NCBI GenBank assembly: GCA_017548125.1
Contig: JAFYNK010000018.1
Span: 1 to 59,444 of the forward strand
DNA from: Bacteroidales bacterium
GTDB lineage: Bacteria > Bacteroidota > Bacteroidia > Bacteroidales > F082
DNA length: 59,444 bases
Reading direction: 5' to 3'
Made by a program: the position numbers and the translations under genes. Each line of letters opens with the position of its first letter. Positions within the stretch are counted from its first letter, which is position 1. The notes under the pieces were generated by a model. It worked only from the letters and a program-made list of their open reading frames with translations, did not search any database and was not told the origin of the DNA. This document shows positions 1 through 59,444 of this stretch, piece by piece.

Positions 1-101
1 ATAGTGAAAATATGCGATAAACTATAGATAGTCAATTAGTTGCCCCCCCATTTTCTTTAAAAATATTTTTTTAAAGAGTTTGGAAGTTAGAAATAAAAAT
101 A

Positions 102-109
102 TAACTTTG
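102..109 (+). promoter_or_regulatory. Possible TAnnTTTG promoter box upstream of the left-end repeat
   Basis: TAACTTTG matches the Bacteroidota -7 consensus TAnnTTTG. A transcript from here would start near position 116, cover the 22-codon reading frame at 129-197 and meet the hairpin at 189-226. The upstream -33 element is not clear. Confidence 0.4.
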
Positions 110-128
110 TGGAACTAAAATTAAAGGT

Positions 129-197
129 ATGGAGAATGTTAAAAACGACATACAGATTCTAGGGAAAAACAAGTTCATAGAATACGTCTCTCGATAA
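129..197 (+). CDS. Possible 22-residue leader peptide
   Basis: An ATG opens a 22-codon frame ending in TAA at 195-197. The last residues read FIEYVSR. The 3' end of the frame lies inside the 136-bp repeat, and the copy at the right end of the window ends in the same frame with IECLSR and the same stop. The stop codon sits in the 5' arm of a terminator-like hairpin, so translation could affect hairpin folding. It could equally be the eroded 3' end of a longer gene, or chance. No family is recognised. Confidence 0.25.
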   Translation: MENVKNDIQILGKNKFIEYVSR

Positions 198-310
198 ATC
201 GTCTGATTGACGAATTTATCGGGAGATTTTTTTAAGAAATAAATCAAACTACAGATGTGGAAAAATGGGTTCTATCCATTGATGTAGGAAAATTGATAAT
301 AAATAGAACC
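175..310 (+). repeat. Left copy of a 136-bp inverted repeat found at both window ends
   Basis: This segment matches the reverse complement of 59309-59444 at 129 of 136 positions by eye. The last 83 or so bases are identical, and the seven differences lie in the first 53. It contains a terminator-like hairpin (189-226, then seven T) and a second pairing of GGGTTCTAT with ATAGAACC at its inner end. In both copies the inner end lies just 5' of a gene pointing into the window. It contains no transposase, and homology stops sharply after GAACC. Confidence 0.9.
189..233 (+). terminator. Intrinsic terminator or attenuator hairpin inside the left repeat
   Basis: TCTC-GATAAAT-CGTC pairs with GACGAATTTATC-GGGAGA around a short TGATT loop, followed by T7. 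It could end the short transcript from 102-109 or an upstream gene. The right-end copy keeps the hairpin although bases in its 5' arm differ. Confidence 0.6.
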
Positions 311-344
311 TGTCATTACAAATAAACACACTTATACTACTGTT

Positions 345-1898
345 ATGAAGAAAGCATTATTAATTACTGCAATTATGGTGATTGCATCAGTCTTGAAATC
401 ACAAGACATAGATGCAGGCTGGTATCTTTTCCCTGATACCTCTAATGTCGATAAATATTGGGGATTAACATCGGTGGTTGAGGCAAATGATGGCAACTAT
501 GTAATGCCAATGTATAGCTATTCCAATTATTGTAAATCTAATGATAAATTCCATATACTTAAAATCAGTGCTGACGGTGTGCTTATTGATAAAATGGATT
601 TTGACATTGAAAACGATTATTTGTTGAATGATATCGTTCTTGACACATGGAATGATACTATAAACGTTTTCCTGCATTATATAGGAGTACATCGTAACTG
701 TTCCAAAATAATGCATTCTTATGTTTTGCAGGACTTTACATTGACAGGTTTTAGGGAAATATGGTCGGCAGATTTTGAAAAACCGATGACTACTGATTTG
801 TTGGGAAATTTTAGACCATTGATTGACAATGAAGGCAATAGAACAATATCTTACACATATTCCAGCGACGAGGTCTCAAATGTATATCCTGAATACGGGA
901 AAATTCTTTTCCTAAAATTAGATGTCTCTTGTAATGTGATATTTGAAAAATGGCTGGATTGTTCTGAATTGAATTATAACCACATGAGTATGGTATGCTA
1001 TACATTCAATGAAGACACCACCAATTATAATGTGATGCTGAAATTAGACAAATCTCCATGGAATTGCCAATATGTTCTTGACAATGAATTCAATCTTATA
1101 GATACACTATATTATGAAAAAGAAAGTGGAATGAATTACTGGGAATTTTCGGATCAGCAAGCATATAGTCAAAATCCCAACAATGGAAAAATATACTGTA
1201 TGACACATGTCGCTCACCCGACAATGAAGTATGAACTTGCTGTATTTATGCTAGACAAGACAAATATGAAGGTTAAAATGATGCAATGCACAGATACTCC
1301 AGATAATATATGTAATACTACTGGACTAGGCAATTTCTTGGCATATTCAAAAAAAAGCGATATTTATGGAATGGGAATTTATGATTGGGATTATCATTCA
1401 AATAACTCGGCAAAGTATGAATGTAAATTGTATTTAGTACGCTTCGACGAAAATCTTAAAAAATTGGATGAATGGTTTTATGAAATCGAAGAGGAATATT
1501 TGCATTATTTTGATCATATTTATTGTACGGAAACAGATGATATTGTTGTTACAGGAAGAGTTGTTAAAGATCGAATAGGTAAACCTTGTATCGTCAAATT
1601 CCCCGCATCAGCTTTTAATCCTGACAACATCGAAGAAGCACACGCTCATAATCTTCATCTTGCCGTCGCTTATCCAAATCCTGGCGGTGATGTGATGAAC
1701 ATAAGAACTGGGTTGAGAAATGCTGTTTTATCGGTTTACGATATTAATGGAAGAAAAATCCATGAACAGGAAATAGCAGACGACGTCACTTCGGTAGATG
1801 CTTCTAAATGGCAAAGTGGAACTTACGTTTGGAAATTAGGAATTAGGAATGAGGAATTAGGAATGAAGGAAGTGGAGAGCGGAAAGTGGGTAAAGTAG
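345..1898 (+). CDS. Exported protein with T9SS type A sorting domain
   Basis: A 517-residue protein with an N-terminal signal peptide (MKKALLITAIMVIASVLKS). Residues about 25-430 form a beta-rich region without a domain I recognise. Its many Trp/Tyr/Asp residues and its statements of 'LKLD', 'VRFD' type resemble a propeller-like surface protein. The C-terminal 80 residues hold the sorting-domain signature: AYPNPGGD, then VYDINGRK, then SGTYVWKL and KEVESGKWVK. This predicts export by type IX secretion to the cell surface. A short stretch reading GIRNEELGM splits the end of the sorting domain and is built from a GGAATTAGGAATGAG-type repeat also seen elsewhere in the window. The 136-bp repeat lies directly upstream, and no TAnnTTTG box is seen next to the start. 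Confidence 0.75.
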   Translation: MKKALLITAIMVIASVLKSQDIDAGWYLFPDTSNVDKYWGLTSVVEANDGNYVMPMYSYSNYCKSNDKFHILKISADGVLIDKMDFDIENDYLLNDIVLDTWNDTINVFLHYIGVHRNCSKIMHSYVLQDFTLTGFREIWSADFEKPMTTDLLGNFRPLIDNEGNRTISYTYSSDEVSNVYPEYGKILFLKLDVSCNVIFEKWLDCSELNYNHMSMVCYTFNEDTTNYNVMLKLDKSPWNCQYVLDNEFNLIDTLYYEKESGMNYWEFSDQQAYSQNPNNGKIYCMTHVAHPTMKYELAVFMLDKTNMKVKMMQCTDTPDNICNTTGLGNFLAYSKKSDIYGMGIYDWDYHSNNSAKYECKLYLVRFDENLKKLDEWFYEIEEEYLHYFDHIYCTETDDIVVTGRVVKDRIGKPCIVKFPASAFNPDNIEEAHAHNLHLAVAYPNPGGDVMNIRTGLRNAVLSVYDINGRKIHEQEIADDVTSVDASKWQSGTYVWKLGIRNEELGMKEVESGKWVK

Positions 1899-1988
1899 GA
1901 ACTGAGGAATTGAGGAACTGAGGAACTGAGGAGTTCAGGGTAATAGGGATTCAGGAATTCAGGGTTTGAATTTTGGAGTTTTGAAATA

Positions 1989-2007
1989 GTCCCGTTAGGG
2001 ACGACAG
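1989..2007 (+). repeat. REP-like hairpin unit with GACAG tag
   Basis: GTCCC-GTTA-GGGAC followed by GACAG. It has the same layout (short perfect stem, then GACAG) as the two units at 2065-2131, but with a different stem sequence. Confidence 0.55.
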
Positions 2008-2064
2008 TTCCTAGGCAGGTATGGAGAGCGAAGCTCGGAATGCCTGCTATAAAGACCAGTTATT

Positions 2065-2131
2065 AATCAGAGTGCCGAAGGCACGACAGAAAAAATCATC
2101 CATATTCTGTCGCGCTTTCGGCGCTTTGATT
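2065..2131. repeat. Pair of oppositely oriented REP-like units
   Basis: The unit at 2065-2091 and the reverse complement of 2105-2131 are both 27 bases and match at 22. The stem of the first is GTGCC-GAA-GGCAC and of the second GCGC-CGAAA-GCGC. Several differences keep the hairpins paired. Both end in GACAGAA. The pair is separated by 13 bases and forms a larger palindrome, like a BIME pair. Confidence 0.65.
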
Positions 2132-2617
2132 ATTTTTGTGTAAACTTTTGCAGGGGTTCCGCGCTACGCGCTTCACTGCCAGCCAAGTCAAGTCTCTCGC
2201 AAAGGCGCAAAGTATCGCAAAGTAGTTCTCTGCGTTGCTCTGCGTTTTTGCGAGAAAGGAAAACACTTCGACAGGTTCAGTGACCTGGTTCAAAGCTCGC
2301 GGCTCAGAGCTGGCAGCCCCTCTGCGTTAGGGATTGGAGCGGCATCCTTTGCGAGACGCAGCGATAGCGGAGGCGAACAAAGATATAGCGGAAAGCCCGA
2401 CGGCGGAGCTGTAAGCGGAGCCGGAACGCCCAAGAAAATGACTAATGGCAAAAGACTAATGACTAAAGTTTAAGGTTTAAGGTTCAGAGTTCAACGGCTC
2501 AATGGCTCAAAGTTCAATGGTTCAAATGTTTCCCCTCTAATCCCTCTAATCCCTTTACGCCTCTCACCCCTCTAAAAAAACTTTAGCCATTAGCCATTAG
2601 CCATTAGCCTTTTTTCC

Positions 2618-2625
2618 TATCTTTG
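2618..2625 (+). promoter_or_regulatory. TATCTTTG promoter box for ahcY
   Basis: Exact TATCTTTG, 35 bases before the ahcY ATG, just after the CATTAGC repeats. Confidence 0.75.
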
Positions 2626-2660
2626 CATTCTTAGAAAAAATTAATATAAAACACCATATC

Positions 2661-4088
2661 ATGAACGAAAAATTAAAACAAAAAGACCTCCCTTATTTGG
2701 TAGCAGATATGGATCTCGTCGATTGGGGAAGAAAAGAAATAGAAGTATCAGAACATGAAATGCCAGGTTTGATGGCGCTTCGTAAGAAATATGGTACAGA
2801 GAAACCTCTCGCTGGCGCTCGTATCAGCGGTTCTTTGCACATGACAATACAGACAGCAATCTTGATTGAGACATTGGTTGAACTCGGCGCAGAAGTACGC
2901 TGGGCAAGCTGTAACATCTTCTCAACACAAGATCACGCTGCAGCAGCAATAGCAGCAGCCGGCACAGCTGTATTCGCTTGGAAAGGCGAGTCGTTGGAAG
3001 ACTACTGGTGGTGCACAATGAGAGCTCTCACATTCCCTGATGGCAAAGGTCCAGATTTGATCGTTGACGATGGTGGCGACGCAACTTTGTTGATCCACAA
3101 AGGCTACGACTGCGAAAACGACCCATCTCTCATGGACGTTGAGCCAAGCAACGCTGAAGAAGCAGCTCTTATGTCAGTGATCAAAGCTACTTACGCAGAA
3201 AATCCTAACCACTGGCACGAAGTCGTAGCTAACTGGAAAGGCGTTTCTGAAGAGACAACAACAGGCGTTCACCGTTTGTATCAAATGAAAGAACAAGGCA
3301 AACTCCTTGTTCCTGCTATCAATGTTAACGACAGCGTTACAAAATCAAAATTCGACAACCTCTACGGCTGCCGCGAATCTCTCGCCGACGGTATCAAACG
3401 CGCTACCGACGTTATGCTCGCTGGTAAAGTCGTCGTCGTTCTCGGCTATGGCGATGTTGGTAAAGGCTGCGCTCACTCAATGCGCTCTTACGGTGCAAGA
3501 GTCATCGTGACAGAAATCGACCCTATCTGCGCTCTCCAAGCTGCGATGGAAGGCTTCGAAGTCACAACAGTGGAAGAAGCAGTTAAAGAAGGTAACGTTT
3601 ATGTTACATGTACAGGCAACCGCGACGTCATCACTCTCGAGACAATGCTCCAGATGAAAGACCAAGCTATCGTATGTAACATCGGTCACTTCGATAATGA
3701 AATTCAAGTATCAGCTTTGGAAAATCTTCCTGGCGTCAAGAAAGTCAACATCAAGCCACAAGTTGACAAATATATCTTGCCAAACGGCAACTCAATATTC
3801 ATCCTCGCTGAAGGTCGTTTGGTTAACCTCGGCTGTGCAACAGGTCACGCAAGCTTCGTAATGAGTAACTCATTCACTAACCAGACTTTGGCTCAGTTAG
3901 ATTTATGGAAGAACAGAGGCAACTATCCTGTTGACGTCTATTGCTTGCCAAAATATCTCGATGAAGAAGTAGCAAGATTACACCTCGAAAAAATCGGTGT
4001 CAAATTGACTAAACTCACACAAGAACAAGCAGATTATATCGGAGTTCCTGTTGATGGCCCATTCAAATCAGATATTTACAGATATTGA
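2661..4088 (+). CDS. ahcY: Adenosylhomocysteinase (S-adenosylhomocysteine hydrolase)
   Basis: A 475-residue cytosolic NAD-dependent enzyme that reversibly splits S-adenosylhomocysteine into adenosine and homocysteine, clearing the product of methyltransferases. Visible family blocks: [32 protein letters not shown], the substrate segment [13 protein letters not shown], the NAD-binding loop GYGDVGKG near residue 262, and a C-terminus ending KSDIYRY (usually KPDHYRY). Length is normal for the bacterial family. It has its own TATCTTTG promoter and a strong terminator at 4099-4130, so it appears monocistronic. Its codon choice (CTC, GGC, AAC) suggests high expression. Confidence 0.97.
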
Positions 4089-4098
4089 TATAAAAAGT

Positions 4099-4130
4099 AA
4101 CAGCATTGCGAATCTCGCAATGCTGTTTTT
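4099..4130. terminator. Bidirectional intrinsic terminator
   Basis: AACAGCATTGCGA pairs perfectly with TCGCAATGCTGTT around ATC, followed by T residues. The minus strand also has a T tract after the stem. It therefore serves ahcY and the convergent lipoprotein gene ending at 4156. Confidence 0.9.
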
Positions 4131-4155
4131 AATGAAAATTGTGATAAAGTCGTTA

Positions 4156-4584
4156 TTAATTGTATATTCTTAAAGAGTGTCCGTCATATTGGGTGTGATA
4201 TTGAATCAAAGGATAGCCGTGATAACCTTCCGTGATTATATGACCGTCTAAAATGCTGTATTTCACATCAAGACATGTGTCAACGACGAAAGGAAAATCT
4301 ACAATCAGTCTGGAATATTCCCCACAATGATCAGGCTCGTTAGGCGATTGTCGCTCGTAAGCCTTGAACTCGTCCCAAGAATATCGAAGTATGATGATGC
4401 CGCGACTCTGAGGCGGCGCTGTGACGTACATCCAACCCATCGTGGTGTTCAGCTCATAATACATCGTTGAGTTGGGGTAAATCTCAAAGTTGATATAAGC
4501 ATCAGGGGTGTTGGGATTGTACGGAGTGTCGTCGCATGAGAACATGCTCAACATAAATAATAATATGACAAAAATATTTTTCAT
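4156..4584 (-). CDS. Small predicted lipoprotein of unknown function
   Basis: About 142 residues starting MKNIFVILLFMLSMFSCDD, a short hydrophobic signal ending in a lipobox-like MFSC, so probably membrane-anchored. The mature part contains Tyr-rich beta-like segments and no domain I recognise. An upstream in-frame extension of seven residues is possible, but the ATG at 4584 gives the standard lipoprotein signal. A TATTTTTG box lies at 4595-4602 on the same strand, only about ten bases from the start. Confidence 0.65.
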   Translation of the reverse strand: MKNIFVILLFMLSMFSCDDTPYNPNTPDAYINFEIYPNSTMYYELNTTMGWMYVTAPPQSRGIIILRYSWDEFKAYERQSPNEPDHCGEYSRLIVDFPFVVDTCLDVKYSILDGHIITEGYHGYPLIQYHTQYDGHSLRIYN

Positions 4585-4594
4585 AATCGGAAAA

Positions 4595-4602
4595 CAAAAA
4601 TA
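4595..4602 (-). promoter_or_regulatory. TAnnTTTG box for the 4156-4584 lipoprotein
   Basis: Minus-strand TATTTTTG upstream of the ATG at 4584. The leader would be very short. Confidence 0.4.
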
Positions 4603-4671
4603 CAACTTATTTGTTTAATCAGTAAAAATAATTGAAAGTATAACATCTTTAACTAAAAAATATTGTTTCGT

Positions 4672-5052
4672 ATGCATAAACGTTCATTAATTGCGACTAT
4701 GTTGTTTGCCGCTTTGTTCTTTTCATCATGTTCTTTGAAAAAAGATGTGACGATACCAGATGGAAATCGCGCTGTGGCTTATGAATATATGACTGAAGAT
4801 GCTGAAGAAGTCGTTTTGCCAGATTCAGAGCAACAATCCTTGAATAGTGGCGGAGTGCCTTATGAGGAATTGAAAAGAAGACATTATGAGATGCAGTCGG
4901 ACGTGACCAAAAAAATGATGAAAGAAAATGAAAAGAGAAGCAAGAGAGACACTCCGATAAAAAAGAAGTCGTTGTTTAATTTTGGCAAGAAAAAATCTTG
5001 CATGGAAGCAAATGACGCAGTGATTAAAGATGGTGTAAGAGATGTGAAGTGA
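4672..5052 (+). CDS. Small predicted lipoprotein preceding the sensor kinase
   Basis: About 126 residues. MHKRSLIATMLFAALFFSSC is a signal peptide with an SSC lipobox. The mature chain is charged, with a Lys/Glu-rich C-terminal half (KMMKENEKRSKRD), and no domain is recognised. ATG at 4672 is preferred over the in-frame TTG at 4663. Its TGA overlaps the ATG of the downstream sensor kinase by one base (TGATG at 5050-5054), which implies translational coupling. It may therefore be an accessory of the sensor, but that is inference from position only. Confidence 0.65.
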   Translation: MHKRSLIATMLFAALFFSSCSLKKDVTIPDGNRAVAYEYMTEDAEEVVLPDSEQQSLNSGGVPYEELKRRHYEMQSDVTKKMMKENEKRSKRDTPIKKKSLFNFGKKKSCMEANDAVIKDGVRDVK

Positions 5053-8000
5053 TGAACAAGAATGCCATTGGTTATATTGTCCTTTTATTTATGTTGCTGA
5101 TATTTCGTGCCGAGGTGTCAGGACAAAATAATACTTTGGCGTCATACGTCCTTAATAAGGATATTTCAAATAAAACAGAATCTAGTAGTTATCTTAGTTC
5201 TAAAATCGTTACCGCAATCGCTCAGGATGAAAATGGAATGATGTGGTTCGGAACAAAACGCGGCTTGAACTCATTCGACAGTTATAATTTTGAGGAATAC
5301 AATCAGCTCGATGGAATTATCAATGCCACAATCAACGACATGCTTCCATGTGGCGACACTCTTTTCATCGCAACGGAAAAAGGTCTCTGTATCTATAATA
5401 TTAAAAAGAAACAGGCAACGAACTTCTTCGCTGAAACAGACTCCTTGATGCTGCCCGATAATTATATCTTTCATATAACGCCGCCAGTAAATAACAGAAT
5501 TACAATATGTACCAAAAGCGGAACATCGGTATATGACCTCGCAACTAAAGAGTTTTACATACCTAAAATTAATAACTACTTCCCCGAATATGAGGTGCGT
5601 CAAATCGAACATATAGACGATGACAACTCTTGGTGGCTGGCAACGTCAAATGGTCTGGTCAGATACCAAGATGAGAATCAGTCAATAAAACATTTCTATT
5701 ATATCAAAGATGTTAAAAAGACATTGCCTGACAATAATCTACGATGCATGTATAAAATGAATAACTCGAAAATATTCATAGGAACAGCAAACGGATTGTG
5801 TCTCCTCGATGTTGAAAACGAAACGGTAGAAAGAATTGACTTGAATATGCTGACGTCATATAAATCTAATAAGATTGATGTGTCTAAAATTATAGCCTTC
5901 AATGATGATGAGGTGATTGTTAGTACTTATACTGACGGGTTGTATATCTATAATCATAAAAATAAAACAGCAACTCATATCTCTAAATTTAATAGACGCA
6001 ACGCAATATCAGACAATAACGTCTTCGATGTTTATAAAGACACCAACGGTTCTATCTGGGTGGCTACTTACGCAGGCTTGGACCGTTTTGAAAATAATCT
6101 GGCTAACTTCTCAACGGTAAGTCTGTTCCAAAATGGTTATATCTTGTCAATCAACTATTTCCTTGAGATGAATGAAAATGACTTCCTCCTCGGAACAGAA
6201 GCTGGCATAAAGATTTTTAACATTAATGATGAGTCTGTAAAGGATTTCAAGACTTATTTCAATTCTAAAGAAGATTATTTCGAGTCACTCTACGTGTATA
6301 ACCTTTATCTTGATAATGAGAACCGTCTTTGGATAGGAACACGTAACGATGGCTTGTATATATATGATATCGAATCAGATGAGGCTGTTGATGTGGCTGA
6401 AGAATATGATATACCTAATCTTACTCATGCCATTGTGCGTGGTATTGAAAGTGATAAGTATGGTAATATGTGGGTCGCAACGAATATGGGCTTGTGCCGT
6501 ATCAACTTGAAAGATAAAACGCATGCTTTCTATAATGCAGAAAAAAGAAACAAAAAATCATTGCCTTACAACGATTTGTTTGATTTGATGCTCGTTGACG
6601 ACGCCTTGTATGTTACCACAGGCGACGGACTCGCGATATATAGTTACGAAACAAATGATTTCACTAGATGCTATCTCCCTGATTCTCTGATGAAAGGTGA
6701 TGTGGTGAAAAATAACGCACTCTTTGATATTGTTGATGGTGGAAACGGACGCTATTATATCGGCTCTTATTCGAGTGGAATGTTGGCGTTTAATCCGGAA
6801 ACTAAGACGTTTAAAACTTCAAAAATAAATGGTAACTACGGAATTATGGTTTATGCCATCATCCCAGATGAAAACGGCTTCTTATGGGCAAGTACAAGTA
6901 AAGGTATCGTGAAGTATAACCTTGCAACAAAAGCCGTGACGAGTTACGACAAAAGCGATGGATTGCAGGGAAATGAATTTATCCCAAATGCTTTCTTGAG
7001 AAGTAATAATGGCGTGCTTTTCTTCGGAGGCTTCAGCGGATTCAATTACTTTAAACCTGATGACATCAAACAGGAGAATAAACTCCCAGAAGTAGTGATT
7101 ACAAAATTGCAGACAAGCAGCGGTAAGAAACATCGTTATCTTAATCACGGCGATACAATACATCTGTCTTATATGGAAAATTCGTTTGAAATAAGTTTTG
7201 CAACGCTTAACTTGTTGAGAAATAATATGGTTAAATATTCATATATGCTAGATAATTATGATAATGAATGGATAGTGACCAATTCAGCACATAGATATGC
7301 CGATTATAACAAACTTCGTCCAGGAACATACAGATTTAAATTGAAAGCCGCAAATGAAGTTAATGTCTGGACTGAAAAACCTCTGGAACTTACAATAGTA
7401 ATTCATCCTGCTTGGTATCAAAGATTCATATTTAAATTAATGTTGGTTTTGTTGTTCTCTTCCGTGATATTTATAATCGTGAAACAGAGAAGCAGGATTA
7501 TTATACAAAAAATAGAACAGAAACGTAAGATTAACGAACTTGAGATGCAGATGGCTCAGCTGAAACAAAAAACGCTTCAGCTTCAGATGAATCCTCATGT
7601 TATCTTTAACACTTTGAACAGCATCCAGCAATATATCATAGATCACGATATTGATAAGGCTGTGGGTTATCTCTCTAGCTTCTCAAAGCTCATGAGAAGA
7701 ATTTTAAATAATTCAAATGAACGATTCGTTCCTCTAACAGATGAAATGGAAGCGGTCAGACTTTACCTTGAATTGGAATCGATGCGTTTAGGTAATCGTT
7801 TTAATTTTGAAATAAATATTGATCCTGATCTGGACGCTGACAATATTGAAGTCGCTCCTTTGATTATTCAGCCGTTCGTTGAGAATGCTATCATTCATGG
7901 ATTGGTGCCAAAGAAAGAAAATTGTGTCTTGAAAATATCATTGTCTAAAATAGCAGACGAAAAACTGCTTTGCATTATTGAAGACAATGGCGTTGGACGT

Positions 8001-8192
8001 AAATATTCCGAAAAGATAAAACAAAAGTCAGGTTCTCATAAATCGTATGGAATGAGTATAACACGAAGAAGATTGGAAATGTTAAGCAAAATTTCTAATG
8101 ATGACTTCAGTGTTGATGTCGTTGACTTGCAAAATGACAATGGTGAATCTTTAGGAACGCAGGTTAGAATTGTAATAAGTTATCATGATTAA
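5052..8192 (+). CDS. LytS-type sensor histidine kinase with two-component propeller sensor
   Basis: About 1046 residues. After a signal/anchor segment (residues about 1-25) come tandem propeller repeats of the Reg_prop type with recurring WFGTKRGL, WLATSNGL, IWVATYAGL and LWIGTRNDGLY motifs (about 50-660). A Y_Y_Y-like domain follows (FEISFATLN to RFKLKAANE, about 700-785). One membrane segment lies near 793, then a coiled coil and the LytS-type His-kinase box QMNPHVIFNTLN with the presumed phospho-His near 849. The ATPase part has PFVENAIIHG and DNGVG. The architecture is that of the periplasmic sensors that control surface genes in Bacteroidota, but with a LytS kinase, not a hybrid AraC output. 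The partner is the LytTR regulator 16 bases downstream. Confidence 0.9.
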   Translation: MNKNAIGYIVLLFMLLIFRAEVSGQNNTLASYVLNKDISNKTESSSYLSSKIVTAIAQDENGMMWFGTKRGLNSFDSYNFEEYNQLDGIINATINDMLPCGDTLFIATEKGLCIYNIKKKQATNFFAETDSLMLPDNYIFHITPPVNNRITICTKSGTSVYDLATKEFYIPKINNYFPEYEVRQIEHIDDDNSWWLATSNGLVRYQDENQSIKHFYYIKDVKKTLPDNNLRCMYKMNNSKIFIGTANGLCLLDVENETVERIDLNMLTSYKSNKIDVSKIIAFNDDEVIVSTYTDGLYIYNHKNKTATHISKFNRRNAISDNNVFDVYKDTNGSIWVATYAGLDRFENNLANFSTVSLFQNGYILSINYFLEMNENDFLLGTEAGIKIFNINDESVKDFKTYFNSKEDYFESLYVYNLYLDNENRLWIGTRNDGLYIYDIESDEAVDVAEEYDIPNLTHAIVRGIESDKYGNMWVATNMGLCRINLKDKTHAFYNAEKRNKKSLPYNDLFDLMLVDDALYVTTGDGLAIYSYETNDFTRCYLPDSLMKGDVVKNNALFDIVDGGNGRYYIGSYSSGMLAFNPETKTFKTSKINGNYGIMVYAIIPDENGFLWASTSKGIVKYNLATKAVTSYDKSDGLQGNEFIPNAFLRSNNGVLFFGGFSGFNYFKPDDIKQENKLPEVVITKLQTSSGKKHRYLNHGDTIHLSYMENSFEISFATLNLLRNNMVKYSYMLDNYDNEWIVTNSAHRYADYNKLRPGTYRFKLKAANEVNVWTEKPLELTIVIHPAWYQRFIFKLMLVLLFSSVIFIIVKQRSRIIIQKIEQKRKINELEMQMAQLKQKTLQLQMNPHVIFNTLNSIQQYIIDHDIDKAVGYLSSFSKLMRRILNNSNERFVPLTDEMEAVRLYLELESMRLGNRFNFEINIDPDLDADNIEVAPLIIQPFVENAIIHGLVPKKENCVLKISLSKIADEKLLCIIEDNGVGRKYSEKIKQKSGSHKSYGMSITRRRLEMLSKISNDDFSVDVVDLQNDNGESLGTQVRIVISYHD

Positions 8193-8208
8193 TTAATAAA
8201 AGGTATAT

Positions 8209-8955
8209 ATGATAAGATGTGTTATTGTTGAAGACGAGGAAATGGCTCGTAAGGTCTTGAAATCGCTGCTTGCAGAATATTGCCCTGATGTTATGGTGTG
8301 CGCAGAAGCTGATGATATTACATCGGGACAGGAAATGATAGAGGCGTTTCGCCCTGATTTGGTCTTTCTGGATATTGAAATGCCAGGAGGTAGCGGCTTT
8401 AAATTGTTAAGCAATATAAAAGATGTGGATTTTGAAGTCGTTTTTATAACTGCTTACGAACAGTTCGCAATAAAGGCAATCAGACATGATGCCCTAGATT
8501 ACCTTTTAAAACCAGTTGATCCAAAAGAATTGGTGGCAGCTGTAGAAAAAGTAAAAGAAGCTAAATATAAAAAGACTATAAAAAGACAGTACGATACACT
8601 TCTGAAAAATATCGACCCAGAACAACTTGTTGTGAAAAAAATAAGCATTTCAACTTCAGATAAGATACATCTGATAGAAGTTGATGATATAATTCGTTGT
8701 GAATCTGATAATTATTACACAATTATATATTTTAAAGATGGAACAAGTCTCTTGGTAAGCAAAACCTTGAAAGAGATGGAACAGAAACTAGAAGAATATG
8801 ATTTCGTTCGTACTCATAAATCTCATCTTGTTAATATGCGTTGTATCATGAACTTTATTAAAGATGAAATGATGGTTGTTATGACGGATGGAGTGAAGGT
8901 GCCAGTCTCAAAACGAAAAAAAGAGAGAATAATAGAGGTTATAAACAATCTTTAA
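8209..8955 (+). CDS. LytTR-family response regulator
   Basis: A 248-residue cytosolic DNA-binding regulator. The receiver domain (about 1-120) has acidic residues at VEDEE, the phospho-acceptor Asp55 in FLDIEMPG, and Lys in LLKPVD. The LytTR domain (about 140-248) contains the block FVRTHKSHLVN and VPVSKRKKERI. It lies 16 bases after the kinase and is presumably its partner. The next gene downstream on the same strand is the receptor cassette at 9224, which is a plausible target, but no LytTR direct-repeat site was identified. Confidence 0.93.
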   Translation: MIRCVIVEDEEMARKVLKSLLAEYCPDVMVCAEADDITSGQEMIEAFRPDLVFLDIEMPGGSGFKLLSNIKDVDFEVVFITAYEQFAIKAIRHDALDYLLKPVDPKELVAAVEKVKEAKYKKTIKRQYDTLLKNIDPEQLVVKKISISTSDKIHLIEVDDIIRCESDNYYTIIYFKDGTSLLVSKTLKEMEQKLEEYDFVRTHKSHLVNMRCIMNFIKDEMMVVMTDGVKVPVSKRKKERIIEVINNL

Positions 8956-9223
8956 AATAATATAACATCTCTTTTGTAAACATTTTGAGGTTATTTATTA
9001 AATAATGTTAAAAATAAGCTAAAACCACATAAAAACAAAAAATATTTTTCACTAAATTAATATTTAATGTGTTAAAAAACAGTACTTTAATATATAGTAT
9101 GCCGTTATGTTGAAAAATATTTTTTAGTAATTGAATTTTTTCTTTCTTTTGTTTGAAATTTTATCGTATCTTTGAACTCCTTTTAACGAACAAATTGAGT
9201 AGTATAACATAAAATTTCAAGGT
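8956..9223. other. AT-rich intergenic region upstream of the receptor cassette
   Basis: 268 bases, very AT-rich with runs of A and T and no open frame. It holds the TATCTTTG box at 9167-9174. This is the only sizeable upstream region of the cassette, so any control by the adjacent regulator would act here. Confidence 0.6.
9167..9174 (+). promoter_or_regulatory. TATCTTTG promoter for the receptor/secreted protein/PorV cassette
   Basis: Exact TATCTTTG 50 bases before the ATG at 9224. TTTG-like -33 elements occur in the T-rich stretch upstream. The predicted leader is about 43 bases. Confidence 0.75.
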
Positions 9224-12200
9224 ATGTTAAGAAAATTACTATTTACCCTCTGCATCATGCTGACATCGTGGTCGTTAGCATATGCGCAAGTTGGACGACT
9301 CCAAGGTGTTGTTGTCGACAAAGACACTGGCGAACCAATTCCATTTGCAAACATTATTTTGGAAAATGGCGGTACCCAAGTTGGTGGTGCCAGTTCTGAC
9401 TTTGATGGCAACTATGACATCAACCCGATTCCTCCGGGAACCTACGACTTGAAAGCAACTTTCGTTGGTTACAACACTTTCATCATGAAAGGTATTGTTA
9501 TTCCAGCTAATAAGATTACTTTCCAAGACGTTAAGATGAGCATGCAATCAGAAATGTTGGATGCTGTTGAAATTGTTGACTACAAGGTGCCTTTGATTTC
9601 AAAGGATAACACATCTGGTGGTGCTACAATTACTGCGGAAGAAATTGCTAAGATGCCTCAACGCTCAGCATCAGCTGTAGCAGCGAGCGTCGGTGGCGTT
9701 TTCTCAAGTGACGGTGAAGCTGGTAACATGCGTGGTGCCCGTGACGGCGCTACATACTACGTTGACGGCGTACGTGTTATCGGTTCTGCAACTGTACCTC
9801 AATCTGCTATTGACCAAGTTGAAGTTCTCTTGTCAGGTACTCCAGCTATGTATGGTGACGCTACAGGTGGTATCATCAACATGACAACTAAAGGCCCTTC
9901 AAGAACCTTTGGTGCTGGCGTTGAAATGGAAACTTCAGAATTATTGGATAGCTATGGACATAATAGAGTTGGTCTCAATGTCCAAGGTCCATTGATTAAA
10001 GGTAAAAATAGCGAAACTGCTTTGTTAGGTTTCTTCTTATCAGGAGAATTTAACTACGATCGTGATGGAGCTTTGTCAGCTGTTGGCCATTACAAAGCTA
10101 CAGACGAATGGTTAGAGTACATTCAAAACAATCCTATCCGTGTTTCCGGTTCTGGTCAAGGTACCTACCTCAACGGTGAATACACAAGAATGGGTTCTAT
10201 GGAGTACATTAAAAACTCACAAAACACTTCAAACTGGAGTGCTAACATCGCAGGTAACATTAACGTTCGTACAACCGAAACAACTAACTTGACATTCGGT
10301 GGTACATTTAACCTCAGTAAGTATAACGCTTATAGCAGAAGCAGCGCTTACTTCAACTCAGCTAAAAACGCTGTAGGTAAAGACCAAACATGGCGTGTTT
10401 ACGGTCGTTTCACTCAAAGATTCCCATCTCCACAAGAAAGCACATCTTTGATTAAAAACTTCTACTATAGCTTACAAGTTGACTATTCTCGCTATAACAG
10501 CGAATACGGTGATCCAGATCATTGGAACAATATTTGGGATTATGGCTATCTTGGTAAATATACCATCTACAAAACTCCTTCTTATGGTTACGCTGACTCA
10601 ACAATCACTGTAACAAATGCTGATGGCTCAACATCTCTCTATAGCGGAGTATGGGCAACAACATCTTGGGATTATGATACTTTGGTAGGTTTCCAAGCTT
10701 CAGATCGTAACCCATTGTTGTCAAGATATACAACATCTTACTATGACTTGTACACAGATCCACTCGGACATTATCAAAACTTCACAGACCTTCAACTTGG
10801 TGGTGCTCTCTTGAATGGTGATTCTCCATCAGCATTCTACGGCTTATACTCAGCTCCAGGTTCTGTTCAATCAAACTACGGATACGGTGAAGTAGATAAA
10901 TTCAACGTTAACCTCGCTGGCGCTATGACAGTTGGTAACCATGAAATTAAATTAGGTTTCCAATATGAACAACGTAACAACAGAAGTTATGGTATCAGTG
11001 GATACAGAATGTGGTATTTGATGAGAAACCTCGCTAACTTCCACATCCAACAGTTGGACATCGCTAACCCTGAAGTAGTAAGCTATGATGGTTTCGTTGA
11101 TACAATCCGTTACTACAGAAGATATGACGAAGCATCACAATATCAATTCGACAAAAACCTCCGTGAAGCTTTAGGCCTTAGCGTAGAAGGTTTAGATTGG
11201 ATTAATATCGACTCTTATGACTTCAACGATAACACAATTCAATATTATGATAAAGACGGTGTTATGCATACTGCAACATTATCAAATGGTTTTGATATCA
11301 GCATGTTTACTCCAGATGAGTTGACACAAGACGGTAACTCATACGTTTCATACTACGGATATGATTATCAAGGTAATAAGATTAAAGGACAACCAAGCTT
11401 TGAAGATTTCTTCACAGAAGTTGACGAAAACGGTAACTATACACGTCCAGTAGGTTCATTCAAACCAATCTACATGGCAGGTTATATCCAAGATAAATTC
11501 GCTTTCAAAGATCTTATCTTCAACATCGGTGTTCGTGTTGACCGTTTCGATGCTAACCAAAAAGTTTTGAAGGATCCTTATATCCTTTATGATTACAAAA
11601 CTGTTGGTGATTTGGTTGATAACAATGGCAATATCACACTTCAAAATGGTACAGTTGTTGACGTTCCAGATAACATCGGTGATGACTTTGCAGTTTACGT
11701 AAATAAAGTTGATGACATCTCAGCTATCGTAGGTTACCGTAATGGTAATGTATGGTACGGTGAAGACGGTAAAGAAATTACTGACCCTACAACATTAGAT
11801 AAAGGTAGCGGTATCTCACCATGGCTCGTCGATCCATCACAACGTAAAATCAACACAGCTTCATTCGAAGATTATGACCCACAATGGAGTGTTATGCCTC
11901 GTATTTCATTCTCATTCCCAATCTCTGACGAAGCTTTGTTCTTTGCACACTATGACGTTTTGACACAACGTCCATCAAATAACTTTACAAATATTTATAA
12001 TTACTATTACTTCGATCAAATCAGTGGTGCTATTAACAACCCATCATTGAAACCAGCTCAAACAATTGACTATGAACTTGGTTTTACTCAAAAATTAACC
12101 AACTCATCATCAATGACAATTACTGGTTACTATCGTGAGTTACGTAATATGATTCAGTTGTATCGTTACACAGGTGCTTATCCAAAAGATTATACATCAT

Positions 12201-12952
12201 ACAGCAACTTAGACTTTGGTACAGTTAAAGGTTTCACAGCATCATACGACTTACGTAGAACAGGTAACGTTCGTTTACGTGCAAGTTACACTTTACAATT
12301 CACCAATGCTACAGGTGCAAGTACAACAACTATGTCATCTTTGATTGCAGCAGGTGTTCCTAACTTACGTTCTACATTCCCAATGCCATGGGACCGTCGT
12401 CACCAATTTAATATTGTTCTCGACTATCGTTTTGGCGAAGGAAAAGACTATAACGGACCTGTTACAAAACGTGAAGATAAGAAAAATATTCAATGGTTGG
12501 CTAACACAGGTGCTAGTTTGACTGTTAATGGTGGTTCTGGTACTCCATATACTTCAGCTAAGAACATTTCATCACCTATTTCTCCATCTACAAACATTTT
12601 GGATGGTTCAATGTATGGTTCACGTCTCCCTTGGTCATTCCGTTTCGACCTCCGTGTTGACAAAGACATCAACTTGAAACTCGGTAACAAAGATGGTAAT
12701 GGTCGTGATGCTTATATGAACGTATATCTCCAAGTATTGAACCTCTTGAATTCTAAAAATATCATGGGTGTTTATGCAGCAACAGGTAACCCAGACGATG
12801 ACGGTTATTTGACAGCTCCTGAATACCAACGTGAAATTCAAATTCAAAGAGATCCACAAGCATATACAGATTTATATAGCTTATATGTAAATTATTCGGG
12901 TCACTATTCACAACCACGTCAAATTAGATTTGGTGTAATCTTTAACTTCTAA
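9224..12952 (+). CDS. TonB-dependent receptor with carboxypeptidase-regulatory-like N-terminal domain
   Basis: 1242 residues. The signal peptide MLRKLLFTLCIMLTSWSLAYA is followed by a CarboxypepD_reg-like beta-sandwich (about 25-115; GVVVDKDTGEPIPFANI, FDGNYDI). Next is a plug domain (about 125-230; MRGARDGATYYVDGVRV, then IDQVEVLLSGTPAMYGDATG) and a long barrel ending in ...QIRFGVIFNF with a terminal Phe. It belongs in the outer membrane and would be energised by TonB with ExbB/ExbD (candidate motor at 53461-55829). No SusD partner follows. Instead there is a 1450-residue exported protein 25 bases downstream and then a PorV-like barrel. Codon use is strongly biased to GGT, AAC, GAC and CGT, suggesting very high expression. 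Ligand unknown. Confidence 0.92.
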   Translation: MLRKLLFTLCIMLTSWSLAYAQVGRLQGVVVDKDTGEPIPFANIILENGGTQVGGASSDFDGNYDINPIPPGTYDLKATFVGYNTFIMKGIVIPANKITFQDVKMSMQSEMLDAVEIVDYKVPLISKDNTSGGATITAEEIAKMPQRSASAVAASVGGVFSSDGEAGNMRGARDGATYYVDGVRVIGSATVPQSAIDQVEVLLSGTPAMYGDATGGIINMTTKGPSRTFGAGVEMETSELLDSYGHNRVGLNVQGPLIKGKNSETALLGFFLSGEFNYDRDGALSAVGHYKATDEWLEYIQNNPIRVSGSGQGTYLNGEYTRMGSMEYIKNSQNTSNWSANIAGNINVRTTETTNLTFGGTFNLSKYNAYSRSSAYFNSAKNAVGKDQTWRVYGRFTQRFPSPQESTSLIKNFYYSLQVDYSRYNSEYGDPDHWNNIWDYGYLGKYTIYKTPSYGYADSTITVTNADGSTSLYSGVWATTSWDYDTLVGFQASDRNPLLSRYTTSYYDLYTDPLGHYQNFTDLQLGGALLNGDSPSAFYGLYSAPGSVQSNYGYGEVDKFNVNLAGAMTVGNHEIKLGFQYEQRNNRSYGISGYRMWYLMRNLANFHIQQLDIANPEVVSYDGFVDTIRYYRRYDEASQYQFDKNLREALGLSVEGLDWINIDSYDFNDNTIQYYDKDGVMHTATLSNGFDISMFTPDELTQDGNSYVSYYGYDYQGNKIKGQPSFEDFFTEVDENGNYTRPVGSFKPIYMAGYIQDKFAFKDLIFNIGVRVDRFDANQKVLKDPYILYDYKTVGDLVDNNGNITLQNGTVVDVPDNIGDDFAVYVNKVDDISAIVGYRNGNVWYGEDGKEITDPTTLDKGSGISPWLVDPSQRKINTASFEDYDPQWSVMPRISFSFPISDEALFFAHYDVLTQRPSNNFTNIYNYYYFDQISGAINNPSLKPAQTIDYELGFTQKLTNSSSMTITGYYRELRNMIQLYRYTGAYPKDYTSYSNLDFGTVKGFTASYDLRRTGNVRLRASYTLQFTNATGASTTTMSSLIAAGVPNLRSTFPMPWDRRHQFNIVLDYRFGEGKDYNGPVTKREDKKNIQWLANTGASLTVNGGSGTPYTSAKNISSPISPSTNILDGSMYGSRLPWSFRFDLRVDKDINLKLGNKDGNGRDAYMNVYLQVLNLLNSKNIMGVYAATGNPDDDGYLTAPEYQREIQIQRDPQAYTDLYSLYVNYSGHYSQPRQIRFGVIFNF

Positions 12953-12977
12953 ACAGAAATAAAAAATTACTGAAAAT

Positions 12978-15900
12978 ATGAAGACTATTGTTCGATTATT
13001 AATTGTTGCATTCCTTTTCATGAATGTAACAGAAATGAGAGCCGAGAAGGTCAAAATGAATGACTCTAAATCTCGTGCTATCAGAGGTACAACAGCTGGA
13101 TGTTCTCCGTCTTCTACATTTGCTTGGTTGAATATCAACAATGCGAGAGTACGTGTTAATGCCGGTGGTGACATGTGGTGGGATCTCCCTGGTGGAACAG
13201 GATCTAAATACTATATTCCTGCTAATGGTTCAGCAACATCATTATATGCAGGTTCTCTTTGGATCGCTGGTCTCGACATCAACCAACAGTTAAAATGTGC
13301 TGCTATCCGTTTCCGTCAGGTCGGTAACGACTTCTGGACAGGACCTCTTACAATAGATGGTACTGCTTCAGTTCTTCCTGAAACATGTATGGAATATGAT
13401 AAAATGTACACAATTACACGTGCTGAAGTTGATGAATTCTTAGCAAATTGTGACCCAGAAACAGGTGATTTTATTCCTGCTGATGGTTATGAAATCCCAA
13501 CATCAATTGCTAACTGGCCTGCTCACGGCGACCCAAGCAAAGGTATGAGTAATTTCTTAGCTCCATTCTACGACGTAAATGGTGATGGTAAATACATACC
13601 TCAAGATGGTGATTATCCTTATTATGATATCGATAATGAACTTTGTCATAGCCAAGTTCCTACAATGGACGAATCTGTAGAAGGTTCTATTGCTGGTTCT
13701 GTTTTAGCTGACCAAGTTATTAAAGGTGACCAAACTATTTGGTGGGTATTCAACGATAAAGGTAATGCTCACACCGAAACAGGTGGTTCCGCTATCGGTA
13801 TGGAAATTAGAGCTCAAGCTTTCGCTTTCGCTACTAATGACGAAATCAACAACATGACTTTCTATAGTTATGAAATTATCAACCGTTCAACATATACCTT
13901 AACAAATACTTACTTCTCACCATGGACAGACGTTGACCTTGGTTATGCACAAGATGACTTTGTTGGTTGCGACGTAAGCCGTGGTTTAGGTTATGGTTAT
14001 AACGGTTCTAACATCGATGGTAATGGTGAACCTGAATCATACGGTGCTAACCCTCCAGCAGTAGGTGTTGACTTCTTCCAAGGTCCTTATTTGGATCCAG
14101 ACGGAATCGACAACCCTAAATATGACCCTATAACAGGTGAAAACTGTGACGAAAGTATCAACGGTGTTAACTTTGGTAATGGTATCATTGACGACGAACG
14201 TTTCGGTATGCGCCGTTTCGTTTACCACGATAATGACCAAACAGACCACGGTGACCCTGAAAAAGCTTCAGAATATTACAACTACCTTAGAGGTATTTGG
14301 AAAAATGGTGACAAGATGCACTTCGGTGGTAATGCGTTCCCAGGTTCTCCTGGTGTAACAGACGTTGCTTGTGACTTCATGTTCCCATACGATTCTGACC
14401 CATGTAACTGGGGTACAGGTGGTTTACCAACAGGTTTCCCAGGTTATTGGAGTGAAGAAACTGGTAACAATGGTGCTCCTAACAACCCTGCTGACCGTCG
14501 TTTCATGCAATCAGCTGGTCCTTTCACATTGAAACCAGGTGCTGTTAACTACATTACTTTCGGTGTGCCATGGGCTCGTTCATCAGCTGGTACAGCTTGG
14601 GCTTCAGTAGAATTATTACGTCGTGTTGACGATAAGTGTCAATCAATGTTCGACAACTGTTTCGACGTTCTCGATGGTCCAGACGCTCCAGACCTCACAT
14701 TCCGTGAACTCGATAAGAAACTCATCGTTTATATTTCTAACTCAGAAAACTCAAATAACTACGGTGAATCTTATAATGAAATCGACCCACAAATCTGCGG
14801 TCCTCTCGTAACAGACTCAACACAACGTAACGACTCAACATATCGTTTCGAAGGTTATATCGTATATCAATTGGCTAACAAAGAAGTAAGCGTTGAAGAA
14901 CTTAATGACATCTCAAAAGCTCGTATCGTTTATCAATGCGACGTTAAGAATGATGTATCAAGAATCATCAATTATATTTACGATGATGACTTACAAGCTT
15001 CTGTTCCTACATTAATGGTTGAAGGTAATAACGAAGGTATTAAGAATACATTTGTTATCACACAAGACGAATTTACAACAACAGGTGACGTTAACTTGAT
15101 TAACCATAAGACCTACTATTATATGGCAATTTCTTACGCATATAATAACTATCAAGATTATGAAATCGACCCTAACAACCCAATGGCATTGTTTGGTCAA
15201 AAGACTCCATATCTTGCAGGTCGTAAAAACATTAGAATGTACTCAGCAGTTCCTCACAAGATTGTAAACGGTACTGTTATCAATTCTAACTACGGTGACA
15301 AACCACAAATCACACGTTGGGTAGGTTTAGGTAATGGTGGTAATCAACTTGAACTTTCAGATGAAACTGTTAATGAAATCTTAAGCAAACAACCAGCAAG
15401 TGAAACTAATGTATTTGGTAGTCCAGATTATCCAATTGCATATCACCCAACATACAAAGCAGGTAATGGTCCTATCGACATTAAGATCATTGACCCATTG
15501 AATGTTGTTTCAACTGAATATGCAATCTGGTTTGAAGATTTCCATACAAAATACATTCAAAAGGTAACTGGTGACGTAGCTATTTTAGGTGACTCAACAG
15601 AAAAACAAATTTTCAGATGGAAACTTAAAGATTTAAATACTGGTGAAGTATTCGAATCAGACACAACATCAGACTTCCAATCAGAAAATATCTTCCTTGA
15701 AAGAGGTATTTCTGTAACAGTTTACCAACCATGGGGCATCGGTCCATTAAAAGCTGGTACACACTTCAATACATCACTTAATACTTATGATCCAGTTTGG
15801 AAAACTCTTGCTACAAATAATGGTCTTATTACAACATCAGTTACATACGCTGACTCTTCAAATAGATGGATGAGTGGTATTAGAGATGATGATAATCTTA

Positions 15901-17330
15901 CATCTTCACCTCTCAACTGGATTCGTTCAGGTACCTACGGTAACCAAGAAGACGGTCAATCATATCAAAACGACTATAACGTTGCATCAACAACTGGTGG
16001 TGTTACAAAACCTTATGACCCAACAGAAGATTATGAAAAGATCGCTGAAGGTACATGGGCACCAATGATTTTGACAAATGCATTAGGTAACTGTGGTGTT
16101 AACACACCTGGTCCACTTTTCAAGGCTAACTGTAGAGTTGACTCTATCTTCAGAAAATTAGGTTCTATTGACATCGTGATGACATCAGATAAATCAAAAT
16201 GGACACGTTGTCCTGTTATCGAAATGTGTTCAGATAAGAACTTATCAGAAGGTAAAGTTCCTGCATTCGCTTTACGTTATGCAGCTTCAGTTGACAAAGA
16301 TGGCAATCCATGTGAAGATATGAATATGGAAGCTAGCGACAATCCAAACGATCCTAACTATATCTCAGCAAGAGGTATGGGTTGGTTCCCTGGTTATGCT
16401 ATCGATGTTGAAACTGGTGCACGTCTTAACATGTGTTTCTCAGAAGACTCATATTATCCTGACTTGAACGGTCGTGATATGTTATTCAACCCACCAGCAT
16501 TGAAAGAAACAACAGTATTGTCAGCTCCATTAGCACAGCTTTCAGATCCTGTATTGTTCGATCCAGTTGATGCAACACCTGTATTCGGTGGTAAACATTA
16601 TGTATATATTTTCCCAATGAATAACGCTGGTGAATTAGGTTCAGCTTCATATAAGATTAAGTATAATTCTCCTGCATACGATGCTGGTGCATACATCTGC
16701 AACACATTAAAACGTATTGAAGGTGCTCCATCATCACAACAAGTTCACTATATAGCTTTATGGGGTCAACCATTATGGGTTGGTATGCCAATGGCTGTAG
16801 AAGGAAGAGAATGGTTACAAGAAGGTAACCCTGTTAAGATTTCTGTACGCGTTGCAACTCCTTACAGATCAGGTTACTCAGATGTTCCACTCGAACTTGA
16901 AACAGAAGAATTGTATGATACAGAAGAACACAATGGATATTATCCATATTATACATTCTCAACAAACGGTTGTGCTCCAACACTTAAGGATCTTGAAAAA
17001 GGCGAAAGCGACCTTAACTTGATTACTGTAGTACCTAACCCTTACTATGCATTCTCAACATACGAAGGCAATGCTCTTACACACACTGTTAAGATCGGTA
17101 ACCTTCCTGACAAGTGCGTTGTAACAATCTACACAGTAAACGGTGCTAAGATTCGTCAATTCAAGAAAGACTCTAGTGTTACAACAATCGATTGGGATTT
17201 AACTAACCATGCAAATACACCTATCGCTTCAGGTTTCTATATCATTCATGTAAGAGACCTCGTAAATGGTGGTGAAAAGACAGTTAAATTCTATTGTGCA
17301 ATGCGTCAAGTTGACTTAAATACATTCTAA
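12978..17330 (+). CDS. 1450-residue exported protein with sorting-like C-terminal domain
   Basis: Signal peptide MKTIVRLLIVAFLFMNVTEM.. then a very long beta-rich chain with no recognised catalytic domain. Visible features are a Ca-binding-like DVNGDG at about 199-204 inside DVNGDGKYIPQDGD, many Asp/Asn/Gly loops, and scattered Cys. The last 100 residues resemble a T9SS type A / FlgD-like domain (VVPNPYYAF, VTIYTVNGAKIRQF, then ASGFYIIHVRD), but the end CAMRQVDLNTF is not a standard sorting terminus. It lies between a TonB-dependent receptor and a PorV-like barrel with 25- and 32-base gaps, so all three are probably one operon. I infer a surface-exposed partner of the receptor. Codon bias again points to high expression. 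Confidence 0.7.
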   Translation: MKTIVRLLIVAFLFMNVTEMRAEKVKMNDSKSRAIRGTTAGCSPSSTFAWLNINNARVRVNAGGDMWWDLPGGTGSKYYIPANGSATSLYAGSLWIAGLDINQQLKCAAIRFRQVGNDFWTGPLTIDGTASVLPETCMEYDKMYTITRAEVDEFLANCDPETGDFIPADGYEIPTSIANWPAHGDPSKGMSNFLAPFYDVNGDGKYIPQDGDYPYYDIDNELCHSQVPTMDESVEGSIAGSVLADQVIKGDQTIWWVFNDKGNAHTETGGSAIGMEIRAQAFAFATNDEINNMTFYSYEIINRSTYTLTNTYFSPWTDVDLGYAQDDFVGCDVSRGLGYGYNGSNIDGNGEPESYGANPPAVGVDFFQGPYLDPDGIDNPKYDPITGENCDESINGVNFGNGIIDDERFGMRRFVYHDNDQTDHGDPEKASEYYNYLRGIWKNGDKMHFGGNAFPGSPGVTDVACDFMFPYDSDPCNWGTGGLPTGFPGYWSEETGNNGAPNNPADRRFMQSAGPFTLKPGAVNYITFGVPWARSSAGTAWASVELLRRVDDKCQSMFDNCFDVLDGPDAPDLTFRELDKKLIVYISNSENSNNYGESYNEIDPQICGPLVTDSTQRNDSTYRFEGYIVYQLANKEVSVEELNDISKARIVYQCDVKNDVSRIINYIYDDDLQASVPTLMVEGNNEGIKNTFVITQDEFTTTGDVNLINHKTYYYMAISYAYNNYQDYEIDPNNPMALFGQKTPYLAGRKNIRMYSAVPHKIVNGTVINSNYGDKPQITRWVGLGNGGNQLELSDETVNEILSKQPASETNVFGSPDYPIAYHPTYKAGNGPIDIKIIDPLNVVSTEYAIWFEDFHTKYIQKVTGDVAILGDSTEKQIFRWKLKDLNTGEVFESDTTSDFQSENIFLERGISVTVYQPWGIGPLKAGTHFNTSLNTYDPVWKTLATNNGLITTSVTYADSSNRWMSGIRDDDNLTSSPLNWIRSGTYGNQEDGQSYQNDYNVASTTGGVTKPYDPTEDYEKIAEGTWAPMILTNALGNCGVNTPGPLFKANCRVDSIFRKLGSIDIVMTSDKSKWTRCPVIEMCSDKNLSEGKVPAFALRYAASVDKDGNPCEDMNMEASDNPNDPNYISARGMGWFPGYAIDVETGARLNMCFSEDSYYPDLNGRDMLFNPPALKETTVLSAPLAQLSDPVLFDPVDATPVFGGKHYVYIFPMNNAGELGSASYKIKYNSPAYDAGAYICNTLKRIEGAPSSQQVHYIALWGQPLWVGMPMAVEGREWLQEGNPVKISVRVATPYRSGYSDVPLELETEELYDTEEHNGYYPYYTFSTNGCAPTLKDLEKGESDLNLITVVPNPYYAFSTYEGNALTHTVKIGNLPDKCVVTIYTVNGAKIRQFKKDSSVTTIDWDLTNHANTPIASGFYIIHVRDLVNGGEKTVKFYCAMRQVDLNTF

Positions 17331-17362
17331 TTATTATGCGAAAAAAATTAAAAAGTACGATC

Positions 17363-18427
17363 ATGAAAAAGTTATTTAAATCCATCGTTATAGTAAGCTT
17401 GACAATCTTAGTATTAGGATTAAGCAATACAGCATTCGCAGGTAATAAGGATAGAACAGGTCAAGCTGGTGCAACAGAATTGTTAATTAACCCATGGGCT
17501 TCATCAGCTGGTTGGGGTAATGCAGGTATGTCATCAATTCATGGTGTAGAAGCTATGTGGAGTAACGTTGCAGGTATCACTGCAACAAACTCCATCGATT
17601 TGAACTTCTCATATACTAATTGGTTAAAAGGTTCAGACGTAAACGCATATTCATTCGGTTTCCTCGCAAGAGTATCTGAATCAGTAGTAGCTGGTCTTTA
17701 TGTTATGTCATTCAATCCTGGTGAAATCTACAGAACAACTGAAGAATATCCTGACATGACATTAGGTACTTTCAAACCATCTTTGATGAATATCAACGTA
17801 GCAGTTGCTAAGTCATTCTCAAATAGTATTCATGCAGGTTTCGTTTTGAAAATCATAAACGAATCAATTTCTGATATGATTGGAACAGGTTTCGCTATCG
17901 ATGCTGGTATCCAATACGTAACAGGTATTACAGATAATATTCACTTCGGTATCACATTGAAAAACATTGGTACAACAATGAAGTTCGATGGTGACGGTAT
18001 CTCATTCAAAGCTAATCCAGATTCATTCTGGGGCTCAGAACTTACAGTTATTCACCGTGCTGACCAATTTGAATTACCAACTCAGTTGAATATTGCTGCT
18101 GCATACGATTTCAATTTCACAAACGGATCACGCCTCACAGCTGCAGGTAACTTTACATCAAACTCATTCTCAAAAGACCAAGTAACATTGGGTCTCGAAG
18201 GTTCTTTTAAAGATTACTTGATGCTTCGCGCTGGTTACACAATTGAAAATGGTATCTGGAAAGATATTGAACTTGATGACTGCACAAACGTTAACAATGG
18301 TTTGTCAATGGGTGCTTCAGTACAAGCTCCTCTTAGCGAAACTATGAAAGTCTCTATCGACTATTCATACCAAAGCACACACCATTGGAACGGTACTCAT
18401 ACTATAGGTGCAAGAATTATTTTCTAA
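17363..18427 (+). CDS. PorV/PorQ-family outer-membrane beta-barrel protein
   Basis: About 354 residues from MKKLFKSIVIVSLTILVLGL, a signal peptide cut after AFA. An in-frame ATG at 17336 would add nine residues. The mature N-terminus GQAGATELLINPWASSAGWG with GNAGMSSIHGVEAMWSNVAG is the typical PorV/PorQ start, and the rest alternates like a 14-strand FadL-type barrel ending GARIIF. PorV itself is the T9SS shuttle that carries cargo to the attachment complex. Here the gene is the last of the receptor / exported protein cassette, suggesting a dedicated shuttle or assembly barrel for that exported protein (inference). The likely terminator is the hairpin at 18481-18519. Confidence 0.8.
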   Translation: MKKLFKSIVIVSLTILVLGLSNTAFAGNKDRTGQAGATELLINPWASSAGWGNAGMSSIHGVEAMWSNVAGITATNSIDLNFSYTNWLKGSDVNAYSFGFLARVSESVVAGLYVMSFNPGEIYRTTEEYPDMTLGTFKPSLMNINVAVAKSFSNSIHAGFVLKIINESISDMIGTGFAIDAGIQYVTGITDNIHFGITLKNIGTTMKFDGDGISFKANPDSFWGSELTVIHRADQFELPTQLNIAAAYDFNFTNGSRLTAAGNFTSNSFSKDQVTLGLEGSFKDYLMLRAGYTIENGIWKDIELDDCTNVNNGLSMGASVQAPLSETMKVSIDYSYQSTHHWNGTHTIGARIIF

Positions 18428-18455
18428 AAATTGACCTATACAATAAAATAATTCG

Positions 18456-18463
18456 TATCTTTG
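18456..18463 (+). promoter_or_regulatory. TATCTTTG promoter for greA
   Basis: Exact TATCTTTG followed by GCATACG, 29 bases after the PorV-like gene's stop and before the leader hairpin. The start of transcription would be near 18470. Confidence 0.7.
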
Positions 18464-18480
18464 CATACGATAAAACAAAA

Positions 18481-18519
18481 AGGGCCCTTATTTCGGTAAG
18501 GGTCTCTTTTTTCTTTTTT
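18481..18519 (+). terminator. Hairpin with T-tract in the greA leader
   Basis: GGGCCCTTA pairs with TAAGGGTCT (two G-T pairs) around TTTCGG, followed by six T, a C, and more T. It lies between the greA promoter and ATG, so it may terminate the upstream cassette, attenuate greA, or both. Confidence 0.75.
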
Positions 18520-18544
18520 GTTAACTAAACTAAAATAACATATT

Positions 18545-19018
18545 ATGGCTGAATTTGAATATTTTACACAGGCTGGACTTCAGAAATTAAGAGACGAATT
18601 GGATCGTCTTATTCTCGAGGAACGTCCAAAAGTCGTTCAGGCAATTGCTGAAGCTCGTGATAAGGGAGATCTTTCAGAAAATGCCGAATATGATGCTGCT
18701 AAAGAAGCTCAACAACATCTTGAAATGAAAATTGTTGAACTCCAACAATTAATCATGAGTGCACGTGTACTTGATGAATCTAAAATGGATACATCTAAAG
18801 CTCTGCTTCTCTCAACAGTAAAAATCAAGAACTTGAAAACTAATGCTGTTATGGCTTATACTTTAGTTCCTGAGAAAGAAGCAGATCTTAAAAATCATAA
18901 AATATCCGTCACTTCTCCTATCGCTAAAGGTCTTCTCGGAAAATCTGTAGGCGATCAAGTTGAAATACAAGTGCCAGCTGGCAAGGTTATGTTCGAAATT
19001 ATTGAAATAACACGTTAA
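18545..19018 (+). CDS. greA: Transcription elongation factor GreA
   Basis: 157 residues, normal for GreA. It binds RNA polymerase's secondary channel and stimulates cleavage of backtracked RNA. The N-terminal coiled coil (about 1-75) carries the acidic tip region GDLSENAEYDAAKEAQ. The C-terminal FKBP-like domain includes ISVTSPIAKGLLGKSVGD. The start is preceded by a 75-base leader holding a terminator-like hairpin. A HIT-family gene begins four bases after its stop, so the two are co-transcribed. Confidence 0.96.
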   Translation: MAEFEYFTQAGLQKLRDELDRLILEERPKVVQAIAEARDKGDLSENAEYDAAKEAQQHLEMKIVELQQLIMSARVLDESKMDTSKALLLSTVKIKNLKTNAVMAYTLVPEKEADLKNHKISVTSPIAKGLLGKSVGDQVEIQVPAGKVMFEIIEITR

Positions 19019-19022
19019 CATT

Positions 19023-19409
19023 ATGGCAACTATATTTTCAAGAATAATCAACGGTGAAATACCTTGTTACAAAGTCGCTGAAAACGAAAAATTCTTCGCT
19101 TTCCTCGATATCAATCCTTTGATGAAAGGTCATACACTCGTTATTCCTAAAAAAGAAGTCGATTATATCTTTGACGTTGAAGATAATGATCTTGCTGAAA
19201 TGATGGTATTTGCTAAGCAAGTAGCTGTTAAGATTAAGGATGTTATTCCATGTACTAAAGTCGGTGTGGCTGTGATCGGACTTGAAGTGCCTCATGCTCA
19301 CATTCACCTTGTTCCAATGCAAAAAGAAGGTGACCTCGACTTCAAACGCCCTAAACTCCAGCTTTCTCAAGAAGAATTCACAGAGTTACAAAAACAATTG
19401 GCGTTTTAA
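19023..19409 (+). CDS. HIT-family nucleotide hydrolase
   Basis: 128 residues with the histidine-triad motif HAHIHLVPM near residue 95 and the N-terminal FSRIINGEIPCYKV typical of Hint-type proteins. Such enzymes hydrolyse adenosine nucleotidyl phosphoramidates or transfer nucleotidyl groups; the exact substrate cannot be read. Cytosolic. Four bases separate it from greA, and a strong terminator follows at 19431-19477. Confidence 0.9.
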   Translation: MATIFSRIINGEIPCYKVAENEKFFAFLDINPLMKGHTLVIPKKEVDYIFDVEDNDLAEMMVFAKQVAVKIKDVIPCTKVGVAVIGLEVPHAHIHLVPMQKEGDLDFKRPKLQLSQEEFTELQKQLAF

Positions 19410-19430
19410 TATAAAATTCAAAACTTCGTA

Positions 19431-19477
19431 AACTCAAAAACTCAGAAATTTAATCTTTCTGGGTTTTTGAGTTTTTT
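19431..19477. terminator. Intrinsic terminator between convergent genes
   Basis: An 18-base arm AACTCAAAAACTCAGAAA pairs with TTTCTGGGTTTTTGAGTT (one G-T pair), followed by T residues. It closes the greA-HIT operon and probably also the convergent DUF5686 gene. Confidence 0.88.
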
Positions 19478-19482
19478 TATGC

Positions 19483-21846
19483 TTATAATGTGAAACCAAT
19501 GCTTAATTTAAAAGTGAAATTATCTGTGACTTTGTCGAAAGAATAAGGTCCATATCTGTAAAAAATGCCTAAACCTATTTTGCTGATACCAGTTTTAATG
19601 ATACTATCAACAACCAATCCGCTTTCATAATAGCCTTTGCTCAGATCTTTTAAATCGTAATTGTTGCTTTCGCTTAAATATCCAAATGCAACGTTTGTCA
19701 CGACAATCAACTCAGGATGGATTTTCTTAAAGTCTATTAAGAGATTTCTGAAGTTATGAGAGAAAAATAACGCGGCGAATCTGTCACAGAAAAATTCATC
19801 TGGAATCATAGTGTTGAAATTGTCGGTACTATATAATTCAAATTTTCCGTTTCTGCTTCCAAAAATGTTGAATAATTCTGTAATAGGAGCGATGCCATCG
19901 ATGTAGCCCAGTTGTGTAGTCACTGTAGTTGTTCCGATGTATCGTGTCTCTTTGGTGCCTTTAAATTGAAATTCAGCCTTGTCAAAGTCGTATGGACTGC
20001 CAAAAACATCCTTCAGATTCTTTTGATAAGAAAGCCAGATGACAGGATTTGGCATTCCTTCTGCTCTTATTTTCTTACCATTTCTAACAAACTTTTCATT
20101 AAATGCAATTCTCAATATAAAATCTAAAGTGCTTAATCGGTAGCTTGTTGACTCGTTCCAGTTAAAAGGTGTCTTGTCGGCGACTTCAAAGTTGATGAAA
20201 CCTTTGAGATATCTGTTAAGATATGTTGAATAATTAACACCAATAGTATTATTCAATGATGTTGCATTGACATAAAAAAGTTTGTAATCTGAAGGGTCGA
20301 ATGGGTTTATCTTGCTTTCAAAACCATAGTCGCCTAATCTCTCAAATTTATGTTCGGCAGAGAAATTCAGTTTCATGTCTTTTGAACCTAATAAATTAAA
20401 ATTCAAATTGCCGCCATAATTAAATTCTTTGGCCTTGAACCAATAGTTGCCGAATCCACCGATTGAAAAATATTTGGAGACTTTGTCGTTGGTCCTTAGT
20501 CCTATTCCGAGCATGAAACCATTACCGATGTTATAGTCGATAATGTCGTCGATATTAATGTTTATAAATCTAATTGGAATCTCGTTTTCCATCAAGGAAT
20601 TTATTGACTCGAAGACCTTGTCGAAGTTGAAGTTGACTTCTTTTAGACTTTCTTCAACATATTTATAAGTCGCTTCTAAACGCTCTTCGTCAAGTTTTTC
20701 ATAACGATAATATTTTATTATGTCATCTGATTTTCCTGCATTGTCATTGGCGGAATAATCGCTTATTTCGAAGATGTTCTTGTCGATTTCCTTATTAATT
20801 TCAATTTCGCTTAAATAGCTTTTGCCAATGCCACATAAAATGCCGTCAGTGTTGGCATCGACAGCGCCTTCGAGAGTTATTTTAATGTTAGTGTTAAGTT
20901 GCTTAGGGAACCACACTCCATCAATTTTTTCGTATAATTGTTGAATGTCGATTTCGAAAAAATCCTGTTTGTTAGGAGCTGCCTTTATGTTCTGTATCGC
21001 CCAGTTGTCGGAGTTGATGGTTATTGTTCCTCTCAAGGAATTGAAAGTCGTGTTCTTGTAAGGGGCGAAAGCGATGGTGAAAATACTGTCGTTTGTTTCT
21101 GTCCTGAATGCGTCTTCAAGGAAGAAGATGTATTTGTTCTTGCTACCTTTACTAATAGGATTGACGTATTTCTTGTTGTTAATCGTGACTAAGTCTTCCT
21201 GAAAACCTATGCTTTGTAAATTTTCCAGGAGATAAACGCCTTTAGATTCCTTCATTCCGGAGACTTTGTTGGCTAATATGATTTTCTTGTTTTTGTTGGG
21301 TTTTTCGTAATATTGTTCCGAGACTGTCTCCATCGCCATAAGGTCGTTGTTACGGAATTCTTCGAGCGCCATATCACCAGCTGGCAGATTGGTGGTATCA
21401 ACGGCAAAAATCATATAGTCATACATCTTATAATGATAAGAATTCAGACTTTTGATGTTGTTGGAATCTCTATATTTAAAAACGCTGTCGATGATTCTGT
21501 TTGCAGGATTTTTGCTTCCATCGATGACTACTTCTGACAGTTCTATGTTCTGCGGTTTCAGTTTTACAGAAATCTCATTTTCACCCTCAGCAATCTCCAT
21601 TTTCTTCTTTTCATAACCAACAAAAGAGAAGGTGAGATTCTTTATTTCCTCTTTGCTTTTAATGATGAAATTGCCGTCGATGTCGGATGTGGTGCCAAGA
21701 GTTCCGTTGTCGTTGACGACGATATTCACGAACGCCAGCTTCTCTTTAGAAAACTCGTCAGTGACAACACCACTTATGCTGTTCTGACCTATTAAACATA
21801 AATTGAATATCGAGAGAAAGAATGATAATAAGAAGACTTTTTTCAT
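19483..21846 (-). CDS. DUF5686-family outer-membrane protein with carboxypeptidase-regulatory-like domain
   Basis: 787 residues. A signal peptide ends before QNSISGVVTDEFSKEKLAF, the start of a CarboxypepD_reg-like beta-sandwich (about 22-110; DIDGNFIIKSKEEI). The middle and C-terminal parts match the DUF5686 family: a periplasmic-like region (about 120-360) and a barrel-like C-terminal half ending YGPYSFDKVTDNFTFKLSIGFTL. The function of this family is unknown to me; it is common in Bacteroidota outer membranes. It has its own weak promoter-like sequence CAACTTTG upstream and is divergent from no close partner. Confidence 0.82.
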   Translation of the reverse strand: MKKVFLLSFFLSIFNLCLIGQNSISGVVTDEFSKEKLAFVNIVVNDNGTLGTTSDIDGNFIIKSKEEIKNLTFSFVGYEKKKMEIAEGENEISVKLKPQNIELSEVVIDGSKNPANRIIDSVFKYRDSNNIKSLNSYHYKMYDYMIFAVDTTNLPAGDMALEEFRNNDLMAMETVSEQYYEKPNKNKKIILANKVSGMKESKGVYLLENLQSIGFQEDLVTINNKKYVNPISKGSKNKYIFFLEDAFRTETNDSIFTIAFAPYKNTTFNSLRGTITINSDNWAIQNIKAAPNKQDFFEIDIQQLYEKIDGVWFPKQLNTNIKITLEGAVDANTDGILCGIGKSYLSEIEINKEIDKNIFEISDYSANDNAGKSDDIIKYYRYEKLDEERLEATYKYVEESLKEVNFNFDKVFESINSLMENEIPIRFININIDDIIDYNIGNGFMLGIGLRTNDKVSKYFSIGGFGNYWFKAKEFNYGGNLNFNLLGSKDMKLNFSAEHKFERLGDYGFESKINPFDPSDYKLFYVNATSLNNTIGVNYSTYLNRYLKGFINFEVADKTPFNWNESTSYRLSTLDFILRIAFNEKFVRNGKKIRAEGMPNPVIWLSYQKNLKDVFGSPYDFDKAEFQFKGTKETRYIGTTTVTTQLGYIDGIAPITELFNIFGSRNGKFELYSTDNFNTMIPDEFFCDRFAALFFSHNFRNLLIDFKKIHPELIVVTNVAFGYLSESNNYDLKDLSKGYYESGLVVDSIIKTGISKIGLGIFYRYGPYSFDKVTDNFTFKLSIGFTL

Positions 21847-21921
21847 AATTTAATTTTTTAAGACACAGAGACGCAAAGTTGTTTGTAGGAATTGCTGATA
21901 CGAAACGTCTCAACAACATTC

Positions 21922-22257
21922 CTAATTCCTAATTCCTAATTTCTCATTGTTTTTATGTCTTTCCTTATCGCGGTTTGTCTTTTTTTCAAGATTGTTTTTC
22001 AATGCTTCGCTGAGGTTGACGCCGGTCTGATTGGCGAGGCAAATAAGCACGAACAAGACGTCGGCCATTTCGTCTGCGAGATTATATTGTTTGTCGGATT
22101 CCTTGAAAGATTGTTCACCGTATTTTCTTGCGATGATTCGTGCGAGTTCGCCTACTTCTTCAGTGAGCAATGCCATGTTTGTCAGTTCGTTGAAGTAACG
22201 TACGCCGATAGTGTTTATCCATTCATCAACTATTTTTTGAGCTTCATCTATAGTCAT
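21922..22257 (-). CDS. MazG-like nucleotide pyrophosphohydrolase
   Basis: About 111 residues from MTIDEAQKIVDEWI. The MazG-type metal-binding pattern is visible as EEVGELARI and EMADVLFVLICLA, which together chelate Mg for hydrolysis of nucleoside triphosphates to monophosphates. The single-domain length fits the small MazG-like group. The C-terminus ...EKLGIRN is encoded by AATTAGGAATTAGGAATG-type repeat sequence, so the natural end may have been altered. An alternative TTG start two codons upstream exists. A TAACTTTG box lies at 22272-22279. Confidence 0.85.
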   Translation of the reverse strand: MTIDEAQKIVDEWINTIGVRYFNELTNMALLTEEVGELARIIARKYGEQSFKESDKQYNLADEMADVLFVLICLANQTGVNLSEALKNNLEKKTNRDKERHKNNEKLGIRN

Positions 22258-22271
22258 AAACAAATTTTTTA

Positions 22272-22279
22272 CAAAGTTA
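22272..22279 (-). promoter_or_regulatory. TAACTTTG promoter box for the MazG-like gene
   Basis: Minus-strand TAACTTTG 14 bases before the ATG at 22257. It is divergent from the plus-strand box at 22324-22331. Confidence 0.55.
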
Positions 22280-22323
22280 TAAAAATCAGAAAACCAAAGT
22301 TTCGGAAAGTCCGAAAAAAAACT

Positions 22324-22331
22324 TACATTTG
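22324..22331 (+). promoter_or_regulatory. TACATTTG promoter box for the methyltransferase
   Basis: TACATTTG matches TAnnTTTG and lies 15 bases before the GTG start at 22347. Confidence 0.5.
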
Positions 22332-22346
22332 CAAAAAATATAAGAC

Positions 22347-23522
22347 GTGAAAAATACTTTTACTTTAGTTGCAAAAACATTGCCAGGTTTTGAAGAACTC
22401 TTGGCTGAGGAATTAGCTGCTTTAGGAGCAGAAAATATCAATGTATTATATCGTGCTGTAAGTTTTGATGCTGACAAGGCGTTGATGTACAAAGCCAATT
22501 ATTGTCTTCGTACAGCATTGAGAATTTTGAAGCCGATTTATACTTTTGTGGCTCGTAATGAGTTGATGTTATACAAGAAGATTTATGAAATCAAGTGGCA
22601 CGAGATTTTCGGCATTGAAGAGACGTTTGCCATTGATGCTGTTGTGAGTGGAAATTATTTCACTCATTCACAATACGCTGCGTTAAAAGTAAAGGATGCC
22701 ATTGCTGATGAATTCAGACAGAAATATGGCGCACGTCCTTCTGTAGATACAGAGAATCCTGATTTAAGAATCAATATTCATATTGAAAATGAAAAAGTCA
22801 CACTTTCATTCGATAGCTCTGGCGAATCATTGCACAAGAGAGGTTATCGTAAGGCTGTGGATAAAGCTCCTATGAATGAGGTGCTTGCCGCTGGTCTCAT
22901 CAAGATGACAGGATGGAAAGGCGACAAGAATTTCGTCGATTGCATGTGCGGTTCCGCTACAATTCCTATCGAGGCAGCTATGGCAGCGATGAATATCCCA
23001 GCAGGTTATTTCAGAGAGAGTTACGGCTTTATGAAATGGCACGACTTCGACGAAAAGTTATGGAAGGAAATAAGAAGAGCCGCTGACGATGAAATATGCG
23101 ACTGCGACTATGAAATTATGGCGTCTGACCATTCCGCTAAGGCAGTGCAAATCGCTAAGTCAAATATCCAAGGCGCTCACCTTTCACACGACATCACTCT
23201 TCTTCAACAAGATATGTTCGAGATGACACCTCCAGAAGCTCCTGGCATCTTGCTCATCAACCCTCCATACGGCGAACGCCTCGAAGAGAAAGATATAGTA
23301 AATCTTTATAGAAATATTGGCAACACCTTGAAACGCAACTTCAAAGGCTACGAGGCCTGGGTCATCAGCAGCAATATTGAAGTGTTGAAACTCATAGGTC
23401 TGAAACCATCGAAGAAGATAGAAGTCTATAACGGTTCGTTAGACTGCCGTTTCTATAAGTTTGAAATCTTTGAGGGCTCATATAAAGATATGAAGACAAA
23501 AAAGGCTGAAAAGAATGATTAA
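22347..23522 (+). CDS. rlmL: THUMP-domain RNA methyltransferase, RlmL-like
   Basis: 391 residues from a GTG start; no nearby ATG fits the conserved N-terminus KTLPGFEELLAEEL. A THUMP domain (about 50-160) is followed by the UPF0020 methyltransferase fold with the SAM loop FVDCMCGSATIPIEAA and the catalytic NPPY in LLINPPYGERL. By family it methylates guanine N2 in 23S rRNA (RlmL / m2G2445 type) but lacks the second RlmK domain of the E. coli fusion. Its stop overlaps the stop of the convergent gene in a shared TTAA. The gene symbol is by family resemblance. Confidence 0.85.
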   Translation: MKNTFTLVAKTLPGFEELLAEELAALGAENINVLYRAVSFDADKALMYKANYCLRTALRILKPIYTFVARNELMLYKKIYEIKWHEIFGIEETFAIDAVVSGNYFTHSQYAALKVKDAIADEFRQKYGARPSVDTENPDLRINIHIENEKVTLSFDSSGESLHKRGYRKAVDKAPMNEVLAAGLIKMTGWKGDKNFVDCMCGSATIPIEAAMAAMNIPAGYFRESYGFMKWHDFDEKLWKEIRRAADDEICDCDYEIMASDHSAKAVQIAKSNIQGAHLSHDITLLQQDMFEMTPPEAPGILLINPPYGERLEEKDIVNLYRNIGNTLKRNFKGYEAWVISSNIEVLKLIGLKPSKKIEVYNGSLDCRFYKFEIFEGSYKDMKTKKAEKND

Positions 23523-24670
23523 TTTAGGTTGGCTGACTTGATCTCAGATAAAGTCTCCTCCAAGAAATTATAAGTGCCTCTGTGCCATTGGTGACCGCAT
23601 GAATAGAAAATGACAAAGTCGCTGTTCAGGATATTCTCAAGAGCATTGATTTCCTGTTTTTTGTATTCATGCTTGTCGAATCCTTTGTAAACTGTTGAGT
23701 TATAGTACCATATTTCGACGTCTTCAAATAATTCATTTATAGGGAGACGTCTTTCCATTTCCCAGATGAAAGAGTCGCCTATAAATAAGACTTTGGGCTT
23801 CCTGTTGGATTCGTCGTTTTTGACGGTTATATCGAATTGGTAATCATAGCTTTTGTTTCTTATGTGGCACATGAGGTTTAATAATCCCTCGTCATAAGTC
23901 CATTTTTTATTGCTTCTGACAGGCTTTCCGTACCTAATTTCAGGAATGCCGAAGTCGTTCAGATTATTCATAAACCTGAATAAAGAATCGAAGCCATATA
24001 CGGATGAGAAGTCCCAGTGTGTGTCTATTGTTGGAAATAATTGAATGTCAAAGGTATCTCGCATCGATTTGTACCATTTTGTCATTTCGATATTTGGGAA
24101 TCCTTCTTCGTTTAATCGTCGGTCATAATATTCAAAAACATTGATACATTCTCTTATCGTGTCTTTAGGCAGATATTCTGGATAAACGAAAGCTTTGTCA
24201 GGAGCCATGAATGACAGAAATTCAACGTCGTGTCTTTTTAATATTTCTCTTAGTTCGCACATCATGCTGATGTTTTTCTCGTAATTTTCTATTGCTTCAT
24301 CTTCGCTGTCGAACCATTTATATAATTCTTTTCCGTAATATTCGTCAACTCCAGCCCAATAATAGAACCAGTTGCCTTTTCCGTGAGCAAAGCTGTTGTT
24401 ATAAGTTTTTTTATAAAAAGTCCATAAATATTGATTATACAATCTTATTGCAGGTTCTCTGAATCCCATGTTTTCGGAAGTGTAATTTTCTAATGAAAGT
24501 TGATATTTTCCTTTTTTAAAAGAATCTAACGAAAGCACAGGAAATTCTGTTTTTGGATAAACACCTCTTAAAGCTTTCACCTTAAATAAATTAGTGTGTT
24601 CTTGCAATATTGGCAAAAACAAGAAAACCAACAGAATGCCGAATAATATTTTATATATATTGTTTTTCAT
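23519..24670 (-). CDS. AlgX/AlgJ-like SGNH-type acyltransferase partner
   Basis: 383 residues. An N-terminal membrane anchor (IYKILFGILLVFLFLPIL) precedes a periplasmic SGNH-like domain. Family signatures are visible: APDKAFVYPEYL, DTHWDFSSVYGFDSL (Asp-x-His) and FIGDSFIWEMERR with the likely nucleophile Ser. In the alginate system AlgX/AlgJ take an acetyl group delivered by the AlgI membrane transferase and place it on a polysaccharide. Its ATG overlaps the TGA of the AlgI-like gene by one base, so they are coupled. The acceptor polymer is not known, and no polymer synthase lies nearby. Confidence 0.82.
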   Translation of the reverse strand: MKNNIYKILFGILLVFLFLPILQEHTNLFKVKALRGVYPKTEFPVLSLDSFKKGKYQLSLENYTSENMGFREPAIRLYNQYLWTFYKKTYNNSFAHGKGNWFYYWAGVDEYYGKELYKWFDSEDEAIENYEKNISMMCELREILKRHDVEFLSFMAPDKAFVYPEYLPKDTIRECINVFEYYDRRLNEEGFPNIEMTKWYKSMRDTFDIQLFPTIDTHWDFSSVYGFDSLFRFMNNLNDFGIPEIRYGKPVRSNKKWTYDEGLLNLMCHIRNKSYDYQFDITVKNDESNRKPKVLFIGDSFIWEMERRLPINELFEDVEIWYYNSTVYKGFDKHEYKKQEINALENILNSDFVIFYSCGHQWHRGTYNFLEETLSEIKSANLN

Positions 24671-26139
24671 CAGAATCTGAAATAAATAAATGGACTGAAG
24701 CCTGTTGCGTTAAGAGCGCCTAGGCAGAAAATGAAACCGAATAATGATAAAACGAAAGCTATGATATGTTGTTTTGTGTTATATTCTGTGAAATAAACCT
24801 TTTCTTGCCATCTTAATCCTAATTTGCTGAGTGTTATGAATGAGAAGAAAGCTGCGATAATCATCGTTGTGTAGAAGTGAGGATTGTCGGAGAAATGGAA
24901 AGGAGTGAAGTCGAAGGCGAACAAGCGTTTGATGAATAGCCACGACAGGTCTATTCTTTCGATGCGGAAGAAGCATCTTGTTAATACTATTATGGCGAAA
25001 GTTATTATTACGGAAGGTATTCTTCCTAATTTGTTGAGCCATTTGACGAGGAAAAGCTTGTCGGCGCAGATGAAGATGCCTTGTAAGGCTCCGTATATGA
25101 CGAAGTTCCATGCGGCGCCGTGCCATAGCCCTGATACCAAGAAGCAGAACCATAGGTTGAAATATTTTCTTGCTTCTGTCTTGACGCGGCTTCCTCCCAG
25201 TGGGAAGTAGAGATAATTCTTGATGAAGACGCTGAATGTCTGATGCCATCTGCGCCAGAACTCTGAAATTGATGTCGAGACGTAAGGATTGTCGAAGTTT
25301 TCAGGGAAACGGAATCCGAGCATTCTGCCTAATCCAATAGCCATGTCGGAATAGCCAGAGAAGTCGAAATATATCTGGAAGGTGAAAGCGAGGATGACAA
25401 TCCAGGCTGTCGTTGAGTCTAAGCTGGCTATTTTTTCTGTGATGTCATTAAGCTGTGCTGATGTTAAGACATCGTAGTTTGACGGACCTAATATCTTATC
25501 GACTTGAAAACCTATGACGTCGGCTATCAGTATTTTCTTTGAGAGACCTATTACGAAACGATAGAAGCCATGCAGCCTGTCGGTCATCAGCGACTCGCGT
25601 TCTCTTATCTGGTCGGCGATATCGCAATAACGAATGATAGGACCGGCGACGAGCTGAGGGAACATGGTGATATACAGCATATAATCTGAGAGGCGTTTCA
25701 TCGGTTCGTTGATGCCGCGGTAGGTGTCCAGGGTGTAGGTGACGCTTTGGAATGAGAAGAATGATATTCCGATAGGGAGCAATATCTGCATCCATTCGAT
25801 AGGCTCACGTCCGAACAATCCAGCCAAGAAGTTGAAGTTCTGTATGCTGAAGTTGCCGTATTTGTAATAAAAAAGGAGTCCGATGCTTATGAAGATTGAT
25901 ATTCCGCAGAGGATTTTTTTAGTGAGAGCGTTGTCGCTTTTGTGCATATATTTCACCAGATAGAAATTGGCGATGTTTGATGCTATGAGCTGAAATACGA
26001 ATTCGGGAGCTCCGTAGGCGTAAAATATCAGAGAAGCCAACAGGAGAGTGTAATTGCGTAATTTCTTTGGCGTTATAAAATATAAAGCAAGAAAAATTGG
26101 CAGGAAGTAAATTAAGAAGACGTTACTGCTGAATACCAT
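24670..26139 (-). CDS. MBOAT-family membrane O-acyltransferase, AlgI-like
   Basis: 489 residues with about ten or more hydrophobic segments. The AlgI-type blocks are LLPIGISFFSFQSVTYTLD, FPQLVAGPI, FDFSGYSDMAIGLGRMLGF, NFDNPYVSTSISEFWRRWH and the catalytic-His region LVSGLWHGAAWN. It moves acyl groups from the cytosolic side through the inner membrane to a periplasmic partner, here the AlgX-like protein directly downstream. A TATCTTTG box lies 20 bases upstream. The epimerase gene upstream on the same strand ends 36 bases before the start. Confidence 0.92.
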   Translation of the reverse strand: MVFSSNVFLIYFLPIFLALYFITPKKLRNYTLLLASLIFYAYGAPEFVFQLIASNIANFYLVKYMHKSDNALTKKILCGISIFISIGLLFYYKYGNFSIQNFNFLAGLFGREPIEWMQILLPIGISFFSFQSVTYTLDTYRGINEPMKRLSDYMLYITMFPQLVAGPIIRYCDIADQIRERESLMTDRLHGFYRFVIGLSKKILIADVIGFQVDKILGPSNYDVLTSAQLNDITEKIASLDSTTAWIVILAFTFQIYFDFSGYSDMAIGLGRMLGFRFPENFDNPYVSTSISEFWRRWHQTFSVFIKNYLYFPLGGSRVKTEARKYFNLWFCFLVSGLWHGAAWNFVIYGALQGIFICADKLFLVKWLNKLGRIPSVIITFAIIVLTRCFFRIERIDLSWLFIKRLFAFDFTPFHFSDNPHFYTTMIIAAFFSFITLSKLGLRWQEKVYFTEYNTKQHIIAFVLSLFGFIFCLGALNATGFSPFIYFRF

Positions 26140-26159
26140 TGCTAATTATTTTTTTTTGT

Positions 26160-26167
26160 CAAAGATA
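26160..26167 (-). promoter_or_regulatory. TATCTTTG promoter box for the AlgI/AlgX-like pair
   Basis: Minus-strand TATCTTTG 20 bases before the ATG at 26139, between the epimerase stop and the acyltransferase. Confidence 0.6.
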
Positions 26168-26175
26168 AAACAAAC

Positions 26176-27213
26176 TTAATTTTTATGTTCGTCAAGATAT
26201 GTTTCGCATATTTCTTTTATGCTGGTTTCTATAGGAGTGAATTTGAAATTTATATCGTTGATAATCTTGCTTGAAGAATAGGAATATTTTCTTGTTGCAG
26301 TCCTTGCTGTCTCTTTTGTGATGAGAGGTTTTTTGCCTTGTATCTTTCCTATAATCCAGAAGAGGCGCCATGCTATTTCGCTGAGGCCTTTCCCCACTTT
26401 GATGTAAGGTGCCTTTACGTTGAAGTTTTCTGCCATCAGGCGGAAGATCTTTTCGTAAGAGATGAGAGCGCCGTTGAGACAGTAGCGCTGCCCGAATCTG
26501 TTGTTTTCCATCAGCGTTATCATTGCGCGAGCGACGTCCTTCACATCGACGAAGCCGTTGATGCCGGTGGTGTAGAACGGGAAGCCTTTGGCGATGGTAG
26601 TGAACAACTCGCAGCTGCTTGTGTCCCATCTGCCAGCGCCTAGGATGAGAGACGGATTGACGATGACTGCGTTGAGGCCTTCTGCTATTGCGCGCCAGAC
26701 TTCCATCTCGGCTTCGTGCTTGGAGTTGGAATAAACGCTGTTGTTCTTAGATTGCGTCCATGGTGAATTTTCGTCGATAGGCTCTCCTTCAAGAGAACGG
26801 CCTAATGCTGCGATGGAACTTACATGGCAGAATTTCTTTACTCCGCATTGCAAGGCGGCATTGACCATATTCTTGGTGCCTTCAACGTTGACAACCATAA
26901 GGCTTTTCTTGTCGCTCGGATCAAAGGAGACGACAGCTGCACAATGATAGACTTCTTCAACGCCAATCATCGCTTCTTCAAGAATGTCGTAGTCGGTGAC
27001 ATCACCATAAACAAACTCTATGATGTTTGGAGTTTCATTAAAACCGTAACGTTTCAGAACCCTGTTTAGTAATGATAAATCGCTGTTCTTGCGACATAAT
27101 AATTTAATTGTTGACAAAGTCTTTTGCTTTTCATCTTTCGTCTTTTGTCTTCTAATCAATTCTGCAACCAAATGCGAACCTACCAAACCTGTACAGCCTG
27201 TAATGAAAATCAT
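26176..27213 (-). CDS. NAD-dependent epimerase/dehydratase (extended SDR)
   Basis: About 345 residues. The Rossmann motif is TGCTGLVGSH at 5-14; the catalytic Tyr/Lys is in YSNSKHEAE, with NPSLILGAGRWD further on. Substrate unknown; members act on nucleotide sugars or on dihydroflavonol-like ketones. The ATG at 27213 is chosen because the in-frame TTG upstream lies within the TATCTTTG promoter box. Residues 23-34 (QKTKDEKQKTLS) form a polar insertion after the first helix, encoded by repeat-like AAAGACGAAAGATGAAAAG sequence that related proteins normally lack. Confidence 0.85.
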   Translation of the reverse strand: MIFITGCTGLVGSHLVAELIRRQKTKDEKQKTLSTIKLLCRKNSDLSLLNRVLKRYGFNETPNIIEFVYGDVTDYDILEEAMIGVEEVYHCAAVVSFDPSDKKSLMVVNVEGTKNMVNAALQCGVKKFCHVSSIAALGRSLEGEPIDENSPWTQSKNNSVYSNSKHEAEMEVWRAIAEGLNAVIVNPSLILGAGRWDTSSCELFTTIAKGFPFYTTGINGFVDVKDVARAMITLMENNRFGQRYCLNGALISYEKIFRLMAENFNVKAPYIKVGKGLSEIAWRLFWIIGKIQGKKPLITKETARTATRKYSYSSSKIINDINFKFTPIETSIKEICETYLDEHKN

Positions 27214-27228
27214 GATTTTATTTTTTTG

Positions 27229-27236
27229 CAAAGATA
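27229..27236 (-). promoter_or_regulatory. TATCTTTG promoter box for the epimerase
   Basis: Minus-strand TATCTTTG ending 15 bases before the ATG. It overlaps the only alternative upstream start codon and so decides the start at 27213. Confidence 0.65.
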
Positions 27237-27331
27237 GGAAAAACTTTACCGATAAAATTCATTTGTTTACATCTTAAATTTCATAATTGCAGTTTCATAG
27301 AGATTGTTTCTAAATATTTGCCAGCTTTTTT

Positions 27332-27339
27332 TATCTTTG
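27332..27339 (+). promoter_or_regulatory. TATCTTTG promoter for the FGE-fold lipoprotein
   Basis: Exact TATCTTTG 38 bases before the ATG at 27378. It excludes the longer in-frame start at 27318. Confidence 0.7.
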
Positions 27340-27377
27340 CATTCGAAAACGAAATATTAACATTAAATTTTACAATT

Positions 27378-28799
27378 ATGAAAAAAGCTTATTTAACAAT
27401 GATCTTACTGAGTTTGTTTTTAGTAGGATGTAAACCAGATCCAGAACTTCCTACAGTATCAACTCAAGAAGTATCTGAAATTACTGCCAATTCAGCAAAG
27501 GTGTCTTATAGTGTATCGGCAGATGGCGGCGCTGAAGTAACATCTAGAGGTGTTTGCATGAGCATGACGGAAAATCCTACAATAAATGATGTTTTGATCA
27601 ATAATGGAGAAGGTCTTGGAACATTTACTGCTGAACTTAAAAAGTTAACTCCAAATACAACATATTACGTTAAAGCTTATGCTATCAATAGTGCTGGCGC
27701 TTCATACGGAGAAGAATTAGAGTTCGTTACTTTAGCTGAAGATTCAGATGACGATGATGACAATAACGGTGACGGCGATGACAATAATGGTGACGGCGAT
27801 GATAATAACGGCGACGGCGATGACAATAACGGTGACGGCGATGATAACAATGGCGACGGCGATGACAACAATGGCGACGGTGATGACAACAATGGCGACG
27901 GCGATGACAACAACGGCGACGGTGATGACAACAATGGCGACGGCGATGATAATAACGGCGACGGCGATGATAATAACGGCGACGGTGATGACAACAATGG
28001 CGACGGTGATGACAATAACGGCGACGGCGATGATAATAACGGTGACGGCGATGATAACAACGGCGACGATGATAATGGTGATGCTGAAGAGATATTGGAT
28101 ATTACAGTAAACGGCGTGACATTTAATATGATATTAGTAAAGAGCGGCACTTTCTATATGGGCGCTCAAAAAGATGACCCTAATGCTCCTAACTACGACG
28201 AAGAAGCATGGAGTAGAGAAGCTCCTGTACATCAAGTAACGCTCTCAGATTATTATATTGCTGAGGCTGAAGTGACTCAAGAACTCTGGATGGCTGTGAT
28301 GGGAAGTAATCCTAGCCATTTCGAAGGCGCACAAAGACCAGTGGAACAAACAACATGGTACGACTGCCAAAGTTTTATAAATAAGCTTAACCAAATGACA
28401 GGTATGAACTTCAGATTCCCTACAGAAGCAGAATGGGAATTCGCAGCAAGAGGCGGCAATGATTCTAATGGCTACAAATACAGTGGCAGCGATATTATTG
28501 ATGATGTCGCTTGGTATTCTGCTGATGGCAAGAAAACTGGTGATGTGATGACAAAAAAACCTAACGAATTAGGAATCTATGATATGAGCGGTAATGTTAT
28601 GGAATGGTGTTCTGACGCATACGGCGATTATACAAGCGAACATCAAACAGACCCGACAGGTCCTAATGGCGTTGATCGTGTTGTCCGCGGCGGATGCTGC
28701 CTCAGCAATGCAACATACTGCCGTGTGGCGCTTCGTAACTTCCTCCATCCTGGTGGCGCAAGTTATGGCATCGGCATGCGCTTGGCTCTCAGTTTGTAG
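27378..28799 (+). CDS. Lipoprotein with Fn3-like domain, DDNNGDG repeat linker and formylglycine-enzyme-fold domain
   Basis: About 473 residues. MKKAYLTMILLSLFLVGC is an SPII signal. Residues about 25-120 look like a fibronectin-III-type domain (ANSAKVSYSVSAD to NTTYYVKAYAINSAG). Residues 127-231 are fourteen perfect DDNNGDG units plus one DDNNGDD. The C-terminal FGE-sulfatase domain (about 245-473) shows FYMGAQKDD, HQVTLSDYYIAEAEVTQELW, FPTEAEWEFAARGG, MSGNVMEWCSD, RVVRGGCC and MRLAL. Many such lipoprotein domains are not formylglycine-generating; the active-site Cys pair was not confirmed. The Asp-rich linker could bind Ca and act as a stiff spacer. Probably surface-anchored. Confidence 0.85.
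   Translation: MKKAYLTMILLSLFLVGCKPDPELPTVSTQEVSEITANSAKVSYSVSADGGAEVTSRGVCMSMTENPTINDVLINNGEGLGTFTAELKKLTPNTTYYVKAYAINSAGASYGEELEFVTLAEDSDDDDDNNGDGDDNNGDGDDNNGDGDDNNGDGDDNNGDGDDNNGDGDDNNGDGDDNNGDGDDNNGDGDDNNGDGDDNNGDGDDNNGDGDDNNGDGDDNNGDGDDNNGDDDNGDAEEILDITVNGVTFNMILVKSGTFYMGAQKDDPNAPNYDEEAWSREAPVHQVTLSDYYIAEAEVTQELWMAVMGSNPSHFEGAQRPVEQTTWYDCQSFINKLNQMTGMNFRFPTEAEWEFAARGGNDSNGYKYSGSDIIDDVAWYSADGKKTGDVMTKKPNELGIYDMSGNVMEWCSDAYGDYTSEHQTDPTGPNGVDRVVRGGCCLSNATYCRVALRNFLHPGGASYGIGMRLALSL
27756..28070 (+). repeat. Fifteen tandem 21-bp units coding DDNNGDG
   Basis: Fourteen units code exactly DDNNGDG and the fifteenth codes DDNNGDD. Third codon positions vary between C and T while the peptide is constant, so the array is not a recent slippage product, or it is kept by protein-level selection. 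It lies in frame within the lipoprotein gene. Confidence 0.95.
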
Positions 28800-28842
28800 T
28801 AAAAAAAACTTTGTGTTGCTTTTTGCCTTTATGAATTTTTAT

Positions 28843-28850
28843 TATCTTTG
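28843..28850 (+). promoter_or_regulatory. TATCTTTG promoter for tyrS
   Basis: TATCTTTG 32 bases before the tyrS ATG, with TTTG at 28822-28825 as a possible -33 element. Confidence 0.75.
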
Positions 28851-28881
28851 CGTTTCTAATTAGAATAAAAACTTTACGTCT

Positions 28882-30177
28882 ATGAATAAAAATTTTGTAG
28901 AAGAATTACACTGGCGCGGTATGCTTCACAGCATGACTCCTGGTACAGAAGAACAACTTGAAAAAGAAATGACAACGGCTTATCTCGGTATCGACCCAAC
29001 AGCCGACTCTCTTCATATAGGTCACCTTTGTGGTATTATGATGCTTCGCCATTTCCAACATGCAGGACATAAACCTCTTGCACTTCTCGGTGGAGCTACA
29101 GGTATGATTGGAGACCCTTCAGGAAAATCAGCAGAACGTAATTTGCTTAATGATGAGATATTAAATCATAACCAAAATTGCATAAAGAAACAGCTCGCTA
29201 AATTCTTGGATTTTGAAAGCGACGCTCCTAACAGAGCAGAACTCGTAAATAACTACGACTGGATGAAAAACTACTCATTCCTTAACTTCATCCGCGACAT
29301 CGGTAAACATATCACTGTTAACTATATGATGGCAAAAGATAGCGTTAAGAAACGCTTCAGCGGCGAAGGCGAAGGCATGTCATTTACAGAGTTTAGTTAC
29401 CAACTCGTACAAGGTTACGACTTCTTGTATTTATACCAAAATAAAAACTGTAAACTCCAACTCGGTGGCTCTGACCAATGGGGTAACATTACAACAGGTA
29501 CAGAATTGATTCGCCGTAAACTCGGTTCAGAAGAAACAGCTTTCGCTCTTACATGCCCACTCATCACTAAAGCTGACGGCGGCAAGTTCGGCAAGACAGA
29601 AAAAGGTAATATTTGGCTCGACCCAGCTAAAACATCACCTTACGCATTCTATCAATTCTGGATGAACTGCTCAGACGACGACGCAGCTAAATACATCAAG
29701 ATATTTACATTGTTAACAAAAGGTGAGATCGACTCTCTCATCAAACGTCATGAAGAAGAACCTCATCTCCGTGAACTTCAACGTACACTCGCTCGCGAGA
29801 TAACTACAATGGTTCACTCAAAAGAAGATTTCGAAATGGCTGAAGAAGCATCACAAATACTCTTCGGAAAAGGAACTTCAGAAGCTCTTCATAAATTTGA
29901 TGAAGCAACATTGTTGAGCATCCTCGATGGCGTTCCTCAAGCTTATGTCGCTAAGTCTTCATTGGAAGCTGGTATGCCAATGGTTGAATTCCTTACACAG
30001 ACAGAGGTGTTCTCTTCAAAAGGCGAAGCTCGTAAAATGTTACAAGGCAATGGCGTTTCTGTCAATAAGGAAAAAGTCGCTGAAACAGATGTGATCAATA
30101 AAGAATCTTTGCTTAACGACAAATATATTCTCGTTCAAAAAGGAAAGAAAAACTATTATCTCATCATAGCTGAATAA
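28882..30177 (+). CDS. tyrS: Tyrosyl-tRNA synthetase
   Basis: 431 residues, the usual length. This class I synthetase attaches tyrosine to tRNA-Tyr. The N-terminal fold has the HIGH motif in [12 protein letters not shown], the Tyr-binding [20 protein letters not shown] and the KMSKS equivalent [10 protein letters not shown]-terminal S4-like RNA-binding domain (about 355-431) follows. Codon usage suggests high expression. A small membrane-protein gene begins four bases after its stop. Confidence 0.97.
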
Positions 30178-30180
30178 AAC

Positions 30181-30381
30181 ATGGAGACATTTTTTCTTAT
30201 CTTGATTCCAGCAATCGTCATCATGGCAATAGTTTTCGTTGCCATAGGAATAAAGATGTTCGTGAAAAAAGACGGACAGTTTGAACGTAAATGCGCACAT
30301 TCCTTAGACCCTGACGCAAGATGCACATGCGGAGGAAAAGGCGACGGAAGCTGTAAAAAAAATAAGACACACAATCATTAA
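30181..30381 (+). CDS. Small membrane protein with Cys-rich tail
   Basis: 66 residues: one N-terminal membrane span (ETFFLILIPAIVIMAIVFVA) and a short polar tail with four Cys (ERKCAHSL, ARCTCGGKGDGSCKK) that could bind a metal. I recognise it only as a kind of short conserved protein seen next to housekeeping genes in Bacteroidota; the function is unknown. It follows tyrS by four bases and ends before a strong terminator, so it is expressed with tyrS. Confidence 0.7.
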   Translation: METFFLILIPAIVIMAIVFVAIGIKMFVKKDGQFERKCAHSLDPDARCTCGGKGDGSCKKNKTHNH

Positions 30382-30390
30382 AATATCAGG

Positions 30391-30423
30391 AGAGACGTTG
30401 TTCAAAGACGTCTCTTTTTTTTT
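30391..30423 (+). terminator. Intrinsic terminator after the tyrS operon
   Basis: AGAGACG pairs with CGTCTCT and is followed by nine T residues. Confidence 0.88.
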
Positions 30424-30466
30424 GCAATGAAAAATAAGCTTATTCACATCATAAAATGATTTGATT

Positions 30467-30733
30467 ATGACGCATCCCGTTTGGATTTGGCAATATGAGC
30501 AATGGCCTCACTTTTGTTGGAGTGATAGTAATATTATCTCTTTGCTTGCACGTATCAGAGAACAGCAAGGACGTTTGATTGGATTGATGAATGGTCTTGG
30601 CTTTGATACGCAGCATCATAATGTACTTCGCGACATTCAGGACTTGGTTTATAAAGGCATTCTTCGCAATACAGGTGAAAACGGTAGAAATACTAATTAC
30701 ATTTTGATTGTTCCTGCTGATAGATGCTTTTAA
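30467..30733 (+). pseudogene. Internally deleted Fic-family gene (DUF4172 start joined to C-terminal winged helix)
   Basis: 88 residues in an intact frame. Residues 5-48 (WIWQYEQWPHFCW, LLARIREQQGRLIGLM, GLGFD) match the DUF4172 N-terminus of Fic AMP-transferases. Residues 53-80 (VLRDIQDLVYKGILRNTG, then GRNTNYIL) match the winged-helix end of the same proteins. The whole catalytic core, including the HPFxxGNGR motif, is missing, a loss of roughly 250 residues that kept the frame. ATG at 30467 is used; TTG two codons earlier is less likely. It could be a dead relic or a retained small DNA-binding protein. It has a terminator of its own at 30763-30803. Confidence 0.7.
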
Positions 30734-30762
30734 AAGTGTTAATTTCTTAAAATCTCATACAT

Positions 30763-30803
30763 AAAAGTGCTTTAAGATTTTTTTCTCTGAAGCACTTTTT
30801 TTC
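30763..30803 (+). terminator. Intrinsic terminator after the Fic relic
   Basis: AAAAGTGCTT pairs with AAGCACTTTT across a 17-base loop, followed by T residues. Confidence 0.7.
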
Positions 30804-30853
30804 TTGACTTTTTAAATTATCATCTTTACTTTTGTTTAATAAAATTTCCGATT

Positions 30854-31354
30854 ATGAAAAGACTTTTGCTTTATCTATCATTGACAGTATCAATGTTTTT
30901 GGTATCATGTTCTTCATCAAAAAAAATGACGACAACAGTTAAAGAATACAATGTGGAGACAATGGGCGTAGGTGTTGATGGGACATATCTTGTCAGGGTT
31001 ACGGATTACTTTAGGACAACAGATGAACGAATATATCTCGACGGCCTTAAAAAAGATGCAGTGCATGGCGTCATATATAGCGGAATACCTGCCGGCAATG
31101 GCTCTATCAAACAGCCAGCTCTCCTGAACAAAGACACTAGCCTTGAGGGTGCTGAAGAGGCTCTCAATAACTTCTTCGAACAGAAACTCTATAACAACTT
31201 CATCAATTCTGTTGTAAATAGCTCTAAGAAAGTGGTCAAAATTCAAGGCTCTAAAGATTACAAAATCAGTGTGATCTTGTCGGTGAATAAAGACGAGCTG
31301 CGTAAATATTTAATAGATAATAAAATAATCAAACCTTTAGATTATCTCTTCTAA
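30854..31354 (+). CDS. Predicted lipoprotein of unknown function
   Basis: 166 residues. MKRLLLYLSLTVSMFLVSCS is an SPII signal with Cys at 19. The mature protein is a compact alpha/beta-looking chain (VGVDGTYLVRVTDYF, SLEGAEEALNNFFEQKLYNN, DYKISVILSVNKDELRKYL) without a family I recognise. It starts a run with the exported protein 11 bases downstream and then apbE, all on the same strand. Confidence 0.65.
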   Translation: MKRLLLYLSLTVSMFLVSCSSSKKMTTTVKEYNVETMGVGVDGTYLVRVTDYFRTTDERIYLDGLKKDAVHGVIYSGIPAGNGSIKQPALLNKDTSLEGAEEALNNFFEQKLYNNFINSVVNSSKKVVKIQGSKDYKISVILSVNKDELRKYLIDNKIIKPLDYLF

Positions 31355-31365
31355 AAATTATATAA

Positions 31366-32658
31366 ATGAAAAGAATCTATACTTTCGTTTTGCTGCTGTT
31401 CGTTTCTATGACGTGCGTAGCACAAGATACGATACAACATGCTGTTTTTGGCAACAAGAAAAGAACCAATATGGATGCTACATACCATCGTAGCTCTTGG
31501 CATAATATTTTGGTTTCCCATAATGACCAGAAATATGCTGAGGAAATTTTAATCACTTATTACGCACGTCCTCAAAGTGATAAGTTTAACGACCACTCGT
31601 TGGATGTAAATGTCGTTACAGCAAAAGGAAAGAAATACGCCAAGAAAAAGCATATTGACAGTTATGTTTATAATAATGATATAGCTAATGATTTGGTTGC
31701 TAAGTGGTTCAACAGAGACGAAACGACAGGTTATTGCGATATGAATCTTATCTATCGCAGAGGTCTGGAAGGCGCTACTACAGAACAGATTGAGACTTCC
31801 GAACTCGCTAAGCTGGGCAAGTCGATATTGATGGATTCAGGCACCGACCTCGTTGGCAACACCTTCGTCTTGGTCCATGATGTGATTTATATCGACAAAG
31901 GAGAGAGAAATAAGAAAGTGGCAGAAGGATTCCGTATTTTCGGGGAAATTATGAGCGCTGTGATGGAATCGTCGGCACAGTCTTCTGGCGACAAATCGTA
32001 TAGCGATTTGGGTAGAAGCATCAACGATTTGTCAAGAACAACAGCCGACATCGTGGATGATTTTGAAGGATTCCGCGTGAAAATACAAACTCATCTATAT
32101 AGATTGAATTGGCAAGATGCTGATAATGAATATTTCTACGAAAATTATTATCTAGATTCTTTATATTTTGACGAAGATAAGTTCTTGTCATGGCAAAATG
32201 CCGACTATAAATTGTCGTATGTCGGAACTCAAGAGGTAGTGTGCGGCGAGACGGTGTTGGTTGGACGATATGATTTGTCGCAGCTTATCAAGATTGTCGT
32301 CTATCGTACTATGGACGAATGCGTTGTGAAACTGCAGAAAAACTATGAAGAGTTCAAGATTAAAGAACCTATTTATGAAATTGATGAAGACGGTAATGTC
32401 ATCGCTAAGATAGGCCTTAAAGAAGGCGTGTCGGAAAAATCGAAGTACGAAGTGCTGGAAAGAGTCGAGACAGAAGATGGAACGACAAAATATAAGAAAG
32501 TGGGAGAGATAAAACCTGTTAAAGATATGATATGGGACAACCGCTATATGGCATTGGAAGATGGAGCGCCAAACTCTGAACTTGGCGGAACGACATTTAA
32601 AGTCACTAGCGGAAAAAATCTTTATCCGGGATTGTTGATAAGAGAAATTAAATTCTGA
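31366..32658 (+). CDS. Exported protein of unknown function
   Basis: 430 residues. The signal peptide is MKRIYTFVLLLFVSMTCVAQ. The mature protein has an alpha/beta N-terminal half (ILITYYARPQSDK, LVAKWFNRDETTGYCDMNLI), a helical Ser-rich middle (IMSAVMESSAQSSGDKSYSD) and a C-terminal part resembling a small beta barrel (KYEVLERVETEDGTTKYKKV). No family is recognised. Its TGA overlaps the ATG of apbE by one base, so it is translationally coupled to a flavin-transfer gene. It could be a substrate or an unrelated passenger. Confidence 0.65.
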   Translation: MKRIYTFVLLLFVSMTCVAQDTIQHAVFGNKKRTNMDATYHRSSWHNILVSHNDQKYAEEILITYYARPQSDKFNDHSLDVNVVTAKGKKYAKKKHIDSYVYNNDIANDLVAKWFNRDETTGYCDMNLIYRRGLEGATTEQIETSELAKLGKSILMDSGTDLVGNTFVLVHDVIYIDKGERNKKVAEGFRIFGEIMSAVMESSAQSSGDKSYSDLGRSINDLSRTTADIVDDFEGFRVKIQTHLYRLNWQDADNEYFYENYYLDSLYFDEDKFLSWQNADYKLSYVGTQEVVCGETVLVGRYDLSQLIKIVVYRTMDECVVKLQKNYEEFKIKEPIYEIDEDGNVIAKIGLKEGVSEKSKYEVLERVETEDGTTKYKKVGEIKPVKDMIWDNRYMALEDGAPNSELGGTTFKVTSGKNLYPGLLIREIKF

Positions 32659-33638
32659 TGAGAAAATTATTTTATACATTATTGATATGCTGTTCCTTGC
32701 TTGCTTGTAACAATGTCAAGAAACAACAATTCATGGGGATTACACAAGGTTCTTATTATTCAATAACTTATTTCGATGAACAAAACCGCGATTTCAGCCA
32801 TGACTTCGATTCTATCTTTAAAGAGATAGAAAGCACGCTATCTTTGTGGGACGAAAATTCCATCATAAGAAAGGTGAATCGTAATGACACTTCAGTCGTC
32901 TTGAATCAGATATTCATCGATAATTTCAATTACGCGATGAGAGCTGCCGAACTCTCTGGTGGTTACTTTGATCCTACGGTGGGACCGCTTGTGCAAGCCT
33001 GGGGATTTCATTTTAAAGAAGGTATGGAGATGACACCAGAGATAGTGGATTCTCTTAAACAACTCGTCGGTTATCGTAAAATCAAAATTGAAAATGGCAA
33101 GGTTATAAAGGAAAATCCTAATATGACATTGGATTTCAACGCTGTGGCACAAGGTTATACAACAGATGTCATTGGCGATTTCCTTCTCTCTAAAAATGTT
33201 AATGATTTCTTGGTTGATGTGGGCGGCGAGATTCTTGCAAGAGGACGCAAACCTAATGGCGACATCTGGAAAGTGGGAATAGAAAAACCTGCCGAGAGCA
33301 AGGACGCCGTGAGAATAGTACAGGAAATTGTGGAATTGGATAACAGAAGTATCGTTACTTCAGGAAATTACAGAAAATATGTGGAACGCGGCGGAAAACG
33401 TTATTCTCACAGCCTGAATCCTATGACTGGTTATCCATCGGAAAACACCTTGCTGAGCGCAACGATTATTGCAGAAAACACAGCTTGGACCGACTGCCTC
33501 GCTTCAATCTGTATGGTAGTAGGATTGGAAAAAGCAATAGAAATTGTTGAGTCAAGCGATTATGATGTCGATGCTTATTTTATTTATCTCGATGACGATG
33601 GAGAGGTGAAAGATTTTTGGGTAATTCACAATTCATAA
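32658..33638 (+). CDS. apbE: FAD:protein FMN transferase (ApbE)
   Basis: 326 residues. MRKLFYTLLICCSLLACNN is a lipoprotein signal; ApbE proteins act at the outer face of the inner membrane and attach FMN to Thr or Ser of target proteins. Family blocks are MGITQGSYYSITYF, TLSLWDENSIIRKVN, FDPTVGPLVQAWGF, LDFNAVAQGYTTDVIG, DVGGEILARGRKPNG, SIVTSGNYRKYVERGGKRY and HSLNPMTGYPSEN with the metal-binding C-terminal segment. No obvious FMN-accepting protein (NqrC or RnfG type) lies in the window. It overlaps the upstream unknown gene by one base. Confidence 0.95.
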   Translation: MRKLFYTLLICCSLLACNNVKKQQFMGITQGSYYSITYFDEQNRDFSHDFDSIFKEIESTLSLWDENSIIRKVNRNDTSVVLNQIFIDNFNYAMRAAELSGGYFDPTVGPLVQAWGFHFKEGMEMTPEIVDSLKQLVGYRKIKIENGKVIKENPNMTLDFNAVAQGYTTDVIGDFLLSKNVNDFLVDVGGEILARGRKPNGDIWKVGIEKPAESKDAVRIVQEIVELDNRSIVTSGNYRKYVERGGKRYSHSLNPMTGYPSENTLLSATIIAENTAWTDCLASICMVVGLEKAIEIVESSDYDVDAYFIYLDDDGEVKDFWVIHNS

Positions 33639-33735
33639 TTGTTTGTAAGAAAACAATTTGTGTTCTATCTCGTTATAAATTATGCGTCAAGCATTATGAG
33701 TTGAAATTTTATTATTAAGAAAAAACAAAACAACA

Positions 33736-35034
33736 ATGAAGAATAAAGTCAACATTATTAAATTTTTTGTCTTTAGCCTTTTGTCATTAGCCTTGATAAT
33801 TCCAGCTAACTCGCAGCAGCTGCAATCTTTTACAGATAGGAACTATACCGACAAAGTGCAGACCGTTCTTCTTCATCCAACTTTGGATTCTATCGCTAAG
33901 CCTGTCATACATCTCAATAATATGATGGGACAATTACATCTTCAGTTCGACGTTTTCGATAATAATGCGCCTTATATGTATTATACCTTCATCCATTGTA
34001 ACAACGATTGGACGCAGCAGTCTGACATACAGCAGATAGAATATCTCGAAGGATTTGAGTCGGATGATATTGACAATTATTCCTTCTCGCTTAATACAAT
34101 GGTCGATTATGTGCATTTCGACCTTGTCTTCCCGACAGAAAATATTATCCCCAAAATATCAGGCAATTATCTTCTTATCGTTTTTGAAGATGAGCTGACG
34201 CCTGAAAACATTTATTTCACCCGTCGTTTCATGATTGTGGATGACAAGGCCACTTTCAATGTCAATATTCCTCGTTATCCTTTCGACCTTAGTCTTGGAA
34301 CTAACAATCAGCAACTTGAGATGACTGTTGCATATCCTGATTTGTTTAATACCTTGGCGTCGCAATATTCTAATGTGACGATTCAGCAGAATGGACGCTG
34401 GGATAATGCAGTGATGGGCTTGAAACCGACTTACGTCTATCCTGATTATCTTTCTTACGAAAATAATGTTAGAACGGTCTTTAACTCAGGAAATCAATTC
34501 CGTAGATTTAACACCAGCAATCTGAATAACCGTCCGGAACAGACAAGAGATGTAATGATGGCGAGAGATTATTATGTAGTTGAACTGTATCCTAATCAGA
34601 AACGTAATACTCAGGCTTACATTACCGACCATGATCTGTTTGGCGGAAAGATTATTTATCTTGAACGTGATGACAGAAATGCTGCAACAGAAGCCGATTA
34701 TGTTTTGGTGGAGTTTTTCCTTGAATGGGAACCTGTCATGACAACGCAAGATGTGTATATCATGGGCGCGATAACGGACTGGAATTTCAATGAAAGCAAT
34801 AAGATGACATACGATTATAAACGTAAGGGCTATGCTCTCAATCTTTTGTTGAAACAGGGCTATTACGATTATATCTATGCCGTGAAGGAAAGAGGGGAAG
34901 AGAAAGCTGATGTTACACCTATAGCAGGAAATTTTTGGGAGACAATGAATGAATATACCATTTATTTGTATCTCTTTGACCCTACACAGAATTATGATCA
35001 GCTGATTGGAGTGAAAACCGTTTTATCTCATTGA
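33736..35034 (+). CDS. Type IX secretion plug protein (DUF5103)
   Basis: 432 residues with a signal peptide (IIKFFVFSLLSLALIIPANS). The mature protein begins with FTDRNYTDKVQTVLLHP and contains HLQFDVFDNNAPYMYYTFIHC and PRYPFDLSLGTNN, which I recognise as the DUF5103 family, now called the T9SS plug protein. In known systems Plug closes the periplasmic side of the SprA translocon when no cargo is present. The C-terminal third resembles a carbohydrate-binding-like beta domain (VYIMGAITDWNFNESNKM). priA starts four bases downstream. Confidence 0.85.
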   Translation: MKNKVNIIKFFVFSLLSLALIIPANSQQLQSFTDRNYTDKVQTVLLHPTLDSIAKPVIHLNNMMGQLHLQFDVFDNNAPYMYYTFIHCNNDWTQQSDIQQIEYLEGFESDDIDNYSFSLNTMVDYVHFDLVFPTENIIPKISGNYLLIVFEDELTPENIYFTRRFMIVDDKATFNVNIPRYPFDLSLGTNNQQLEMTVAYPDLFNTLASQYSNVTIQQNGRWDNAVMGLKPTYVYPDYLSYENNVRTVFNSGNQFRRFNTSNLNNRPEQTRDVMMARDYYVVELYPNQKRNTQAYITDHDLFGGKIIYLERDDRNAATEADYVLVEFFLEWEPVMTTQDVYIMGAITDWNFNESNKMTYDYKRKGYALNLLLKQGYYDYIYAVKERGEEKADVTPIAGNFWETMNEYTIYLYLFDPTQNYDQLIGVKTVLSH

Positions 35035-35037
35035 TTT

Positions 35038-37557
35038 ATGGCTGAAGAGAGAATTACTTTATTTGCAGAAATATTGCTGCCTTTACCAATACCTAGCACA
35101 TATACTTATCGTGTTCCTTTTGAGCTTAATCAGAAAGTGCGATTTGGTCAACGTGCAGTGGTTCAATTCGGCAAGACGAAAATTATGTCAGGTTTGATAG
35201 TTTCAATATCTAACAATGTGCCTGATTGTTCTAACATAAAATATATCATTGATATTCTTGATGATGAACCTATCATCAACCAGAACCAGCTGAAACTTTG
35301 GAATTGGATTTCGTCTTATTATCTTTGTTATTTGGGCGAAGTCATGCAGGCAGCGCTGCCTTCAGCTCTTAAGCTCTCCAGTGAATCGAAAATCTCTCTT
35401 GCAGAAGACTTTGAACTCGATAATGAGACTCTCAGCGATAACGAGTTCCTTATCGTGGAAGCGCTTCAGATACAGCCGCAGCTTACAATAACAGAGGTTA
35501 GTAAAATTATTGGATACAAGAAAGTAATGCCGTTGATAAAGACGATGATTGAGAAAAAAATCATCGTGATGCATGAAGAACTTCAACAGAAATATAAAGC
35601 TAAATATGAACGATATGTAAGATTGTCAAACTCATATCGTGAAGATGCTGCTATGCATCAGCTGATGGATAATCTTTCTAAAAGAGCATATAAACAGCTC
35701 GAACTTTTGATGGCTTTTTTTGTATTGGGCGGTTCTGCCGATAACGAAGTGCTTGCTTCTGAACTGATGAAAAAAGCTAACGCATCAAGCTCTATCTTGT
35801 CGGCAGTGATTGAAAAAGGAATATTCGAGACTTATCAGAAAAGAGTAAGCCGCTTGAAGGAATATAAAGCCTTGACAAGCGTTGACACTATACAACTTAC
35901 AGAAAAACAACAAGAAGCCTTTGATAATATTCATAAAGGCTTTGATGAGGAAAAACCTGTTTTGTTGCATGGCGTTACGGCAAGTGGTAAGACGGAAATT
36001 TATATAAAACTTATACAAGAAGCTATTGATGAAGGAAGACAAGTCCTTTATCTTCTTCCTGAAATAGCCCTGACAGAACAGATTATCAATCGATTAAAGA
36101 AATATTTCGGTGATAAGGTAGGCGTTTATCATTCGCGTTATGATGATAATGAACGTGTTGAGATCTGGCAGCAGGTGATGAATTTCAGGAATTCAGGAGA
36201 TGATGTTCATAGTTCAGAGTCTAAAACTCAAAGTTCAAAGTATCAAATCATCATAGGCTCACGTTCGTCTATATTCTTGCCTTTCAGTGATTTGGGATTG
36301 ATTATCGTGGATGAGGAACACGATGGTTCTTTCAAGCAGATTGACCCAGCTCCTCGTTATTCGGCTCGCGACCTCGCCGTCGTTATGTTTAAAACGTTCC
36401 ACGCTCGCCTCCTTCTTGGCTCTGCAACGCCTTCTTTTGAGTCTTATTATAATGCAAGGCAAAATAAATATCATCTGGTTACTATAGCCGAACGTTATGG
36501 TGGCGTTGAAATGCCGGAAATAATAGTCGATGACATGAGGATTGAGACTCGTCGTAAGACAATGCAGGCTAATTTCGGTAAGGTGCTGATTGACACTATG
36601 AATAAAACACTGGAAGAGAAAAACCAGGTGATTTTGTTCCAAAATCGTCGCGGCTTCTCGTTGAGAATAGAATGTGACCATTGCAACTATATACCTCAGT
36701 GTATCAACTGCGACGTGAGCTTGACTTATCATAAGAACCAGAACATCCTGAAATGTCATTATTGCGGCTATACTGCAAGCGTGCCAACGGAATGCCCATC
36801 GTGCAGAAGCACAGACTTGAAAATGCATGGATATGGAACGGAGAGAATTGAAGATGATTTGAAAATAATTTTCCCAGAGGCAAATAGCGCGCGCCTCGAC
36901 CTTGACACAACAAGAACTAAAAACAGCTATCAGTATATTCTTGAACAGTTTCAAAATAAGGAAACAGATATTCTCGTCGGTACGCAAATGGTTACCAAAG
37001 GCCTCGACTTCGATTCGGTCAAGACTGTTGGAATACTCAATGCTGACAATATGCTTACATTCCCTGATTTCAGAGCTTATGAAAGAAGTTTCCAGCTTAT
37101 GGAACAGGTGAGTGGCAGAGCTGGACGTAAAGGTGATAAAGGTAAAGTCATAATACAGACATTTCAACCTCAGCATCAGGTGATACAGAATGTCATGAGT
37201 CATGATTTTGTGAGATTTTATGAAGAACAAATGCCTGTGCGACGTCAGTTCAATTATCCTCCATATTCACGACTTATCTTGATAAGGTTAAAAGATGTTG
37301 ACAGCATGAAACTTAATAAGGCAGCGTATGAATTGGCAAGTATGTTCCGTCATGCTTTTAAGGAAAATGTTCTTGGACCAGAATATCCTATAGTGTCAAG
37401 AGTGAAGAATCTTTATATAAAGCAGATGATAATAAAGATAAACAAGGATTTATATTCTAATAAGGTAAAGGATTTTATCAAAGACACTATAGAGAAGTTT
37501 AAACATAACAACGAATTTAAGTCTGTTAAAATCCAAATTGACGTTGATCCTATATGA
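35038..37557 (+). CDS. priA: Primosomal replication restart helicase PriA
   Basis: 839 residues. It reloads the replisome at stalled forks. An N-terminal DNA-binding domain (about 1-115) is followed by the helicase core with Walker A GVTASGKTE near 313 and DEEH near 424, and four Cys pairs (CDHC, CINC, CHYC, CPSC, about 545-590) that bind two Zn. The C-terminal helicase half has DILVGTQMVTKGLDF and QVSGRAGRKGDKG. Residues about 381-402 contain an unusual polar insertion encoded by repeat-like sequence (TTCAGGAATTCAGG, GTTCAGAGT, CTCAAAGTTCAA) also found in the non-coding debris at 1899-2600. The frame is intact, so it is probably functional. Confidence 0.96.
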   Translation: MAEERITLFAEILLPLPIPSTYTYRVPFELNQKVRFGQRAVVQFGKTKIMSGLIVSISNNVPDCSNIKYIIDILDDEPIINQNQLKLWNWISSYYLCYLGEVMQAALPSALKLSSESKISLAEDFELDNETLSDNEFLIVEALQIQPQLTITEVSKIIGYKKVMPLIKTMIEKKIIVMHEELQQKYKAKYERYVRLSNSYREDAAMHQLMDNLSKRAYKQLELLMAFFVLGGSADNEVLASELMKKANASSSILSAVIEKGIFETYQKRVSRLKEYKALTSVDTIQLTEKQQEAFDNIHKGFDEEKPVLLHGVTASGKTEIYIKLIQEAIDEGRQVLYLLPEIALTEQIINRLKKYFGDKVGVYHSRYDDNERVEIWQQVMNFRNSGDDVHSSESKTQSSKYQIIIGSRSSIFLPFSDLGLIIVDEEHDGSFKQIDPAPRYSARDLAVVMFKTFHARLLLGSATPSFESYYNARQNKYHLVTIAERYGGVEMPEIIVDDMRIETRRKTMQANFGKVLIDTMNKTLEEKNQVILFQNRRGFSLRIECDHCNYIPQCINCDVSLTYHKNQNILKCHYCGYTASVPTECPSCRSTDLKMHGYGTERIEDDLKIIFPEANSARLDLDTTRTKNSYQYILEQFQNKETDILVGTQMVTKGLDFDSVKTVGILNADNMLTFPDFRAYERSFQLMEQVSGRAGRKGDKGKVIIQTFQPQHQVIQNVMSHDFVRFYEEQMPVRRQFNYPPYSRLILIRLKDVDSMKLNKAAYELASMFRHAFKENVLGPEYPIVSRVKNLYIKQMIIKINKDLYSNKVKDFIKDTIEKFKHNNEFKSVKIQIDVDPI

Positions 37558-37593
37558 TAGGATTTCTTCTAGCTTTCTTATTTGATTGGATAT

Positions 37594-37627
37594 AAAAAAA
37601 GAGCGACCGAATGATCGCTCTTTTTTT
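37594..37627. terminator. Bidirectional terminator between priA and the T9SS protein
   Basis: AAAAAAAGAGCGA pairs with TCGCTCTTTTTTT around CCGAATGA. A/T tracts on both sides let it serve both convergent genes. Confidence 0.9.
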
Positions 37628-37647
37628 GGAATATATTTCAGTGTTTA

Positions 37648-39597
37648 TTATTTAACAACAACTTTTGTTGTGTGGCTGTAACCGTTAGCTGTTACTGTGC
37701 AGAAGTAAACACCGCTGTTGAGGTCGTTGATTGAAACGCCGTTTTCACCTGTTGTTAAGTTTGTGTTAACAACTTTTACTGTTTGACCAGCAATGTTTGT
37801 GAAAGTAACTGTAGCGTTAGCATTCATTGATGAGCTTACGAAGATATATTCTGAAGCTGGGTTTGGATATACGTTATAAACAACGTCTTTAGCAACGATT
37901 TCTTCTGTACCTTCTAAGTATTCTGAAGAGATTTTGAAGATATAAGTCATGTTGCATTCTGGAACTGATTGGCTAGCGCCTGAACCCCATGCTAAACCAG
38001 GAACGTTGTCTGATACGTATGAGAACCAGAATTCATTGTTTCTTGTTACGCTTGGAGCAGCGTTAACGAACATTGATTCGTCAACCATGTGCATGAAGTC
38101 TTCGAATACGTGTTCAACAGCAACATGCCATGCATCTTCGTTAGCAGCTTTGTATGACATGATTGTTGATCTGTAGTAGTTTGAACCGTTGTAAAGTTCA
38201 CGTTCTGTATCGAGTGATGAATAAGCTAAAGCCAAGTTACCTGTTGGGTCAACTGAAAGAGCTGGGAAGCCTGAGCAGCTGCCGTAGAATTGGTAGATGT
38301 AGTCATCGTTTTTGTAGATAGCGTCAGCGTTGAAGTCAGCGATGTTGCTATAGAATGGTAACCAACCGCAGAAGTTGACTGAGTCCATTGAGTGGAGAGC
38401 ATAACCTTCATTTTCTGGGTCATCTTGCCATAATCTTAAGTTTGTTAAAGCAGCTCTTGTGTCATTCCAGTAAGCGATACCGTCAACTGTTCTACCATAG
38501 TAGTATGAGAATGTTGTACCGAGTTCTGTGTGAGCGTATGTTGCTACTGAGAATGCTACGTGTACTGTTCCGTCAGGACCAACAGCTACAGTGCTGTGAA
38601 CTGGAGTTTGAGCTGGATTATCTTCTGGAGTGATTGTGTTTGTGTCTGTTTCCCAGTCACCGTTATATGGGTTTTCCCAAACAACGATTCTTTCCCATGT
38701 TTGACCGTTGTCTGTTGATTTCATAACGAGAGCGTGGGCGTAGAATACTGTTGTGTAGCAGATAGCAACAACATCACCGTTTGAAGCGATTGAATAGTCG
38801 TCAGCGCTGTAGATGTCGATGTGTTCGTTTGTTTCTGCTAATGGTGAGTAACCAACTTCCCAGTTTTGACCGTCTGTTGAACGGCAGTAGAATTGAGCGT
38901 TAACCATAACGTCTGATGAAACTTGGTGTTGTGATGCGCAAACAACGTGGATGATGTCATTGTTAGGACCTGAAGTTGTAACTCTTGGCCATGATAATGA
39001 GAATGGGTATTCTAAACCTGTTGGGTTTGGAATTGAATAAGGACCGTCCCATTGACCTTCGCCAGCTTTTTCTCTGATCCAATAGTTAAGACCGCTTGAG
39101 TGGTTAACGAGGATTTCACCTTCTGCACCGTAAGGAGCGATTGATGGCCAACCTGTTCTTACGTCAGCACCTGTTGCGTTAGCTTCTTCACGTACTTCTG
39201 GAATGTCGTTGATGTTTGACATGTTACCGTTTTTGATGAAGTTGTAACCTGTACCACGGTCGCTAGCTGTTGTGTTAGCTTCTCTTGACATTGTAACTGC
39301 TACAGCAACGTCACCATTAGATTTTTGGTACATACGGTTTGATACGTGTCCGTTTGATTGTAAGTCGTAGTATGTTTCAACTGCAACAGCTTCTTCGAAG
39401 TTTGAATATCTGTTAACAACTACGCTATTGTTTGATTTTGATGAGTTTTCAATAACACTACCTGTGTAGATGTCATTTCCAACAGCAACCTTTGAAACTG
39501 TAGCTTTGCCTGATACGGCTTCTTTTGCTACACGGTTTTGTGCAAATGCACTAAATCCCATTACGAGACCTAATGAAAGTAAAAGAACTTTTTTCAT
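37648..39597 (-). CDS. T9SS-secreted BNR-like surface protein
   Basis: 649 residues. The signal peptide KKVLLLSLGLVMGFSAFAQ is followed by about 530 residues with repeated Asp-box-like segments (STDNGQTWERI, STDGQNWEVGY, VAVGPDGTVHVAF, LSVDPTGNLALAYS), suggesting a six-bladed sialidase-like propeller. The C-terminal T9SS type A domain reads VYPNPASEYIF, VTFTNIAGQTVKV, LNSGVYFCTVTANGYS and KVVVK. Catalytic Arg/Tyr residues of sialidases could not be placed, so an enzyme call is not made. Strong codon bias implies an abundant surface protein. Promoter TATATTTG lies at 39658-39665. Confidence 0.82.
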   Translation of the reverse strand: MKKVLLLSLGLVMGFSAFAQNRVAKEAVSGKATVSKVAVGNDIYTGSVIENSSKSNNSVVVNRYSNFEEAVAVETYYDLQSNGHVSNRMYQKSNGDVAVAVTMSREANTTASDRGTGYNFIKNGNMSNINDIPEVREEANATGADVRTGWPSIAPYGAEGEILVNHSSGLNYWIREKAGEGQWDGPYSIPNPTGLEYPFSLSWPRVTTSGPNNDIIHVVCASQHQVSSDVMVNAQFYCRSTDGQNWEVGYSPLAETNEHIDIYSADDYSIASNGDVVAICYTTVFYAHALVMKSTDNGQTWERIVVWENPYNGDWETDTNTITPEDNPAQTPVHSTVAVGPDGTVHVAFSVATYAHTELGTTFSYYYGRTVDGIAYWNDTRAALTNLRLWQDDPENEGYALHSMDSVNFCGWLPFYSNIADFNADAIYKNDDYIYQFYGSCSGFPALSVDPTGNLALAYSSLDTERELYNGSNYYRSTIMSYKAANEDAWHVAVEHVFEDFMHMVDESMFVNAAPSVTRNNEFWFSYVSDNVPGLAWGSGASQSVPECNMTYIFKISSEYLEGTEEIVAKDVVYNVYPNPASEYIFVSSSMNANATVTFTNIAGQTVKVVNTNLTTGENGVSINDLNSGVYFCTVTANGYSHTTKVVVK

Positions 39598-39657
39598 TTT
39601 AATGTTATTTTAAATTAATAATTAAGTTAATTTCTGAATACATTTCTATTCGAACTG

Positions 39658-39665
39658 CAAATATA
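39658..39665 (-). promoter_or_regulatory. TATATTTG promoter box for the T9SS BNR-like protein
   Basis: Minus-strand TATATTTG, about 60 bases before the ATG at 39597. Confidence 0.6.
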
Positions 39666-39810
39666 ATAATAATTCAAGCAAATGAGCATGGAAAACTAAG
39701 TTTTTTTATTTTTTTTTCACTTTAATTTTAACTTGCGTATTTCTAAATATTTAAGTAATTTTACCGCTTTATTTATTGAAAACGTTTTTATTATTATAAT
39801 TATCAAAAAA

Positions 39811-42753
39811 ATGAAAAAAACTATCACTTTAATCGTAGCTTTTACGTTTTTACTTTTCTCATGTTCAACGACAAAGAACGAGAAACAGGATTTGGCTCAA
39901 TATGTTAATCCTTTTATTGGAACAGGAGGCCATGGCCACACATATCCAGGTGCAGTGAATCCTTTCGGCATGATACAGAACAGTCCCGATACTCGTATGG
40001 ATTCTTGGGACGGCTGCTCTGGATACCATATTTCAGACTCTACAATACTCGGATTCAGCCTTACTCATCTCACAGGAACAGGCTGTAATGATTACGGTGA
40101 CTTCCGTTTTATGCCTGTAACAGGTAAGGTGTCTCTCAATTCTAAAGATTATAGCTCTTCTTTCAGTCATGAAAATGAAACAGCAAAAGCTGGTTATTAT
40201 TCTGTTGTCCTCAATGACTATAATATTAAGGTGGAACTTACAGCAGGCGACCGCGCTGCTATGCAACGCTATTCTTTCCCTCAAACAACCGACGCTCACA
40301 TCATCGTTGAATTGCAAGAGTCAAATACTTCAGCTGAAACAATTCACGAGTCGTTCATAACAATAGAAAGCGATAATGCAATCAGTGGATTCCGTCGTAC
40401 AGGTCAATGGGCTGCCGATCAATATCTTTATTTCTATGCTGAGTTCTCAAAACCTTTCACAGGTTATGGCATCTGTTCAGATAATATCGAATATCCAGGC
40501 ATGAAACATGCAGAAGGAAAAGACCTTCAAGCATGGCTCGACTTTGATGCAACCGACGGTGAACCTATTGTTATGCGTGTTGCTACTTCAGCCGTTGACG
40601 TTGAAGGCGCCAAGAAAAACCTCGCTGCTGAAATCAATGACTTTGACTTCGACGCTCTCGCTCAGAAATCATATCAATATTGGAATGACGAACTCAACCG
40701 TATTAATATTAATAGTGTAAACGAAAAAGATAAAACTGTTTTCTACACCTCATTATATCACTGCTTCAGCGTGCCTAATATCTATTCTGATGTTGACGGT
40801 CGCTATCGCGCTCATGACAAGAATATTTACCAAAGCGATGATACTCGTTATACTATCTTCTCGTTGTGGGATACATTTAGAACAGAACATCCTTTGCTCA
40901 CTCTTATCCAAAGAGAACGCAGCAAAGATATTATCAACACCTTCATTAATAATTACGAAACGGGCGGTCTCCTTCCTGTTTGGGAACTCGCAGCTAACGA
41001 GACAAATTGCATGATTGGCTATCACGCTATCCCTGTCATTGCTGATGCTTATTTCTGCGGCTTGGAAGGTGTTGACTATGAAAAAGCGCTTGAAGCTATG
41101 GTTAAGAGCGCTCGTGAAGATCAGTTCGGACTCGCTTGCTATAAAGAATACGGCTTCATCCCTTCTAACTGCGAAGGCGAATCTGTCTCTAAAACTCTTG
41201 AATATGCTTACGATGACTGGTGTATCGCTAAGATGGCAGAAGATATGGGCAGAAATGATATTGCTGACGAATTTTATCAAAGAGCTCAATATTACAAAAA
41301 TCTCTATGACCCATCAACAAAATTCTTCCGCGGAAAAAGAAACGGTTGCTTCGTAACTCCTTTCGACCCAACACAGGTCAACTTTATGTTAACAGAAGCT
41401 AACACATGGCAATATAACTTCTTCGTTCCTCAAGATATCAACACTCATATTGAAATGCTCGGTGGTGAGACTGCTTACGACAGAAAACTCAATGAGCTTT
41501 TCAATTCATCATCAGAAATGACTGGACGCGTTCAATCTGACATCACTGGTCTTATCGGACAATATGCTCACGGCAACGAGCCTAGTCACCACATGGCATA
41601 CCTTTATAATTATTTAGGAAAACCTAGCAAGACACAAAAACTCATCAACAAAATCATGAATGAGTTATACACAGACGAGCCAGACGGATTGTGCGGCAAC
41701 GAAGACTGCGGACAAATGTCGGCTTGGTATGTGATGAGCGCTATGGGATTCTATCCTGTTACACCAGCAAGCGGTTACTATGTGATTGGCGTGCCTCATT
41801 TTGAAGAAATGACCATCAATCTTGAAAACGGAAAAACATTCACAATAGTAGCTAACAATATTTCAAGAGAAAACAAATACATCGAATCTGTGAAATTAAA
41901 CGGCAAGTCATTGGATCGCAGCTTTATCTATTTTGATGAAGTTCACAATGGTGGCAAGCTGGTCTTTGAAATGACAAACAAACGCAATTCAACATGGGCA
42001 ACGCAAGCTAAAAATTGTCCAAAACAAAAGATAGAAAACTCAATCATAGTGACTGCTCCAATTATTAATGTAGCTTCTGATGTCTTCTTCGAAACATTGA
42101 ATGTGTCGATAAGTCACCTCGATGCAGATGCTAAGGTTTATTATACTATTGACGGAAGCACTCCAGATGAAAACAGCAATCTTTATACAGAACCTTTCGA
42201 TATCAAAGAAAGTGCTGATGTGAGAGTCGTTGCTGTGAAAGATGGCAAGAAGAGCAATGTTATTGAAGGCAACTTCAAAAAAATAGCAGCTGGAAGAACT
42301 ATTGAAATAGAAAATAAATACAACTCGCAATATGAAGCAGGCGGCGACATCGCTCTCATCGACTTCCAAAGAGGAAGCAGCAACTTTAGAGTCGGAACAT
42401 GGCAAGGCTATCACGGCGTTGACTTAGTCGCAACGGTTGACTTGAGCGAAAAGCAAGAATATAACAGACTTGCTGGTAGTTTCTTGCAAGATCAAAAGTC
42501 ATGGATTTTTATGCCAAAACAAGTTGAGTTCTTCATCTCTGATGACGGTAATAACTTCAAGTCGTTGGGAGTAATAAAAAATACAATTTCACAAGAGACA
42601 GAAGAACCTGTGCTTCATGAATTTGCTATCGACAAGAACTTTAGCGCAAGATATATCAAGATGGTTGCCAAGAAAATCGATGCTTGTCCTGACTGGCACG
42701 TCGGAGCTGGTGAGCCAGGATGGATATTCTGTGATGAGATTGTCATAGAATAA
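39811..42753 (+). CDS. GH92 family alpha-mannosidase-like lipoprotein with C-terminal accessory domains
   Basis: About 980 residues. KKTITLIVAFTFLLFSCS is an SPII signal; an in-frame upstream extension lacks a proper start and is ignored. The GH92 region (about 25-740) has VNPFIGTGGHGHTYPGA near the start, FSLTHLTGTGCNDYGD, FSLWDTFRTEHPL, GNEDCGQMSAWYVMSAMGFY and YVIGVPHFEEM. A chitobiase/hexosaminidase C-terminal-like domain (about 746-825; VYYTIDGSTPDENS) and a discoidin-like (F5/8C) domain (about 840-980) follow. GH92 enzymes are Ca-dependent exo-mannosidases of N-glycans. No SusC/D pair adjoins, so this looks like a stand-alone locus. Confidence 0.92.
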   Translation: MKKTITLIVAFTFLLFSCSTTKNEKQDLAQYVNPFIGTGGHGHTYPGAVNPFGMIQNSPDTRMDSWDGCSGYHISDSTILGFSLTHLTGTGCNDYGDFRFMPVTGKVSLNSKDYSSSFSHENETAKAGYYSVVLNDYNIKVELTAGDRAAMQRYSFPQTTDAHIIVELQESNTSAETIHESFITIESDNAISGFRRTGQWAADQYLYFYAEFSKPFTGYGICSDNIEYPGMKHAEGKDLQAWLDFDATDGEPIVMRVATSAVDVEGAKKNLAAEINDFDFDALAQKSYQYWNDELNRININSVNEKDKTVFYTSLYHCFSVPNIYSDVDGRYRAHDKNIYQSDDTRYTIFSLWDTFRTEHPLLTLIQRERSKDIINTFINNYETGGLLPVWELAANETNCMIGYHAIPVIADAYFCGLEGVDYEKALEAMVKSAREDQFGLACYKEYGFIPSNCEGESVSKTLEYAYDDWCIAKMAEDMGRNDIADEFYQRAQYYKNLYDPSTKFFRGKRNGCFVTPFDPTQVNFMLTEANTWQYNFFVPQDINTHIEMLGGETAYDRKLNELFNSSSEMTGRVQSDITGLIGQYAHGNEPSHHMAYLYNYLGKPSKTQKLINKIMNELYTDEPDGLCGNEDCGQMSAWYVMSAMGFYPVTPASGYYVIGVPHFEEMTINLENGKTFTIVANNISRENKYIESVKLNGKSLDRSFIYFDEVHNGGKLVFEMTNKRNSTWATQAKNCPKQKIENSIIVTAPIINVASDVFFETLNVSISHLDADAKVYYTIDGSTPDENSNLYTEPFDIKESADVRVVAVKDGKKSNVIEGNFKKIAAGRTIEIENKYNSQYEAGGDIALIDFQRGSSNFRVGTWQGYHGVDLVATVDLSEKQEYNRLAGSFLQDQKSWIFMPKQVEFFISDDGNNFKSLGVIKNTISQETEEPVLHEFAIDKNFSARYIKMVAKKIDACPDWHVGAGEPGWIFCDEIVIE

Positions 42754-42769
42754 GGTCATGATGACATAC

Positions 42770-42801
42770 AAAAAAAGAGGCTTTAAATAGCCTCTTTTTT
42801 T
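42770..42801. terminator. Bidirectional terminator between GH92 and rng
   Basis: AAAAAAAGAGGCT pairs with AGCCTCTTTTTTT around TTAAAT. It serves the convergent GH92 and rng genes. Confidence 0.9.
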
Positions 42802-42815
42802 GTACGCTTGTCTTT

Positions 42816-44381
42816 TTATAAAAGTATTTCGTCTCCGTTTTTATTGAGGAAGTTATACTGCATAATGTGGAAATTCTTAACTTCCTTAATATTGATGTTT
42901 CTGTGGTATCTCCATTTCCATTTTCTTCTTATCGAGAAAATACCTTTGGTCAGATATGCATAGATGAAAGGGTGGACTTGCACTGTGATATTGTCTTCAT
43001 TTTGATCTAAAAGCAAGTATTTTAAGTTGTTTTCTATTTCATCTATGAATAAGGCTGAAGATTTGATTTTGCCTGTTCCGTCGCATGTAGGGCATTTTTC
43101 TTGCACGGCGACTTCTGTTTCAGGTCTTACTCTTTGACGTGTAATTTGTATGAGACCGAATTTTGAAGCAGGCAGGATAGTGTGTCTTGCACGGTCTTTT
43201 GACATTTCCTCTTTAAGTTTGTTATATAACTCTTTTCTATTTGCCGGGTCGTGCATGTCGATAAAGTCAACGATGATGATTCCTCCCATATCACGGAGGC
43301 GTAGCTGACGTGCAATTTCAACTGCTGCTTCTAGATTGACAGACAAGGCGTTTTCTTCTTGAGAGTTTTCTTTGCTGACACGATGGCCGCTGTTAACGTC
43401 TATAACATGCATGGCTTCAGTGTGTTCAACAATGAGGTAAACACCATTTCTGATTGTGACTATTCTACCAAAAAGTCCTGCTATCTGTTTTTTGACACCA
43501 AATTCTTCAAAGATATGTTCTTTGCTTTTATGTAATTTTACGATGTCGAGTTTTTGAGGAGCAATGGTAAGAATAAAGCTTTTTATTTCTTCATAAAGAT
43601 TGGCATCGTCAATATATATACCATTAAACGACTCGTTTAAAATATCTCTCAGCACTACGGATGTTCTGTCAAGCTCGCTAATTAATTTGGTTGGAGAGTT
43701 GCATCCGCTTATAACTTGGGTCATGTTTTCCCATTTTTTAAGGAGAGTTTTAAGGTCTGCGTCGAGTTCTGCTACTTTTTTCCCTTCTGCTACAGTACGA
43801 ATGATAACGCCGAAGTTGTTAGGTTTGATGCTTTGGATAAGAAGTTTCAATCTTCTGCGTTCTTCGCTGCTTTTGATTTTCTGTGATACAGATACGCGAT
43901 TTGAGAATGGTACTAAGACGATATAACGTCCGGCGAATGATATATCTGATGTGAGGCGAGGACCTTTGGTGTTGATAGGTTCTTTGGCGATTTGAACAGG
44001 TATTCTGTCGCCTACAGAGATGAAATCTGATATTTTACCTGATTTGTCAATGTCTTTTTCCAATTCAAAAGATTCCATGTTCAACTGAGCCGTATTGCCG
44101 TCTTCAGCGAATTTGGTGAATTTCTTGAGTGAATTGATTTGAGGTCCGAGATCTAAATAATGCAAGAATGCATCTTTTCTACAGCCAATGTCGATGAAAG
44201 CTGAGTTTAATCCTGGGAGGATTTTCTTTACTCGACCGAGATATACGTCGCCTACTGAGATGCTGTTGTTTTTCTGTTCTTTATGAAATTCAACAAGCTG
44301 TTTGTCTTCCAACAAAACAATATTAACCTCTGAAACATCAGAACTGATGATGAGCTCTCTGTTGATTTGTGTAGTGTCCAT
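42816..44381 (-). CDS. rng: Ribonuclease G / E family endoribonuclease
   Basis: 521 residues, RNase G-like in length. The S1-type RNA-binding region (about 36-130) contains VGDVYLGRVKKILPGLNSAF and DIGCRKDAFLHYLD. The catalytic DNase I-like fold has VIDVNSGH and GIIIVDFIDMHD with metal-binding Asp residues. The Zn-link motif is CPTCDGTGKI. In other bacteria it processes 16S rRNA and degrades mRNA. It lies downstream of HU and a tiny basic protein, with an intrinsic-terminator-like hairpin (44420-44457) in between. Confidence 0.94.
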   Translation of the reverse strand: MDTTQINRELIISSDVSEVNIVLLEDKQLVEFHKEQKNNSISVGDVYLGRVKKILPGLNSAFIDIGCRKDAFLHYLDLGPQINSLKKFTKFAEDGNTAQLNMESFELEKDIDKSGKISDFISVGDRIPVQIAKEPINTKGPRLTSDISFAGRYIVLVPFSNRVSVSQKIKSSEERRRLKLLIQSIKPNNFGVIIRTVAEGKKVAELDADLKTLLKKWENMTQVISGCNSPTKLISELDRTSVVLRDILNESFNGIYIDDANLYEEIKSFILTIAPQKLDIVKLHKSKEHIFEEFGVKKQIAGLFGRIVTIRNGVYLIVEHTEAMHVIDVNSGHRVSKENSQEENALSVNLEAAVEIARQLRLRDMGGIIIVDFIDMHDPANRKELYNKLKEEMSKDRARHTILPASKFGLIQITRQRVRPETEVAVQEKCPTCDGTGKIKSSALFIDEIENNLKYLLLDQNEDNITVQVHPFIYAYLTKGIFSIRRKWKWRYHRNINIKEVKNFHIMQYNFLNKNGDEILL

Positions 44382-44419
44382 TCAGTTGAAAATATTTACA
44401 AAGGTTTAAAAATTAAAAA

Positions 44420-44457
44420 CATAACACAACACTGTGTTTGAACAATGCTGTGTTATG
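44420..44457 (-). terminator. Hairpin with T-tract between the small basic gene and rng
   Basis: On the minus strand CATAACACAGCA pairs with TGTTGTGTTATG across a loop, followed by TTTTTAATTTTT. It can end HU-operon transcripts or reduce read-through into rng. Confidence 0.75.
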
Positions 44458-44478
44458 TGAGTCGTGAATAATCCTAGA

Positions 44479-44571
44479 TTATTTCTTCTTCTTATGTCTA
44501 TCCTTTCTTAAACGTTTTTTACGTTTGTGTGTAGACATTTTGTGTCTTTTATGTTTTTTACCGTTTGGCAT
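44479..44571 (-). CDS. 30-residue highly basic protein, COX24/mS38-like
   Basis: ATG at 44571, 30 codons and TAA. The sequence begins MPNGKKHKRHKMSTHKRKKR and continues in LRKDRHKKKK, so nearly two thirds of it is Lys, Arg or His. I recognise it as the short Bacteroidota protein annotated as AURKAIP1/COX24-domain, a relative of the mitochondrial ribosomal protein mS38, so a ribosome-bound role is likely. It sits 28 bases after the HU gene. It is too short for most gene callers. The alternative is a generic RNA-binding peptide. Confidence 0.75.
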   Translation of the reverse strand: MPNGKKHKRHKMSTHKRKKRLRKDRHKKKK

Positions 44572-44599
44572 AACTGTAAATTTTTATATTATTATTGAT

Positions 44600-44872
44600 T
44601 TATTTTACTTCGTTTACAAAAGTCTTTGATGGCTTGAAAGCTGGGATGTTGTGAGCTGGAATAACGATTGATTGATCGAGTTTAATATTTCTTCCAACTT
44701 TTTCAGCTCTAGTCTTTCTGATGAAACTGCCAAAACCTCTTAAATATACAGGTTCGCCTTTAGCAACAGATTCTTTAACTACGTCCATAAATGCTTCAAC
44801 AACTACTTGTGTACTTGATTTTTCAAGACCTGTTTTTTCAGCGATTTGTGCTACGATTTCTGCTTTTGTCAT
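44600..44872 (-). CDS. HU-family nucleoid DNA-binding protein
   Basis: 90 residues, standard HU length. The N-terminal helices MTKAEIVAQIAEKTG are followed by the GSFIRKTRAEKVGRN beta-arm start and the DNA-intercalating IPAHNIPAFKPSK. HU compacts and bends DNA. The promoter box TACCTTTG lies 44 bases upstream. The next gene downstream is the 30-residue basic protein. Confidence 0.96.
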   Translation of the reverse strand: MTKAEIVAQIAEKTGLEKSSTQVVVEAFMDVVKESVAKGEPVYLRGFGSFIRKTRAEKVGRNIKLDQSIVIPAHNIPAFKPSKTFVNEVK

Positions 44873-44915
44873 GTCTAATATTTTTTTAATTGTTTGTAAT
44901 TTTTATTTTAGGGTG

Positions 44916-44923
44916 CAAAGGTA
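44916..44923 (-). promoter_or_regulatory. TACCTTTG promoter for the HU operon
   Basis: Minus-strand TACCTTTG followed by CACCC, about 44 bases before the HU ATG. Confidence 0.65.
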
Positions 44924-45081
44924 AGAACTTTTTTGATTATTAAGGCAAAAAAAATATTTTTTTTTACTAAAAAGCATTAAAAATGTGATAAGTAGCATTA
45001 TTTTCTCCTTTTTTGTCTTTCTTTTTTTGTTAAACAATAAAATATTTTTTCTGTTTTTAATTTTTGTCAGAAAAAATGATG

Positions 45082-45089
45082 TAATTTTG
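45082..45089 (+). promoter_or_regulatory. TAATTTTG promoter box for ssb
   Basis: TAATTTTG, 26 bases before the ssb ATG, in a very AT-rich intergenic stretch shared with the divergent HU promoter. Confidence 0.5.
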
Positions 45090-45114
45090 GTAAAGATTTT
45101 TTAACATTTATATT

Positions 45115-45663
45115 ATGGCAAGTTTGAATAAGGTTATATTAATAGGTCGTCTCGGTAAAGATCCTGAGATTGTTTCATTTGATAACGGAAGCAAGAAAAT
45201 GTCGGTTACATTAGCCACATCAGAACGCTACCGTGACCGTAACGGAGAATGGGTTGAACAAACTGATTGGCATAACTTGGTAAGCTGGGGCAACATCGCT
45301 CTTGACTTGGCTGAAAAAAGACGCAATTATATAAAAGGTGATTTGATGTATGTGGAAGGAAGAATCAAGACACGCCAATATGTCGATAATCAAAATATCA
45401 CCAGAAGCATAACGGAAATCGTTGTTGATAAGATGATGAACATGGGCAACACACGCAGCGCTGTCAGCAACCAAAACGCTGCCCCTGGCTATCAGCAGCC
45501 AGAACAGAGCTACCAACAGCCTAGTTATCAGCAGCCAGCTCAGAGTTATCAACAACCTAGTTACCAGCAGCCAGCTCCTAGCTATCAGCAGCCAGTTCAG
45601 ACATATCAACCGCTGCCTGAAATGCCAAATCCAGATTATGACGGAGATGATCTTCCGTTTTGA
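45115..45663 (+). CDS. ssb: Single-stranded DNA-binding protein
   Basis: 182 residues. An OB fold (about 1-110) contains LNKVILIGRLGKDPEI, DWHNLVSWG and YVEGRIKTRQY. A Gln/Tyr/Pro-rich linker made of repeated SYQQP units (about 125-168) leads to the acidic tip DGDDLPF that recruits partner proteins. SSB coats single-stranded DNA in replication and repair. It is followed by a long hairpin terminator and by gldE and gldD, a neighbourhood common in Bacteroidota. Confidence 0.96.
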   Translation: MASLNKVILIGRLGKDPEIVSFDNGSKKMSVTLATSERYRDRNGEWVEQTDWHNLVSWGNIALDLAEKRRNYIKGDLMYVEGRIKTRQYVDNQNITRSITEIVVDKMMNMGNTRSAVSNQNAAPGYQQPEQSYQQPSYQQPAQSYQQPSYQQPAPSYQQPVQTYQPLPEMPNPDYDGDDLPF

Positions 45664-45681
45664 GAGACAATAAGTCTATAG

Positions 45682-45760
45682 GTCTATAAGTCAATGAGTT
45701 AATTGTCTTAATTAAAAAATACTTATAGACTCGCTGACTTATTGACTTATAGACTTTTTT
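45682..45760 (+). terminator. Long imperfect hairpin terminator after ssb
   Basis: GTCTATAAGTCAATGAGT (45682-45699) pairs with ACTTATTGACTTATAGAC (45737-45754), followed by seven T. The arms are built from repeated AGTCTATA and AAGTCAAT words. The gldE promoter begins four bases after the T tract. Confidence 0.75.
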
Positions 45761-45763
45761 TCT

Positions 45764-45771
45764 TATCTTTG
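45764..45771 (+). promoter_or_regulatory. TATCTTTG promoter for gldE-gldD
   Basis: Exact TATCTTTG 27 bases before the TTG start at 45798. Confidence 0.7.
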
Positions 45772-45797
45772 CACTCGAAATTGTAAATCGTTTTATT

Positions 45798-47144
45798 TTG
45801 GAAATATCTTCAATAGACCCTCTTATATGTCTGCTGACAGCAATAACAGCAGATCCTTTCTTCATTGGCATTTCTGTAAAAGTCGTATTTTGTTTAATAT
45901 TAATGTGTGGATTGCTTTTGTGTTCCGCAATGGCTTCTTCAAGCGAAACGGCTTTCTTTTCATTACAGCCTAACGACATTAACGAACTTGAATCATCTTC
46001 AAAACGTAATGAGCAATTAGTGCTGGAAATACGCCAAAAACCTAAAACTCTTCTCGTAACTATATTGATAGCTAATAATCTGGTTAATATTTCTATTACG
46101 ATATTTTCAACGTACATCATGAATATGATGTTTAACCTCGCTGTCAATCCAGTGGCTGCTTTCGTCCTTAACGTGCTTGTCGTGACATCGTTGATATTGC
46201 TTTTTGGCGAGATGATACCAAAGGTTTATGCATCAAAGAAAGCAAAGTCTATTGCTGTCATGATGGCTCCAATATTGAAAGTGCTTATACTCATTTTCAA
46301 ACCTTTAAGTAATATCTTTGTATCATCAACTTCATTTATAGATAAGAAATTGGTCAAGAAAACAGGAACGATTTCTCTCAGCGATCTTTCTACAGCCGTT
46401 GACATCACTACGGAAGACAGCGCATCTATAGATGAGAAAAACATGTTGAAAGGTATTGCCACTTTCGGTGAGAAAGAAGTGAGCGACATTATGAGAGCCC
46501 GCGTCAATATGTTTTCGGTGTCGATGGAGACATCATTCGAGGAATTGATGCCTCAAATCATTGACAAAGGCTTTTCTAGAATCCCTGTTTATGACAAAGA
46601 CCTTGACGACGTTAAGGGAATGTTGTATGTTAAAGACCTTCTCCCTCACATTGACGAGAGAAATTTCGCATGGCAAAAACTTATACGTCCAGTTTTCTTC
46701 GTGCCAGAAAACAAAAAAATCAATGACTTGTTTCAGGATTTTAGAACTAAGAAAATTCATATCGCGATAGTTGTTGATGAATATGGCGGAACTTCTGGTC
46801 TTGTGACATTGGAAGATATTGTTGAAGAAATAGTTGGCGATATTAGCGACGAGTTCGACAAAGAACCAGAAAACGAATATTATAAAAAGATTGATAATGA
46901 AACATATATCTTCAAAGCTCAGATAAGCATCGTCGATTTCTGCAAGGTGTATGGTATTGATACAGATTATTTTGAGGAGATAGAAGGCGAATCCGACACT
47001 ATAGCAGGAATGATTTTAGAGATAGAAGGTCGTATTCCAGAGGTTGGATTCAAATGCAGCTACAAAGACTTCTCATTTGAGATTGTCGAGGCTGACAAAA
47101 AACACATTATAAAAATAAAAGTTATTTACAAAGTTAATAACTAA
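45798..47144 (+). CDS. gldE: Gliding-motility-associated protein GldE (CNNM/CorC-type)
   Basis: 448 residues from a TTG start; the first in-frame ATG would remove a conserved membrane helix. A CNNM-like membrane domain (about 25-190; SSSETAFFSLQPNDINEL, LLFGEMIPKVYA) is followed by a CBS pair (about 225-345; KGFSRIPVYDKDLDDVKGML, IVVDEYGGTSGLVTLEDI) and a CorC_HlyC domain (about 360-445). In Flavobacterium, GldE is associated with gliding and T9SS; its relatives transport or sense Mg. gldD follows three bases after the stop. Confidence 0.92.
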   Translation: MEISSIDPLICLLTAITADPFFIGISVKVVFCLILMCGLLLCSAMASSSETAFFSLQPNDINELESSSKRNEQLVLEIRQKPKTLLVTILIANNLVNISITIFSTYIMNMMFNLAVNPVAAFVLNVLVVTSLILLFGEMIPKVYASKKAKSIAVMMAPILKVLILIFKPLSNIFVSSTSFIDKKLVKKTGTISLSDLSTAVDITTEDSASIDEKNMLKGIATFGEKEVSDIMRARVNMFSVSMETSFEELMPQIIDKGFSRIPVYDKDLDDVKGMLYVKDLLPHIDERNFAWQKLIRPVFFVPENKKINDLFQDFRTKKIHIAIVVDEYGGTSGLVTLEDIVEEIVGDISDEFDKEPENEYYKKIDNETYIFKAQISIVDFCKVYGIDTDYFEEIEGESDTIAGMILEIEGRIPEVGFKCSYKDFSFEIVEADKKHIIKIKVIYKVNN

Positions 47145-47147
47145 AAT

Positions 47148-47741
47148 ATGAATAAGTCATTCAAAACAAATGCAATAATGTTAAGCCTTTGGGCTTTGGT
47201 CATGATGTTTGCCGCTTGCGACAACAAACAATATCAGCCTAAGCCACGTGGATATTTTAGAATTGACTTTCCGGAAAAAGAATACGCCAAGCTTGATAGC
47301 ATGGATTTTTACAGCTTCGAGTATTCTGTTTATTCAAAAATAACTCCTGATCTTTTCTCTCCACAAGAAAAAAACTGGGTTAATATCGAATATCCATCAC
47401 ATAAAGGAACAATTCATATCAGTTATAAAACGGTCAACAATAACCTCAACGATTATCTTGAAGATTCATATTCGATGATGACGAAACATATTTCCCGTGC
47501 TATGGGAATACGCGATAGCATAGTCATAAATCCAGATAGGAAGGTTTATGGATTGGTTTATTTCCTTGAGGGAGAAGGCGTCGCTTCGCCGTTGCAGTTT
47601 TATGTTACTGATAGTGTGAAACATTTTATGAGAGGCTCTTTATATTTTAATGTAAGAACCAACAACGATTCTCTTGCGCCTGTTATCAATTATATTACAG
47701 ATGATGTAAGACATCTGATTGAAACACTTGAGTGGAAATAG
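47148..47741 (+). CDS. gldD: Gliding motility lipoprotein GldD
   Basis: 197 residues with a lipoprotein-like signal (SLWALVMMFAAC). The mature start YQPKPRGYFRIDFPEKEY and the segments YPSHKGTIHISYK and LVYFLEGEGVASPLQFYVTD are characteristic of GldD. GldD is needed for gliding and T9SS function in Flavobacterium but its mechanism is unclear. It is adjacent to gldE and very probably co-transcribed. Many non-gliding Bacteroidales keep it, so gliding itself cannot be concluded. Confidence 0.93.
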   Translation: MNKSFKTNAIMLSLWALVMMFAACDNKQYQPKPRGYFRIDFPEKEYAKLDSMDFYSFEYSVYSKITPDLFSPQEKNWVNIEYPSHKGTIHISYKTVNNNLNDYLEDSYSMMTKHISRAMGIRDSIVINPDRKVYGLVYFLEGEGVASPLQFYVTDSVKHFMRGSLYFNVRTNNDSLAPVINYITDDVRHLIETLEWK

Positions 47742-47813
47742 GTGACAATAAGTCAATTCTTGATTTTTAAAAAAAATCTTTTGTCATTCGACTTTTGCCT
47801 TTCGACTTTTTAT

Positions 47814-47821
47814 TATCTTTG
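47814..47821 (+). promoter_or_regulatory. TATCTTTG promoter for corA
   Basis: Exact TATCTTTG 76 bases before the preferred ATG at 47897, after a T-rich repeat-like stretch (CTTTTGTCATTCGACTTTTG). Confidence 0.65.
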
Positions 47822-47896
47822 TGCAAATTTTTTACCGATACATCTTATGTAGGATTTATATTTATAGTATTCATTATCAAAGAAAGGGGAAAATCC

Positions 47897-48817
47897 ATGA
47901 TAGAAACATTAGCAGTAGGCAAACTGAAATGGCATCATATTACAGACCCGACGGAAGAAGATTTCGTTGAATTGAGAGAGAAATTTCATTTTCACCCCCT
48001 CGATATTGAAGACTGTAGGTCGGTGAACCAACGTCCTAAAATAGACATCTATGACGATTATTATTTCGTTATCCTACAATATCCAGATTTTGACAGACAA
48101 GATAAATTTATCTTTCCGAAGGAAGTGAAACTCTTCTGGGGACAGGATTATATCATCACTCTTGAAAGAAAACGCTGGCACGTAAGCCAACTATTCAATG
48201 AATACAGCGAACGTGACGATGAGTCATTGGTTAAAGAACTCGTGACATCAGATATTCTCCTTTATCGTATCATTGAAAAACTCATGAAAGAATCACTTTA
48301 TCTCTTGAAGAAAATAGGTTTTGAACTAGAGATGCTCAACAAGGAACTCTTCGGTGACAAGCAGGTAAGAATCATTGAGAGAATATCGGTGACCAGAAAG
48401 AATATCATTACAATCAATACAATATTCAAACCGCAGCTTAGAATGTTCCATAGTTTCGAAACGGGTCAAATTAGAGGTTTCGGTGATGTGGAGTTCATGG
48501 AAGACTACTGGGGTAACATTCTCGACTACTATCAAAAGGTGTGGGATATGACAGAAGACCACGAAGATCTTATTGAAGGTCTTTCCAAAACTTTTGATTC
48601 GATGCAGACTAACAAGACCAATGAGATTATGAAGATGCTCACTCTTCTTTCATCAATCATACTTCCTCTTACTTTTATAACAGGTCTTTTTGGAATGAAT
48701 GTGATGTTTCCATTTATGGCGACTACCAAAGTCACGTTTTGGATTATTATAGGAGTTATGTTGATTGTCAGCGTTGCGCTGATTTATTTCTTCAAGCATA
48801 GAAAATGGTGGCAATAA
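47897..48817 (+). CDS. corA: CorA-family divalent metal transporter
   Basis: About 306 residues from MIETLAVGKLKWHHITDPTE; an in-frame upstream extension lacks an ATG near its start and reads through the leader. The cytosolic N-terminal domain (about 1-240) is followed by two membrane helices with the selectivity motif GLFGMN in between and a basic tail FKHRKWW. CorA pentamers carry Mg, Co or Ni. A strong terminator follows at 48849-48884. Confidence 0.93.
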   Translation: MIETLAVGKLKWHHITDPTEEDFVELREKFHFHPLDIEDCRSVNQRPKIDIYDDYYFVILQYPDFDRQDKFIFPKEVKLFWGQDYIITLERKRWHVSQLFNEYSERDDESLVKELVTSDILLYRIIEKLMKESLYLLKKIGFELEMLNKELFGDKQVRIIERISVTRKNIITINTIFKPQLRMFHSFETGQIRGFGDVEFMEDYWGNILDYYQKVWDMTEDHEDLIEGLSKTFDSMQTNKTNEIMKMLTLLSSIILPLTFITGLFGMNVMFPFMATTKVTFWIIIGVMLIVSVALIYFFKHRKWWQ

Positions 48818-48848
48818 ACAATTGAAAATTGAAAGTTTGAAAATAAAA

Positions 48849-48884
48849 AAAAGGATGGAGAAAATATTTTTCGCCATCCTTTTT
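48849..48884. terminator. Bidirectional terminator between corA and the SulP gene
   Basis: AAAAGGATGG-GAAAA pairs with TTTTC-CCATCCTTTT with single-base bulges. A/T tracts on both sides serve both convergent genes. Confidence 0.88.
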
Positions 48885-48901
48885 AATTGTCAATTTGTAT
48901 A

Positions 48902-50638
48902 TTATCGTTTGTCAATTGTTTCTGCAACTTCTTCAGCGCGAGCGAGAGCTTTGTGGATATGGTCTAAGACATTTTCTTCGCCTACCATATCAACGATGCC
49001 AGCTTGTTTGATGGCAGCGTGAACGCTTTCGTTAACGCCAGACAAGATAATTGTCTTGCCTTCGTCTTGAGCAGCCTTGATGAAAATCTCAAGGTTGTGA
49101 ATGCCTGTAGCATCGATGAATGTGACTTTACGCATTCTGATGATTCGTATTACATTATCGGAGCGGCGGTGTGATAACTCTTCGAATTTGTTAGCGATAC
49201 CGAAGAAGAATGGTCCTTCGATTTCATATACTTCAGTATGTCTTGGAACCATGAGTTTTTCATCTTGTTCGCCGTCGTTATGTACATCCAATTCATTTTG
49301 GATAACAGAGATGTTTGTGCTTTCCATAACACGTTTGATGAACATGATAACAGCCAAAACCAAACCTATTTCAATAGCGATAGTAAGGTCGAAGATTACT
49401 GTGAGCAATAATGTTGTGAAAAGAACAGCGATGTCGCTTCTTGATTGACGGCACATTGAAACGATGGTTTTCCAGCCGCTCATGTTATATGAAACGACGA
49501 TAAGAACGCCAGCGAGGCATGACATTGGGATGAGACCGACGAGGCCGCCCAAGAATAAGAGAACTAACAGTAACACCAAAGTGTGAACGATGCCAGCTAC
49601 AGGAGTGCGGCCACCATTGTTGATGTTAGCCATTGTACGAGCGATAGCTCCTGTTGAAGGAATGCCGCCAAAGAAAGGAACAACGACATTAGCTATACCG
49701 TTGCCAATAAGTTCTGTGTTTGAATTATGTTTGTCGCTGATAACGCCATCGGCAACCATAGCTGAAAGCAATGATTCGATTGCACCTAACATTGCGATAG
49801 TAAACGCTGATGGAAGAACGGCTTGTGCTGTTGAGAAGAATGTCTCACCTTCTTTTAATGTTGGAAGTCTGAATGCTGGAAGACCTGAAGGCAATTCGTA
49901 TAAGTCGCCGATAGTCTTGATAGAATCGATGCCAGCATATTTTTTCAAGACCCATGTCAAGGCTGTCATGACGATGATAGCTAACAATGAGCCTGGAATT
50001 TTCTTGGAGATTTTAGGAGTTAAAACTATTATCAAGATGCTTAAAGCTCCTATCAATAATGCCCATAAATTGATGTTAGAAATGTTTTGGAAGTAGCATG
50101 CCCATTTGTCGATGAAGTTAGCTGGCACGTTGGTGATGCCCATGCCGAAGAGGTCGTTCATCTGCGTTGAGAAGATGGTGATTGCGATACCGCCAGTGAA
50201 TCCAACGATGATAGGATAAGGCATGAATTTTATGATGCTGCCCAATTTGAACACACCCATGAGTATTTGCATGATACCGGCCAAGATTGTTGCGATGACT
50301 AATCCTGTAATACCGAATTGTTGGATGATGCCATAGATGATGACGATGAAAGCGCCTGTTGGGCCGCCGATCTGTACTTTAGAACCGCCTAATGCTGAGA
50401 TGATGAAACCAGCCATGATAGCGGTGACGAGACCTTCAGTAGGGCCGACGCCAGAAGCGATACCGAAAGCGATTGCTAATGGAATGGCAACGATACCGAC
50501 GATGACACCAGCCATCGCGTCTTTAGCGAATAATTCTTTGTTGTAATTCTTTAATGTTGAAAATAAGCGTGGCTTAAAATCAATGGAAAATTTACGGCTT
50601 TTGTTAGCCTTGTTGTTAACTGTACCTGTTTCAGTCAT
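48902..50638 (-). CDS. SulP-family anion transporter with STAS domain
   Basis: 578 residues. The membrane part (about 30-430) has the SulP signature region AKDAMAGVIVGIVAIPLAIAF, GGSKVQIGGPTGAF and GNGIANVVVPFFGGIPSTGA. The C-terminal STAS domain (about 455-570) includes VTFIDATGIHNLEIF. Substrates of the family are sulfate, bicarbonate or dicarboxylates; the specific one is not readable. Monocistronic, with promoter box TACCTTTG at 50710-50717. Confidence 0.92.
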   Translation of the reverse strand: MTETGTVNNKANKSRKFSIDFKPRLFSTLKNYNKELFAKDAMAGVIVGIVAIPLAIAFGIASGVGPTEGLVTAIMAGFIISALGGSKVQIGGPTGAFIVIIYGIIQQFGITGLVIATILAGIMQILMGVFKLGSIIKFMPYPIIVGFTGGIAITIFSTQMNDLFGMGITNVPANFIDKWACYFQNISNINLWALLIGALSILIIVLTPKISKKIPGSLLAIIVMTALTWVLKKYAGIDSIKTIGDLYELPSGLPAFRLPTLKEGETFFSTAQAVLPSAFTIAMLGAIESLLSAMVADGVISDKHNSNTELIGNGIANVVVPFFGGIPSTGAIARTMANINNGGRTPVAGIVHTLVLLLVLLFLGGLVGLIPMSCLAGVLIVVSYNMSGWKTIVSMCRQSRSDIAVLFTTLLLTVIFDLTIAIEIGLVLAVIMFIKRVMESTNISVIQNELDVHNDGEQDEKLMVPRHTEVYEIEGPFFFGIANKFEELSHRRSDNVIRIIRMRKVTFIDATGIHNLEIFIKAAQDEGKTIILSGVNESVHAAIKQAGIVDMVGEENVLDHIHKALARAEEVAETIDKR

Positions 50639-50709
50639 GACTAAAAACTTTGGATGATAAAGACTTATAAATGTTTTTTAATAAGAAAATGCTATTCTTT
50701 TTCGGGCTG

Positions 50710-50717
50710 CAAAGGTA
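50710..50717 (-). promoter_or_regulatory. TACCTTTG promoter for the SulP transporter
   Basis: Minus-strand TACCTTTG followed by GCAGC, about 70 bases before the ATG. Confidence 0.6.
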
Positions 50718-50722
50718 ATAAA

Positions 50723-50748
50723 AAGAGACGCACGTCGATGCGTCTCTT
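50723..50748 (-). terminator. Terminator of the receptor gene ending at 50771
   Basis: On the minus strand AAGAGACGCA pairs with TGCGTCTCTT around TCGACG, followed by a short T tract. It overlaps the region just upstream of the SulP promoter. Confidence 0.85.
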
Positions 50749-50770
50749 GTATAAATATTTTCATGTGTCA

Positions 50771-53302
50771 TTAATATTCCATGTCACCGCCTTCACCGCC
50801 TTCGAAGCTTTCTCCTCCGCCGTTGCCTGAAGACATTCTCTTCTTCTGCTGTTGGTTGATTCTGTAGTTGAAGTTGAGCGTTACGGAAGTGGTGCTCCAT
50901 GCACTTTCGCTGTATTGCCAGAAGTTGTCGCCCCATGACTCGCCGCCGTGTTGTCTGCTTCCGAAAACGTCACGTATGTTAAGTGAGATGGTTCCTTTTC
51001 TGTTGAACACGTCGCGTGATGCCGCAAAGTCGCACCAGTAGTTGGCATCGCGGTAACCGAGAGGCTCTTCTCGTGGACCCATATATCTTCCTGTTATTTG
51101 TATGTCGCATACTTTCTTCAGTCTGAATTTACTTATAAGACGCGCGATCGTGTTATATGAATCTGTGACGTAATGTCTTCCGTTCCAGTCGCCGACGGTG
51201 TTCGACTTGAAGAAGTTGATGCTTCCGTTGATGTTCCACCATTTTAATAAGTCGAGTGAACCTACCAATTCGATACCATAATCGTCGCTGATGCCGAAGT
51301 TTTCAGGTCTGCTTATTGATATGTCGCCTTCAACAGTGGTGAAGTGACGAATCACATCGGTGCTATGACGATAATATGTTGTGAAGTTGATGTTGCCTTT
51401 GTCCCAGAAACGAAGATATGATATTTCGTAGCTGTCTGTGAAAATAGGTTTTAAGTCAGGATTACCTGTTCTGATGTTACGGTCATCGTTGAAAGAGCTG
51501 AAAGGCGCCATCTGATGATACCATGGACGGCGGATGCGACGAGCGTAACTTGCCTGCACTTGGTCAACCTCTGTGATAGAATAGTTGAGGTGTCCGGTAG
51601 GGAAGAGGTTTAAATATCTCTGATTGTTTCTTTTGTCAGTGTCTTTGAGATAAGTGTCGATGAGAGTGAACTCTGAACGCAATCCTACTTGTCCTGAGAA
51701 ACGTCCCATCTCTCTGCCGAAGCTTCCGTATAAAGCAGCCACTTGTTGGTTGTAGTCGAAGTCGTGAGTGTAATCGGTGAGAACGTCTTCATTTTCCATT
51801 ACCAGCATATTATTATTGATGAGCTGATTGGTATATTTACCGCCGAGTTCAACGACAGAAAGACCGTAATGATGTACGAAGTCAACGGTGGCTTGAAGGT
51901 TTTTATGAAGTTCTGCTGTTTTTGTTGATTGATTTATAGTCGAAAGAGGAATATTGTTTATCAAATCTTCTTCTGTCAAGAATTCAGAGTCGGTGATAAG
52001 AGAGTTTTCTGTATCGTCGGAAGTGAAATATCTTAATGAAGCCTTGAGGGAATTGTCTTTAGAACCGAAGTATTTGTCGTAAGAAAGAGTGTATTCCATC
52101 ATAGGTCTGCTGTTGTACCAGTCTTCAGTACGTAAGGAATATTGATTTAAACCTTGGTATGGGAATGAGTCGTAGTAAGTCACAGCTGGAGTATTGTGAC
52201 CATCAGACTGGCGCATCATGGCGCTGAAGGTAAGGATGTCGTTATCGGTGAAATAATAGTCGAAACCGCCGCGTAAGTTATGGCCTTGTCTGTTACGGTT
52301 ACGATAGGTGAATTGTTCTGTTATCTGTACAGCGTCGTAATGGTTTCCTATTGTTGGGTCATAGATATTGTCGGTGTAATATTCTGTCATGGTATAACCG
52401 TCGCTGATGTCGTCGCGGTAGTTGTAGTTATAGTTGGCGAATACGTTGAATTTTTTGAATCTGTAGTTAAGGCTTGCTCCGATTCCGCTTTGGAAAGGGA
52501 AGTTGGCTTTGAAGAATTTCTCTCCCCATTGCACTGGGAATCCGCCTCTGACGTCAACGGAAGCGTTGAAGCCTTTGCGTTTGTCTTTTTTAAGAACGAT
52601 ATTGATGATACCGGCGGTGCCTTCTGCATCGTAACGAACTGAAGGATTTGTCACCACTTCGATTCTCTCAATCATATCAGCTTGAAGGCTACGGAGAGCG
52701 TCTTGTGTGCTGACGCCAGCAAGTCCAGATACCTTGCCATCTACGAGAATCTGAACGCCGCTGTCACCGCGGAGGCTGACATTGCCATCGACGTCAACAT
52801 TGACAGAAGGGATGTTGTCGAGCACTTCAATGGCATTGCCTGCTGTGCTGCTGACGTCTTTGCCTACATTGAAGACGCGTTTGTCGAGTGTCATCGACAT
52901 GGTGCTTCTCTCAGCAACGACTTCTACTTCTTCGAGCAAGGCTGAGTCGGGCTGCATCACGATTCTTCCTAACGATATTATTTCTCTAGGATTCTTGACA
53001 TTGATATTTATGGTTTTGTTCTGATATCCCATAAACTGCACGACGATATAATATTTGCCAGGAATTGTTTTAAGAGAAAAAGCGCCCTGCATATCGGTGA
53101 TAACACCTGTTACGAGTGTTGAGTCTTGGGAATTAAAAAGACTGACGGTAGCATATTCAAGCGGACCATCAGTCTCTATATCTATTACAAAACCTTTGAT
53201 TTCAGCGTCGATAGGTGATTCAACGCCAGTAGTGTATGCGTATGTGTTAGCGCAAAATAATAAAGAAATGAATAATGCAAATAATGCTGTTATTTTTTTC
53301 AT
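50771..53302 (-). CDS. TonB-dependent receptor-like outer-membrane barrel protein
   Basis: 843 residues. The signal peptide KKITALFALFISLLFCANTYA is followed by a CarboxypepD_reg-like domain (about 33-120; GFVIDIETDGPLEYATVSL), a plug (about 125-235; LDNIPSVNVDVDGNVSLRG, then IERIEVVTNPSVRYDAEGTAG) and a C-terminal outer-membrane barrel of the OMP_b-brl_3 type. The end NGGGESFEGGEGGDMEY is Gly/Glu-rich and lies beyond the last strand, which is unusual because barrel proteins normally end in Phe or another aromatic. No SusD or binding protein adjoins. The ligand is unknown; iron complexes or peptides are typical of such receptors. Confidence 0.88.
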   Translation of the reverse strand: MKKITALFALFISLLFCANTYAYTTGVESPIDAEIKGFVIDIETDGPLEYATVSLFNSQDSTLVTGVITDMQGAFSLKTIPGKYYIVVQFMGYQNKTININVKNPREIISLGRIVMQPDSALLEEVEVVAERSTMSMTLDKRVFNVGKDVSSTAGNAIEVLDNIPSVNVDVDGNVSLRGDSGVQILVDGKVSGLAGVSTQDALRSLQADMIERIEVVTNPSVRYDAEGTAGIINIVLKKDKRKGFNASVDVRGGFPVQWGEKFFKANFPFQSGIGASLNYRFKKFNVFANYNYNYRDDISDGYTMTEYYTDNIYDPTIGNHYDAVQITEQFTYRNRNRQGHNLRGGFDYYFTDNDILTFSAMMRQSDGHNTPAVTYYDSFPYQGLNQYSLRTEDWYNSRPMMEYTLSYDKYFGSKDNSLKASLRYFTSDDTENSLITDSEFLTEEDLINNIPLSTINQSTKTAELHKNLQATVDFVHHYGLSVVELGGKYTNQLINNNMLVMENEDVLTDYTHDFDYNQQVAALYGSFGREMGRFSGQVGLRSEFTLIDTYLKDTDKRNNQRYLNLFPTGHLNYSITEVDQVQASYARRIRRPWYHQMAPFSSFNDDRNIRTGNPDLKPIFTDSYEISYLRFWDKGNINFTTYYRHSTDVIRHFTTVEGDISISRPENFGISDDYGIELVGSLDLLKWWNINGSINFFKSNTVGDWNGRHYVTDSYNTIARLISKFRLKKVCDIQITGRYMGPREEPLGYRDANYWCDFAASRDVFNRKGTISLNIRDVFGSRQHGGESWGDNFWQYSESAWSTTSVTLNFNYRINQQQKKRMSSGNGGGESFEGGEGGDMEY

Positions 53303-53344
53303 ATACTGAAAAGTGTCGGTTAATAATCTCGTTTTTCAAGTCTG

Positions 53345-53352
53345 CAAAATTA
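53345..53352 (-). promoter_or_regulatory. TAATTTTG promoter box for the 50771-53302 receptor
   Basis: Minus-strand TAATTTTG, about 43 bases before the ATG. Confidence 0.5.
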
Positions 53353-53410
53353 GCAAAATTTGTGCCATCATACAACATTTTATTTACCATTCATAGTCAT
53401 GAAAATATAA

Positions 53411-53441
53411 AAAAAAGACAGCGTATAGTGCTGTCTTTTTT
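53411..53441 (-). terminator. Terminator of the ExbB/ExbD operon
   Basis: AAAAAAGACAGC pairs with GCTGTCTTTTTT around a 7-base loop, 20 bases after the last ExbD stop on the minus strand. Confidence 0.88.
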
Positions 53442-53460
53442 AAATCATACCAAGAACTTA

Positions 53461-53925
53461 TTATCTTTCGCCTTTACGTGCTGAATAGTTGATACGGAAG
53501 GCGCCGCATTTACGGAGTTCTTGTTTAACATCGGTGACGAGACCCATTCTTACTTCTTCATGTATTTTCAATGAAGTTGTGAGGAGAGGGCGGTCAGCTT
53601 CATTACGAGCCAAACGTTCGCTTTCAATGTAAGGGATAATATCGTTTACTCTTGAATATTGATCGTTTAGCTGGATACGAGACTCTGTACCGTATGCTTT
53701 AGCATTGGTAGGAGGTCCGATGTAGATATAGCTTACCAAAGATTTCTTTTCTAATTTTTGAACTTCAGTAGCTTCTGGTAATTTCATCTTTACTTTCAAT
53801 GATACTTCGCGCATGGAAGTTGTAACCATGAAGAAGAATATCAACATAAAGATAATGTCAGGCATAGAACCGGTACTCATTGCCGGAACTTCCTTAGCTT
53901 CATCTGATCTATATTTTGATGCCAT
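53461..53925 (-). CDS. exbD: ExbD/TolR-family biopolymer transport protein (second copy)
   Basis: 154 residues. The cytosolic start SDEAKEVPAMSTGSMPD precedes one membrane helix (IIFMLIFFFMVTTSM) carrying the essential Asp (SMPDIIFML), then a periplasmic domain. ExbD pairs with ExbB to turn proton flow into TonB movement. It lies 16 bases after the first exbD gene, and the operon ends here. Confidence 0.92.
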   Translation of the reverse strand: MASKYRSDEAKEVPAMSTGSMPDIIFMLIFFFMVTTSMREVSLKVKMKLPEATEVQKLEKKSLVSYIYIGPPTNAKAYGTESRIQLNDQYSRVNDIIPYIESERLARNEADRPLLTTSLKIHEEVRMGLVTDVKQELRKCGAFRINYSARKGER

Positions 53926-53941
53926 ATTAATAATCTCCTTG

Positions 53942-54517
53942 TTATTTAATTTCTTCTGGTTCAGCCTCTGAGATACGGACAGGAACAGCTTTGTTGATAG
54001 CGTCGATCTTGTCTTTATCTGTCAAGTCTGCATAATGTTGGTTAAAGTATTTAAGAGACATTTCTTCTCTCATTTCATTGAAAGCTCTAGCCAATTCATT
54101 TTGAACGCTGATATACATTGCGTATGAAGTACCGCGGTCGTTTTTAAGTGACACAACGCCTTTGTTAAGTACGACATTGCCGAGAAGTTCTATTTCTTTT
54201 GTTTCAACTTCAGGAGCTGATTCATCACCTGGTTTTGGTGTGATGAATTCTCTTGTCATTTCTTTTAAAGTTGTTACATCACCAGGTTTTCCGTTGACCA
54301 ACAATTTGTCATACTTGTTAATCATGACGTTCATAATGTTTCTTTCTTTAACTTTGACGTCCATTTCCGGATTTTCAACTGGTGGAGGAAGACGACGGGT
54401 GATACCGCTGTCTGTATCCATAGTTGTGGTAACTAGAAAGAATACCAATAGCAAAAAAGAGATATCGGCCATTGAACCTGCATTGAGATCCGGTACTTTC
54501 TTTTTTTGTCTAGCCAT
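53942..54517 (-). CDS. exbD: ExbD/TolR-family biopolymer transport protein (first copy)
   Basis: 191 residues. A basic start MARQKKKVPDLNAGSMAD is followed by the membrane helix ISFLLLVFFLVTTTM with its Asp, and a longer periplasmic domain than in the second copy (IKLNDQ-like region replaced by charged segments KVKERNIMNVMINKYDK). Two different ExbD proteins in one operon are usual in Bacteroidota and suggest a hetero-oligomeric motor. Confidence 0.92.
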   Translation of the reverse strand: MARQKKKVPDLNAGSMADISFLLLVFFLVTTTMDTDSGITRRLPPPVENPEMDVKVKERNIMNVMINKYDKLLVNGKPGDVTTLKEMTREFITPKPGDESAPEVETKEIELLGNVVLNKGVVSLKNDRGTSYAMYISVQNELARAFNEMREEMSLKYFNQHYADLTDKDKIDAINKAVPVRISEAEPEEIK

Positions 54518-54533
54518 ATTGATTTTTTCTTAA

Positions 54534-54956
54534 TTAGTTAAAGAGTTTTGCTACTGCTGAGCCGAGTACTGCTAATATTGTGCCTCCGAGCATTATGTAA
54601 ACGAACATCATCAAGAAGTCACATACAGCTTCATTACTTGCTGTGACGTTCATTGAATCCAAATATTCTTGGCTTAATGTTGCACCTGGAGAGATTAAAT
54701 AGGCAACTAAAGCTACTAATGCGAATGCACCTAAAGCAATGCCTATTTTCTTGATACTAGTTGGGTCAACGATTACTCCATAGATAGGAGCGAAAAGTAT
54801 AGCAACAACTAATAATCCGAAGAGTGCGTATGTTAAGTACATTTGCATATCTGCGCTTGATTCGCCTTTGAATGCGCAAATGGCAAGGATTATTGTACTA
54901 ATGCCAACAAGTCCCCACAAAATGTACTTACTAATTTTGAATAATTTATCTTCCAT
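54534..54956 (-). CDS. Membrane protein of unknown function within the ExbB/ExbD operon
   Basis: 140 residues with four likely membrane spans (ILWGLVGISTIILAICAF, MYLTYALFGLLVVAILF, IGIALGAFALVALVAYLI, FVYIMLGGTILAVLGSAVA). No family is recognised. It lies between exbB (27-base gap) and the first exbD (16-base gap), so it is part of the operon and may be an accessory subunit of the motor. That role is inferred from position only. Confidence 0.75.
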   Translation of the reverse strand: MEDKLFKISKYILWGLVGISTIILAICAFKGESSADMQMYLTYALFGLLVVAILFAPIYGVIVDPTSIKKIGIALGAFALVALVAYLISPGATLSQEYLDSMNVTASNEAVCDFLMMFVYIMLGGTILAVLGSAVAKLFN

Positions 54957-54983
54957 TGTTAATGGGTTTTTAGTGTTACTAAA

Positions 54984-55829
54984 TTACTTGTTGATTTTGT
55001 TTGAATATTCATTCAAGATATCCATGAAGCTGATTGTGCTTTCTTCCATATCGTTCAAGATGCTTTCGATCTTGTTGAGGATGAAGTTGTAAGCTACTTG
55101 GAGTACCATAGCTGTGATCAAACCGAAAACTGTTGTTAACAAAGCAACTTTCATACCTGAAGCAACGATTGTTGGGCTGATGTCACCAGCTGCTGCGATA
55201 GCGTCGAAAGCTTGAACCATACCGATAACTGTACCGAAGAAACCTAAGTTAGGACCTAAAGCGATACATAATGTAATCCAGCTTGTGCCGCTTGAAAGGT
55301 TACCGTTCATAACTGAACCGTATGAAATCATTGATTTTTCTACTTCATCAAGACCATCGTTGAAACGCATTAAACCTTGGTAGAAGATACTTGCGACAGG
55401 ACCGCGTGTGTTACGGCAGAGTTCTTTAGCTTTTTCGATGCCGCCTTGGTTCAAAGCAACTTCTAATTCAGCAACTAATTTCTTAGTGTTTGATGTGCTT
55501 AATGTTAAGTAAATAATTCTTTCGATTGAAAGAGCTAAACCGAGTACTAAACAGACGAGAACGAGTGTCATGAAACCCCAACCACCGTCGATGTATTGTT
55601 TCTTAAGAACTTCGTGGAATGTTGGTGCTTCTTCTGTTTCTGTCATTGTTGTTGTTACAACTTCTTCTACTGGAGCAGCTTCTTCAGCAGCAACTTCTTC
55701 AGCAGCAACTTCTTCTGTAGCTACTTGCTCTGTTTGTGGAACGTTTTCATCTTGCTGTGCAAGAACTGAATTGCTGATACCAAATGTCAAAAAACCAGCA
55801 ATTGTGAGTAAAGCAATTAATTTTTTCAT
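54984..55829 (-). CDS. exbB: ExbB/TolQ/MotA-family proton channel with periplasmic extension
   Basis: 281 residues. Unlike classic ExbB it starts with a signal peptide (KKLIALLTIAGFLTFGISNS) and an Ala/Glu-rich extracytoplasmic stretch (about 25-70, with EEVAAEEVAAEEAAPVEE). Three membrane helices follow: about 80-105, then LGPNLGFFGTVIGMVQAF and VALLTTVFGLITAMVLQVAY. The MotA/TolQ signature region is LCIALGPNLGFFGTVIGM. It forms the channel of the TonB energising complex with the two ExbD proteins. No TonB gene is in the window. Confidence 0.92.
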   Translation of the reverse strand: MKKLIALLTIAGFLTFGISNSVLAQQDENVPQTEQVATEEVAAEEVAAEEAAPVEEVVTTTMTETEEAPTFHEVLKKQYIDGGWGFMTLVLVCLVLGLALSIERIIYLTLSTSNTKKLVAELEVALNQGGIEKAKELCRNTRGPVASIFYQGLMRFNDGLDEVEKSMISYGSVMNGNLSSGTSWITLCIALGPNLGFFGTVIGMVQAFDAIAAAGDISPTIVASGMKVALLTTVFGLITAMVLQVAYNFILNKIESILNDMEESTISFMDILNEYSNKINK

Positions 55830-55937
55830 AATTGGAAATGTTGATTACTACTTTTTAATTTTTTGATTGATTACTTATTTTAATTTAACTTAGTTTATTT
55901 CAATTTTATTGTTAACAACTTGAATTTTAAGTTCCTG

Positions 55938-56025
55938 CGGAGAGAGCGGGATTCGAACCCGCGATACCCTTTTGGAGTATACACACTTTCCAGGCGTGCT
56001 CCTTAAACCACTCGGACATCTCTCC
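55938..56025 (-). tRNA. tRNA-Ser (anticodon GGA)
   Basis: 88 bases, class II. The acceptor GGAGAGA pairs with TCTCTCC, the anticodon loop is CTGGAAA with GGA, there is a long variable arm, and the T loop is GGTTCGAATCC. CCA is not encoded. A TAACTTTG box lies upstream at 56051-56058. Confidence 0.95.
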
Positions 56026-56281
56026 CTCTACAGCCTTAAAAAATTCGCACCAAAGTTACATATTTTTTCTTTAAAAAACGAAATTATTTTTAAACATTAT
56101 TTACTTTTTTATTATTGCCTTAACTAGTGTTATATCAACGTTTTTTTGATATTTTTATCTTAAAATAATTTTATCATCAATTTTTTATCCAATAAAATCA
56201 TTCTTTTTTATCCCATTATATTCAAAAAAACGAATTATAAACATGTAAACCCCAACTTGTAGTCTTGTGGTCTTGTAGCCT
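56026..56281. other. AT-rich intergenic region
   Basis: 256 bases with no open frame. It holds the tRNA promoter box (56051-56058). Near the ansA end there is a repeated TTGTAGTCTTGTGGTCTTGTAG-like stretch of the same repeat style as other intergenic spacers. No strong terminator for ansA is seen. Confidence 0.6.
56051..56058 (-). promoter_or_regulatory. TAACTTTG promoter box for tRNA-Ser
   Basis: Minus-strand TAACTTTG 25 bases before the tRNA 5' end. Confidence 0.55.
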
Positions 56282-57313
56282 TTATATCGTCATTTCACCT
56301 CTGATAGGTGTCTGCAAAAGTTCTTTTATCTTTTCAGGAGCGTAGCCTTCGCCTATAAGGTACATTAATTTAGCTATTGCAGACTCTGTTGTGATGTCGT
56401 GACCGCTCAACACTCCGATTCTGTTTAAGTCTAAGCTTGTTTCATAGCGTCCCATTTCTACTGAACCGGATTTGCATTGTGTTACATTATATATTATCAT
56501 TCCTTTGTCGATGGCTTCTTTTAGTTCATCGATGAACCATGACGCTGTAGGTGCGTTGCCTGATCCGTAGGTCTCGATAATCAATGCTTTTAAATTAGGT
56601 GTGTTTAATGTGTGGTGAACGAGTTCCTTTGTGATGCCAGGGAAAATCTTCAGAATTGCCACGTTGTTGTCGAGTTTAGTATGAAGCTTTAATTTTTTGA
56701 AGTTAGGCTTCATGATATACTCCTTATTATATTTAATGCGTACGCCTACGTCGGCGAGTGAAGGATAGTTGCCTGAGACGAATGCGTTGAAATGTTCTGC
56801 GTTGTGTTTTGTGGTTCTGTTGCCTCTGAGGAGCTGGTTTTCGAAGAATATAGTCACTTCTGGAACCATGGCAGTGTCTTGGTCCTTGGCAGCGGCTATT
56901 TCGATGGCAGCGATGATGTTCTCTCTGCCGTCGCTTCTTACCATGCCCATCGGTAGTTGTGAACCTGTGAACACTACAGGCTTGTTAAGGTTTTCAAACA
57001 TAAAACTTAAGGCTGAGGCAGTATAAGCCATTGTGTCAGAGCCGTGTAATACGATAAATCCGTCGTATTTTTCATAGTTGCTTTCGATTTTCTTTGCCAA
57101 AGTGACCCAGAAATCTGGTGTCATGTTTGATGAGTCGATGAGATTGTCGAATGCATAGAAATCCAATTGATAATCCAAGTTTCTCAAAACAGGCAAATGG
57201 TCGTAAAGATTGTCAAAGTCAAAAGGAACTAAACTGCCAGTCTGTGGGTCTTGCATCATTCCGATGGTTCCGCCGGTGTAAAGTATTAATAATGAAGTTT
57301 TTTCTCCTGACAT
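56282..57313 (-). CDS. ansA: Type I L-asparaginase
   Basis: About 343 residues from MSGEKTSLLILYTGGTIGMM; upstream in-frame codons lack a proper start. Catalytic blocks are TGGTIG near residue 13 (Thr nucleophile), FIVLHGSDTMAYTASALSF with the second Thr, and FTGSQLPMG. It hydrolyses asparagine to aspartate and ammonia; the absence of a signal peptide suggests the cytosolic type I enzyme. It starts 16 bases after tatD and forms an operon with hflX and tatD. Confidence 0.94.
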   Translation of the reverse strand: MSGEKTSLLILYTGGTIGMMQDPQTGSLVPFDFDNLYDHLPVLRNLDYQLDFYAFDNLIDSSNMTPDFWVTLAKKIESNYEKYDGFIVLHGSDTMAYTASALSFMFENLNKPVVFTGSQLPMGMVRSDGRENIIAAIEIAAAKDQDTAMVPEVTIFFENQLLRGNRTTKHNAEHFNAFVSGNYPSLADVGVRIKYNKEYIMKPNFKKLKLHTKLDNNVAILKIFPGITKELVHHTLNTPNLKALIIETYGSGNAPTASWFIDELKEAIDKGMIIYNVTQCKSGSVEMGRYETSLDLNRIGVLSGHDITTESAIAKLMYLIGEGYAPEKIKELLQTPIRGEMTI

Positions 57314-57329
57314 AACCGAAAATTTTATG

Positions 57330-58094
57330 TTATAGATTAAATAATTGTCTTGCGTTATTTGATGTTGCTTCTGCAACTTCGTTGATATCAATCTGTTTTA
57401 TTTCTGCGATTTTCTTTGCCACTTCTGTCATATAGGCGATTTCGTTTCTCTTTCCTCTGTAAGGAACAGGCGGAAGATAAGGGTCGTCGGTCTCCAGAAG
57501 TATCTTGTTCAGAGGTATCTCGTTCAAGAAACTTTTCACGTCGCAGTTTTTATATGTGATGACGCCGCCAAGTCCGAGGTGAAAGCCTAGAGACATGGCG
57601 ATGTCGGCTTGTTCTTTTGTTCCGTTGAAGCAATGGAAGACGCCTTTCAGGCTTCCGTCCTGTTCTTGTTCCAGCACTTTGAACATAAGGTCGAAGGCTT
57701 CGCGAGTGTGCAGCGAGACAGGAAGACGCAGCTGCTTCGCCCATGAGAGCTGTTCTCTTAATACTTCAACTTGTTGTTTTTCAAATGTCTTGTCCCAATA
57801 TAAGTCAAGACCTATTTCACCTACACCGACCCAGCATTGTCTTTCCATCTCTTTCTCGATTACGGAGAGATGACGTTTGTAGTCTTCTTTGACTCCTTCT
57901 GGATGAAGACCCATCATCATTCTGCAGTTGTCGGGATGACTCTCGTAGAAGTCCATCATAGGTTTGATGGTGCTTTCATCTGTGTTAGGGAGCAGCACCA
58001 TCTCGACACCGACTTCAAGAGCTCTCTGAAACACCAACTCTCTGTCGGTGTCGAAAGCCTCGTCATAAATATGTGAATGAGTGTCGATATACAT
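57330..58094 (-). CDS. tatD: TatD-family metal-dependent hydrolase
   Basis: About 254 residues from MYIDTHSHIYDE with the metal-binding His pair THSH. Further metal ligands lie in GEIGLDLYWD, SLHTREA, HCFNGTKEQ and LLETDDPYLPP. TatD proteins are 3'-5' exonucleases or D-aminoacyl-tRNA deacylase-like hydrolases involved in DNA repair. ATG at 58094 is used; a TTG three codons upstream overlaps hflX. It lies five bases after the hflX stop. Confidence 0.94.
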   Translation of the reverse strand: MYIDTHSHIYDEAFDTDRELVFQRALEVGVEMVLLPNTDESTIKPMMDFYESHPDNCRMMMGLHPEGVKEDYKRHLSVIEKEMERQCWVGVGEIGLDLYWDKTFEKQQVEVLREQLSWAKQLRLPVSLHTREAFDLMFKVLEQEQDGSLKGVFHCFNGTKEQADIAMSLGFHLGLGGVITYKNCDVKSFLNEIPLNKILLETDDPYLPPVPYRGKRNEIAYMTEVAKKIAEIKQIDINEVAEATSNNARQLFNL

Positions 58095-58099
58095 GATTA

Positions 58100-59290
58100 T
58101 CAATATAAGAAGTTATCGTAAGGGTATCTGATGGCGTGCATGTCTTTTATCTCTTGATATAAGAGGTCTCTGAATTCCTGGTAGTTATCTTTTTCTACAG
58201 CAGAGATGAAGATGCATGAGTTGCCTTTCGCCATCCAAGTCTTCTTCCAGTCTTCAAGTGAATAGTTGCATTTTGTTATAGGAGTCAAGTCGTCTTCTTC
58301 TTTCTCGACATAACTATAAGCATCTATCTTGTTGAAAACCATGATAGTCTTTTTGTCGCCAGCGCCAATCTCATTAAGAGTTTTGTTAACTACCTCAATC
58401 TGTGACTCGAAATCAGGATGAGAGATATCGACTACGTGAAGGAGAATGTCCGACTCGCGAACCTCGTCCAATGTCGATTTGAAAGACTCGACGAGTTGGT
58501 GAGGCAGTTTTCTGATGAAACCTACAGTGTCGGAGAGAAGGAAAGGAAGGTTTTCCACGACGACCTTACGTACTGTTGTCTCCAATGTCGCGAAGAGTTT
58601 GTTCTCTGCAAACACGTCGGATTTACTTAACAGATTCATAATCGTTGACTTGCCAACGTTGGTATAACCTACGAGCGCTACTCTTACGAGTTGTCCTCTG
58701 TTTTTACGTTGGACAGTCTTCTGCATGTCTATTTCTTTGAGTCTTTCTTTGAGACTTGTGATCTTGTCGCGTATGATACGACGGTCGGTTTCAATTTCCT
58801 TTTCACCAGGGCCTCTCAGACCGATACCACCTTTTTGTCTCTCCAAGTGAGTCCACATGTGAGTCAAGCGAGGAAGCATATATTGATACTGAGCTAGTTC
58901 CACCTGAGTCTTGGCGTGTGATGTTCTGGCGTTTCTGGCAAATATGTCTAAGATGAGATTTGTTCTGTCTAATATCTTACATTCGAGTTCTTTCTCGATG
59001 TTACGAAGCTGAGTAGGAGTGAGCTCATCGTCGAAGACCGCCATTGTGATGTTTTCGGCTTTGATATATTGTCTGACCTCTTCGAGCTTGCCTGTTCCGA
59101 GGTAAGTCACGCTGTTAGGATGGTCGAGAGGCTGGATGAAACGAGCCACTGGCACACCGCCTGCTGTCTCTATCAAGAAAGCTAGTTCGTCCAAATATTC
59201 CTCTGTCTTCTCTCTGTTCTGTGTCTGAGTGCAAACAGCAATCAAGACCGCTGTTTCTACCTTATCTTCGTAAACTACAAACTTCTCCAT
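58100..59290 (-). CDS. hflX: GTPase HflX
   Basis: About 396 residues from MEKFVVYEDKVETAVLIAVC. The N-terminal HflX domain (about 1-195) contains GTGKLEEVRQYIKAENI and RGPGEKEIETDRR. The GTPase domain has GYTNVGKST, SDTVGFIRKLPHQLVESFKS and FNKID. HflX splits stalled ribosomes, notably after heat stress. An in-frame extension of 24 codons upstream reads through the 136-bp repeat from a GTG and is judged artefactual, since the ATG at 59290 gives the usual N-terminus. The promoter must lie in or beyond the repeat; no TAnnTTTG box is visible. Confidence 0.94.
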   Translation of the reverse strand: MEKFVVYEDKVETAVLIAVCTQTQNREKTEEYLDELAFLIETAGGVPVARFIQPLDHPNSVTYLGTGKLEEVRQYIKAENITMAVFDDELTPTQLRNIEKELECKILDRTNLILDIFARNARTSHAKTQVELAQYQYMLPRLTHMWTHLERQKGGIGLRGPGEKEIETDRRIIRDKITSLKERLKEIDMQKTVQRKNRGQLVRVALVGYTNVGKSTIMNLLSKSDVFAENKLFATLETTVRKVVVENLPFLLSDTVGFIRKLPHQLVESFKSTLDEVRESDILLHVVDISHPDFESQIEVVNKTLNEIGAGDKKTIMVFNKIDAYSYVEKEEDDLTPITKCNYSLEDWKKTWMAKGNSCIFISAVEKDNYQEFRDLLYQEIKDMHAIRYPYDNFLY

Positions 59291-59308
59291 TTTTTTTAGT
59301 TTAAGGTG

Positions 59309-59444
59309 GGTTCTATTTATTATCAATTTTCCTACATCAATGGATAGAACCCATTTTTCCACATCTGTAGTTTGATTTATTTCTTAAAAAACTCTCCCGA
59401 TAAATTCGTCAATCGAACAATTTATCGAGACAAGCATTCTATGA
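59309..59444 (-). repeat. Right copy of the 136-bp inverted repeat
   Basis: The reverse complement of this segment matches 175-310 at 129 of 136 positions. It lies directly 5' of hflX on the minus strand, as the left copy lies 5' of a plus-strand gene. The copy reaches the last base of the window, so its true outer end is not visible. Confidence 0.9.

Follow-up and report, generated by a model that had tools for sequence, protein, structure and literature searches.

The window (the whole 59,444-nucleotide stretch of DNA that was analysed) encodes, side by side on the forward strand, a TonB-dependent receptor (TBDR), a large exported protein (EXP), and a PorV-family "receptor-linked" barrel (POR). 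The case that these genes form a co-inherited three-part unit is strong, as the same order recurs throughout the phylum Bacteroidota and, in other classes, in several diverged copies per genome. As for what the trio does, we put at about even the chance that it builds an outer membrane complex for uptake: a TonB-driven receptor would work with a T9SS-exported surface protein held by its own PorV-like barrel.

The TBDR gene (positions 9224 to 12952; 1242 amino acids) is separated by 25 bases from the EXP gene (12978 to 17330; 1450 amino acids), whose product starts with a signal peptide of approximately residues 1 to 22, as judged by eye. The POR gene (17336 to 18427; 363 amino acids) follows 5 bases further if counted from its first ATG, or 32 bases further if counted from the in-frame ATG at 17363, which gives a protein of 354 amino acids with a normal-looking signal peptide, also by eye. 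Thus, the original prediction of three adjoining genes with gaps of 25 and 32 bases holds for the open reading frames (ORFs) and their strand, with the second gap being either 5 or 32. A candidate −7 element, TATCTTTG, is located on the same strand at 9167 to 9174, 49 bases upstream of the TBDR start. It fits TAnnTTTG, which we take to be the Bacteroidetes −7 consensus; no good −33 element is seen when the sequence upstream of TBDR is read. Between POR and the next gene, at 18482 to 18505, there is a forward-strand terminator-like hairpin of 10 pairs with a T run; hairpins of this kind show no regional excess (6 found versus 5.8 expected). This hairpin after POR and the −7-like element before TBDR make it likely, as far as sequence reading goes, that the three genes are one transcription unit.

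All three genes also share a codon usage similar to that of ribosomal proteins. Measured against a reference of 28 ribosomal-protein operon ORFs from this genome, the CAI values are 0.822 for EXP, 0.799 for POR, and 0.778 for TBDR (ranks 3, 7, and 11 among the 91 ORFs sampled), which bears out the extreme shared codon bias noted earlier. The adjoining sensor and regulator genes have CAI values of 0.594 and 0.597. These genes code for a Reg_prop/Y_Y_Y sensor histidine kinase (5049 to 8192) and a LytTR response regulator (8209 to 8955), both on the forward strand, and are possible regulators of the trio; members of the sensor and the regulator clusters are each found upstream of EXP in only 14 of 80 loci (the best 80 of at least 580 relatives). 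The trio's neighbors in the window are housekeeping-type genes, with no glycan genes among them, and no riboswitch is found in the window or in the 28 sister-cassette regions searched. The source genome is a 2.73-Mb assembly of 97 contigs, and its nearest named relatives are Bacteroidales metagenome-assembled genomes, several of them from ruminant or horse gut.

The TBDR contains an N-terminal CarboxypepD_reg domain, a Plug domain, and a TonB barrel, all above the respective Pfam cut-offs. It belongs to a non-SusC/RagA type: TIGR04056, the SusC/RagA model (cut-off, 368 bits), does not match the window protein, which is thereby ruled out as SusC. Among ten receptors of the related cassettes described below, nine score 52 to 89 bits against this model and the tenth has no match.

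EXP contains no Pfam domain above the cut-off, in line with its initial description as a huge exported protein without a known domain. Pfam searches with EXP, 22 relatives, and ten sister proteins with a C-terminal domain (CTD) return only weak tail matches and a single sub-cut-off match to DUF7407, so a Pfam identity was rejected; in EXP and the 22 relatives, the matches include no SusD family, no glycoside hydrolase (GH) domain, and no adhesin repeat domain. When PDB sequences are searched with the profile of EXP, the sole match is the CTD of PorZ, with an E value of 0.11. Predicted folds are assigned to the head (residues 42 to 564, encoded at 13101 to 14669) and to the CTD (residues 1345 to 1450, at 17010 to 17327), both in forward-strand coordinates. 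The head is a predicted β-sandwich similar to the N-terminal domains of GH15-, GH65-, GH94-, and GH116-type enzymes, in which such a domain is combined with a catalytic α/α barrel; this likeness between a predicted fold and glycoside hydrolases shows no function. Residues 276 to 300 of the head have a mean identity of 91% to the window protein among 80 relatives (the best 80 of at least 580).

The C-terminal end of EXP reaches 19.2 of the 23 bits set as the cut-off of TIGR04183, the model for T9SS type A tails. This cut-off is passed by the relatives in loci L032 (24.9 bits) and L178 (25.5 bits), and with E values up to 1 the model matches 22 of 23 EXP members. By predicted fold, this end is an Ig-like β-sandwich, and its nearest relative, by sequence as well as by predicted fold, is the CTD of PorZ. 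What had been called a divergent sorting-like end is therefore predicted to be a T9SS CTD, and we assign its type with good confidence. The full-length PorZ model NF052228 (260 bits) has no match in the window EXP, and in its CTD region it gives up to 34.8 bits in six EXP members and 40.1 bits in L178. The type B CTD model TIGR04131 matches none of the 23 EXP members at E values up to 1. An additional tail of about 8 residues, typically terminating in L-(D/N)-x-F, extends past the canonical CTD end (17304 to 17327, forward strand). A requirement of this tail for POR binding was considered and dropped, as the CTDs of sister cassettes that share the gene order end in canonical K-F-A-I-I-K-like strands and the tail pattern is kept in 6 of 8 EXPs that have no recognised adjoining POR.

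POR scores 123.4 bits against the PorV/PorQ family model NF033709 (cut-off, 90 bits), so the assignment of the third gene to this family is upheld, with good confidence in the barrel class; the same model matches all 36 members of the POR set at an E value of 0.001. The more specific models are not satisfied. POR has 59.4 bits with the PorV equivalog NF033710 (under 250 bits) and 67.4 bits with the PorQ equivalog NF033711 (under 220 bits), and it does not reach the cut-off of the BamG model. The PorV2 model NF052325 (325 bits) has no match to the window POR at an E value of 0.001; at that threshold it matches 24 of the 36 members of the set. The best of eight far PORs scores 80.2 bits with it. 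These sub-cut-off scores rule out POR as PorV, PorQ, PorV2, or BamG. With the PorP/SprF models, it scores 20.2 bits in TIGR03519 (cut-off, 90.55) and 31.9 bits in PF11751 (cut-off, 22.3).

Receptor-linked PORs form a clade separate from those of PorV and PorQ, the third in the family. The FastTree tree includes 128 proteins: 30 PorVs, 26 PorQs (4 of 30 loci were removed by a length and match filter), and 72 trio PORs, which comprise every sixth Bacteroidales one, 17 far ones (including L179, with a different gene order), and 42 from five genomes of other classes. PorV and PorQ form one clade each, with a support of 1.0, and all 72 trio PORs form a single clade with a support of 0.94. After the addition of 26 further PorV-family ORFs from the five genomes, this clade holds 81 proteins. 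Of its nine members outside the trio list, three have a TBDR directly upstream without a CTD protein (L254, L266, and L294), two more are preceded by a CTD protein (L268 and, by coordinates, L260), and four are barrels of tandem pairs. PORs of the window type form a subgroup with a support of 1.0 that includes 35 of 36 of them; the remaining one, L183, groups with the sister cassettes.

EXP matches with E values of 0.001 or better are found in 30 of 40 relatives and, within the class, in 173 of 198 genomes. At the level of the phylum, the profile finds matches in 132 of 247 genomes that are at least 90% complete; some of these matches are partial, covering only the head or only the CTD. Gene order was compared in 80 Bacteroidota loci, a non-random sample consisting of the best 80 of at least 580 relatives. 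These loci contain 81 EXP ORFs that are 800 amino acids or longer, and 70 of them are flanked immediately by TBDR on the upstream side and by POR on the downstream side, all on one strand. TBDR alone is missing, at a contig edge, in L085 and L111, and L063 has TBDR and no recognised POR. By BLAST, neither partner is found beside EXP in L101, L103, L108, L112, L117 (where the contig stops on the side of POR), and L124, and the order is disturbed in L095 (a 5.5-kb contig) and for a second EXP in L113. These last eight cases indicate that POR need not be adjacent. The 40 loci from the genome search (L005 to L044), which overlap with the 80, contain TBDR in 39 cases and POR in all 40, split in one of them. 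Further downstream, mostly second and third after EXP, are genes that we take from their sequences to be GreA-like (63 of 80 loci) and HIT-like (60 of 80; again the best 80 of at least 580), which marks the locus as old. Twenty regions around strong EXP matches were picked by hand, 18 of them in genomes of other Bacteroidota classes, and their ORFs were called with priority for profile matches. The order TBDR-EXP-POR is found in 18 of the 20 (16 of the 18 from other classes); the exceptions are L172, near a contig end, and L179, which is arranged differently. EXPs from other classes are shorter, 1008 to 1245 amino acids. All of them keep the CTD and most keep a recognisable head, whereas the head of L183 is nearly undetectable, at 12 bits.

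Five genomes from other classes encode 67 PorV-family genes above the cut-off, with 14 to 26 matches per genome. The 66 regions around these genes contain 68 PorV-family ORFs. The gene just before the barrel encodes a CTD protein in 48 cases, versus approximately 0.25 expected by chance under random gene order and assumed gene counts; one region, L260, was not resolved by the ORF caller. Three of these 48 pairs are known PorU-PorV neighbors, and the ORFs without a CTD protein directly upstream include canonical PorV and PorQ. The full order TBDR, CTD protein, POR is found for 41 of the 68 ORFs, so that the co-occurrence and order expected of the three families hold phylum-wide (70 of 81 EXP ORFs, 18 of 20 regions, and 41 of 68 PorV-family ORFs). 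When larger gaps are allowed, the count is 42 cassettes, with 7 to 10 in each genome. Partner distance matrices, compared within genomes, are correlated, with r values of 0.77 for CTD and POR, 0.82 for body and POR, 0.87 for TBDR and POR, and 0.88 for TBDR and body; none of 2000 permutations reaches the observed values, with a maximum of 0.46. Thus, the cassettes have multiplied and diverged as units. The same data bear on the reading that the genes merely share an operon and that their products act separately. High expression of all three could favor one operon, but order and contact are kept across classes and among within-genome paralogs, with correlated divergence, and this reading appears highly improbable.

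The genomic context of the sister cassettes offers some hints at substrates. Ten of the 42 upstream genes, chosen by eye, were scanned. Those with a T9SS tail encode a GHL10 hydrolase, a CBM9 protein, an FG-GAP protein, and one protein recognised by its tail only; the others encode a pectinesterase, three regulators (GntR, IclR, and RpiR-SIS), an ABC permease, and a PPIase. Four of the ten point to carbohydrates: GHL10, CBM9, the pectinesterase, and RpiR-SIS, the last by a presumed sugar link. Given this by-eye scan of 10 of 42 genes and the fact that only 10 of the 48 CTD proteins adjoining a POR show head similarity to EXP, such glycan contexts are not directly transferable to the window.

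The source genome encodes SprA, as well as canonical PorV and PorQ above their own cut-offs. Among the 198 genomes of the class, 171 have both EXP and SprA, 2 have EXP only (one of them 56% complete), 20 have SprA only, and 5 have neither (Fisher p of 4e-4, a statistic that ignores relatedness). The 20 of 191 SprA-bearing genomes that have no EXP match show that the T9SS does not need the trio. An EXP match in the other 171, together with the high codon bias, would suit an outer membrane assembly or processing machine, comparable with the attachment complex PorQUVZ or with the extracellular canopy of the Bacteroidota BAM, with TBDR as a client or energy coupler. In BamG-BamH, too, a barrel holds a big extracellular subunit (PMC12578637, PMC12611786). 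However, 7 to 10 paralogous cassettes per genome with diverged TBDRs fit substrate specialisation better, and POR falls short of the BamG model; a machine of this kind seems very unlikely.

In the uptake complex that we propose, EXP would be exported by Sec and then moved outside by the T9SS translocon (SprA). Its PorZ-like CTD would be taken up by POR, its own barrel, instead of the general PorV, and POR would stay bound, shielding the CTD from the PorU sortase and anchoring EXP, as modelled on PorQ-PorZ and PorV-PorU. EXP might then sit beside or over TBDR, with its β-sandwich head capturing a substrate, probably a glycan or glycoconjugate, and TonB-driven import of that substrate would follow. 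Such a complex would work in a SusC-SusD-like manner, with a T9SS product held by a barrel in place of the lipoprotein. The original interpretation is supported in part. Its dedicated barrel, serving a protein that partners the receptor at the surface, has good support as far as comparative evidence reaches (synteny, co-divergence, the predicted CTD fold, and a POR clade of its own). We hold the anchoring of EXP by POR with moderate confidence, and the uptake role and the glycan substrate with weak to moderate confidence.

Two further explanations concern the fate of EXP. It might be an ordinary type A cargo, which PorV would shuttle and PorU would deprive of its CTD and attach to lipopolysaccharide, with POR acting as a FadL-like pore for hydrophobic molecules. 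The TIGR04183 matches, the canonical PorV and PorQ in the genome, and the membership of POR in what we take to be the FadL-type barrel superfamily are consistent with such a scheme. Yet each CTD family has diverged along with its own barrel, PorZ has the closest CTD and this one is reported to be unprocessed, and the extra C-terminal tail of EXP is conserved, all of which make an ordinary cargo improbable. A structural or adhesive surface complex, either resembling an S-layer or binding a matrix, in which EXP would be a major surface protein anchored by POR and TBDR would serve anchoring or signalling without import, is a little less so, although still unlikely. EXP is large, with ribosomal-protein-like codon usage, and in Flavobacterium, adhesins with a type B CTD are served by cognate barrels encoded downstream (PMC12618676). 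On the other hand, a TBDR gene comes immediately before 41 of the 48 CTD-POR pairs, the PORs of L254, L266, and L294 keep TBDR without a CTD protein, which ties the module to the receptor, and Pfam shows no adhesin repeats in EXP or its 22 relatives.

A wider possibility, which we rate somewhat below even, is that Bacteroidota own a second paired uptake class beside SusCD. Its parts would be a receptor, a capture protein exported by the T9SS, and a PorV-class barrel reserved for that protein as shuttle and permanent anchor, with one ancestral, highly expressed member in much of the phylum and others multiplied in other classes for different substrates, many of them glycans. The T9SS would then be an assembly line for nutrient receptors, beyond proteases, adhesins, and gliding, and the 14 to 26 PorV-family matches in each of the five other-class genomes would be explained. 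The barrel family known by PorV and PorQ would gain a third clade, a large and highly conserved family with only weak Pfam matches would gain a function, and a private barrel that keeps the CTD would be a testable answer to how some CTD proteins escape cleavage. Taken singly, all parts of the trio belong to known kinds; their combination appears to be new, as does the third clade of barrels, and full-text searches of an open-access PMC library gave no earlier description of such a trio.

The closest known parallels to EXP and POR are PorZ-PorQ and PorU-PorV, in which a surface protein with a CTD reported to be uncleaved is held by a PorV-family barrel; for PorZ, the CTD is reported to be uncleaved and to bind PorQ (PMC10202324). 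The PorU-PorV likeness extends to gene order, as a CTD protein of 1320 to 1326 amino acids, taken to be PorU from its size and place, is encoded directly 5' of porV in 3 of the 5 other-class genomes (L273, L287, and L300). In contrast to these pairs, the EXP members looked at match neither PorZ nor PorU outside the CTD, POR lies outside both barrel clades, and a TBDR gene precedes most of the CTD-POR pairs. In SprB-SprF and Fjoh_3952-Fjoh_3951, the cognate barrel gene is directly 3' of that for the secreted protein (PMC12618676), and the trio barrel is likewise encoded directly downstream of its secreted partner. However, the CTD of EXP is type A/PorZ-like, with no type B match at E values up to 1, POR scores 123.4 bits as PorV/PorQ versus 20.2 bits as PorP/SprF in NCBIfam (the Pfam PorP_SprF cut-off is passed), and the trio includes a TBDR. 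BamG-BamH offers a FadL-type barrel that bears a surface protein by its extracellular loops (PMC12578637); there, BamH is a lipoprotein, whereas the trio barrel scores below the BamG cut-off. Finally, like SusC-SusD and RagA-RagB, the trio combines a TBDR with a co-encoded partner, and these units are multiplied, with some copies near glycan genes; in contrast to those systems, its TBDR is under the SusC cut-off, its partner carries a T9SS CTD and has no SusD match, and its third gene encodes a PorV-like barrel.

The trio of genes for the TonB-dependent receptor, the exported protein (EXP) and the PorV-family barrel is preceded immediately, on its 5' side, by genes for a Reg_prop/Y_Y_Y sensor kinase and a LytTR regulator (window positions 5049 to 8955). 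A gene from each of these two clusters is found in 14 of the 80 best named loci around EXP relatives. Behind the trio lie two genes that we take to be GreA-like and HIT-like (18545 to 19409), which keep this position in 63 and 60 of the 80 loci, respectively; the stability of this neighborhood is unusual.

The barrel gene is split into two open reading frames (ORFs) in loci L015 and L082, reflecting either an assembly error or decay. Both loci are found on a 188616-base contig and probably come from the same genome.

The window's own genome also encodes, on contig C8, an EXP paralog of 502 residues that consists of the head alone, without the T9SS C-terminal domain. The gene run (L004:7492-18249) encodes, in order, a TonB-dependent receptor, SusD, a PNGase F_C protein with a T9SS tail, the paralog, and a T9SS-tail protein. 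In the window itself, a 649-residue protein with a signal-peptide-like start (37648 to 39597, reverse strand) has the highest CAI (0.841) and the lowest effective codon number (28) among the 91 ORFs sampled.

In the five other-class Bacteroidota genomes with repeated cassettes, L253 contains a PPIase gene with two rotamase stretches (505 to 2184), 0 bases 5' of the receptor gene. Similarly sized genes, matched by size, are located 15 to 50 bases upstream of the receptor gene in the other four (L265, L276, L291, and L302); the domain scan of these genes covered L253 alone. PorV-family genes in L257, L271, L286, L298, and L310 are each other's closest relatives and belong neither to PorV or PorQ nor to the trio members; this group is perhaps NCBIfam PorV2.
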